From a bacterium (GTDB lineage Bacteria; Patescibacteriota; Minisyncoccia; UBA6257; GWB1-50-10): a stretch of DNA of 40,558 bases. Each line of letters starts with the position of its first letter. Position 1 is the first letter of the stretch. Below the pieces are notes generated by a model that was not told the DNA's origin, did not search any database, and saw only the letters and a list, made by a program, of their open reading frames with translations. Where the stretch lies: contig JAJYWR010000004.1 of NCBI GenBank assembly GCA_021791395.1, positions 1 through 40,558 of the forward strand, written 5' to 3'. Of this stretch, positions 1-40,558 are shown in pieces. Made by a program: the position numbers and the translations under genes.

Positions 1-172
1 AAACCGCCTGCACTTCGCGCGGGTCGTAGGGAAACCGTTCATAGTTCAAATCTTCGCAAAAACTTTCACCTTGATTTAATCCGCAATCGACAAGGATCTT
101 TGAATCGCCGGACTCCAAAAGATAATTAGATCCGGTAACAATCTTGGCTCCGCCGCAAAAAGTGAGTTTCAT
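1..172 (-). CDS. MBL-fold metallo-hydrolase with RNA-specificity-type N-terminus (partial, runs off window start)
   Basis: Minus-strand translation from ATG at 172: MKLTFCGGAKIVTGSNYLLESGDSKILVDCGLNQGESFCEDLNYERFPYDPREVQAV, typical N-terminus of MBL/CPSF-like RNA hydrolases. Confidence 0.8.
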   Translation of the reverse strand, partial: MKLTFCGGAKIVTGSNYLLESGDSKILVDCGLNQGESFCEDLNYERFPYDPREVQAV

Positions 173-179
173 TTCGCCA

Positions 180-1463
180 TTATACTCCGCTTCGCTCATT
201 CACAAAACGCTCGGCAACGAGCTCTTTTACGATTTCTCTTTCATCCCACGGAACCGTTTTCCCCTTTGCGACATGGATGGAGGGTTCGCTCCCCTTTCCG
301 GTTGCAACAACGACATCTCCCGGTAAAGCCTCATAGAGGGCTTTTCGGAGCGCTTCCCGACGATCGAGAATCTTCCAATAGTTCTTTGAAATTTGGAATT
401 TGGAATTTGGAATTTGCAAAAACCCAGCCTCAATCTCACTTACAATGGCTTCCGGATTTTCGTCGTAAGGATCTTCATCGGTCAAAACAACTTCATCGCA
501 AAATTTTGCGGCAATGCCTCCCATAATCTTTCGCTTCCATTTATCCCGCCCGCCGCCGGCGGAGCCGAGGACGCAAATCAATCTACCGCCGGATTCCCCG
601 GCAAATGAATTTCGTGCAGCCGAATAAATTTTCTCGAGGGAGTCTGGGGTGTGGGCATAATCGACGATCGCTGCGAATGGCTCCTTGACCACGAGATCAA
701 ATCGCCCCGGCGTCCCGGCAAACTCCCGGAAAGCTTTTTGGATCGCCGCGGACGGCACGCCGCGGGCGGTCGCAAATCGAAGAACGGCGGCGGCGTTTAA
801 AATATTGAAATCCGGCATGAGCCAATCGGCGATCTCCCGCCGGCCGGAAACGGTTTTAAGATTCCACCCCCACGACTCCGCCTCGCGGATGAAATACTGC
901 TTGTCGAACGAAAAAACCTCGGCGTCGGGAGCACTCTCGACAATGCGGATAAAATAATCCTTGTTTTCGTCTTCGGCATTCACAAAGAACTGCCTCAGTT
1001 TTTTGTGCGATCGAAGAACGTCTTGAAAAAATCGGACTTTGGCCGCGCGGTAATTTTCGAATGAACCATGGGATTCGATATGCTCGGGGGAAAGATTCAT
1101 AAAAAATGCCGCATCCCAATCGATAAACCGATCGCGCCACTGAACGATGCCTTGCGAAGTAACCTCCACAAAAGCATACCCGGCACCCGCACGAACCGCA
1201 TCCCTCAAAAAACGCTGAATAAAAAACCTGCCCGGCATGGTGTTGTCTGAAGTCTTCTCTGTTTCAACGCCGACAATCCGCCGTTTTACAGAAGAAAGAA
1301 GAGCCGTTCTTTCCCCGGCCGATTCCATGACGGCATTCAGAAGCTCAAGGGTGCTCGATTTTCCCTTCGTGCCGGTAACGCCGATAACCACAAGACGCCG
1401 ACTCGGTTGGCCATAAACGACATTCCCGAAGAATGCCAGCAAAAAATGATAAATTTTTCTCAT
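180..1463 (-). CDS. murE: Mur ligase family protein (MurE-like UDP-N-acetylmuramyl peptide synthetase), no separate N-terminal UDP-binding domain
   Basis: 427 aa; ATP-binding GVTGTKGKSSTLELL, central EVTSQGI and NLSPEHIESHGSFENYRAAK, C-terminal FAIVDYAHTPDSLEKIY and VLGSAGGGRDKWKR. Confidence 0.85.
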   Translation of the reverse strand: MRKIYHFLLAFFGNVVYGQPSRRLVVIGVTGTKGKSSTLELLNAVMESAGERTALLSSVKRRIVGVETEKTSDNTMPGRFFIQRFLRDAVRAGAGYAFVEVTSQGIVQWRDRFIDWDAAFFMNLSPEHIESHGSFENYRAAKVRFFQDVLRSHKKLRQFFVNAEDENKDYFIRIVESAPDAEVFSFDKQYFIREAESWGWNLKTVSGRREIADWLMPDFNILNAAAVLRFATARGVPSAAIQKAFREFAGTPGRFDLVVKEPFAAIVDYAHTPDSLEKIYSAARNSFAGESGGRLICVLGSAGGGRDKWKRKIMGGIAAKFCDEVVLTDEDPYDENPEAIVSEIEAGFLQIPNSKFQISKNYWKILDRREALRKALYEALPGDVVVATGKGSEPSIHVAKGKTVPWDEREIVKELVAERFVNERSGV

Positions 1464-2044
1464 TTTTTTTCACCCAGCGCCTTCAGAGCGCTCCGGAGCT
1501 TTTCTTCAACGCCCGCATTCGGAATGTCGTTCATCGCGGAAAGCACCCCCTTCACCACACGTCGGTCGTATCCCAACCCAACAAGAGCATCTTCGACTTC
1601 GACGTTCACTTCGGTTGCCCTGTCGAGCCCCTTCACCTCAGAAATGTTGATTTTATTTTGGAGTTCCAAAATGATCCGCTCCGCAGTTTTCTTTCCAATG
1701 CCTGGGGCGCGCGACAAAACGTCAGCCCTCTTGCCGACAATCGCCGCCATGACATTCGGAAATGAATCCAAGTCGAGAATAAGTAGCGCCGTCCGAGGAC
1801 CGACACCGGAAACCGTGATGAGCATCTCAAAAAACTTCAACTCACCTTCATTGAGAAAACCATAGAGATCCAACACATCCTCTTTAACGTGAAGGTGCGA
1901 GTAAACGGTAACCCCTTCTCCTCCCGATGGAAGTTTATACAACGTTTCGGCATTGGAAAACACCTTGAATCCGACGCCGCCGACGTCGATGACGAAGAAG
2001 TTTTCCTTCTTTTCCACGATTTTCCCGAGAAGCGAGTATATCAT
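1460..2044 (-). CDS. ruvA: Holliday junction branch migration protein RuvA
   Basis: MIYSLLGKIVEKKENFFVIDVGGVGFKVF...HLHVKEDVLDLYGF...VSGVGPRTALLIL...APGIGKKTAERIILEL. Track start 2050 is a TTG; ATG at 2044 matches the usual RuvA start. Confidence 0.95.
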   Translation of the reverse strand: MIYSLLGKIVEKKENFFVIDVGGVGFKVFSNAETLYKLPSGGEGVTVYSHLHVKEDVLDLYGFLNEGELKFFEMLITVSGVGPRTALLILDLDSFPNVMAAIVGKRADVLSRAPGIGKKTAERIILELQNKINISEVKGLDRATEVNVEVEDALVGLGYDRRVVKGVLSAMNDIPNAGVEEKLRSALKALGEKK

Positions 2045-2227
2045 CACCAATTATTATACCCCCGGGGGTTGAAATTCTAAATCCTTACCACGAAATCACA
2101 AACAACAAAAACCCCCAAACCACGGCGGTTAAAACCTGTATTGGAAATTTGGCATTGGGGAAACTGAAATTTATTGAGGATCTTCATTGACAAGTACGCA
2201 TGTAAAAGGTAGTATTCTTTCTGTTAT

Positions 2228-2503
2228 ATGCCTATTACAAAATCAGCAAAAAAGGCGCTCCGAAAAAGCTCCCGGAGGCGCGAAATGAACCTTGGAAGAA
2301 AGAAAAAAATGAGATCCGAGATCAACGCTTTCAAAAAGCTCGTCGACGCCGGAAAATTCGACGAGGCAAAGAAGGTTCTCCCAACCGTCTATCAAGCCCT
2401 CGATAAAATGTCCAAGGTCAAATTTATCAAAAAGGGGAGGGCAAATCGGCTGAAATCGAGACTTTCCAAAAAACTCAATTCAGCTCAAAACAAAGTCAAG
2501 TAA
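2228..2503 (+). CDS. rpsT: 30S ribosomal protein S20
   Basis: MPITKSAKKALRKSSRRREMNLGRKKKMRSEINAFKKLV...RANRLKSRLSKKLN; S20 family pattern. Confidence 0.93.
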   Translation: MPITKSAKKALRKSSRRREMNLGRKKKMRSEINAFKKLVDAGKFDEAKKVLPTVYQALDKMSKVKFIKKGRANRLKSRLSKKLNSAQNKVK

Positions 2504-3283
2504 CGCCTCCGGAAAATCCAACTTCCCGCTTTTTACCGAAACATCGTACGCCGCAAGGCGTGCGATTTCTTTTCCGGCTGCCTGGAGCGCCAGTGAATTG
2601 AAAATATGGCCGGAGTCGGCGCCTTCCAAAAACAGTTTTTCAAGAAGGACGATCTTTTCCGTCCATCGCCCCGCTCCCATGATCCTCCGCGAAAGCGTCC
2701 ACACCTCGTCGAAGTTCGGGAACGAAGAAATTTTATCCAAGTCTTCCGAGGAGACGATCTTTTTTCCGAGAAATCCGGCTTTTTCTATCTCACTCACCGC
2801 AATCCAACTCCTCCCTTCTTTTTTGACAGCCAAGTAATTGAGAAAAAACGAAAGGGCGTCGGTGGAAAAAGAGAACCCTCTCTTTTTCGTCTCATCCGAC
2901 ACGAACGAAGAAAGGCTTCGTCCCGTGAGCTCCCCAAACTCATAGGACGTGACGGGTTTTTTGAGAAGAAAGCCGAACGTCTTCAGCGGCTTTCCCCGAT
3001 CCAAAACAAAAAGGTGGACCGAAGGATCGGTAGCCTCTTCTTTTAAAAATTTTATCCATTCCTTGTCCGCAAGCAACCCGCCTTCCCGCACGGTCGCGAT
3101 CTTCAATCCGCCGAAGATCGATTGTTGCCGGCAAAAATCTTTTACTCCTCTCCATGCGTCTGGGTTTTCTTCCACATCGGCATCCATCCGCTCGCTTATT
3201 TCCCCCTCTTCAAGACAACTGGTGAGTTCCGCAAATTTCGCGTTTCGCCGCAGTGAATCGGGACCGAATAAATACGTGATCAT
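2480..3283 (-). CDS. holA: DNA polymerase III subunit delta
   Basis: From ATG at 3283: MITYLFGPDSLRRNAKFAELTSCLEEGEISERMDADVEENPDAWRGVKDFCRQQSIFGGLKIATVREGG... HolA-like. The track extension to 3601 overlaps the neighbouring gene and terminator and is probably spurious. Confidence 0.75.
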   Translation of the reverse strand: MITYLFGPDSLRRNAKFAELTSCLEEGEISERMDADVEENPDAWRGVKDFCRQQSIFGGLKIATVREGGLLADKEWIKFLKEEATDPSVHLFVLDRGKPLKTFGFLLKKPVTSYEFGELTGRSLSSFVSDETKKRGFSFSTDALSFFLNYLAVKKEGRSWIAVSEIEKAGFLGKKIVSSEDLDKISSFPNFDEVWTLSRRIMGAGRWTEKIVLLEKLFLEGADSGHIFNSLALQAAGKEIARLAAYDVSVKSGKLDFPEALLDFVLS

Positions 3284-3311
3284 CTCTTTTTCATAATTGT
3301 ACAACAAAAAA

Positions 3312-3341
3312 CGGCGTATCCCACAAGGGTAGGATACGCCG
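3312..3341 (-). terminator. Rho-independent terminator for the 3354-3779 lipoprotein gene
   Basis: 10-bp perfect inverted repeat CGGCGTATCC...GGATACGCCG followed on the minus strand by TTTTTTG. Confidence 0.85.
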
Positions 3342-3353
3342 CTCGATGTCTTC

Positions 3354-3779
3354 TTACTGGGTAGATGCCCACAGCCTTCCTTGGCTGTTCGAATAAACCG
3401 TCCAAATCCTCGTCGGAGGGTTGTAAGAGTTTCCCGTAAAAACCTGGGAAACACTCTGGTAAGACCCTCGGACTTGAGCCGTGATGGACATCTGGGGGTA
3501 CTGGGTATAATCCCAGTAAAAGAACCATGATCCGCCCGGAGGAACATCGTTCGCATAAAATTCATCCCCCCACCGACCCGCCTGACGAAAGTCGATAGCA
3601 ACGCCGGTGTTGTTGATGCATCGTATACCGCCGAACGTAATGGGGAATCCTCCTTTTTGGATCACCTTCCCCTGCCCCACGTCGACGACGGTCAACTGAA
3701 GGGGATAAAAAGCCATGCACCCACCAAACACTGCCGCAAACATCAGAACGGCGGCAGACATTCTCATTCTCATTTTCAT
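3354..3779 (-). CDS. Small putative lipoprotein of unknown function
   Basis: 141 aa; signal peptide plus lipobox-like (AAVFGGC); strong SD TAAGGAGG upstream of ATG. Confidence 0.7.
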   Translation of the reverse strand: MKMRMRMSAAVLMFAAVFGGCMAFYPLQLTVVDVGQGKVIQKGGFPITFGGIRCINNTGVAIDFRQAGRWGDEFYANDVPPGGSWFFYWDYTQYPQMSITAQVRGSYQSVSQVFTGNSYNPPTRIWTVYSNSQGRLWASTQ

Positions 3780-3940
3780 TTCGTAACCTCCTTACCGATT
3801 TTTGGTCGGCTTCTTTATTTCTGAAATTCCGTCTTATTTAAAACTCAATTTACTGCTTCTCTATATTTTAATTATACATCTTTTTTGAAAAAACGTCAAT
3901 AATCGTTACGAATCACCAAAATTACGCTATAATGCAATCA

Positions 3941-5608
3941 ATGCTTCAATCGAAAAAAGACGTGGAAGAAGCGCTCCAAAGACAGCGGCGCGAAGCGGAG
4001 GAAAACGACGCAAAGCGGCGGGCTGCGGAGCGCGGATTTCCCTACCTCAACCTCATATCGGCAAAGGCACCGACTGAAATCCAAGCCATGTCCCTCGTTC
4101 CGGAAAACGAGGCGCGGGAAGCCCTTCTTGCTCCGCTCCAAATTTCAAGAAAAAAACTCCGCGTGGCCGTCTTCGATCCCGAGCTCCCAAAAGCGAAAGA
4201 GCTCCTCAAAAAACTCGGGGAGGCACACGAAATTTCCGCGAATGTTTCATCGATGACGAGCCTTGCTCACGCATGGAGCTACTACCGGTACGTGGTCCCC
4301 GAAAAAGAAATCACCGGCAAGGTGGACATCAATGAAACGACGCTGAATGAGTTAAGGGGGAAGATAAAGAGTCTGGAAAACCTGAACGCGGAACTTGCCG
4401 GATTTTCAAGCCCCTATCTTTCACAGGTCCTCGAGATCATTCTCTCGGGAGCAATCGCGCTCGGTGCTTCTGATATTCACCTCGAACCGACGGAAGAATA
4501 CGGGGTTCTCCGGCTCCGCATTGACGGCCTCCTTCACACCGCGTACGACAAGTTCAATCTCATGATGTATCGGTCGATCGTCACTAGGATCAAGCTGCTT
4601 TCGAGCTTGAAACTCAACGTTTCGAATGAACCACAGGACGGGAGGTTCACCATCGGCCTTTCCGACCGCAACATCGAAATCAGAACCTCCATCATTCCCT
4701 CCGACTACGGGGAAATGGTGGTACTCCGGCTACTGGACCCCAAAGCGCTCAGGGTCAACCTCGAGGAATTGGGGTGGCGGCCCGACGATCTCGCGATTGT
4801 TTATGATGAAATCAAAAAACCGAATGGCCTCATTTTGAATACCGGCCCGACCGGATCGGGAAAAACGACGACGCTCTATGCGTTCCTCCGGAAGGTCTTC
4901 AAGCCCGAGATGAAAATCATCACCGTCGAAGATCCGATCGAATACCATCTACCGGGCATTTCTCAAACCCAAGTGGATGCGGCTGCTGGGTATACGTTCG
5001 CTTCCGGCCTCCGGTCGATCTTGCGGCAGGACCCGAACGTCATTCTAGTCGGCGAGATCAGGGACAAAGAAACGGCCGACATCGCCCTCAACGCTTCTTT
5101 GACCGGCCACTTAGTCTTTTCAACACTCCACACAAACGATGCCGTCGGCGCCATTCCCCGCCTTATCGATCTCGGCGTGCCAACAAACATCTTGGGACCG
5201 TCTCTCAGTCTTATCATCGCGCAGAGGCTCGTACGGGTCCTCTGCGAGGCGTGCAAAGCGGAAGTAAAACCCAATGAAACCCTGAAGGAAAAAATTCGAT
5301 CATTTTTAAATACCATCCCGGAAAGGGTGGACAGATCCCCGTACGCGGATTACAAGATTTATGAGAGCCGCGGGTGCGACCAGTGTGGACACATCGGCTA
5401 CAAAGGGAGGACGTCGATTTTCGAACTCTTTACCGTGGATGAATCGGTCGAAGGAGCAATTTATAAAAACCCGACCGAAATGGAATTGAAAAAACTTGCG
5501 AAGGACAGCGGTATGGTGACCATGCAAGAAGACGGCATTTTGAAGGTGTTACGAGGCACGACGAGTTTTTCAGAAGTTGAACGATTAACCGGGCCGATCG
5601 CGTGGTAA
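3941..5608 (+). CDS. pilB: GspE/PilB-family type II secretion / type IV pilus assembly ATPase
   Basis: Walker A GPTGSGKTTTLYAFL, EDPIEYHLPGISQTQV, RSILRQDPNVILVGEIRDKETADIALNASLTGHLVFSTLHTNDA, and CDQCGHIGYKGR. The track ATG at 3932 overlaps a TATAAT; ATG 3941 preferred. Confidence 0.92.
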   Translation: MLQSKKDVEEALQRQRREAEENDAKRRAAERGFPYLNLISAKAPTEIQAMSLVPENEAREALLAPLQISRKKLRVAVFDPELPKAKELLKKLGEAHEISANVSSMTSLAHAWSYYRYVVPEKEITGKVDINETTLNELRGKIKSLENLNAELAGFSSPYLSQVLEIILSGAIALGASDIHLEPTEEYGVLRLRIDGLLHTAYDKFNLMMYRSIVTRIKLLSSLKLNVSNEPQDGRFTIGLSDRNIEIRTSIIPSDYGEMVVLRLLDPKALRVNLEELGWRPDDLAIVYDEIKKPNGLILNTGPTGSGKTTTLYAFLRKVFKPEMKIITVEDPIEYHLPGISQTQVDAAAGYTFASGLRSILRQDPNVILVGEIRDKETADIALNASLTGHLVFSTLHTNDAVGAIPRLIDLGVPTNILGPSLSLIIAQRLVRVLCEACKAEVKPNETLKEKIRSFLNTIPERVDRSPYADYKIYESRGCDQCGHIGYKGRTSIFELFTVDESVEGAIYKNPTEMELKKLAKDSGMVTMQEDGILKVLRGTTSFSEVERLTGPIAW

Positions 5609-5631
5609 ATAAATTCCTCAATAACGAAATA

Positions 5632-5665
5632 AAATCCCCCGGGCACATAAATGCTCGGGGAATTT
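5632..5665. terminator. Bidirectional terminator between pilB and the minus-strand ncRNA candidate
   Basis: AAATCCCCCGGGCA-CATAAA-TGCTCGGGGAATTT stem (14 positions, two GU-type), T-rich on both sides. Confidence 0.8.
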
Positions 5666-5805
5666 TTTCTCACCAATGAGAGGTCTGTGGGCATAATGCC
5701 GTAAGGAGAGGCTTTATTAAGATTCACTCGAGGAGGTGCCCAGCCGAAACCAAGCAGTCCGAAATCTGGAGCAAATCTCCTGCCCACAGGCCTCTCATCA
5801 GTGAC
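5632..5805 (-). ncRNA. Candidate standalone structured non-coding RNA (about 174 nt), family unknown
   Basis: Minus strand: TTGACA(5841-5836)-17 nt-TAATAT(5818-5813) promoter; 18-bp closing stem (5798-5781 with 5693-5676, one GU); interior hairpins; ends at the 5632-5665 terminator; no convincing ORF. Confidence 0.75.
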
Positions 5806-5897
5806 AGGTATTATATTAGCATAAACGGTTTTAAATGTCAACCCTCGAAGAGACTGGTTCAGTAGGTGTATAATGGGAGAGGAAATAAGCAGATAAA

Positions 5898-6905
5898 ATG
5901 CCCAAAAATCAAGAAAAAGCGAATATCCCCGACGAGACACAGAGCATCGAGCAACTCCTCCGCCCGCAGAGCTTTGCGGAATACGTCGGCCAGGAAAAAA
6001 TCAAAGACCACTTGAGACTCATCTTGTCAGCGGCAAGGGGTCGCCACGAAAGCTCGGACCATCTGCTTTTTTACGGACAAGCAGGACTTGGAAAGACGAC
6101 GCTCGCTTACATCATCGGCCAGGAAATGGGAGTGGGAGTCAGATCGACATCGGGGCCAGCCCTCGAAAAACCAGGGGACATCGCAGCTATTCTTTCAAAC
6201 CTCGAACCGAATGAAATCCTTTTTATTGATGAAATCCACCGCATCAACAAATTAGTCGAGGAGATTTTTTATCCAGCCATGGAATCCCGGAAGCTCCATC
6301 TTGTGATCGGCAAGGGGCCGGCGGCAAAAACATTCACCCTCGACTTACCGCCCTTCACCGTCATTGGAGCAACCACGAAAGTGAATCTCCTTTCAGCGCC
6401 TCTCCGTTCCCGCTTCGGTGCGACATTCAGGCTGGACTACTATCAGGACGCCGACATCGAGAAGATTATCAAGCGTTCTGCAAAAATTTTGAACGTCACG
6501 GCAACCGACGGCGCCGTACACCTTCTCGCCGGAGCATCGCGATTCACGCCCCGGGTCGCAAACCGGCTTTTGAAGCGAGCGCGCGACTACGCACAAGTAA
6601 AGGGGGTTCCGGAAATCGACGAAAATGTGGTGGCGCGGACTCTCGAGATGCTCGAAATTGATTCCCGGGGACTGGAGAACGCGGATCGAGAACTTTTGAG
6701 CGTGATCATAACGAAGTTTGGCGGCGGGCCAGTCGGCCTCAAAACGCTCGCGGCATCCCTTAACGATGAAATGGACACAATCGAGGAAGTATATGAGCCA
6801 TTTCTCATGAAGCTCGGATTCCTTCAACGAACGCCCTCTGGAAGAGTGGCGACAAAGCTTGCTTACGAGCACCTGGGGCTCGAGAAAGAAAAGAAACTTC
6901 TGTGA
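5898..6905 (+). CDS. ruvB: Holliday junction branch migration ATPase RuvB
   Basis: LRPQSFAEYVGQEKIKDHLRLILSAA...HLLFYGQAGLGKTTLAYIIGQEMG...LFIDEIHRINKLVEEIFYPAME...APLRSRFGATFRLDYY. Confidence 0.96.
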   Translation: MPKNQEKANIPDETQSIEQLLRPQSFAEYVGQEKIKDHLRLILSAARGRHESSDHLLFYGQAGLGKTTLAYIIGQEMGVGVRSTSGPALEKPGDIAAILSNLEPNEILFIDEIHRINKLVEEIFYPAMESRKLHLVIGKGPAAKTFTLDLPPFTVIGATTKVNLLSAPLRSRFGATFRLDYYQDADIEKIIKRSAKILNVTATDGAVHLLAGASRFTPRVANRLLKRARDYAQVKGVPEIDENVVARTLEMLEIDSRGLENADRELLSVIITKFGGGPVGLKTLAASLNDEMDTIEEVYEPFLMKLGFLQRTPSGRVATKLAYEHLGLEKEKKLL

Positions 6906-7354
6906 TTATTACCAGTACATCAAGCGCCGAAACCAAAAAAATCGCGGAACTTTTAGGACAAAGCGTTCTCCAGGGCGGCAACGGCCCCCTCATCGTCGCC
7001 CTCGAGGGCGATCTCGGTGCCGGAAAAACCACTTTCATCAAGGGGCTTGCACGCGGGTTGGGTATTCGAAAAAACATCACAAGTCCGACTTTTCTTATGG
7101 TAAGAAGGTATGATATTCCCCGGTCTCGAAGTAATTTTAAAAATTTCTATCACGTCGATGCTTATCGGATGAGCTCCGCGCGCGATCTTGAAACGACGGG
7201 GCTTATCGATGCGCTTCACGACAAGCGGAATATCATCGCCGTGGAGTGGGCTGACCGCATCAAGAAAAACCTCCCCCAGAAAGTCATCCGCATCGCAATC
7301 GCCCATCAAAAAGAGAACGAGCGGCGGATTTTATTCGTGGCAAAAAAGAAATGA
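6902..7354 (+). CDS. tsaE: tRNA threonylcarbamoyladenosine biosynthesis protein TsaE
   Basis: GTG start overlapping the ruvB stop; LEGDLGAGKTTFIKGLARGLGI...SPTFLMVRRYD...FYHVDAYRM...VEWADRI. Confidence 0.93.
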   Translation: MIITSTSSAETKKIAELLGQSVLQGGNGPLIVALEGDLGAGKTTFIKGLARGLGIRKNITSPTFLMVRRYDIPRSRSNFKNFYHVDAYRMSSARDLETTGLIDALHDKRNIIAVEWADRIKKNLPQKVIRIAIAHQKENERRILFVAKKK

Positions 7355-9810
7355 AGGAATTGCTCCTTATCGACGCCAATTCGCTGATCCACCGGGCATT
7401 TCATGCTCTTCCTCCGCTCACGTCGGACAGCGGCACACCCTCAGGTGCACTCTATGGACTTTCCAGCATTCTCCTGAAGACCCTCAAGGAGCAGAAACCG
7501 GACTATATCGCGGCGGCATTTGATCGCCCCGAACCGACATTCAGGAAAGAAATGTTCGACGACTACAAGGGAACGAGACCGAAAGCGCCCGACGAACTCA
7601 TATCCCAAATCATCGAAGCGAGGAAACTTTTCGAAACATTCGGGATAAGAACGTTCGAAAAGGCTGGTTTTGAGGCCGATGACATCATTGGAACCCTCGC
7701 CCGCCGGTTTGGAACACATGAAAGGCTTTCGGTCCAGATATTAACCGGCGACCTCGACACTCTTCAATTAGTGCAAGGAGAAAAAGTGGTTGTCGAGATC
7801 CTCAAAAAGGGCGTTAGCGAGACCGTCGTCTACGACGAGAGAGGCGTCCAAGAACGATATGGCCTGAAGCCGGAATTTTTAGTTGACTACAAGGGTTTGG
7901 TCGGAGACGCATCAGACAATATTCCCGGCGTAAAGGGCGTCGGACCTAAAACGGCAGAAAGACTCCTCCTGAAGTACGGCCGGCTTGAGAATATTTTTTC
8001 GGCTAAAGCAAAAGACGATCCCGCCGCCCAAAAACTTTTCCCCTTCAAGGAAACGGCGCTTCTTTCAAAGGAACTTGCCACGATAAACGACCACGTCCCG
8101 ATCACAGTGGAATTATCGAACCTTGAATTCAAATCTCTACCGACGGAAAATTTAAAAAATTACTTCCTTGCGTGGAATTTTGGAAGTCTTTCAAAGCGCT
8201 TAGGAGAAGATCCTCCTCGGGAAAAAGAGGAGCGAAGTGAAACAACGGACGGGAAAACACTAAACGCGCTTTTTCTATCTTCGGCAGAGGATATAAACGA
8301 AACGATGCTCCGAACGAAAAATTTCGAAGTGGCTTGGGAGTGGAAACCGATCGCAAAAGAACTGCTCCAAGCCGAAAGGGGCGTTCCATCCAATATTTTT
8401 GATCTCTCGATCGCTTACTGGCTTCTCCACCCCGACGCCGACAAGATTTCAAAAGAAGAAGTTATAAAAGAACTTCTCAATAAAGATCGCGCGGACGACT
8501 CAGATTGGCGGAATATTTTTGCCCTCTTAAAAGAAAAGATCAAAAAGAACAGCCTTGAAAAAATTTTTTACGAAATCGAAATGCCGACCGTGGGAGTTCT
8601 CGCAAAAATGGAGCTTGCGGGAATAAAAACGGATGCCACCTCGGCCAGAAATGTGCTCCGCGACCTCGAGGGGGAGTTGAAAAAACTTGCCGAAGAAATC
8701 TACCAAGAAGCCGGCGCTCCTTTCAATATTAATTCCCCACGCGAAGTTTCCGGGATAATTTTTGAAAAATTGGGACTCCCCCCCGCCAAAAGGAAAAGGA
8801 TTAAGTCGGGGATCTTTTCGACGTCGTCTGAAACAATGTCCCACCTTCGAGGGGTGAAAATTGTGGACCTTATTTTGAGGTACCGGGAAGCGTTCAAAAT
8901 GAAATCAACCTACCTTGAACCGATCATCCACATGACAAACTCCGACGGAAGACTCCGAACGACTTTCCTCCAAACCGGCACGGCAACCGGAAGGATCGCT
9001 TCGGAAAAGCCGAATCTCCAAAACATTCCCCAAGAATCTCTATGGTCCGAAAGAATACGAAATGTATTTGTGGCTGAAGGGGGGTGGAATCTCGTTTCCT
9101 TCGACTATTCCCAGCTTGAGCTGCGACTCTTGGCACACGTTTCACAAGATGCAAACCTCAGGGAGGCTTTTGCACACGGGCAAGACATTCACACTATGAC
9201 CGCAGCGGAAGTTTTCGGGATCCACCCGGAACTAATTACCAAAGAAGAGCGGCGGATCGGGAAAACATTGAACTTCGGCGTCGTCTACGGCATGGGTCCT
9301 CGGGCATTTAGCGCAACATCCAACATGAACCTTGCCGAAGCGGAAAAATTCATCGCAATGTATTTCGAAAAATTTCCAGCTGTTCGCATATGGCAAGAAA
9401 AGATAAAAAGATCGGTGGCCGAAAAGGGGTTTGTTGAAAATATCAACGGCCGGAAGCGATGGTTTCCGGAACCGACAAACAAAAAAATTGCTTCCGAGAA
9501 CGAGCGGGCAGCTGTCAACATGATCATCCAAAGTCTCGGTGCGGACATTTTGAAGCAAGCCATGATCGCTTCTTCAAAATTCATCAATGCATCGGAAAGG
9601 TTCCAGGGGAAAGCGAGAATGCTCCTCACTATCCACGATGAATTGCTCTTTGAAATCCACGATGATATTCTAAAAGAAACCACAGCAAGTCTCGCGGGCA
9701 TCATGGAAAATGCCGAGCATCTTTCCATCCCCCTCAAGGTTGAAACGAAAGTCGGTAAAACTTGGGGAACCTTAAAAACATACCATCATGAACCCCATAA
9801 ACTTCTTTAA
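7351..9810 (+). CDS. polA: DNA polymerase I
   Basis: 5'-3' exonuclease domain (LLIDANSLIHRAFHALPP...GASDNIPGVKGVGPKTAERLL-type) and Pol A domain (DYSQLELRLLAHVS, KTLNFGVVYGMG, TIHDELLFEI). Confidence 0.96.
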   Translation: MKELLLIDANSLIHRAFHALPPLTSDSGTPSGALYGLSSILLKTLKEQKPDYIAAAFDRPEPTFRKEMFDDYKGTRPKAPDELISQIIEARKLFETFGIRTFEKAGFEADDIIGTLARRFGTHERLSVQILTGDLDTLQLVQGEKVVVEILKKGVSETVVYDERGVQERYGLKPEFLVDYKGLVGDASDNIPGVKGVGPKTAERLLLKYGRLENIFSAKAKDDPAAQKLFPFKETALLSKELATINDHVPITVELSNLEFKSLPTENLKNYFLAWNFGSLSKRLGEDPPREKEERSETTDGKTLNALFLSSAEDINETMLRTKNFEVAWEWKPIAKELLQAERGVPSNIFDLSIAYWLLHPDADKISKEEVIKELLNKDRADDSDWRNIFALLKEKIKKNSLEKIFYEIEMPTVGVLAKMELAGIKTDATSARNVLRDLEGELKKLAEEIYQEAGAPFNINSPREVSGIIFEKLGLPPAKRKRIKSGIFSTSSETMSHLRGVKIVDLILRYREAFKMKSTYLEPIIHMTNSDGRLRTTFLQTGTATGRIASEKPNLQNIPQESLWSERIRNVFVAEGGWNLVSFDYSQLELRLLAHVSQDANLREAFAHGQDIHTMTAAEVFGIHPELITKEERRIGKTLNFGVVYGMGPRAFSATSNMNLAEAEKFIAMYFEKFPAVRIWQEKIKRSVAEKGFVENINGRKRWFPEPTNKKIASENERAAVNMIIQSLGADILKQAMIASSKFINASERFQGKARMLLTIHDELLFEIHDDILKETTASLAGIMENAEHLSIPLKVETKVGKTWGTLKTYHHEPHKLL

Positions 9811-11098
9811 AGATTTGGGCTTTTACACTAAGCAGGAAGAAAATAAAAAACCACTCTTCCTCCTTGGATTGTTTGTCGTTATAGCCGTCGCGAATATTGT
9901 CTTCGTACCCGGAATCATCACCGTCGTCGAACTTTTAGCATTTCTTTTTATTTTTCTTACTCTTCTTGCTTCGTATCGGAACTTACTGCGGGCAAGCTTT
10001 CAAAACAAAGCCAAGAACCTCGAGTTGGAGTCGGTGATTGAAAATGTGAAAGATGGCGTCGTCGTCTATGACACCAACTTCCGGATCCTCGATTTAAACA
10101 AAGCGACGGAAGAAATTTTCAACATATCAAAGGAAGAGGTTTTGGGGATTCAAATGCAACCCGGGATGACGGCAAGCCCGCGCCTCAGAACTTTCGTGGA
10201 AACCATTTTCCCCTCCCTGGCCTCGGCCATCAATACTGTTTCCGATGCGGGATGGCCAAAAGTAGTCGATCTTACCTTTGAAGATCCCCACCTTGAAATC
10301 AGGACTTCCCTGAATCAAATTGCTGATCAAAGCGGCAAGGTGGTTGCCTTCCTTAAAATCATATCAAACAATACGCGGGAGAATACCATTCTTGAATCAA
10401 AAAGCGAATTTTTAACCGTTTCAGCCCACCAACTCAGAACACCCTTGACGGCCATCAATTGGACGTTTGAAAGCTTGAAATCATCCCTCTTAAAGAGCGG
10501 TGAAAAAATCGATCCAACCATCACAAATCTCGTCGATGAGGGGTGGGGCCTCGCCAAGCGATCGCTTAAAATCATCGAAGATCTCTTAAGTGCCGCAAAA
10601 ATCGAGGAGGGAAAGTTTGGATTCAATTTTGTCGAAACCGACCTCATGGAGTTCTTTAAAAACATCCGGCAATCCGCCGAGGTGGTAGCCCAAGAGTACG
10701 GCATAACCGTGAATCTCTCTGGGGGCGGAACTTACACCGTTCGCATCGATCCGGAGCGTCTCGGAATGGCCGTGATGAATATTCTCGACAACGCCATCAA
10801 ATACAATACAAAAGGAGGGAGTGTTAATATACTCGTGGAACCGGAGCCGACCGATCGAGCATTCGTCCGCTGCAGCATTTCTGACAATGGCATTGGAATA
10901 CCTAAAGAAAATTTGCCGAAGATTTTTCAAAAATTTTATCGCAGTGAAAACGCTCAGCGCGTGGAGCCGAACGGCAGCGGTCTCGGCATGTACATAACCA
11001 AAAATATTATTGAGTCACACGGCGGAGCAATCCACGTCGAGTCACAAATCGGGCGGGGAACGACATTTTGGTTCACACTTCCCATTATCCAACGGTGA
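9788..11098 (+). CDS. Membrane-bound PAS-domain sensor histidine kinase
   Basis: Two N-terminal TM segments; PAS-like VIENVKDGVVVYDTNFRILDLNKA; H-box FLTVSAHQLRTPLTAINW; N-box VMNILDNAIKY; G-boxes SDNGIGIP, GSGLGMYITK. Confidence 0.92.
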   Translation: MNPINFFKDLGFYTKQEENKKPLFLLGLFVVIAVANIVFVPGIITVVELLAFLFIFLTLLASYRNLLRASFQNKAKNLELESVIENVKDGVVVYDTNFRILDLNKATEEIFNISKEEVLGIQMQPGMTASPRLRTFVETIFPSLASAINTVSDAGWPKVVDLTFEDPHLEIRTSLNQIADQSGKVVAFLKIISNNTRENTILESKSEFLTVSAHQLRTPLTAINWTFESLKSSLLKSGEKIDPTITNLVDEGWGLAKRSLKIIEDLLSAAKIEEGKFGFNFVETDLMEFFKNIRQSAEVVAQEYGITVNLSGGGTYTVRIDPERLGMAVMNILDNAIKYNTKGGSVNILVEPEPTDRAFVRCSISDNGIGIPKENLPKIFQKFYRSENAQRVEPNGSGLGMYITKNIIESHGGAIHVESQIGRGTTFWFTLPIIQR

Positions 11099-11105
11099 AC
11101 GTGAT

Positions 11106-11639
11106 ATGTCCGGACACAGCCACTGGAAACAAATCAAAATAAAGAAGGCTTCAAGCGATGAAAGGCGCGGAAGAGAGTTTTCAAAGCTTCTTGCCGCGAT
11201 ATCGATCGCGGCCCGAGCGGAAGCAAACCCCGATTTTAATCCAAGGCTCCGAACCGCAGTTTTGAAAGCGAAAGAGGCACAGGTGCCCCAGGAAAACATC
11301 GACCGCGCAATACAAAAATCAAAGGATTCTTTAAATGATTTGGAGGAAATTACCCTGGAGTGCTACGGGCCCGATGGTGCTGCAATTATTATTGAAGCAG
11401 TGACATCAAGCCCGGGAAGGACCATCAACGATCTAAAACTTATATTGAAGGAAAAGGGGGGGAAGCTCGGCGAGCCCGGAAGCGTACGATGGGCATTTGA
11501 AAAAGACGAGGGGGAAAATTGGAAAGCAAAATTCACCCAAAAGATCAACGAAGCGGAACGTGAAAAAATAGAAAACCTGCTCGATTCAATTGAAAATCAC
11601 GATGACGTCCAAAGCGTCTCAACAAATGCCGAATTCTAA
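11106..11639 (+). CDS. yebC: YebC/PmpR-family protein, short form
   Basis: MSGHSHWKQIKIKKASSDERRGREFSKLLAAISIAAR...; ends DSIENHDDVQSVSTNAEF. About 177 aa, with the central part of the usual family length absent. Confidence 0.85.
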   Translation: MSGHSHWKQIKIKKASSDERRGREFSKLLAAISIAARAEANPDFNPRLRTAVLKAKEAQVPQENIDRAIQKSKDSLNDLEEITLECYGPDGAAIIIEAVTSSPGRTINDLKLILKEKGGKLGEPGSVRWAFEKDEGENWKAKFTQKINEAEREKIENLLDSIENHDDVQSVSTNAEF

Positions 11640-12108
11640 GGGGTTGGTTATTATGGGCATAGATCCGGGAAATGTCCGGGCCGGATACGGCATTATACAG
11701 AAAGAAGGGGGTACGCTTATCCACATTGCGAGCGGTATCCTTGAAATCGGCGGTTCGAGTGAGATAGGGGCACAGCTTTGTGCGCTTGAAAAGGCGCTTA
11801 GGGGGGTTATCGGGACCTATCGCCCAGCAGCCGCCGGATTGGAGCGCCTTTTCGCTTCAAATAACGCAAAAACGGTCATGGGGGTTGCTGAAGCAAGGGG
11901 TATTATTCACAAGGTTATTTTTGAAAGCGGTATTCCCCTCAGGGAGTTCACTCCGCAAACCATCAAACTTTCCGTCACGGGTAACGGCCGCGCAGACAAG
12001 AAGGCGGTTGCAAAAATGGTTGGCCTTATTTTAAAGATGGAAACCAAAAAACTCCTCGACGACACAACCGACGCTTTAGCGATCGCAATCGCGGTAGCCG
12101 GAGGGTAG
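11626..12108 (+). CDS. ruvC: Crossover junction endodeoxyribonuclease RuvC
   Basis: MGIDPGNVRAGYGII...LERLFASNNAKTVMGVAEARGII...FTPQTIKLSVTGNGRADKKAV...DDTTDALAIAIA. Start among ATGs 11590/11626/11653 uncertain. Confidence 0.92.
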   Translation: MPNSKGLVIMGIDPGNVRAGYGIIQKEGGTLIHIASGILEIGGSSEIGAQLCALEKALRGVIGTYRPAAAGLERLFASNNAKTVMGVAEARGIIHKVIFESGIPLREFTPQTIKLSVTGNGRADKKAVAKMVGLILKMETKKLLDDTTDALAIAIAVAGG

Positions 12109-12132
12109 TCAATCTCAAAAGGGGCTTTGGGG

Positions 12133-12160
12133 TTGACATTTCGAGGATGCCGACTATAAT
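12133..12160 (+). promoter_or_regulatory. Sigma70-type promoter of the 64-aa acidic ORF
   Basis: TTGACA (12133-12138), 16-nt spacer, TATAAT (12155-12160). Confidence 0.75.
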
Positions 12161-12201
12161 TCCAACTCAAATAAATAAAAGGTCGCTTCATACAAGCAAT
12201 C

Positions 12202-12396
12202 ATGAAAACTGTCGAATTAAAGAAGTTAAATCCCCTGTACTTGAGTGCACTTCATAATGGGGATGAGGAGGAAGGCGTGGGCACTGAAGATCAAAATCTC
12301 GACGAAAAAGAGTTGGGGGAAAACATGGACGAGGACGGCCTCGCCGTCGACGATCTTGATAACGAGTTTATAGAAGAATCCGACGAGGAAGTTTAA
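12202..12396 (+). CDS. Small highly acidic protein, unknown function
   Basis: 64 aa, very D/E rich; bracketed by its own promoter and a perfect terminator hairpin. Confidence 0.7.
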   Translation: MKTVELKKLNPLYLSALHNGDEEEGVGTEDQNLDEKELGENMDEDGLAVDDLDNEFIEESDEEV

Positions 12397-12414
12397 TTGG
12401 CTCTTGTAATAAAG

Positions 12415-12441
12415 AAATTCCGGCACATTGTGCCGGAATTT
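12415..12441 (+). terminator. Rho-independent terminator
   Basis: Perfect 12-bp inverted repeat AAATTCCGGCAC-ATT-GTGCCGGAATTT followed by TCGTTG. Confidence 0.85.
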
Positions 12442-12479
12442 TCGTTGTACCATAAGCAATCAAGAGGTACAATAAACCC

Positions 12480-14615
12480 GTGCCGCCAAGAAAGAAAATT
12501 AAAACAAAAAACAGGAGGAAACTTGTCCCCACTCTAGTATTGGCCCTCTTTTCACTCCTCGCCGTCGGAGTTGCGGCCAGCGTCATCTATGTCGCTCTTC
12601 TCATACGAACGCTTCCAACGCCCGAGCAATTCCAATTCCACCAAACCAGCCAATCGACCAAGATTTATGACCGCACGGGGAAGGTTCTGCTCTATGAAAT
12701 CCACGGAGAACAAAAAAGGACCGTCAACCCCTTCTCTGAAATACCAGCCTATCTCAAGGAAGCGACGATAGCTATTGAAGATGCAAATTTCTACACACGG
12801 CCAGCAATTGATTGGGAGGGAATTTTACGGTCTCTTTGGGCCGATATCCGGGCTGGAGCCCCCGTTCAAGGCGGATCAACCATAACTCAACAACTCGCAA
12901 AAAATATCTTCCTCTCGTCACAAAAAACAATAAGCCGGAAGGTGAAAGAAATGATCTTGGCTGTGGAATTGGAAGCAAAATATTCCAAGGACCAAATCCT
13001 CGACTTTTATCTCAATCAAATCCCTTATGGGTCTAATGCCTACGGTGTTGAAGCGGCAAGCCAAACATATTTCGGTAAACCAGCAAAAGATTTGGATCTT
13101 GCTGAATCAGCCATCATCGCAAGCCTTCCCCAGGCACCAACCTATTACTCTCCTTGGGGCGATCATGTAAGCGATCTTATAACGAGACAGCACTACGTTT
13201 TAGATCGGATGGTTCAACAGGGATACATAACACAGGTGGAAGCCGACCAGGCAAAGTCTGAAAAATTAAATTTTGTGCCGCCATCGCTTGGAACCATAAA
13301 AGCCCCTCACTTTGTTATGGCTGTTAAAGATTATTTAATTAATAAATACGGCGAGGATATGGTGTTGAACGGCGGACTGAAAGTTATTACAACACTCAAT
13401 TGGAGTATGCAACAAGCGGCCGAAAGTGCAGTGGAGACTGGGGTAGAAAGGAACACGAAGTTGTATAACAGCAAGAACGCCGCGCTTGTCGCCGAGGATC
13501 CGACGACGGGCCAAATTCTCGCGCTTGTTGGATCGGCAAACTATTTCGATCAAAGCATCGATGGAAATTTTGATATGCCGCTCCAAGGTCTTCGACAACC
13601 GGGCTCCAGTCTTAAACCATTCGTTTATCTGCAGGCGCTGGAAGACGGTTATCCGCCGAATACGGTGGTTTGGGACGTCCCGACCGAATTCGTACCCGGG
13701 AACCCCATCTGCACAGCCATCCCCGACTTTAACAATACGAATGCCGACTACAAAAAATCCTGCTTCCATCCCCAAGACTTCGAAAATTTCCAAGGTCCGG
13801 TTACCTTCGAGCAAGCCCTTCCTGAATCCATTAATGTCGCCGCGGTCAAGGTTCTTTACCTCGTTGGTCTCCAAAACGCGCTCAATAAGCTGCAAAATTT
13901 CGGAATAACAACTCTCAACAATCCGTCACGCTACGGTCTTTCATTGGTTTTAGGGGGCGGCGAAGTAAAATTAATAGACCTCCTGAAGGCATACTCTATT
14001 TTGTCCCAAGAGGGGGTTGAACATAATCAAACTATGATCCTGGAAGTCGATGACGCAAACGGCAACACCCTCGAAAAATATCAAAACCAGTCAACGCGCG
14101 TCGACATCCCAACTTATATCAGGTGGATTAACTACATCCTCTCAAACCCAACCCTCCGACAACCCCTCTTTCAAGCAAGTTTTAATAAAACAGTGTTCCC
14201 CGGCTATGACGTAGCTCTGAAAACTGGTACAACGAACGATTACCGCGATGCATGGGCCTTTGGATATACCCCAGCCCTTGCTGTCGGCGTGTGGGCAGGA
14301 AACAGCGACAATACACCAATGCAGCACAGCGGCACGAGTATTTTGGCCGCCGTGCCGATTTGGAGCGACTTCCTGAACAAGGTTTTACCAAACTATCCCC
14401 AAGAGTCATTCACGCCACCAGATCCTCTTCCGCCAAACACAAAGCCGATGTTGAATGGGCAATACATCAACAATGGATCAATCCACTCTATCCTTTATTA
14501 TGTAAACAAGAGCGATCCAGCGGGACCTGCTCCAGCAAACCCCATGAGCGATCCCCAGTTCACCGACTGGGAGGCTGGTGTCCTTGATTGGGTTTCGAAA
14601 AATATGCCCGATTAA
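12480..14615 (+). CDS. Class A penicillin-binding protein (transglycosylase/transpeptidase)
   Basis: GTG start; TM; EDANFYTRPAIDWEGILRSL, GGSTITQQLAKNIFLS, RKVKEMILAVELEAKYSKDQILDFYLNQIPYG; transpeptidase RQPGSSLKPFVYLQAL, ALKTGTTNDYRDAWAFGYTP. Confidence 0.95.
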   Translation: MPPRKKIKTKNRRKLVPTLVLALFSLLAVGVAASVIYVALLIRTLPTPEQFQFHQTSQSTKIYDRTGKVLLYEIHGEQKRTVNPFSEIPAYLKEATIAIEDANFYTRPAIDWEGILRSLWADIRAGAPVQGGSTITQQLAKNIFLSSQKTISRKVKEMILAVELEAKYSKDQILDFYLNQIPYGSNAYGVEAASQTYFGKPAKDLDLAESAIIASLPQAPTYYSPWGDHVSDLITRQHYVLDRMVQQGYITQVEADQAKSEKLNFVPPSLGTIKAPHFVMAVKDYLINKYGEDMVLNGGLKVITTLNWSMQQAAESAVETGVERNTKLYNSKNAALVAEDPTTGQILALVGSANYFDQSIDGNFDMPLQGLRQPGSSLKPFVYLQALEDGYPPNTVVWDVPTEFVPGNPICTAIPDFNNTNADYKKSCFHPQDFENFQGPVTFEQALPESINVAAVKVLYLVGLQNALNKLQNFGITTLNNPSRYGLSLVLGGGEVKLIDLLKAYSILSQEGVEHNQTMILEVDDANGNTLEKYQNQSTRVDIPTYIRWINYILSNPTLRQPLFQASFNKTVFPGYDVALKTGTTNDYRDAWAFGYTPALAVGVWAGNSDNTPMQHSGTSILAAVPIWSDFLNKVLPNYPQESFTPPDPLPPNTKPMLNGQYINNGSIHSILYYVNKSDPAGPAPANPMSDPQFTDWEAGVLDWVSKNMPD

Positions 14616-14642
14616 GGGTTCGATAAATCACCCCTTAATCGG
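14608..14642. repeat. Inverted repeat spanning the convergent PBP / dnaN 3' ends
   Basis: CCGATTAAGGG (14608-14618) / CCCTTAATCGG (14632-14642), 11-bp perfect arms, 13-nt loop. Confidence 0.9.
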
Positions 14643-15731
14643 CATCACGATATAGACCATTTGGGGCTCTCTGGGGCTCGTTATTGCGGCCGGCTTATCT
14701 AAAGAGACCCGGAAGTCAATCTCATCACCCCGATACATTTTCAAGCCATCTAACAAGTACCGCCAATTAAAAACTACGGCGAAGTCGTCGCCTTTTACCT
14801 TTGCGGGTATTTTATAAACATTTTTACCAAGCGTTGCATCGGAAGCGGAAATTTCCAAAAATTTTCCATTCTCTCCGGTTTTTAAACTGACGTCGTTTGC
14901 CTTTCCGGAAAACGCGCTGACCAATTTCAAAGAATTCAAAAACTCATTCTTATCCAAAGAGACGGTTGTTTTAAAATCCTTCGGAATGACGGACTTATAG
15001 TCGGGGAATGAACCATCGATGATCCGGGAAATTATTTTTTCATTCTCACTTTCAAAAAGTATTTGATTCGAGTCGGTAAAAACAGACAAGTCCTCAACTC
15101 CATTGAACATTCGAACCGCCTCTTGAACGGTTCGAAGCGGAATAATAAGGGAAAAATCTTCCATTGTTGAAGAGAAATCATTCTCCCCAACCATAATCTC
15201 TGATAGGCGGAACCCATCAGTCCCCACAAAAGACAATACCCCATTCAATTGACTTAAGTAAACGCCGCTTATCTCCGGTCGTATAGCTGAATACTGAACG
15301 GATAATGAAATATTTCGCAAAATATCCCTCAGGCGCTCCGCCTTCACTTTTAAAAATCGACTCACATCGGCGATACGCGGTATGATGGGGAATTCCTTCG
15401 GGTCTTCGTCTTGAATAACACTCTCATAATTATCGGAACTCACCATGATTTTGTCTTTTTCGCGCTCAATGGTTATTCGTTCAGTTCCGAGATTTCGAAT
15501 AATGGAATTGAAAATTGAAAACGGAATAGTCGCCTCACCCTCCTCGATCACCTTCCCGGCGGTTTTACGCTCCACCGCTATTTCTAAATTAGTGGAAATA
15601 AATTCTACCCCTCCCCCGGAAGCTCGCATGAGGAAGTTTTTTAATATTGGAAGATTTACATTTTCACCAATGGCTCGCTCAACACTCCCCAGTGCTTCTA
15701 ATAGGTTAGTTCTTAGTATAATTAATTTCAT
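14628..15731 (-). CDS. dnaN: DNA polymerase III subunit beta (sliding clamp)
   Basis: MKLIILRTNLLEALGSVERAIGENVNLPILKNFLMRASGGGVEFISTNLEIAVERKTAGKVIEEGEATIPFSIFNSIIRNL...; C-terminal YIVMPIKG. Confidence 0.95.
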   Translation of the reverse strand: MKLIILRTNLLEALGSVERAIGENVNLPILKNFLMRASGGGVEFISTNLEIAVERKTAGKVIEEGEATIPFSIFNSIIRNLGTERITIEREKDKIMVSSDNYESVIQDEDPKEFPIIPRIADVSRFLKVKAERLRDILRNISLSVQYSAIRPEISGVYLSQLNGVLSFVGTDGFRLSEIMVGENDFSSTMEDFSLIIPLRTVQEAVRMFNGVEDLSVFTDSNQILFESENEKIISRIIDGSFPDYKSVIPKDFKTTVSLDKNEFLNSLKLVSAFSGKANDVSLKTGENGKFLEISASDATLGKNVYKIPAKVKGDDFAVVFNWRYLLDGLKMYRGDEIDFRVSLDKPAAITSPREPQMVYIVMPIKG

Positions 15732-15905
15732 AGTAGTAGTAGTCGGCGGTGTGGATATGTGGATAAATTAGTTTTTTGTTTCTATGGGTGCGTTTTTTCT
15801 TCCTTTGTTTTTGGGTTGGGTGTTGATGAAATTGGTTTTTATGGGGAATGTTTTTGGGGGTAATTTGTTTTTAGTTCATTTTTTCAACAACCATCCACAG
15901 TTATT
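15698..15905. other. Putative oriC with DnaA boxes and BUS/DnaA-trio-like module
   Basis: dnaA-dnaN intergenic; (TAG)x4 at 15731-15742, TCGGCGG 15743-15749, TGTGGATAT 15750-15758, perfect DnaA box TGTGGATAA 15758-15766; AT-rich flank 15698-15730; weaker CATCCACAG at about 15892-15900. Confidence 0.85.
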
Positions 15906-17273
15906 CTACACCTTATACAACCTTTCTTTAATGAGCATTATTTTTTGATTCAAGGATGGATTGCGGGTTGCTTCCTGGCTTATTTTTTCGCAAGCATGGA
16001 TGGCGGTTGTGTGATCCCGCTTTCCTAGTTTTTCCCCAATGTGAGGAAAAGAAAGTTTAAGAACGTCGCGCATAAGGAACATGGCAATTTGTCTCGGCTC
16101 AACAATCTCTTGTTTCCTGCTTTTATTAGTCATATCAGCCATCGGCACCTCAAAAAATTCTGCAACAATCCGTATGATATCGCCGGCGGTTATGTTTTTG
16201 GGCGTTATTTGAATAGCCTCACCTATGATTTCATCGAGTTTTTTACTGTCTATTTTTTGATTTTTATACTGCTCATAAAAAACAACCTTATTAAAAACCC
16301 CCTCCAATTCCCGCATGTTTCTTTGCACCTTTGAGGCTATCTGTTCAAGTATGGAATCTTCTATAAAAATGGATTGATTTTGTGCCTTTGTTTTTAAAAT
16401 TGCGAGTCTCATTTCGTAGTCTGGGTAGGTGATATCCGCTATCATCCCCCCCTCAAATCTCGATCGGAGCCGCTCCTCGAGTGTTGGGATAGCTGTTGGC
16501 GGCCTATCAGAAGAAATGATGATTTGTTTATTGTTTTCGTAGAGTGTATTGAAGGTGTAAAAAAACTCCTGCTCGGTCGCCGCCTTTCCGCCGATGAATT
16601 GAATGTCGTCGATAATAAGAACGTCGATGTCTCGGTACTTTTTCTTCATGTCGTCCGTCCGTTTATTTCGAAGGGCCCACACCACATCGTTGATGAATTT
16701 TTCCGACGAGATATAAAGAACAGAAACCGAACCCTTATAATGGTTGATGATCTCGTTCCCGGTCGCCTGAAGAAGGTGGGTTTTGCCGAGGCCCACGCCG
16801 CCGTATATAAAGAGTGGGTTGTATTTTTTCCCAATGTTTTTAATGATGGCTTGGGCTGCAGCGGTTGCAAGTTCGTTCGATGATCCAACGATGTAATTTT
16901 TAAGGCTGTATTTGGGGTTGAGATTTGTTTTGGGGTCAACTTTTACATCAATAAGGGAAGATTGTGGCGTGCCGCGTTCTGGTGTTGGGGTGATTTTTTT
17001 GTCGTCGATCCCCACGTGAGAAGAATTGATGACGACATAATCGATATTTTTTATTGATCCGTCGAGATTGCGGATGGAGGTTAGGATGAGTTTATGATAT
17101 CTACTCTTCACCCACTCTTTGGCAAAATTATTAGGGAGGCCAACCATAACAACGCCTTCCTTTTTATTCAAGCCGACAAGTTGGCTGTTTTTCAACCACG
17201 TCAAGAAATTCGGTTTTGATATTTGGAGTTCAATATCTCCTAAAACGTTTTTCCAGATTTCTTGCTCTTCCAT
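15906..17273 (-). CDS. dnaA: Chromosomal replication initiator DnaA
   Basis: NPKYSLKNYIVGSSNELATAAAQAI...NPLFIYGGVGLGKTHLLQATGNEI...DVLIIDDIQFIGGKAATEQEFFYTFNTLYE; domain IV PHIGEKLGKRDHTTAIHACEKI. Confidence 0.97.
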   Translation of the reverse strand: MEEQEIWKNVLGDIELQISKPNFLTWLKNSQLVGLNKKEGVVMVGLPNNFAKEWVKSRYHKLILTSIRNLDGSIKNIDYVVINSSHVGIDDKKITPTPERGTPQSSLIDVKVDPKTNLNPKYSLKNYIVGSSNELATAAAQAIIKNIGKKYNPLFIYGGVGLGKTHLLQATGNEIINHYKGSVSVLYISSEKFINDVVWALRNKRTDDMKKKYRDIDVLIIDDIQFIGGKAATEQEFFYTFNTLYENNKQIIISSDRPPTAIPTLEERLRSRFEGGMIADITYPDYEMRLAILKTKAQNQSIFIEDSILEQIASKVQRNMRELEGVFNKVVFYEQYKNQKIDSKKLDEIIGEAIQITPKNITAGDIIRIVAEFFEVPMADMTNKSRKQEIVEPRQIAMFLMRDVLKLSFPHIGEKLGKRDHTTAIHACEKISQEATRNPSLNQKIMLIKERLYKV

Positions 17274-17353
17274 AAGTTTTTATTATGATAGAGGTATTTT
17301 AGAAAGTTGCAACATTGCTTTTAGGAACCCCCTGTGCTTTAATTGTGAATTAG

Positions 17354-17382
17354 TTGTTGAAAACCCAGTTGTGTTGTATACT
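17354..17382 (+). promoter_or_regulatory. rpmH promoter candidate
   Basis: TTGTTG (17354-17359), 17 nt, TATACT (17377-17382), then 8 nt to the rpmH ATG. Confidence 0.6.
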
Positions 17383-17390
17383 AAAACGCG

Positions 17391-17519
17391 ATGTCGAGAA
17401 CATACCAGCCAAAAAAGAAAAAAAGGAGGCGAACGCACGGATTTCTCAAGAGGTCAAGGAGCAATAAGAGAGTCCTTATTAAGCGGAGGAGAAAGGGAAG
17501 AAAGCGACTCTCGGTATAA
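17391..17519 (+). CDS. rpmH: 50S ribosomal protein L34
   Basis: Not in the ORF track (42 aa): [42 protein letters not shown]. Confidence 0.95.
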
Positions 17520-17520
17520 C

Positions 17521-17766
17521 GTGCTCATTTCCGTTAAAAAGATTTTAAGCGGCAATTCTCAAAAGTCGGTCATTGTCATCAGCAAAAAGGTTGCCCCTAA
17601 GGCCTCTGACCGAAATCTTGTACGGAGGAGAATACGCTCGATTATTCATCCATTTGAAGACAAAAAATCCCGGTTTTTTATTGTTGCAAAACCCGGCGCT
17701 TCTGGTTTAAGCTTTAAAGAGTTGCAAAGAGAGGTGGAGTCGCAAATAAAAAGAAAAACCCTTTAA
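17521..17766 (+). CDS. rnpA: Ribonuclease P protein component, apparently short (or 5'-extended across rpmH)
   Basis: GTG at 17521: VLISVKKILSGNSQKSVIVISKKVAPKASDRNLVRRRIRSII...; RnpA motif SKKV..KA..RN...RR.R..I; position between rpmH and yidC. Start uncertain; the frame is open upstream through rpmH. Confidence 0.75.
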   Translation: MLISVKKILSGNSQKSVIVISKKVAPKASDRNLVRRRIRSIIHPFEDKKSRFFIVAKPGASGLSFKELQREVESQIKRKTL

Positions 17767-18437
17767 TGTCATTTATTGATCTCTATATTTCAAAGCCGCT
17801 TTTTGCGGTTTTGGTTTTTATTTATCAATCCGTTGCCTTTCACGATCTCGGTTTGTCTATTGTTATCCTTACGGTTTTGGTGCGGATTGTGCTTCTCCCC
17901 TTCTTTTATAAGGGCGCTAAAGATCAAACGATCATGCAGAAACTCCAGCCCCACATCAAGCAAATTCAAGAAAAGCACAAGAACGACAAGGGGAAACAAG
18001 CGGAAGCCCTCATGGAGCTTTATAAGAAGCACAAGATCAATCCGTTTTCCAGTCTCCTTCTCCTCATTATTCAAATACCAATCTTTTTAGCGCTCTTCGA
18101 TTTATTTAGTAATCAAATAAAAAACTTTGGTTTTGTATCCCCAACCTTTTTTGGGCTCTTTGATCTTACGGCGAAAAACTGGATCGTGGTCATCATAGCG
18201 GCGGTTTTCCAATATTTTCAAACCAAAGCCATGATGCCGAAACAAGCCGGAGGAGGAGCTCAAGCACAAATGCAAAAAATCATGACTGTTTTGGGGCCCC
18301 TCGTGACCGTTTTGATTTTAGGGAACCTCCCGTCGGCAATAGCCCTTTACTGGCTGACCTTTACGGTGTTTTCATTCGTTCAGCAAATTTACATCAATAA
18401 GCGAATTGCCGTCGATCCGGTTCCTCTAGAGGAATAA
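17766..18437 (+). CDS. yidC: YidC/Oxa1-family membrane protein insertase
   Basis: LGLSIVILTVLVRIVLLPFFYKGAKDQTIMQKLQPHIKQIQEKHKNDKGKQAEALMELYKKHKINPFSSLLLLIIQIPIFLALF. Confidence 0.95.
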   Translation: MSFIDLYISKPLFAVLVFIYQSVAFHDLGLSIVILTVLVRIVLLPFFYKGAKDQTIMQKLQPHIKQIQEKHKNDKGKQAEALMELYKKHKINPFSSLLLLIIQIPIFLALFDLFSNQIKNFGFVSPTFFGLFDLTAKNWIVVIIAAVFQYFQTKAMMPKQAGGGAQAQMQKIMTVLGPLVTVLILGNLPSAIALYWLTFTVFSFVQQIYINKRIAVDPVPLEE

Positions 18438-18486
18438 ATGAGCGAGGGGTTGAAAAAGAGCTGGAAATAAGCAATAATTGCCACTA

Positions 18487-18915
18487 ATGGACATAGTTGA
18501 CCACGTACAACAACTCTTTGCCTTGATGGGATTCAATGAGGTTGAGGTGAACGTTGATGAGGATGTGAGGAAAATCTCGATTGTGATTGACGATGAATTT
18601 TTTCGCTCTCAAATTCCGACCATTCTGCAGCCCGTCGAACATCTCATTAATTTAGGATTGAAACGGGGAGAAAAACCCCCGTATGTCGTCGATATGAATT
18701 ACTACCGCCGCGAGCGGGAGCGCTTGATTATTGAGCTCGCCAAGGCCGGCGCGAAGAAAGCGAAGATGTCAAAGGGAGAAGTATCGTTGCCCCCCATGAA
18801 TTCATACGAACGACGCCTTGTTCACGTTGAGATAGCATCAAACCCCGATCTTAAGACGGAGAGTGTTGGTGTGGGGAAGGAACGCCACATCGTCATCATT
18901 CCGATAGAAAATTAA
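18487..18915 (+). CDS. R3H-domain RNA-binding protein (Jag/KhpB-like, without the Jag N-terminal domain)
   Basis: C-terminal R3H-like PPMNSYERRLVHVEIASNPDLKTESVGVGKERHIVI; downstream of yidC as in the common rnpA-yidC-jag order. Confidence 0.85.
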   Translation: MDIVDHVQQLFALMGFNEVEVNVDEDVRKISIVIDDEFFRSQIPTILQPVEHLINLGLKRGEKPPYVVDMNYYRRERERLIIELAKAGAKKAKMSKGEVSLPPMNSYERRLVHVEIASNPDLKTESVGVGKERHIVIIPIEN

Positions 18916-18920
18916 AGTTC

Positions 18921-20087
18921 TTATTTTGAAGAGGGAAGAGCGAGTTGGTAGAGCGATTGGTCGTATCGATTCACAAAATATATATTATTTCCGAAGGAGG
19001 TAACCTCTGTGGCGTCGAGCATTGGTATGCCGGGTGCGCCGCTTAGGATAACCGCCCTCGTATTGCCGCTCGCAAATTGATAGTTATAGAGAATATCAAT
19101 CGTGTAGAACGCCTTCATGAGGTAATCGTCCGGCATGGTGACACTCTGGGTCAGGTTTTCCGGAGAGAAGCAGTAGATACTAGACGAAGAAGCGTTAGCC
19201 GACAAGTCGCATTTATTGGGGAGCGAAGGGAAGGGAAGGTTCGATGGTTGAAGAGTTGAAGTGTTGATAATGCTTGTTGTGCCATTTACCGTTTCATAAA
19301 TAAGAGATCCGTCGGCGCTCGGCTCGGAAAAGAGACCGTTTTGAGGTTCGAGGAGCATGTTGAGCGACAATGTTTTCAAATTTAGTTCCCACACGCTTCC
19401 CTGGTACGAACTTGAGGGCCTTTCGGTGATGATGAGTGTTCCGGGAGCGCTGAAGGTGAGTATCGCATTGTGGAAATAAACATTGTTCATAATTGTTTTG
19501 AAGGAGGGCGGGTTTTTTGTTAAATCAACATAAGCAAGGGAGTATGAATCAATGTTCTTTGTAAAGGCGATGAGCTGATTTTGATTTGCGCCCCACGTGG
19601 CATTTTCAATCGATTGGGGAAGAGGGTGCCATGTTTTATCAACTGCGTTGTAAACGGCCCATTGTGGCGACGTGGGGTCGCCGAAGGAAACGAGCACCTC
19701 TTGTCCGTTTTGGTAGACTTCGGCGCTCCGAAGTGCGCTCACGGTTTGTTGTGATTCAGATACATCACCCCCGTTTTTGGCGTTCCAAACCTCGCCGTCA
19801 GTCCCCAAGTATCGAACATCGCTCGTTTGAGGATCAACCCAGTAATAAAAGACGTTGTGGTCGGATATTTTTGTGAGCGTTGGTACGTTGACGGCGGAAG
19901 TTGTCGCCGTCGACGTTTCACTTGCGCCACCCGTCGTTCCCCCGGTCGGTAAACTTCCTCCGCCGGTGGTTGCGGAGGGGGTGGGTGAAACCGGCTTCGG
20001 GACGAAAAAGGTCCAGATAAAATACACAACGAGTCCGACGACAATTACAACCCCCAAGTAAATGAATATTTTTGAAAATCGTTTCAT
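18921..20087 (-). CDS. Membrane-anchored extracytoplasmic protein with G/S/T-rich linker, possible beta-propeller
   Basis: N-terminal TM (IFIYLGVVIVVGLVVYFIWTFFV), linker TPSATTGGGSLPTGGTTGGASETSTATTSA, then repeating beta-rich sequence; last gene of the T4SS-like operon. Confidence 0.55.
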   Translation of the reverse strand: MKRFSKIFIYLGVVIVVGLVVYFIWTFFVPKPVSPTPSATTGGGSLPTGGTTGGASETSTATTSAVNVPTLTKISDHNVFYYWVDPQTSDVRYLGTDGEVWNAKNGGDVSESQQTVSALRSAEVYQNGQEVLVSFGDPTSPQWAVYNAVDKTWHPLPQSIENATWGANQNQLIAFTKNIDSYSLAYVDLTKNPPSFKTIMNNVYFHNAILTFSAPGTLIITERPSSSYQGSVWELNLKTLSLNMLLEPQNGLFSEPSADGSLIYETVNGTTSIINTSTLQPSNLPFPSLPNKCDLSANASSSSIYCFSPENLTQSVTMPDDYLMKAFYTIDILYNYQFASGNTRAVILSGAPGIPMLDATEVTSFGNNIYFVNRYDQSLYQLALPSSK

Positions 20088-20093
20088 GGTAAG

Positions 20094-20948
20094 TTAATTT
20101 CCACTCAATGAAATGTGGATGTGCTCTTCCGACTCGCTGTAGTTCGAGCAATTATAGCGGATGTTTGAGTTTGCGTTTGTTGTGCAAATTTGATCGATGG
20201 GTACTCCATCCAACGTTCCATTGGTGCGATTGAGATTGTTTTGAATGTACGTTACAAGAGCACTCGTCGTCCGGAGGTCGAAAACGGGCTTGTTGAGACC
20301 GTGGGATACGTGACCAATTTCCGTCCCCCCGGTCACGGTGATATCGCAATTGCACGCCTTTTTCAAAGCAACGAGGAAGCTGATGGCGTTCGATGGCATA
20401 TCGGCCAAGCTGGTGCATTTTGCGTTGTATGCGTTGTAGCAGCCACCCGTTGAAGAGACGCCAACACCCGCGCTTTCGAGCGTTGTGAGGTTTGTGGCAT
20501 TACTAGCCCACATATCCGGCGACATTTGACCCCCGGGCACTGCTGGCGTCGGGGCAAAGGGCGCGCTGGGCGGCACGAGTTGCACCAAATTTGGATTGAT
20601 TTGATTCAAAATAAGATAAGCGCCGAAGAGGAGGACCAGACCGAAAAGAGCCGATGTTATGAAATCTCTCCCCTCCCGCTCTTTATCAACGCTCCCAGAA
20701 ATGGATATAAGAATGGAACCCCAGACGATCATACCAACGGCAAGAATGCCGCCGATGCCGAGGCCAAATCGATAGAGAAGCTGAATATAGCCGTTTAAGC
20801 TGCTCGAGGCGTTGCAGGTCCCATAGACGTCAGTGAGGAGGCAGGGCGGCGAGCTGTAAAGTTGAAGATCGAGCGCATGGGTCAAGGGGGGGAGAGCAAT
20901 AAAGAGCAGCGCGGCCACAATTAAAATTTTTTTCTTCTTATTGGACAT
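20094..20948 (-). CDS. VirB2/TrbC-like two-TM protein with C-terminal peptidase M15-like domain
   Basis: Signal peptide, two TM segments (YRFGLGIGGILAVGMIVWGSILIS; ITSALFGLVLLFGAYLIL), then TGGTEIGHVSHGLNKPVFDLRTT...EEHIHIS resembling the M15 H/D/HxH metal-site pattern. Confidence 0.6.
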   Translation of the reverse strand: MSNKKKKILIVAALLFIALPPLTHALDLQLYSSPPCLLTDVYGTCNASSSLNGYIQLLYRFGLGIGGILAVGMIVWGSILISISGSVDKEREGRDFITSALFGLVLLFGAYLILNQINPNLVQLVPPSAPFAPTPAVPGGQMSPDMWASNATNLTTLESAGVGVSSTGGCYNAYNAKCTSLADMPSNAISFLVALKKACNCDITVTGGTEIGHVSHGLNKPVFDLRTTSALVTYIQNNLNRTNGTLDGVPIDQICTTNANSNIRYNCSNYSESEEHIHISLSGN

Positions 20949-21624
20949 AAAGGTTCGTTTTTCCATATGCGAATTCGAATGCATTCGCTGTGTTTTGTAC
21001 CGAAGCGTTGATGGAGATGTTTTGTGCCGCGCCAACCTGCCCAACTTGGAGCGATAAGGTGTTGTCGGTGGTACTTGTCACGCTTTGAAGATTGTTGATG
21101 GTCCAAGAAAAAAGGAAATCATTGAAGGAGCCGACGTTGAAGAAGTACGGGATTATTTCAAGGTTGGCTGTTGAGTTTTGGTTTACGGTTTGGGCTGGAT
21201 AGGGAGCATTGATGACAGCCCTGTAGTTTACCACGGGGATTCTTGTTGACGCGGAAATGGTTTGCCCCCCCACCCCTATTTGCACACTTACGATATGGGA
21301 GTCACCCGCGGTTTTTGTGACGGTAAAGTTCGTCTGGGACTCTCCGACGCCGCCATTCATAAAATTCCCGTCCACATACCAAAGAATCGGCAGGTTTGAT
21401 GCGTCTTGAATTTTTTGATTATTGAGGACGATGACGAATAATGAAACGGTCGTGCCGTTGGTTGGGAGCGCCTTTCCAATAAAATCGGAAGGATAGTAAT
21501 TGTTTGCTCGCCAGGTGATGACGGCCGAGTAGTTATTTGCCGCTTGAGCGCTTGTTTTTGTCGCCACTCCGAGGGCCACAATAAGGGCAATGAGTACAAT
21601 AAAAATTGTTTTTGTGGTATTCAT
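20938..21624 (-). CDS. Secreted protein of unknown function, beta-rich/Ig-like
   Basis: Signal peptide MNTTKTIFIVLIALIVALGVATKTSAQA; beta-rich body; located inside the T4SS-like operon. Confidence 0.55.
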   Translation of the reverse strand: MNTTKTIFIVLIALIVALGVATKTSAQAANNYSAVITWRANNYYPSDFIGKALPTNGTTVSLFVIVLNNQKIQDASNLPILWYVDGNFMNGGVGESQTNFTVTKTAGDSHIVSVQIGVGGQTISASTRIPVVNYRAVINAPYPAQTVNQNSTANLEIIPYFFNVGSFNDFLFSWTINNLQSVTSTTDNTLSLQVGQVGAAQNISINASVQNTANAFEFAYGKTNLYVQ

Positions 21625-22079
21625 GGCAATTTGCTTAAGGCCTTAGCGGCTTTCCCGGCGGGAATTTGCGAGGTTATTTTAGAGATCTTTTTGCTGTTGG
21701 TCATAAAGACGGTTACGAGCCAACCTGCCGTTCGGAGCGGCAAGTCGCTCACGAGTGGGATTGAGTCGGCAACACCAACCAAGAGAAAGGTATAGTTTTT
21801 GATGTGTTTGAAAAAAAGGTAAACTTGAACGCCGCCGGTGATGAAGAGTCCGACTGCGGAACAGAGGAGCGAAACGGGAAGGAGTATCACCTGTCCGGCT
21901 ACCGGCACGAATTCAAGGAGTCCCACCATAAGTTCCACAAAATCCACAAACAAGAGAAGTGGTGTGATGAGGAAAATTTCTCCCCATCCGATCTTTGGGG
22001 CGTCGCCCGCGATATCCCGTGCGGCCCCATCAATCCCCTCCGCATTGAATTCTTGTAATGGTTTTAAATTTTCATCCAT
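21621..22079 (-). CDS. Small integral membrane protein of the T4SS-like operon
   Basis: 152 aa, several TM segments, ATGA-type overlap with the next gene. Confidence 0.6.
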   Translation of the reverse strand: MDENLKPLQEFNAEGIDGAARDIAGDAPKIGWGEIFLITPLLLFVDFVELMVGLLEFVPVAGQVILLPVSLLCSAVGLFITGGVQVYLFFKHIKNYTFLLVGVADSIPLVSDLPLRTAGWLVTVFMTNSKKISKITSQIPAGKAAKALSKLP

Positions 22080-23835
22080 TGTTTTCTTCTTTTATCCCCT
22101 TTGTTTCGAGGATTTGTTCGGGGTTTGTCGTGACAATTTGATCCTCGGTATACGAGGCGATGATGCGGATTGCGGCGTGTTTCAGGCCGGCAAAAAGCAA
22201 TCCTTCGCCGACGGCCGACTCGAGGAGTAATGCAGATTCTCCGTCGGTTAAGTTAAATGCTTTTTTTAGTGAATCAATGCTCGACGGTGACTGTTTAAGG
22301 AGAAGCTGCATGGCCGAGTTGGTAACGATCGGATGGCCGTATTCAGAGCGGAGAAAATCGTCTACATCCTGGGTTATCGTCGTAACACCGAGGTAATATT
22401 TTCGGGCACGCTTTACGAGACCAAACAAGAACGAAGCGCTGTCTTTGTATTTCATCATCCACCATGCTTCGTCGATCACGAGAAGTCGTTGCTTAAGTTC
22501 GGAGCGCACGAGATTCCAGACGAAGTTCAAAACGATATACATCGCGATCGGCCGAAGCTCTTCTTCGAGGTCGCGGATAGAAAAGACGATCAGCCGGTTC
22601 TTAATATCGACGTTCGTCGGAGCGTTCGTGAAGCCGGAATACGACCCATGGGTGTATTTATCCAACCGCTCCGCAATCCCCGATCCCCCCTCGGTATTTC
22701 GAAGGATGGTTTGGAGATCCTCAAGGAGCGGAGGGTTCATTTCTTTCAGTGTTCCGAAGTTTTCCGCGGTAATGTCACGGGATGTATATGTTTCAGTGAT
22801 CGCACGGTCGAGGAGAGCTTCTTCTTCCGGTGTTATGACCCCCAACATCAACTTTACGAGGCCGGTGAGGTTTAAAATGTGCGACTTGAAAACATCGGCC
22901 GGCTCTTCTCCTTCGGGGATAATGGGGATATCAAAAGGATTGATGTGATTTTTGGAGGTAAGCGAGATTTTAAAATAACTCCCTCCAATGGAATCGGCGA
23001 GATTTTGATATTCGTTTTCTGGATCAATCACAATGACATCGGTTCCCATCATGAGGGATCGGAGTATTTGAAGTTTTGTGGCGTACGATTTGCCGGATCC
23101 TGATTTGGCGAAGACGACCATGTTGGCGTTTTCAAGGGAAAAGCGGTCGAAAATAATGAGGGTATTGTTTTGCATATTGATCCCGTAGAGAATGCCGTTT
23201 TCAGAGGTGAGATCAGCAGAGGTGAAGGGGAAGATCGAGGACGCCGGCCCGCTGTTCAAGGGAGTTCTCACGGCAAGGACATCCTTTGCAATGGGAAGGA
23301 CGGAATTGAAGCCGTCTAATTGCCTGAAGAGGGCGGGTTTTACATACACAAGCCGGCTCTCCATGGCGTTCGTCACGGTTTCCTCGGTTTTTGCGAGCTC
23401 TTCAAGGCTCGAGGCATAAATCGTGATATAAACGCCGACCTCGAAGAGTCGTTCCCTTGCCTGCTGGAGTGCATCCCGCAGGTTTTCAATATCTTGGTAG
23501 GCAGTTTCAAGGATGGGGTCTCGCACAATCCCCTTTTCTTCCTTTTCTCCTATCTCAGCCTCAACTTGAGTTACTTTTTTTCTCAAGTTCCTTAAGGCGA
23601 GGGCGGTATCCATGGGGTGGATAAATATGGAAATATCCATCATGGCCGGCAAATTGATGATCGGCGAAAACCACCCCGTCGAAATGTACCGCGGATACGT
23701 GAAGATGAAGAAGGTTTTGGCAAAATAATCGCCGACCTTCAAGTAGTTGGAATTTACCTCCACACCCGACGGAGCGACGATGTTGAAGAGATCTTCTTCT
23801 CCTGGCTTGTATGCTTTTGGTATTTGAACCTTCAT
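22072..23835 (-). CDS. virB4: VirB4/TraC-like conjugation ATPase (ATPase half)
   Basis: MVVFAKSGSGKSYATKLQILRSLMMGTDVIVIDPENEY; LLVIDEAWWMMKYKDSASFLFGLVKRARKYYLGVTTITQDVDDFL. Confidence 0.9.
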   Translation of the reverse strand: MKVQIPKAYKPGEEDLFNIVAPSGVEVNSNYLKVGDYFAKTFFIFTYPRYISTGWFSPIINLPAMMDISIFIHPMDTALALRNLRKKVTQVEAEIGEKEEKGIVRDPILETAYQDIENLRDALQQARERLFEVGVYITIYASSLEELAKTEETVTNAMESRLVYVKPALFRQLDGFNSVLPIAKDVLAVRTPLNSGPASSIFPFTSADLTSENGILYGINMQNNTLIIFDRFSLENANMVVFAKSGSGKSYATKLQILRSLMMGTDVIVIDPENEYQNLADSIGGSYFKISLTSKNHINPFDIPIIPEGEEPADVFKSHILNLTGLVKLMLGVITPEEEALLDRAITETYTSRDITAENFGTLKEMNPPLLEDLQTILRNTEGGSGIAERLDKYTHGSYSGFTNAPTNVDIKNRLIVFSIRDLEEELRPIAMYIVLNFVWNLVRSELKQRLLVIDEAWWMMKYKDSASFLFGLVKRARKYYLGVTTITQDVDDFLRSEYGHPIVTNSAMQLLLKQSPSSIDSLKKAFNLTDGESALLLESAVGEGLLFAGLKHAAIRIIASYTEDQIVTTNPEQILETKGIKEENNG

Positions 23836-23842
23836 GGATTGA

Positions 23843-24520
23843 TTATTGGATAGCTACGCCTTTTTTCTCAGTCAGTTGCGGATTGTAGAGATTATAAAAT
23901 AATTCAGTGAGTTCATCGTCTTCCAGGGGTGTCGCGCGAAGATCCATTTGTTGAAGGCCGGCAATGATACCTTCGACCCGGTTCCTCAGTTGTTCGAGGT
24001 TCTCTTGAATTTTAACGCCGGCCGCTTGGTTTTCCGACGGTGTCGGTGCGCGTTTTCCGAACTTGAACACATTGAAGAGTCCCGACGTTGTCGCAGTTGT
24101 TTCGGGTGTTGGGTTGTAAGGAATGGCAATGAAGAAATTTTTGCTGATGATTGCATTTTCTTCGACGAATGATTTTATAAAGCTGAGGTACTCGTCGATT
24201 TGTATTTTCAAAAGTTCATTCGTTTCGTTCTTTTTTCGTTCGCTGATATTCTCGATGTATTTTTGGATATTAACCTTTCTGGAATGGATGAAAAATTGCG
24301 TCCTGAAATCGAGGGAATTGAGAAATTTTTGGAACGTACCAATGATGGCGTTTTGTTCTTCTTCCGATTTAAGGTCGAAGTTGATGCCGTTAACCATGAT
24401 GACTTGAACCAAGCCGCCGTCCTTGAGATAGATGACGCCGTCTTTGATCTTTCTGATCTCCACCAGATTTTGTGTTGGGAGGCTTGTTTGAGCCATTTCT
24501 TTTATTTTATCAATAGTCAA
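23843..24520 (-). CDS. VirB4/TraC N-terminal domain-like protein (separate ORF)
   Basis: LVEIRKIKDGVIYLKDGGLVQVIMVNGINFDLKSEEEQNAIIGTFQKFLNSLDFRTQFFIHSRKVN, typical of conjugation-ATPase N-termini; immediately precedes the ATPase ORF. Confidence 0.75.
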   Translation of the reverse strand: MTIDKIKEMAQTSLPTQNLVEIRKIKDGVIYLKDGGLVQVIMVNGINFDLKSEEEQNAIIGTFQKFLNSLDFRTQFFIHSRKVNIQKYIENISERKKNETNELLKIQIDEYLSFIKSFVEENAIISKNFFIAIPYNPTPETTATTSGLFNVFKFGKRAPTPSENQAAGVKIQENLEQLRNRVEGIIAGLQQMDLRATPLEDDELTELFYNLYNPQLTEKKGVAIQ

Positions 24521-25010
24521 CCCGCTTGGCTAATTTTTGTTCACCGGTCAAGTAGGTCACAACTTCGTACCCTTCCCTTTTCTTTTCTTCCTCTCCCGGC
24601 AGACCCTTCCCAAGGATCCGTCCGACGGAAACCTTAAGGGCGAGGGATTTCAACTTTTCTTGGATGCTCATGTTCTTTCGAAGATTGTTTAAATCTTCGT
24701 CGGAAAGCTCCAGGGTGGTCTCGGCAAGCTGCCGCTGCCATGTGTAAGTCCTTGATTGTGTGAAATAACTGAAGACCGAGCCGAGAACCCTCGTCATGTC
24801 TTGCCCGTTGACCTTTACAAATGCGAGTGCGATGCCGGCGGCAAAAGCGATCAGACTTACAAAAATCCAAATGAACGCGTTGAAGATGTTGTATGCGACA
24901 AAACTTACCGCCGCCGCTCCGGCAAGATAAAAAAATTGCACAAGCGTGAGTGGCCCAACGATTTTTGCCTTTTGTTCTATAAATTGAGGTACTTGAAACT
25001 CCATGATCAA
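24510..25010 (-). CDS. PrgI-family (VirB3-like) membrane protein
   Basis: MEFQVPQFIEQKAKIVGPLTLVQFFYLAGAAAVSFVAYNIF...; PrgI pattern. Confidence 0.85.
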   Translation of the reverse strand: MIMEFQVPQFIEQKAKIVGPLTLVQFFYLAGAAAVSFVAYNIFNAFIWIFVSLIAFAAGIALAFVKVNGQDMTRVLGSVFSYFTQSRTYTWQRQLAETTLELSDEDLNNLRKNMSIQEKLKSLALKVSVGRILGKGLPGEEEKKREGYEVVTYLTGEQKLAKRVDY

Positions 25011-25013
25011 TGA

Positions 25014-25889
25014 TTATCCCTTGAGATTAATGACGTTCCCCTCAAGGGTGGGTCCGGCTTCCGCTGGTTTTGGTTCTTGCTTTTTCATAATGGCGTTGAT
25101 AAACGGTTTCTCTTCGGTGGGTTTTTCGGGCACCCCTACCTCGGGGGCCGGTTTGACGAGGGGAACAATTTCCTCGGTTTTTAAGAATTCACCGCCCGCT
25201 TCGAAGGGGGAGATTGTAGATCGCGATTCCATATAGTGTACAACCCTCTTCGTATTGTCGGAGGGCGTTTCCACCTCCGCCTTTACGGTTTTGGATTCCG
25301 CGATGGCAGTCGGTTTTTTCGATTTGAAAAATCCCATCGAGAACGATGGCAACACTCTTCCTGAAAATCCCGACGACGGTCGCGTTTCCTCGGGCTTTCC
25401 TTGGAGAACAAAAGGAGTCGCCTCCTCCTCTTTTTTTATTTTTGGAGAAACCTCCTCCATTCGCAGGATTGGAATGGTCTCCGGTTCGGATTCTGAGACA
25501 TCAAGAGATTCCAAGTGTATGGTTTTTTCTTCTCTCGCCGGCTCTAAATCCTCCTTAAGGCCAAGGTGCTCGATGTCTTCCGCATCACTCGCTTTGATCT
25601 CGCTGATGTCGACGCCCCACCGGAAGAGCGGGTATCGTTCCGATTCGAGAATGCGCTCCTTTATTGCCTTCGCTACTGATTTTGCTATTTTTTCACCGAT
25701 GCCCGTTTCCGCAAGGGATTCAATGAAATAATGAGCAGGCGTTTCCTTTGCAATGAGATCGTAAAAAGCGCCCGGCAGAAGTGCGGGATTTGCGATGCAG
25801 GCCTTACTCCTGATGTCATCGAGAATCTCGTCAACTCGTTCCGAGAAGAGGCTGTTTTTTATGTTTTGCGGAATTTCGTCGAACGTCAT
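25014..25889 (-). CDS. Cytoplasmic protein of unknown function in the T4SS-like operon
   Basis: 291 aa; helical N-terminal ~100 aa and a long low-complexity, charged/proline-rich C-terminus; tight gene spacing on both sides. Confidence 0.55.
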   Translation of the reverse strand: MTFDEIPQNIKNSLFSERVDEILDDIRSKACIANPALLPGAFYDLIAKETPAHYFIESLAETGIGEKIAKSVAKAIKERILESERYPLFRWGVDISEIKASDAEDIEHLGLKEDLEPAREEKTIHLESLDVSESEPETIPILRMEEVSPKIKKEEEATPFVLQGKPEETRPSSGFSGRVLPSFSMGFFKSKKPTAIAESKTVKAEVETPSDNTKRVVHYMESRSTISPFEAGGEFLKTEEIVPLVKPAPEVGVPEKPTEEKPFINAIMKKQEPKPAEAGPTLEGNVINLKG

Positions 25890-25892
25890 AGG

Positions 25893-28106
25893 TTATGATG
25901 TTTCGTGTTCCTGTGTCCTTTCTTTGTACAAACCTTCGCCTTGCCAGCTTGTTTGCTTCGCTGCGGAAAGATTGTTGCCGATCGCCTTCTTTCTCAGCTC
26001 CCTGTCGCCTCCGGTGGCGTTGTCGATGGTTATTGTTTTGGTGACGGTTTCCCGCGGCCTTCCGTCTTCTCCGAGGAGAGGACTTGTTTCTCTCACTTCA
26101 TATGTGCCGCCATTCTGAAGAGTGTTTTGAATATCGGTGACTTTCTTTTGCAGCTCGTTTCTCTTTTGTTGCAATTTTGTCATTTCCTCCGTCTTACCGA
26201 GGTCTTTTGCGTCCTTGTAATCCTTCAACGTCGCGTCCAATTGGTCGTTGGTTTTATCCAAAAGGTCAAACATCTCCTTCACTGCGGCCCGCTTCTCATC
26301 CGTTGCAGCGCCCGAGATAAAGGCTCCTTGGATACCTTTCATGTATTCTTCCTTTTGTGCTTTTGCCCCCTTGTTACCTAAGTCGCGTATTTGCTGTTGT
26401 CTTAAGTGAGGCGCAATTTGTTTAATAATATCCTTGTCGAGTTTCGATACGTCCTCTACCTTCCCAACGGCTTTCTCCAGATCCATGCCGGCGGCAGCGG
26501 CAGCAACGGGATCGAATGCCGCTATCCTCTCCGTTGCCCCAGCTCTCTTGATTGCCTTCACGAGCTTTGCCTTGGTGCCGTCGTTCAAGAGATTCCATCC
26601 GCCTTTTTCAGCCAAGGCGAGAGCGGCGCCCACATCATCCTCGGTCATGACGGTTTGCTTATCGAGTTTGGCAGCCAAGAGTTCCTTTGAGTATTTTTTG
26701 TTTTCGCCCTGTGATTTGTCTATCTCCTTCTTGGATTCTTCCTTTGCGCCGAATGAAGCGCCGGCAAGGCCGCGGAAAGCGCCCCCGACGACCGGTATCC
26801 TTCCCAGGCTTTCCCCTCCCCGCTCGAGCCACGATTTCCCATCCTTGTCGCCGGCGGATCCGGCCGTGAGCGCTCTTCTGCCGAGTCTCCCAGCTCTCCC
26901 AACAGTCTGTTTTCCGGCCCACCCCTTTGCTTTTTCGCCGGTCTTCTTTGCAACGCCCATCAGGGCGTTTGCGCCGGCAATGCCCATGCTGTTTGCGGCC
27001 ATGAGTCCGCCGATCAAAAATCCGACCAAAATGAGCATATTGGTGAGTTGGATGACGGCACCGCTGATGAGCGTCGGGTTCAAGCTGGCGTTTGAGTTTT
27101 GGCTCAAAATCGTTCCCGAAATGTTATTGACCGCATTTACCGTGGCAAGGGTAAGATAAAGAAAGAAAGAAAGGATAGGGGCTACGAACGCCCAATGGAT
27201 AAACTGAGACCACCACTTCCCCCCCTCGCTCTTTAACTGTCCGATTGGTATCACATTGAAAAGCCACGGCAAGGGCGCGATCGCCATGAGAAATGCGAGC
27301 CACACAAATCGCGAAAGGAGCATGAGGGCGACGGCGAGCATCACGAGTGCCATAAGGAAGGTAAAGGCAGTAGCGAATAACAAACTCCCCACGCTCACAA
27401 TGGCAGTTGAAAATCCGGGCGTCAGGGTTTTCGCGGTGGTTTGATCAATCTCAAGGAGTTTTTGGGGATTAAAAGCCGCCGTTATTTCGCTTCCAATGTC
27501 CTGCGATTGGGCATAAGATCCATTGCCGAGCGATCGGTCGATGAAGAATTTTGTCACCACGTTCGTAAAGTCGAGAATGGCTCCGCCGATCATCAAGCTG
27601 AAATTCACAAGAATCGCGGCGGCGATGAGTTTGGGGAGCATTTTTTGGGCGCCGTACTGATTGAATCGGAGGATGGTCATAAAAGCGATCACGATAAGAG
27701 CGAGGACAAATCCGAGGTTTGCTAAATCCCTCGTAACTTGCCAGCCGGTCAAGACGACCGGCATTTCCATAATGTAGTTGTTCAAGCCGAAGGCGAAAGA
27801 AATAAGCTGGGAACCGAGGTAGATAAGAACGCCGGCAACCCATCCGAGGATATTCATCACGACGGTGACTGCGCCCGTAACCGTCGTGATCAACCCCTCC
27901 TTTATTACATTGAGAGCCGTCGAGCCGAAGGTCGCAAACTGAGCGGCGGTGCCGAAAGAGGACGTTGCGTTCGTGATTGGTACTTGGACGGTGGTTTGGG
28001 CTTTTGTGCCCGGCGATAAAACAGCAAAGAGCAGAATTGCCAGAGCTATGCCGATCACGAAGTTCCTCTTTTTCAACATTTTCATTAAGGTTTCAGTAGT
28101 TGCCAT
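25893..28106 (-). CDS. VirB6/TrbL-like polytopic membrane protein with long charged cytoplasmic tail
   Basis: 737 aa; signal-like N-terminus, multiple TM segments to about residue 390, then about 350 aa of charged helical sequence. Confidence 0.7.
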   Translation of the reverse strand: MATTETLMKMLKKRNFVIGIALAILLFAVLSPGTKAQTTVQVPITNATSSFGTAAQFATFGSTALNVIKEGLITTVTGAVTVVMNILGWVAGVLIYLGSQLISFAFGLNNYIMEMPVVLTGWQVTRDLANLGFVLALIVIAFMTILRFNQYGAQKMLPKLIAAAILVNFSLMIGGAILDFTNVVTKFFIDRSLGNGSYAQSQDIGSEITAAFNPQKLLEIDQTTAKTLTPGFSTAIVSVGSLLFATAFTFLMALVMLAVALMLLSRFVWLAFLMAIAPLPWLFNVIPIGQLKSEGGKWWSQFIHWAFVAPILSFFLYLTLATVNAVNNISGTILSQNSNASLNPTLISGAVIQLTNMLILVGFLIGGLMAANSMGIAGANALMGVAKKTGEKAKGWAGKQTVGRAGRLGRRALTAGSAGDKDGKSWLERGGESLGRIPVVGGAFRGLAGASFGAKEESKKEIDKSQGENKKYSKELLAAKLDKQTVMTEDDVGAALALAEKGGWNLLNDGTKAKLVKAIKRAGATERIAAFDPVAAAAAGMDLEKAVGKVEDVSKLDKDIIKQIAPHLRQQQIRDLGNKGAKAQKEEYMKGIQGAFISGAATDEKRAAVKEMFDLLDKTNDQLDATLKDYKDAKDLGKTEEMTKLQQKRNELQKKVTDIQNTLQNGGTYEVRETSPLLGEDGRPRETVTKTITIDNATGGDRELRKKAIGNNLSAAKQTSWQGEGLYKERTQEHETS

Positions 28107-29998
28107 TTTTCTTGGATGGCGGGAAGGCTTTGAAGAATCCCCCGGATGCCCGAGATGCCAACCTTCGTCAGTTTGTTGATGACCGCGTTTTGGATGATGG
28201 TGCCGATATCAGTCAGATCCTGTGCGTTGATGATGGCATTCGTATCGACTTGGGAGGCTTGTTGGGCCAAGCCCGCGGCAATATTTGACGGCTGGGTGAC
28301 AATGGCGCTCGCGCACTGGTAATACGTGGACTTATTGGAGCTCGTGTAGATTTTGCCGGATGATTGGTCGAAGAATGCACTTGGAGTCAACATCGATTGG
28401 GCATCCGTCGGGACCACCATGCCGTTCGGATCGCTGAAGGTATTGTTCAGGGCATAGCAAACGCCGTTTTCCAGCCGGGTGTTCGACGATCCGGAGTTGC
28501 AGTAATACGATGGCTGTTCTTTATATTCATCCCATTCGGTACACGCGTAGGTGTTTTTGTAGCCGTTCGATTGACTCATTTGGCTTTGAAGGTTTTGTTG
28601 TGCCACATCGTTCGCTTGCGCGGCCATTTGCTGGGTGATGAGTGATGCGCCGTAGTAGTTGTTTTGCGGCATCCAGATCTCCTGATACCCAAGCCAATTT
28701 CCACTCCGGAAATTGGTGTAAAAACCCTGGATGTTTGAAACCACTTGGTTTAAGGTACAGCTCGCTTGCTGATAAAACGGATTCGACTGTCGGTTTGTTG
28801 TGGGGATTTGGAGCGTTACGGCGAGCTGGAACGGTTGGCAAAGCTGCGGCGCGACTTGGGAAATGATATTGTCGACGGCGTTCAATCCAGCGTCCGCAAG
28901 GTCTTTGAGGGGCCGTTGGAAATACTGCGGAGGATTCACGGTGATCTTCCCGTCGGAACTCACCTTGATACCTCCGCCTTGGATCCAGTCGACGGTCTCG
29001 GTGGTGAACTGGTAGAGGAGAGACCGCTTGATCGTCTCGACGGTATCCTGGAGGAGGAGATTGCACTTCGCTCTCGTGTCCGCGATGAGCTCTTGGTTCT
29101 TTTGTTCGGCGATGACTTGTTTCGTCGCTTCCGTGTTTTGGTTCACGGCTGATTGTACGCTTTGGTCGTAGACGGGAACTTGGGTGCTGAGACCGAGTGC
29201 TGATTTTGCAAACTGCGTGAGTTGCCCCGAGACGTTGAGACCTAGCTTGGTAAGCTCTTGCTTCATTTGATTTTCGACATCGCTCCTAATGTTGCTGATT
29301 TGGTTGTTGACGCTTTGCCCCAAGGCTGAATGGGAAAAGATGTTTTGGAGGGCGCCTTGGATGCTGTTGCTGTTGAAAAAATTCGTCAGTTGATTGATTG
29401 AAAGGTTCGGGGTGCCGAAGATGCTTTTCAGCGTGCTGGTTCCGACGAGGGTGCTGAGATCTATTTTGTAATTGCCGAGTGCGTTAGAAAGCAGATTTTT
29501 GATCTTTGGCATAATGAAGAGGCCGATATTTTTTTCGAGTTGCGTGGAGCTCCCCAGGGTTGTATACCACGCATATTTTTGCGCGATTTGAGCCGCCGCA
29601 AGGCATGACTCCATGCCCGGAGGGTTTTGCTGTTCAGTTGTCGAAAAAAGTCCGCCGCCGGTCGCCGTTCCGTTGCTGCATGCCCACCGTATGGTATCTC
29701 CCGCGTGAGTTGAGCTTGCGGTATTTAGAGTGTAGGTCGGCACCGTCGCTCCCGAGGTGGAGTCCGTTGATGTGGTTAGCCCGAAACTCCCCGGCAAGGC
29801 AGTTGTGGGCGTTGGAGGAGAAGTAAAATCGTTAAGGTTGGCGGGGTCAACCGGGTTGCCGTTCGATGCCCACACGAGGCTATACGAATCGCATGACTGG
29901 GAAACGGTTTGGGCACTCGAAAGAATCGGGAATACCGCATAGGTCACTGTTATGACGCCAAGGAGAAAAACCGCGGCAGTTTTAAATAAGTTTTTCAT
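28085..29998 (-). CDS. Large secreted protein of the T4SS-like operon (function unknown)
   Basis: 637 aa, signal peptide, N/Q/S/T-rich, several Cys; position upstream of the VirB6-like gene. Confidence 0.55.
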   Translation of the reverse strand: MKNLFKTAAVFLLGVITVTYAVFPILSSAQTVSQSCDSYSLVWASNGNPVDPANLNDFTSPPTPTTALPGSFGLTTSTDSTSGATVPTYTLNTASSTHAGDTIRWACSNGTATGGGLFSTTEQQNPPGMESCLAAAQIAQKYAWYTTLGSSTQLEKNIGLFIMPKIKNLLSNALGNYKIDLSTLVGTSTLKSIFGTPNLSINQLTNFFNSNSIQGALQNIFSHSALGQSVNNQISNIRSDVENQMKQELTKLGLNVSGQLTQFAKSALGLSTQVPVYDQSVQSAVNQNTEATKQVIAEQKNQELIADTRAKCNLLLQDTVETIKRSLLYQFTTETVDWIQGGGIKVSSDGKITVNPPQYFQRPLKDLADAGLNAVDNIISQVAPQLCQPFQLAVTLQIPTTNRQSNPFYQQASCTLNQVVSNIQGFYTNFRSGNWLGYQEIWMPQNNYYGASLITQQMAAQANDVAQQNLQSQMSQSNGYKNTYACTEWDEYKEQPSYYCNSGSSNTRLENGVCYALNNTFSDPNGMVVPTDAQSMLTPSAFFDQSSGKIYTSSNKSTYYQCASAIVTQPSNIAAGLAQQASQVDTNAIINAQDLTDIGTIIQNAVINKLTKVGISGIRGILQSLPAIQEKWQLLKP

Positions 29999-30740
29999 CT
30001 TGTATTTTTTGGTTTATTTCATTCTGTATTTCGGAAAAAACGGCATCGAATTGATTCGATCCTCCTTGGTAGAGGGCGATCATAAATCGTACCGGGTCGT
30101 TGTTCGCCTTGGCGAGTGACTGAAAAACATTCCGTTGGTGGATGAGGAGTGTCAGGAGATTTTTTTGAATTGAGACCCACGAGGGCGGGACCTTGACCGC
30201 CTCGAGAAGTTGTACGGCCGTATTGAAGTTCTGCGCCGCGGTTGTAAACGATGTCGCAAGGTTCGTCGAGGGCGTTGAGGTTCCGCTGAAGGTTGGAATA
30301 TCCGAGATGACTTGATTCACGTAGAGGAGGTAGAGGGTTTGCGCCGCCTTTGAGTCATCGGTGCCGACGGTGATGTCGGAGCTCGTGACGACCTCGGTTG
30401 CATACTCATTGTCGATAATTTGTGAAATGGTCTTTTGAATATCCGACGTGTTCGGCGGAAGGATGCTTGCGGGTCCGCTCGTTTGATATAGGTCGTTCGT
30501 GATTGCGCTTTGAAACACCTTATTTGCGAAGTCAAGGGTCAGGTTTTCGAGAGGATTTGATTGGAAAACAAGCGACGGATCGAGTTTTGCGCCCTTGGTG
30601 CTTGTGGCGATGGAAATGCCGGTCGCCTGCGGCTCTGCCGATGCGGGTTTGATGATGAGATAGGCGCTCAAGCCGACGGCCGCGCCCAAAATGAGGATGC
30701 CAACTACTCTTCTTTTTCTTTTAGTTAAATGAAGTCTCAT
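29982..30740 (-). CDS. Membrane-anchored extracytoplasmic protein, first gene of the T4SS-like operon
   Basis: 252 aa, N-terminal TM VVGILILGAAVGLSAYLIIKPASA; helical remainder. Confidence 0.55.
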   Translation of the reverse strand: MRLHLTKRKRRVVGILILGAAVGLSAYLIIKPASAEPQATGISIATSTKGAKLDPSLVFQSNPLENLTLDFANKVFQSAITNDLYQTSGPASILPPNTSDIQKTISQIIDNEYATEVVTSSDITVGTDDSKAAQTLYLLYVNQVISDIPTFSGTSTPSTNLATSFTTAAQNFNTAVQLLEAVKVPPSWVSIQKNLLTLLIHQRNVFQSLAKANNDPVRFMIALYQGGSNQFDAVFSEIQNEINQKIQDEKLI

Positions 30741-30793
30741 TCGTATTTCGTGACTAACTTTAAATAGCGCAGGTAGAACAATTCCTGATTCTA

Positions 30794-30799
30794 ATTATA
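30794..30799 (-). promoter_or_regulatory. -10 element candidate for the T4SS-like operon
   Basis: TATAAT on the minus strand about 54 nt upstream of the ATG at 30740. Confidence 0.5.
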
Positions 30800-30821
30800 C
30801 ACTATTCTCCGCGCTTTTTCG

Positions 30822-31190
30822 CTATAATGAAGGGGTTTTTGACGTGCCGATGACGTATACAGGCATCGCGAAGACCGGTACCGGAGGAACAGTCGTCGTA
30901 AAACAGATCGGGAGCGGCGTCGGAAGATACAACCCGAGAATCCAAATACCCGGCGCGATGACTTCTGTTGGAAAACCAATGAGGGCTGAGGCGGTTCCGC
31001 CGAACGGGCCGACTGCCGAAAGGCCAGCCGGCGTAATTGTGAAGGGTGGTTTTCCGTCGGAACAGACTGCGCCCGGTACCACGGTCGTTATTTTTCCGCC
31101 GAATGGCAAAAGTATGCCGGCGGCGAATGTCGGTGCGGCAATGAGCGATATGCCAAGCGCAAATACGGAAGCAAGAACAATTTTTTTCAT
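30822..31190 (-). CDS. Small secreted/membrane protein, unknown function
   Basis: MKKIVLASVFALGISLIAAPTFAAGILLPFGGKITTVVPGAVCSDGKPPF...; signal peptide; ATG at 31190. Confidence 0.6.
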   Translation of the reverse strand: MKKIVLASVFALGISLIAAPTFAAGILLPFGGKITTVVPGAVCSDGKPPFTITPAGLSAVGPFGGTASALIGFPTEVIAPGIWILGLYLPTPLPICFTTTVPPVPVFAMPVYVIGTSKTPSL

Positions 31191-31197
31191 TATTTCT

Positions 31198-31965
31198 TTA
31201 ATTATACAACGCCGCAAAAAGATTTTGTATCTCGGTGAGCGACAGGTTTTGTGGCCTCGCCCCCGGATCGATGTTTATCTCCTGCAATTTTTGTGTTAAT
31301 TCACCTTTTGTCATTTGAAATTCGTCATCTGTCATTAAATTATTCACTATCGTCTTCCTTGGTTGTTTGAAGAGAGTGCGGAGAAATGCGAAATAACGAG
31401 GGTTTAGGGAATGGGGTTTAGGGGATAGGGTAATGACGGCGGAATCGACTTGCGGCGGTGGAAAAAATTCTTTCCTCCTGACATGAGCGATGATTTTCGG
31501 CTCGGCCCATGATTGTGTGACGGCAGCGAGGAGATTCATGGAAGGTGGCTCGGCAACAATTCGTTCAGCAACCTCCTTTTGAATGAGGAGTGTTATCGTT
31601 TCTGGTTTGTGTTCAAGTTCGCTCAAAATCCGTAAAAGGTGCCCGGTAATGTAGTAGGGAATGTTACCAACCACTTTGTAATTAGTAACTGGTAACAAGT
31701 AATCAGCAACGAGGGACGGAAGTAATTTTAAAATATCACCATCGATGATTTCTATATTTTTCTTATTTTCGAATTTCTTTTTTAAATAGTGAGCTAATTG
31801 CCTGTCTTTTTCCACTGCAATAATTCTAGTTACTAATTGTTCCGTGAGCTCCCCATGCCCTGGCCCGATTTCGATAATAATATCCCCGCTCTTAATATGG
31901 AGAGTGTTGACGATTTTTGTGATGATCTCCTTGTTTTTGAGAAAATGTTGCCCCAGACGTTGCAT
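31198..31965 (-). CDS. rsmA: 16S rRNA (adenine1518/1519-N6) dimethyltransferase
   Basis: MQRLGQHFLKNKEIITKIVNTLHIKSGDIIIEIGPGHGELTEQL...KVVGNIPYYITGHLL...FFPPPQVDSAVITLSPKP...RKTIVNNL. Confidence 0.95.
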   Translation of the reverse strand: MQRLGQHFLKNKEIITKIVNTLHIKSGDIIIEIGPGHGELTEQLVTRIIAVEKDRQLAHYLKKKFENKKNIEIIDGDILKLLPSLVADYLLPVTNYKVVGNIPYYITGHLLRILSELEHKPETITLLIQKEVAERIVAEPPSMNLLAAVTQSWAEPKIIAHVRRKEFFPPPQVDSAVITLSPKPHSLNPRYFAFLRTLFKQPRKTIVNNLMTDDEFQMTKGELTQKLQEINIDPGARPQNLSLTEIQNLFAALYN

Positions 31966-32132
31966 GTAGTACAGTGTAAAGCTCAAAGTATAAATTTCAA
32001 AATTAAAATTCAAAAGTGGAAAGTTTTACGTTTTGGTTTTGTTGTTTAAGTTTTGCATTTTTCACTATTTCTGCTATACTTATATGTATTCGTGTTTGGC
32101 TCAAATATGCAGGGAGCTTTGGGGGCTCCCTC

Positions 32133-32972
32133 TTGAGATCCGCAGCATTCTGGGGGGCCTTTTTATTTGTGGCGGCAAGCGTGACCTTTTCCGCCTTTGG
32201 TGCCGGTTTTGGGGAAGGGGCTTCGAGTACACTCTTCGGTTCCGGCGGACCGACTGCGATTTCTCAAACTTCTTACGTTGTCGCGGGAACGGGGGAAGCT
32301 TCCCCGAGTGAAAATACCGTTTTGAACACTGTTTTTGTTTCCGATTCGGCGATCATGGGAGATTCGAGTCCTCTTATCGGCATTGTCCCCCTCGGAAACG
32401 GCATGATGAAATATAAAGTACGTCGGGGCGATACACTCTCAAGTGTTGCAGGACAATTTCGAACGACGGTTGCCGAGATAAAACTCGCGAACCAAAATAC
32501 GAAGAATCTTACGCCGGGCTCATGGGTTGTCATTCCGTCGGTTGTCGCTTCAGGCACGCTGAGTGTTGCCACAAGCTCAACAAATCTCCCTAATCTCAGG
32601 GGCTACTTTAGCTTGCCGGCCGTCGGATGGAATTGGGGGACACTGCACCCCTATAATGCAGTCGATATTGCGAACCAGTGCGGCACGCCGGTCTCCGCGG
32701 CCGCCGATGGACTCGTGGTATCAGATCCGAATCTCGGAGACGGCTCGTCCGGATGGAACGACGGCTATGGAATCTTCGTGCTTGTAGAACATCCAAATGG
32801 CACAAAAACGAGATATGCTCATCTTGCTAAAGTGCTCGTGAAGGTCGGCGATGTTGTCACGAAAGGCCAAGAAATTGGGCTTATGGGAAATACGGGGAAT
32901 ACTCAGGGGCCTACTGGTTGTCATTTACACTTCGAGGTGTACGGAGCAAAGAATCCATTCGCGATAAACTAA
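32133..32972 (+). CDS. LysM + M23 peptidase (murein endopeptidase-like)
   Basis: LysM MKYKVRRGDTLSSVAGQFRTTVAEIKLANQN; M23 WGTLHPYNAVDIANQCGTPVSAAADGLVV...GCHLHFEVY. Track start 32016 lies upstream of a probable promoter; TTG 32133 proposed; start uncertain. Confidence 0.85.
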   Translation: MRSAAFWGAFLFVAASVTFSAFGAGFGEGASSTLFGSGGPTAISQTSYVVAGTGEASPSENTVLNTVFVSDSAIMGDSSPLIGIVPLGNGMMKYKVRRGDTLSSVAGQFRTTVAEIKLANQNTKNLTPGSWVVIPSVVASGTLSVATSSTNLPNLRGYFSLPAVGWNWGTLHPYNAVDIANQCGTPVSAAADGLVVSDPNLGDGSSGWNDGYGIFVLVEHPNGTKTRYAHLAKVLVKVGDVVTKGQEIGLMGNTGNTQGPTGCHLHFEVYGAKNPFAIN

Positions 32973-33026
32973 CAACGGATATAACAGTAGAGATAAATTG
33001 AGATACGTTGCCTCTCTATGTATTTC

Positions 33027-33043
33027 GTTCCGCGAAGCGGAAC
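33027..33043 (+). terminator. Putative terminator downstream of the M23 gene
   Basis: GTTCCGC-GAA-GCGGAAC perfect hairpin followed by TTATTTCTATTTAT. Confidence 0.6.
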
Positions 33044-33063
33044 TTATTTCTATTTATATCCGC

Positions 33064-34599
33064 TTACTGTTCCCGTATCCGGTATTGAAAGGCCTCCGCA
33101 AGGTGGCTCTTTTTTATTGTTGGAGCATTTTCGAGATCCGCTATGGTTCTCGCAACCTTGAGCGTTCGGTAGTATCCTCTCGCCGAGATGAAGTTTTTTT
33201 CGATTGCATCTTTAAGAAACTCCTCGCCATCGCGATCCGTATGCAGAAGCTCATCGACGTCTCTCGATGTCATTTCCGCATTGGTGTAGGCGCGGATGTT
33301 TGCGTTTCGAAATCGTTCGTTTTGGACATTCCTCGCCGCGCTGACCCGCGCCCTCATTTCTTCATCTTCGTGATCATCCCCCCCACCCAAAAGATCATCC
33401 ATTTTCACCCTTGGCACGTTTATTTGAATGTCCATTCGATCGAGGAGTGGACCCGAGATCTTTTTTTGATAGCGAAAAACCTCATTTGCCGTACACGTGC
33501 ATTCCCGTTCCAGATCTCCGAAGTAGCCACAAGGGCAGGGGTTCTTGGCGGCGACGAGCATGAACCGGGCGGGGAAACTGACGGCCTTTTTGATCCGGGA
33601 AACGGTCACTCGGCCGCTTTCTATGGGCTGGCGGAGCGCCTCCAAAACGTCGCGCTTGAATTCCGGCAGCTCATCGAGGAAGAGCACTCCCCGGTGTGCC
33701 AAACTCACCTCCCCCGGTTTTGGGTCCTGACCGCCGCCTATGATTGCCATCAAAGACGATGTGTGGTGGGGCGACCTGAACTGTCGTTCGCGAACAAATC
33801 GCCTCTCCTTAGAAAGGAGTCCCGCGGCGCTCCAAACTTCGGTCATTTGGATCATTTCTTCGTATGATGGCGGCGGAAGTATGGAAATGAGTGCTTCGGC
33901 GAGCATGGTTTTTCCCGTTCCCGGAGGACCGGAGAAAATAATATTATGTCCCCCGGCGGCGGCAACTTCGAGTGCTCGCTTTGCCGCTTGCTGCCCCTTG
34001 ATGTGATTCACTTTTACGGACGGTTCGGGTGAGAGTGAGGTCATGTCCGTCTCGTCTTGGGGTTGTATGCCGCGGCCCTGCTCAAGGTGAGCGATAAGTT
34101 CCGTGAGATTTTTGACCGGCATAATCCTTAATCCCCGTACCATTGCCGCTTCTTCGGCGTTTTCTTTAGGAAGAAAGAATTCTTTAAAACCCATTTTTCT
34201 TGCGAGGATGGCGATGTTCAAGGCCCCCCCGATCGGCCGGAGATTCCCATCGAGAGATAGCTCACCAGCGAACATTTTTCCCCCACTCTCGAAGCCGGCC
34301 ATTTGTTCGCTTGCGAGAAGATACGACAGAGCGATAGGAAGATCGAAGTGCGATCCGCTTTTCTTTACATCCGCGGGGGCGAGATTGATTGTTATTTTTC
34401 GATTTTCTTTCGTGGGTGGCTTGATACCGGAATTTTTCAACGCGGAGTTTACTCGCTCCTTCGCTTCGGAGACGGCCTTATCGGCAAGGCCGACAATATT
34501 GAAAGCATGGAGGCCGACATTTAGATCGGCCTCCACCTCTATTGGCTCAGCATTTATCCCCGTAAGTTCAGCAGAATAAAGTTTTGGTATATTTCCCAT
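33064..34599 (-). CDS. comM: YifB/ComM family Mg-chelatase-like AAA+ ATPase
   Basis: ATG 34599 with SD AAGGAGGGG; MGNIPKLYSAELTGINAEPIEVEADLNVGLHAFNIVGLADKAVSEAKERVNSAL...IIFSGPPGTGKTMLAEAL...FLDELPEFKRDVLEALRQP. Confidence 0.93.
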   Translation of the reverse strand: MGNIPKLYSAELTGINAEPIEVEADLNVGLHAFNIVGLADKAVSEAKERVNSALKNSGIKPPTKENRKITINLAPADVKKSGSHFDLPIALSYLLASEQMAGFESGGKMFAGELSLDGNLRPIGGALNIAILARKMGFKEFFLPKENAEEAAMVRGLRIMPVKNLTELIAHLEQGRGIQPQDETDMTSLSPEPSVKVNHIKGQQAAKRALEVAAAGGHNIIFSGPPGTGKTMLAEALISILPPPSYEEMIQMTEVWSAAGLLSKERRFVRERQFRSPHHTSSLMAIIGGGQDPKPGEVSLAHRGVLFLDELPEFKRDVLEALRQPIESGRVTVSRIKKAVSFPARFMLVAAKNPCPCGYFGDLERECTCTANEVFRYQKKISGPLLDRMDIQINVPRVKMDDLLGGGDDHEDEEMRARVSAARNVQNERFRNANIRAYTNAEMTSRDVDELLHTDRDGEEFLKDAIEKNFISARGYYRTLKVARTIADLENAPTIKKSHLAEAFQYRIREQ

Positions 34600-34633
34600 T
34601 GACCCCTCCTTGAACTCCCTCGAGAAGGTTCTC

Positions 34634-34972
34634 CTACCTCCTCTTGCTTGCCTTACATTTTTTGCAGAGCAGCGATTCTGGATCGACGGCAAGGATCTCT
34701 CTTTCTATCGTTCCCCCGCATTCGGTGCAGGTGCCATACGTACCATTTTTGATTCGATCAAGTGCTGTCTCGATTTGTTTGAGGCGCTTGTCTTGGTTTT
34801 CTTTGACGCTGAGAAAATTCGCTGTTTCCTCTATTTCGTCGGCCTCTTCTTCCATGTGGTCGGTATCATCGCCAAAATCGAGTTCCGATTCGAATCTCTT
34901 AAGATTCGCTTCAATGAGCTTTTTTTCCTCAATAAGTTTTTCTTCTATTTTTTTGAGTTCTTCTTTGTTCAT
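34634..34972 (-). CDS. DksA/TraR-family C4 zinc-finger protein
   Basis: Coiled coil then NGTYGTCTECGGTIEREILAVDPESLLCKKCKA. Confidence 0.88.
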   Translation of the reverse strand: MNKEELKKIEEKLIEEKKLIEANLKRFESELDFGDDTDHMEEEADEIEETANFLSVKENQDKRLKQIETALDRIKNGTYGTCTECGGTIEREILAVDPESLLCKKCKASKRR

Positions 34973-35038
34973 AGGGTGTAATAAAAGTCGGGTGAATGAT
35001 GGTTCATCGCCGAGGATAAGAACAAGCGATCGTTTGTT

Positions 35039-36142
35039 TTACCGGAGGTCTTGAAGGGCAGCCTTGTATCCGTCGTATGAAGACGCGATGACGAGAACAT
35101 CACCCTTCCATCCATAGTCGATGCCGTAACCATTCTTACTGAAGAGGACGTAGCGGTTCGATGTCGCGGCATCCCCGCTCTTCCACGCCCCTTCCGTTCC
35201 GGGGTCGGCGGCGAAGAAATTCTTCAAATTCGTATTTGCTTCGAAAATTTGTGCAAAGGACGCCTTTTCATCGACGAGACTCGAGGTTGCCGTAAGTTTT
35301 GCAACGAAACCGAGCCACCGGGCGCCACTTGAGTCGACGTATACGAATCCGGAGACGGAAGTGGGATCAAATGCCTGAGTAAGTCCTGAGTTCGAAAGAT
35401 CTATCGAGAGCAGTGATTGCATGAGTGTTGAAAAAGGAATCAAATTCCCGTTTTGGTCTGTGAAGGTAACTTCCACGAGGGCCGGTTCTTTGGAGGTGCC
35501 GAGTGACAAACTCGTTAAGTTGGTCCCGGAGATTGGGGAAGTTGAATTAATCAAACCATCGGTCGTTCCAAAAAGTGAAGTGTGCGCGAGCGGCGCTTGA
35601 GGTGTCGTGGTTGCCGTGCTGCTCGCCGTTGTTTGCGATGAGCTCGTTGTGTTTGTTGAGGTTTCCGTTGTCGTTACGACTGCAGGGACCCCCGTGGTTT
35701 CTGTCGTAGTCGGCGTGGCGACGGGCTGCTCGGTTGTTACCGTCTCGGCGGGCGGTTTAGTTGCCGTGAACATGGGATAAACAAGGAAGTACCCTACCGC
35801 CCCCACGGCGAGGACAATGATGAAGGCAATGAGGCCGATCAACGCACCTTTCCCCTTTTTCTTGCCGGTCGGCACCTGCGGTGCAGAATTTCCAGCCACC
35901 TGATCCATGCCAGTCGGCACCTGCGGTATCTCAAAGTTAAAATTATCGGGCGTGGCGCTTGGTGTTTGTGGGGCCGGCGGAGGCGTTGCCGTCGTTTGCG
36001 GGGTGTATGACTCTGGCGTTCCACCGCTTTGTATGGAATTCAAATCTGAAGCCATGGTTCGTACATCGACGTTCTTCTGCGGCTCCCCCCCGCCCATCGA
36101 CGTGGGAACTCCCGGGACTTGGTTAAAGTTTTGATCTGCCAT
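35039..36142 (-). CDS. Membrane protein with proline-rich cytoplasmic N-terminus and extracytoplasmic domain, unknown function
   Basis: 367 aa; P/T-rich ~90 aa, TM GALIGLIAFIIVLAVGAVGYFLVYPMF, T/S-rich linker, globular C-terminus. Confidence 0.6.
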   Translation of the reverse strand: MADQNFNQVPGVPTSMGGGEPQKNVDVRTMASDLNSIQSGGTPESYTPQTTATPPPAPQTPSATPDNFNFEIPQVPTGMDQVAGNSAPQVPTGKKKGKGALIGLIAFIIVLAVGAVGYFLVYPMFTATKPPAETVTTEQPVATPTTTETTGVPAVVTTTETSTNTTSSSQTTASSTATTTPQAPLAHTSLFGTTDGLINSTSPISGTNLTSLSLGTSKEPALVEVTFTDQNGNLIPFSTLMQSLLSIDLSNSGLTQAFDPTSVSGFVYVDSSGARWLGFVAKLTATSSLVDEKASFAQIFEANTNLKNFFAADPGTEGAWKSGDAATSNRYVLFSKNGYGIDYGWKGDVLVIASSYDGYKAALQDLR

Positions 36143-36198
36143 AGTACTACCATTATAGCACTTTTACCTCCACCTTTCTGTGGAAAATGATTTTTCTC

Positions 36199-38232
36199 TT
36201 ACTGACTCAGGGCTTTTAGGGAAAGTCCCATCTTCCCGTTCTCAATTTTCACGATTTTTGCCTTGACGACGTCGCCTAGCTTCACGACGTCCTCAACCTT
36301 TTTAACATAGCCGTTCTTCAGTTCAGAAACGTGAATCATGCCATCCCGTCCTCCGCCGAGATCGACGATGGCGCCGAACTCGAGAATGCGGACGATTGGC
36401 CCCTCGACGATTTCTCCCACTTGATATTCTTTCGTTATCTGTCGTACGCGTTCCACTGCATGTTTGACGGCATCGTCGTCGAGTCCAGCGATATAGACGT
36501 GGCCGTCCTCTTCAATGTCGATCGTCACCTTGTTCTCCGTTTCGGCAAGAATGCCATTGATGGTTTTGCCGCCGGGGCCGATGAGCTCCCCAATCTTATC
36601 TTGAGGAATTTGAACGATGGTGATTTTCGGAGCGAAGGGCGACAAGCCACTCCGCGGAGCGGCGAGCGTCTTATCCATGAAGTCCAAAATTTGAAGGCGG
36701 GCTTTTTGTGCGGCCTGCAGCGCTTCGGTAAAAATTTTTTGAGTGATGCCGCCGATCTTCACGTCCATTTGGATGGCGTTTATACCTTCGCGCGTCCCGG
36801 AAACTTTGAAGTCCATATCGCCGTAGTGATCTTCCGGTCCCTGGATGTCGGTTAAAAGTTTGTATTCGTTTTCGTTGGCGCCGGTCATAAGGCCGATTGA
36901 AATGCCGGCAACTTGTTTTTTCATGGGAACTCCCGCATCCATCAGGGAAAGCGAAGCGGCGCACGTCGATGCCATGGAAGACGATCCGTTTGACGAAAGT
37001 GTTTCAGCGACTACGCGAATGGTGTATGGAAATTCTTCCATGGGCGGGAGCATTGCACTGATGCCCTTTTGGGCCAAGTTGCCGTGGCCGATTTCGCGGC
37101 GACCGGGGCCGCGCGATCGGGAGGTTTCACCGACGGCAAAACCGGGAAAATTGTAGTGAAGCATGAACCGCTTCTTCCCTGTCGTCTCCATAGTTTCAAC
37201 GATCTGCTCGGCGCCGGGTGCCGCTAAAGTCGTGATGGCGAGAACTTGCGTTTCGCCGCGGATGAAAAGCGCCGATCCGTGCGTGCGGTTGAAGAGGCCG
37301 ACTTCGGCATATAATTCGCGAATTTCGTCGAATTTTCTTCCGTCGGCCCGCTCCCCCCCTTTGAGCGCGAGGTCGTGGACGAATTTATCAACCTCATCTT
37401 CGAAAATGATTTCGGCTACTTTCAATGACTCTTCAGTCTCGCCAGGCCCTTTTAAATGTTCGAATAATTTGTCTTTCAGGGCGCCAAGGGTTTTATTTTT
37501 CAGCGCCGCTTCGAGTTCGGGCTTGAGGAAGCCGGAAATTTTTCCGGTAAGGACCGGATCGCCGACGGCAAGCGTGACGTCGGCCTTGGGCTTTCCCAAC
37601 TCCCTGATGATTTCTTTTTGAAAATTGATAAGCTGTTTGATGTTTTCGTGGGTGCTTGTAAAGATCCGCTCCGCAATTGATTCATCCGTTTCCTTTCCGC
37701 TGAGTTCGATCATATTCACGAATTTTTCGGTACCGGCAAAGAATCCCTTGACATCCTCCCCTTCCTCGATTTTGAGGCCGGCGACCGGCCCTCCCCATGG
37801 GATGTCAGAGACTGCAAGCGCAGTCGAAGCGGCCAAAAGGGCCGGCTCATCGGGATCGTTCTTTTCATCGTAGGCGAGGACGGTTACGACGACCTGCACC
37901 TCGCGCCGCAAGCGCGGGTCAAAGAGTGGCCGAATGGTTCGGTCGATCAAACGGGCTGAAAGGATGGCTTCATCCGATGGCCTCCCTTCGCGCCGGATAA
38001 ACCGGCTGCCGATGATCTTTCCGGCAGCATAAAACCGTTCCTCGTAGTCGACGGTCAAGGGAAAAAAATCGCCGGGCTTGTCGGCTTCGCTCATGACGAC
38101 CGTCGCGAGAACCGCCGTATCACCCGACCGTCCGATGACGGCGGCGTTCGCCTGGCCGGCGACCTTCGATAATTCGAGGGAAAAGTCTTTCCCGTCGACG
38201 CTCTTGTGATATATTTTTTTGTGTAAATCCAT
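36199..38232 (-). CDS. pnp: Polyribonucleotide nucleotidyltransferase (PNPase)
   Basis: 677 aa; RNase PH domains, KH (IGELIGPGGKTINGILAETENKVTIDIEEDG) and S1 (GEIVEGPIVRILEFGAIVDLGGGRDGMIHVSEL). Confidence 0.96.
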   Translation of the reverse strand: MDLHKKIYHKSVDGKDFSLELSKVAGQANAAVIGRSGDTAVLATVVMSEADKPGDFFPLTVDYEERFYAAGKIIGSRFIRREGRPSDEAILSARLIDRTIRPLFDPRLRREVQVVVTVLAYDEKNDPDEPALLAASTALAVSDIPWGGPVAGLKIEEGEDVKGFFAGTEKFVNMIELSGKETDESIAERIFTSTHENIKQLINFQKEIIRELGKPKADVTLAVGDPVLTGKISGFLKPELEAALKNKTLGALKDKLFEHLKGPGETEESLKVAEIIFEDEVDKFVHDLALKGGERADGRKFDEIRELYAEVGLFNRTHGSALFIRGETQVLAITTLAAPGAEQIVETMETTGKKRFMLHYNFPGFAVGETSRSRGPGRREIGHGNLAQKGISAMLPPMEEFPYTIRVVAETLSSNGSSSMASTCAASLSLMDAGVPMKKQVAGISIGLMTGANENEYKLLTDIQGPEDHYGDMDFKVSGTREGINAIQMDVKIGGITQKIFTEALQAAQKARLQILDFMDKTLAAPRSGLSPFAPKITIVQIPQDKIGELIGPGGKTINGILAETENKVTIDIEEDGHVYIAGLDDDAVKHAVERVRQITKEYQVGEIVEGPIVRILEFGAIVDLGGGRDGMIHVSELKNGYVKKVEDVVKLGDVVKAKIVKIENGKMGLSLKALSQ

Positions 38233-38234
38233 AT

Positions 38235-38819
38235 TTAATAATTTCTTCTCATTGGTTTTCTCGGCCGTCGGCTGTCGCGATCGCGGTCTTCCCGATTGTC
38301 GATGCGTTCATTGATTTTTAGGAGTGCTCGCGGGATATGTTCAATATCCACAAAACTGTCGGCAGCATCCTTCAGGCGGGCAGATGTCGTACGCCCGAAT
38401 GCGGCGACCTCGACATCTTTTCCAAAGCCCAATTTCAAGTATTGAACGAGCGGAACAAAGTCGCCATCGCCCGTTATGAGGATCACGGCGTCCAAGACCC
38501 CCGCGCTTCGGATTGCGTCGACCGCGATACCGACGTCCCAATCACCTTTCTTCGTTCCATCGGGATATACTTGCAGGTCTTTTGAGCGGAGTTCGAGGCC
38601 TGTTTTTCGAAGTGCCTCAAAAAACGATTCTTCTCCCGTCGCAGGATCGCTCTTTACGACGTATGCGTAAGCCCGAACGAGCTGCCGCCGGCCCACGACG
38701 TATTTTAAGAGTTCATTAAAATTAACCCTCGCATGGTAGAGGTTCTTGGCTGAGTGGTAGATGTTTTGGACGTCGATGAAGATTCCCACTCGCTGATTCG
38801 TATTCGTATTGCTCATCAA
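38235..38819 (-). CDS. NYN-domain (LabA/DUF88) putative RNase with Arg-rich tail
   Basis: RVGIFIDVQNIYHSAK...KKGDWDVGIAVDAIRSAGVLDAVILITGDGDFVPLVQYLKLGFGKDVEVAAF; tail RDRDSRRPRKPMRRNY. Confidence 0.85.
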   Translation of the reverse strand: MMSNTNTNQRVGIFIDVQNIYHSAKNLYHARVNFNELLKYVVGRRQLVRAYAYVVKSDPATGEESFFEALRKTGLELRSKDLQVYPDGTKKGDWDVGIAVDAIRSAGVLDAVILITGDGDFVPLVQYLKLGFGKDVEVAAFGRTTSARLKDAADSFVDIEHIPRALLKINERIDNREDRDRDSRRPRKPMRRNY

Positions 38820-38822
38820 AGG

Positions 38823-39089
38823 TTAGGCTTCTAACTCGAGCTTCTTCGCAATTTTTGAGTAATTCTTTTCGTCGGTTTCCTTGAGGTATTGGAGAAGTTT
38901 TCTTCGCTTCCCGACCATCATAAGGAGACCACGGCGGGAGGTAAAATCCTTCGGGTTTTTCTTCAAATGGTCCGCCAAGAGCTTGATTCGCCTGGAAATA
39001 AGCGATATTTGCACCTCGCTTGAGCCCGTGTCCTTCTCGTGGCGGGCCGAATCTTTTATCGTATTCTGTTTTTGTCGTTTGGTAAGCAT
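38823..39089 (-). CDS. rpsO: 30S ribosomal protein S15
   Basis: MLTKRQKQNTIKDSARHEKDTGSSEVQISLISRRIKLLADHLKKNPKDFTSRRGLLMMVGKRRKLLQYLKETD. Confidence 0.95.
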   Translation of the reverse strand: MLTKRQKQNTIKDSARHEKDTGSSEVQISLISRRIKLLADHLKKNPKDFTSRRGLLMMVGKRRKLLQYLKETDEKNYSKIAKKLELEA

Positions 39090-39096
39090 TATCGAG

Positions 39097-39125
39097 ATTC
39101 TATCGTAAAAATCGTCTTTTGTAAA
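39097..39125 (-). promoter_or_regulatory. rpsO promoter
   Basis: Minus strand TTTACA (39125-39120), 17 nt, TAGAAT (39102-39097), 7 nt before ATG. Confidence 0.7.
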
Positions 39126-39154
39126 CCCCCCACGGAGGCGTGGGGTAAGAAATC

Positions 39155-39188
39155 CATAAAAAACTGCCCGCTTGAATAAACGGGCAGT
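39155..39188 (-). terminator. Terminator of the 39205-40479 gene
   Basis: ACTGCCCG-10 nt-CGGGCAGT, followed on the minus strand by TTTTTTATGG. Confidence 0.85.
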
Positions 39189-39204
39189 GGTGGGCAAAAT
39201 GCCG

Positions 39205-40479
39205 TCAGTCCGAAATGATGGTCCCCAACTGGAGAGAGTCGGGTGCGCCGTGGACTTTCTTGTCGCGACGTGCGGTTACAATGATGTCGGCAACGCTTCG
39301 CATCGAATAGTGAACGGTTATTCTCATGAACCAATCATCTTCCAGAAGTTCTCCTTTCTCCGAGTAGTATGAGAACCTTTGGGGAAAGTTGCGAACCTCT
39401 TCTTGAAGTATGAATCGGTAGAACGATCGGGAAGCCAGATTGAGAGTCTCTTCGAACTCCGAGTCCCCCCTGAGGGCGACCCCCTTCATGCCACTCGAGA
39501 CGGATTCTTTGATCACGAACGAAGTTCCGTTCATTTTACTGCTCCAGTAGTCCCTACTTTCTCCTTTATGAACGAGGTAGGTTGGAGGGATGTATCGGCG
39601 CAGGAGTTCCAATGATCGGGGCGGCATTTGGGATCTAAGGATGGCTTCCAAATCCTCGTCACCCCCGTCGTTTTTTATCAAGGCAAGCGCTGCCTTTGAT
39701 CCGAAGAACGGCTTGGGTGGTATGAGAAAGTCGATCTCTCCCTTGCTGTAAAGGTCGGCAAGCCGGACGTTCAGAAATTGATTAGAAAAGAGGAATGGAA
39801 AATCAATGAAAAGTTCATATATTTCCTCCCCCTCTTTTGTTGCAAAGTTTCCGTTGCCGTCCATAACCACATCGTTTTCCGCTACAATCGTCGTTCGAAT
39901 GCCGGAGTCGGCCAATCCGGATTTCAGGATAGTGAACTCCGGAAGATAAAATCGCTCGCGGTCGGAGTAGAGAAGCGTGACGGCATCTTTGCCGAGTCGC
40001 TTGATGCTCGCAGCGAGAGAAACCGCTACACCAGGGAACGATCGCGCCCCGGGGTAAAGCGTTTGGCGCAACCGGGCGGCCAACGTGGAATATCCTAGGC
40101 CGTGTTTGTTGTGGCCGTCTATTTCGGCTATGAAATACTGACCACTCTCCGATTTCATAAGATCGACCTTGCATACCGCCGGAACCAGGCTGGGTTTGAG
40201 GGGCATGATTTGCCGGTAGACATTGGGAATTTCGATTCCCAAAACCTTTGAAAATTTGTTCCAAGCATTGCTGTGGTGAAGTTTGGGATCGAAAGCGATT
40301 GCGGCAATGCGCCCCAACCCGCCGAGGCAGTCGTACAGGGCCTGCCCCAGTTTTTCGAGCTCGGTCTTTTCCGACGGCGTCACTTGATAGACGCTCGGCG
40401 AAAGAACGAAGGTGTGATTTTCGCCGCCCCGCCATATGCCGGAGTCAGTTACCATGCGTTTCACATCGTTGTAGTTCAT
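39205..40479 (-). CDS. Protein of unknown function with ATP-grasp-like features
   Basis: 424 aa; EIDGHNKHGLGYS, FLIPPKPFFGSKAALALI, FVIKESVSSGMKGVAL, FILQEEV resemble ATP-grasp lysine/loop and IxQE motifs; low certainty. Confidence 0.5.
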   Translation of the reverse strand: MNYNDVKRMVTDSGIWRGGENHTFVLSPSVYQVTPSEKTELEKLGQALYDCLGGLGRIAAIAFDPKLHHSNAWNKFSKVLGIEIPNVYRQIMPLKPSLVPAVCKVDLMKSESGQYFIAEIDGHNKHGLGYSTLAARLRQTLYPGARSFPGVAVSLAASIKRLGKDAVTLLYSDRERFYLPEFTILKSGLADSGIRTTIVAENDVVMDGNGNFATKEGEEIYELFIDFPFLFSNQFLNVRLADLYSKGEIDFLIPPKPFFGSKAALALIKNDGGDEDLEAILRSQMPPRSLELLRRYIPPTYLVHKGESRDYWSSKMNGTSFVIKESVSSGMKGVALRGDSEFEETLNLASRSFYRFILQEEVRNFPQRFSYYSEKGELLEDDWFMRITVHYSMRSVADIIVTARRDKKVHGAPDSLQLGTIISD

Positions 40480-40558
40480 GACAAAACCTTTCTTTTGTTG
40501 TTTAGGAACGTTGTAGCTGCCTTAGTTGGCAGCATTGCTGACGCCTGCGCAGACGTCA

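Follow-up and report, generated by a model that had tools for sequence, protein, structure and literature searches.

The window analyzed here, a 40,558-nt stretch of contig JAJYWR010000004.1 (assembly GCA_021791395.1) from a member of the Patescibacteriota, contains a compact minus-strand operon located close to the replication origin (Table 1). The eleven ORFs that had been delineated from the sequence alone are all present, with starts and order as claimed, and are as tightly packed as described, neighboring ORFs overlapping by at most 22 nt or being separated by spacers of at most 7 nt; a further, twelfth co-directional ORF, encoding a secreted protein, lies 81 nt upstream of g02. The proposed location among housekeeping genes by the origin is confirmed by dnaA, rnpA, yidC and jag as well as ksgA, which adjoin the operon. 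An Rfam scan of the whole window was empty.

Table 1. Features of the operon and of the adjacent peptidase gene; fractions are loci with orthologs among the 120 loci of the class.
Feature	Description	Coordinates	Strand	Evidence
g01	Small secreted protein, probable first operon gene	30822..31190	-	orthologs 21/120 loci
g02	Helical membrane-anchored protein, no family	29982..30740	-	64/120 loci
g03	Large secreted protein, conserved GGW...PQNNxYG core, no family	28085..29998	-	72/120 loci
g04	Polytopic membrane protein, VirB6/TrbL-like	25893..28106	-	PF04610 matches of orthologs
g05	Cytosolic protein, no family	25014..25889	-	90/120 loci, directly before PrgI
g06	PrgI/VirB3-like	24510..25010	-	PF12666 2.4e-08; 113/120 loci
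g07	VirB4 N-terminal half, TrsD-like	23843..24520	-	NF041427 1.3e-10, NF045975 1.5e-13; 118/120 loci
g08	VirB4 ATPase half, Walker A (GSGKS) and B (VIDEAW)	22072..23835	-	PF19044 1.6e-27, NF045971 6.3e-115
g09	Small membrane protein, no family	21621..22079	-	68/120 loci
g10	Secreted protein, Ig-like repeats	20938..21624	-	profile vs phage Hoc Ig domains 4.3e-06; 109/120 loci
g11	VirB2-like pilin ending in an enzyme-like domain	20094..20948	-	PF18895 5e-08; 107/120 loci
g11 zinc domain	Hedgehog/DD-peptidase-like	20106..20456	-	invariant H, D, H, H; profile matches
g12	Membrane-anchored TolB-like beta-propeller	18921..20087	-	profile vs TolB 6.1e-11; 93/120 loci
LysM-M23 peptidase	Divergent gene next to ksgA	32016..32972	+	PF01551 5.8e-26, PF01476 3.7e-08

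A synteny comparison, which the sequence-only reading had suggested as a check, identified orthologs in the same order and on the same strand in 120 loci of the class (about 10 of which are duplicates, their genomes having been included twice), with the operon lying between ksgA and jag-yidC-dnaA, so that the ORFs are supported far beyond chance. The adjacent pairs recovered across the 120 loci include TrsD-VirB4 (114), PrgI-TrsD (109), g10-pilin (91), g05-PrgI (89), pilin-g12 (83), VirB6-g05 (81) and g03-VirB6 (70).

The core parts of a type IV secretion system (T4SS) postulated from the sequence were recovered in family searches: the PrgI/VirB3-like part in g06 (PF12666), the VirB4-type ATPase in g08, which scores 385 bits against NF045971 (cut-off of 325), and the VirB2-like part in g11 (PF18895). 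The VirB6/TrbL-like part was identified in g04 through its orthologs, 5 of 29 of which match PF04610 (TrbL; best 1.3e-07), the window copy alone having no Pfam match. The residues of the Walker motifs are invariant across the VirB4 alignment. VirB4 is encoded by two ORFs in most loci and by one long ORF in a few; because the two-ORF split is conserved in most loci, a frameshift or assembly error was rejected as its cause. For g02, g03, g05, g09, g10 and g12, the initial Pfam and NCBIfam scans produced nothing credible, and g10 and g12 were resolved only by profiles built from their orthologs; two of the g12 orthologs contain a PG_binding_1 domain. Profile searches of PDB with VirB6, g02 and g03 yielded chance-level matches only, and the AlphaFold model of g03 (pLDDT 54) was too uncertain for a fold search. 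The initial list of parts holds for the core families and overlooked the TolB-like g12, the Ig-like g10 and the half of the pilin protein that resembles an enzyme.

The operon is almost certainly a chromosomal, non-conjugative T4SS of Patescibacteria. Such systems, which form an MPF-FATA-derived clade, have been described in 2,407 assemblies as PrgI, TrsD, VirB4, VirB6 and VirB2 genes near dnaA, dnaN, rnpA and ksgA, mostly without a relaxase (PMC12102498). The equivalent locus of Southlakia epibionticum (SEML1_0006-0019) is essential (PMC10633639), and so are, in this organism, the peptidase and lysozyme genes that immediately follow virB4 (PMC12102498). The window operon has in common with these systems PrgI, TrsD, VirB4, VirB6 and the VirB2-like pilin as well as the chromosomal location near dnaA, rnpA and ksgA without a linked relaxase or coupling protein; VirB4 with intact Walker motifs, the adjacent, separate TrsD-like half and PrgI/VirB3 are all present. 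In the text of the two papers the wall enzymes are encoded by separate genes, whereas the window operon and many Paceibacteria have an enzyme-like domain as the C-terminal region of a pilin. The monoderm MPF-FATA conjugation systems (pGO1, pCF10 and CTn2) share the CD1110-family VirB4, PrgI and the TrsD half with the window operon but differ in having a relaxase, a coupling protein and a separate gene for a VirB1-type hydrolase; VirB2 pilins are absent from them (PMC12102498).

The domesticated, single-membrane, non-conjugative apparatus inferred from the sequence alone is accordingly supported by the class-wide synteny at the origin, the relaxase and VirB8 searches and the literature; this view is correct but already published. 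The description of the apparatus as minimal is only partly right, given the several extra conserved proteins and a wall-opening function that is probably fused to the pilin. An ordinary ICE inserted near the origin is extremely improbable. The VirB4 belongs to the conjugation family NF045971 and the genome does contain a VirD4-like gene, but the place and order of the operon beside dnaA and ksgA are the same in the 120 loci, and VirB4 is present in 53 of the 59 near relatives, a near-universal rather than sporadic distribution. No relaxase was detected among the window ORFs, and PF03432, the one relaxase family tested, is absent from the genome (~85% complete), as is the TcpC/VirB8 family PF12642 in a family profile search. 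The VirD4-like gene, the sole match in the genome, is located on contig C7 among housekeeping genes, unlinked to the operon. A relaxase or VirD4 nearby, combined with a sporadic spread, had been named as the pattern that would betray such an element; the pattern observed is the converse, and the ICE identity was rejected on the fixed synteny, the distribution, the PF03432 search and the unlinked VirD4-like gene. Being confined to the window, the earlier reading could not have seen the VirD4-like gene or a second array of pilin genes, five in number, which lie elsewhere in the genome.

The AlphaFold model of g11 contains two helices (51-83 and 87-117), and the C-terminal domain carries a hedgehog/DD-peptidase zinc motif. 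The H, D, H and H residues are invariant in an alignment of 15 sequences of this domain, including the H-X-H element, which is HIH in the window copy; between the preceding His and Asp lie seven residues in the window copy (H-X(7)-D) and six in relatives including L150 (H-X(6)-D). The H...D...HxH motif and a Glu six positions ahead of the final His are shared with the hedgehog/DD-peptidase (M15/LAS) family and with bacterial hedgehog-like proteins (PMC6027127), in which, as in g11, the domain forms the C-terminal end of a larger membrane protein. Compared with the M15/LAS family, g11 stands apart in the fusion to a T4SS pilin, the marginal sequence similarity and the H-X(7)-D spacing. The PDB profile matches of the domain are exclusively or nearly exclusively to hedgehog, and the profile of the window-type domain is marginal against hedgehog (0.67-2.1). 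M15 families were detected in some members of the domain alignment, and the hhalign comparison with M15_4 gave an E-value of 4.6e-04 at a probability of 33%, with controls at 0.2 or worse; a second subgroup of the domain is at the control level against the M15 sets, its link to hedgehog coming from the PDB profile search. The window's own domain has no Pfam match and, when searched alone, no match in PDB. PF13539 alone detects the domain in only 8 of 188 genomes, and therefore family scans miss such domains. Foldseek with the full-chain g11 model gave no usable match, and no DD-peptidase, in PDB and BFVD because the helical hairpin dominates the model. The C-terminal part of g11 is thus probably hedgehog/DD-peptidase-like and can be predicted to be a wall-cutting enzyme; for the window copy, this assignment draws on the profiles and the motif, with the full-chain Foldseek search unsupportive.

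In relatives, the pilins at the same operon position are fused to M23, NlpC/P60, VanY, YkuD or SLT_2 domains, all with significant Pfam matches, and 26 of the 30 hedgehog-like domains found class-wide are on pilin ORFs. These fusions occur repeatedly, in independent genomes and at a single position, and assembly artifacts were rejected on this ground. At least 26 changes of the pilin tail type map to the VirB4 tree, which comprises relatives only, and seven loci of one tight clade, with VirB4 sequences that are 85-91% identical, encompass five wall-enzyme families. Most of the tails (67 of 119) are not recognized enzymes, and 13 are short; therefore, enzyme activity is not required everywhere. 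We found no earlier report of a pilin-wall-enzyme fusion, and the text of PMC12102498 and PMC10633639 describes none.

Our main reading, to which we assign a probability of roughly one half, is that a specialized pilin with a swappable wall enzyme lets the apparatus cross peptidoglycan, perhaps that of the host. VirB4, in two polypeptides, together with PrgI and VirB6 would constitute the motor and membrane platform, and the Ig-like g10 and the propeller protein g12 would form a scaffold on the wall side or at the surface. The two-helix VirB2-like part of g11 would be inserted into the membrane and then taken up by the machine, placing the C-terminal domain, with its predicted zinc site, outside the membrane, where it would cut peptidoglycan and open a path through the wall. 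Because close relatives have swapped the enzyme between five or more families, it is probably adapting to a target that changes, the simplest candidate being the wall of the bacterium to which the cell attaches. More tentatively, the exchangeable tails (hedgehog/M15-like, VanY, M23, NlpC/P60, SLT and YkuD) on the specialized VirB2-like pilin might open the wall of the attached bacterium and, with their families turning over faster than the machine, mark the type of the host wall.

Alternatively, the pilin enzyme could, in a VirB1-like manner, only open the cell's own wall for T4SS assembly, in which case the enzyme families would be equivalent and carry no information on the host. Wall enzymes of the VirB1 type are part of monoderm conjugation systems and are scarce in Patescibacteria (PMC12102498), genes for the synthesis of the cell's own wall are present (PBP, MurE-like, RodA and MltG-like ORFs), and the g12 orthologs, judging from their domains, may be able to bind peptidoglycan. 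We nevertheless consider this explanation rather unlikely: the enzyme family switches between loci with 85-91% identical VirB4, faster than would be expected of the chemistry of a cell's own wall, and a LysM-M23 enzyme already adjoins the operon. This peptidase gene, which adjoins ksgA in about 20 loci, possibly encodes an accessory wall enzyme.

It has also been proposed that the T4SS serves chiefly to draw DNA or other macromolecules from the host (PMC12102498), and the wall enzyme would then clear the path. Such import is in line with the reliance of these cells on molecules of the host and with the lack of a linked coupling protein or relaxase, but no uptake protein was found in the operon, and we consider import improbable as the principal role, albeit compatible with a wall-crossing pilin enzyme rather than opposed to it. 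That the enzyme families at the C-terminus turn over at a high rate at one locus while the N-terminus stays constant is reminiscent of polymorphic toxin systems, such that the C-terminal domains might be toxins delivered against other bacteria, with the pilin part as the export signal. This is highly unlikely considering that the pilin gene shows no adjacent immunity-gene pattern, being flanked by g10 and g12 in most loci whatever the tail type, and that short and non-enzyme tails are common. The bacteria-killing X-T4SS of Xanthomonas reportedly combines a T4SS with diverse peptidoglycan-degrading domains as well. It is a diderm machine that has VirD4 and an outer-membrane core and relies on immunity proteins and on signals dedicated to its effectors; the window operon shares the combination, but none of these components is seen in the window.

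Few machines are known without which Patescibacteria cannot live as epibionts; the T4SS is one of them, and a replaceable wall enzyme on its pilin would provide a concrete, testable step with regard to which wall is cut and to the match between enzyme and host. If the proposal is true, the pilin tail would be a readable marker of the host-wall type that could help link uncultured genomes to types of hosts. Under the wall-crossing reading, g11 is not a plain major pilin, and the separate array of five genes may supply plain pilins for a shaft.

The pilin encoded in the operon consists of a VirB2-like hairpin (helices 51-83 and 87-117 in the AlphaFold model) and a C-terminal tail. Four metal-type residues of this tail, H62, D70, H122 and H124 (fragment numbering), are invariant in an alignment with 14 relatives. 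The hedgehog/DD-peptidase family is characterized by the signature H-X(6)-D plus H-X-H (PMC6027127); the window copy matches the latter motif with HIH but has H-X(7)-D instead of H-X(6)-D, and a Glu six residues ahead of the last His reproduces the E177/H183 spacing of Sonic hedgehog. When two separate profiles, one for each subgroup of the domain, were run against all PDB sequences, 12 of the 13 matches for the first (weak, E 0.67-2.1) and all 23 for the second (weak, E 0.05-0.6) were hedgehogs. Among the domain members, the best match to Peptidase_M15_4 was 4.4e-04, with other M15 families marginal; hhalign to M15_4 enzymes gave E 4.6e-04 with a probability of just 33%, seven control families scoring 0.2 or worse. 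A Foldseek search with the whole pilin chain did not confirm the DD-peptidase fold. Judging from these sequence comparisons, the tail is probably (about 0.8) a hedgehog/DD-peptidase-like domain.

Pilins of relatives carry, at the equivalent operon position, tails with significant Pfam matches to M23 (2e-33, 8.2e-21), NlpC/P60 (2.3e-11, 4.7e-07), VanY (4e-12), YkuD (6e-12) and SLT_2 (6.7e-09), which makes the pilin-wall-enzyme fusion a general pattern independent of the hedgehog-like assignment in the window ("wall enzyme" is used here in a broad sense, YkuD being L,D-transpeptidases). The enzyme domain is C-terminal to the pilin domain in every Pfam-significant fusion; the fusion at locus L123 has a weak match to the pilin domain (0.027). 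The hedgehog-like domain was detected in 59 of the 286 genomes of the class and resides on pilin-domain ORFs in 26 of 30 cases checked. Sorted by tail, the 119 pilin ORFs of the locus collection comprise 39 with wall-enzyme-type tails (three genomes counted twice, two tails assigned by motif alone), 13 with short tails and 67 with other tails; given that more than half lack a recognized enzyme, the tails of this last group may have a binding instead of a cutting role. Four loci (L111, L117, L127 and L145) encode tandem pilins whose tails resemble beta/gamma-crystallin or peptidase inhibitor I36 domains (weak Pfam matches in a pooled scan) rather than wall enzymes.

In a VirB4 tree covering 98 loci, tail type changes at least 26 times (a raw count), and 15 times among enzyme types alone. 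Within the window's genus, too, tail subtype differs between genomes with VirB4 88-90% identical to that of the window. The clearest exchange is in a supported Nomurabacteria-type clade of 7 loci, with VirB4 85-91% and the pilin core 46-73% identical, where the tails are hedgehog-like (L105), NlpC/P60 (L123, L141), VanY (L125), YkuD (L137), SLT (L144) and short (L146); these loci are the best set for work on tail exchange.

As implied by the established parts, VirB4, PrgI and VirB6 would form an ATP-driven membrane platform handling VirB2-like pilins. In the VirB2 pilin topology, a C-terminal extension lies outside the membrane, and the tail would be placed there, within or beyond the wall, where the enzyme could give the apparatus passage through peptidoglycan. 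A tail-sized protein on each subunit hardly fits a dense pilus, so the enzyme-bearing pilin would be a minor or tip-like component, with the shaft perhaps built of plain pilins from a separate array of five further pilin genes (five PF18895 domain matches) on contig C10. A serious rival explanation is that, like VirB1, the pilin enzyme acts on the cell's own wall. The rapid swap of enzyme families argues for a changing target and so, by inference, for the wall of a host over the cell's own. The T4SS machine itself is already known; for its pilin-wall-enzyme fusion, we found no report in the literature searched (without supplementary tables and subscription papers), and an earlier notice is possible.

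Locations of the features discussed
Feature	Location	Strand	Remarks
Eleven operon ORFs	starts 30740, 29998, 28106, 25889, 25010, 24520, 23835, 22079, 21624, 20948, 20087	-	
Small secreted ORF	30822-31190	-	upstream of the eleven ORFs
g05	25014-25889	-	
Pilin	20094-20948	-	
g12	18921-20087	-	
Ser/Thr-rich membrane-anchored protein	35039-36142	-	close to the operon
VirD4/T4SS-DNA_transf-like ATPase	L163:5667-8033 (contig C7)		788 aa
Pilin array	L161:7398-10529 (C10 ~83400-86530)		ORFs of 518, 123, 124 and 249 aa; PF18895

All eleven ORF starts listed in the sequence-only reading were confirmed. Pfam and NCBIfam recognize PrgI, the TrsD-like N-terminal half of VirB4, the T4SS pilin and the VirB4 ATPase (CD1110 family, above the family cut-off), and VirB6/TrbL was identified through orthologues (5 of 29 match, best 1.3e-07). 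Orthologue profiles identify g12 as a TolB-like beta-propeller with a membrane anchor (6.1e-11), some relatives of which contain a peptidoglycan-binding domain, and g10 as a protein made up of Ig-like repeats (phage Hoc, 4.3e-06). No family could be assigned to g02, g03 (structure model of poor quality), g05 and g09. The middle of g05 varies across relatives, whereas a VVHYxE-type motif and a GNxIxL-type C-terminus are conserved, and a 2,328-aa frame occupies the g05 position in L042; g05 is possibly an adaptor. In L063, L064 and L068, the TrsD and VirB4 halves form a single ORF (718-802 aa), so the halves were fused or split more than once. The L036 orthologue of the Ser/Thr-rich protein weakly matches the g12 profile, perhaps through the TM-linker part only.

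The operon is surrounded by dnaA, rnpA-yidC-jag and ksgA. VirB4 was found in 53 of 59 relatives, and synteny was compared in 40 loci from the genomes of these relatives and in a further 80 whose genomes are named as Jorgensenbacteria, Wolfebacteria, Harrisonbacteria and other Paceibacteria; about ten of the loci repeat a genome already in the set. In nearly all sampled loci, the order ksgA - g02 - g03 - VirB6 - g05 - PrgI - TrsD - VirB4 - (g09) - g10 - pilin - g12 is kept, with the operon genes co-stranded; jag and yidC, in convergent orientation, come next, and dnaA after them. This conservation in the 40 + 80 loci rules out both a chance arrangement and a mobile element.

Family searches of the genome (580,713 bases, ~85% complete, with the window as contig C4) detected neither a PF03432 relaxase nor TcpC; a VirD4-like ATPase (29.5 bits, above cut-off) is encoded on another contig, unlinked to the operon. 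Together with the synteny, these results bear out the earlier proposal of a domesticated, non-conjugative T4SS, which is, however, already published (PMC12102498, PMC10633639). The lack of matches to the PF03432 relaxase family and to TcpC, the unlinked VirD4-like gene and the further pilin genes on C10 agree with the survey in Microb Genom 2025 (PMC12102498), which describes Patescibacteria T4SS from 2,407 assemblies as a group within MPF-FATA comprising PrgI, TrsD, VirB6 and VirB2-like pilins, often close to dnaA, dnaN, rnpA, ksgA and rpmH, with relaxase mostly absent and VirD4-like genes distant from virB4. In Southlakia epibionticum, the SEML1_0006-0019 locus is essential (PMC10633639). 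The VirD4-like gene has housekeeping surroundings, following a prepilin-like LamG-type protein, with no relaxase recognized beside it, and the C10 pilin array lies apart from the T4SS operon, following gyrA and a solute-binding protein.
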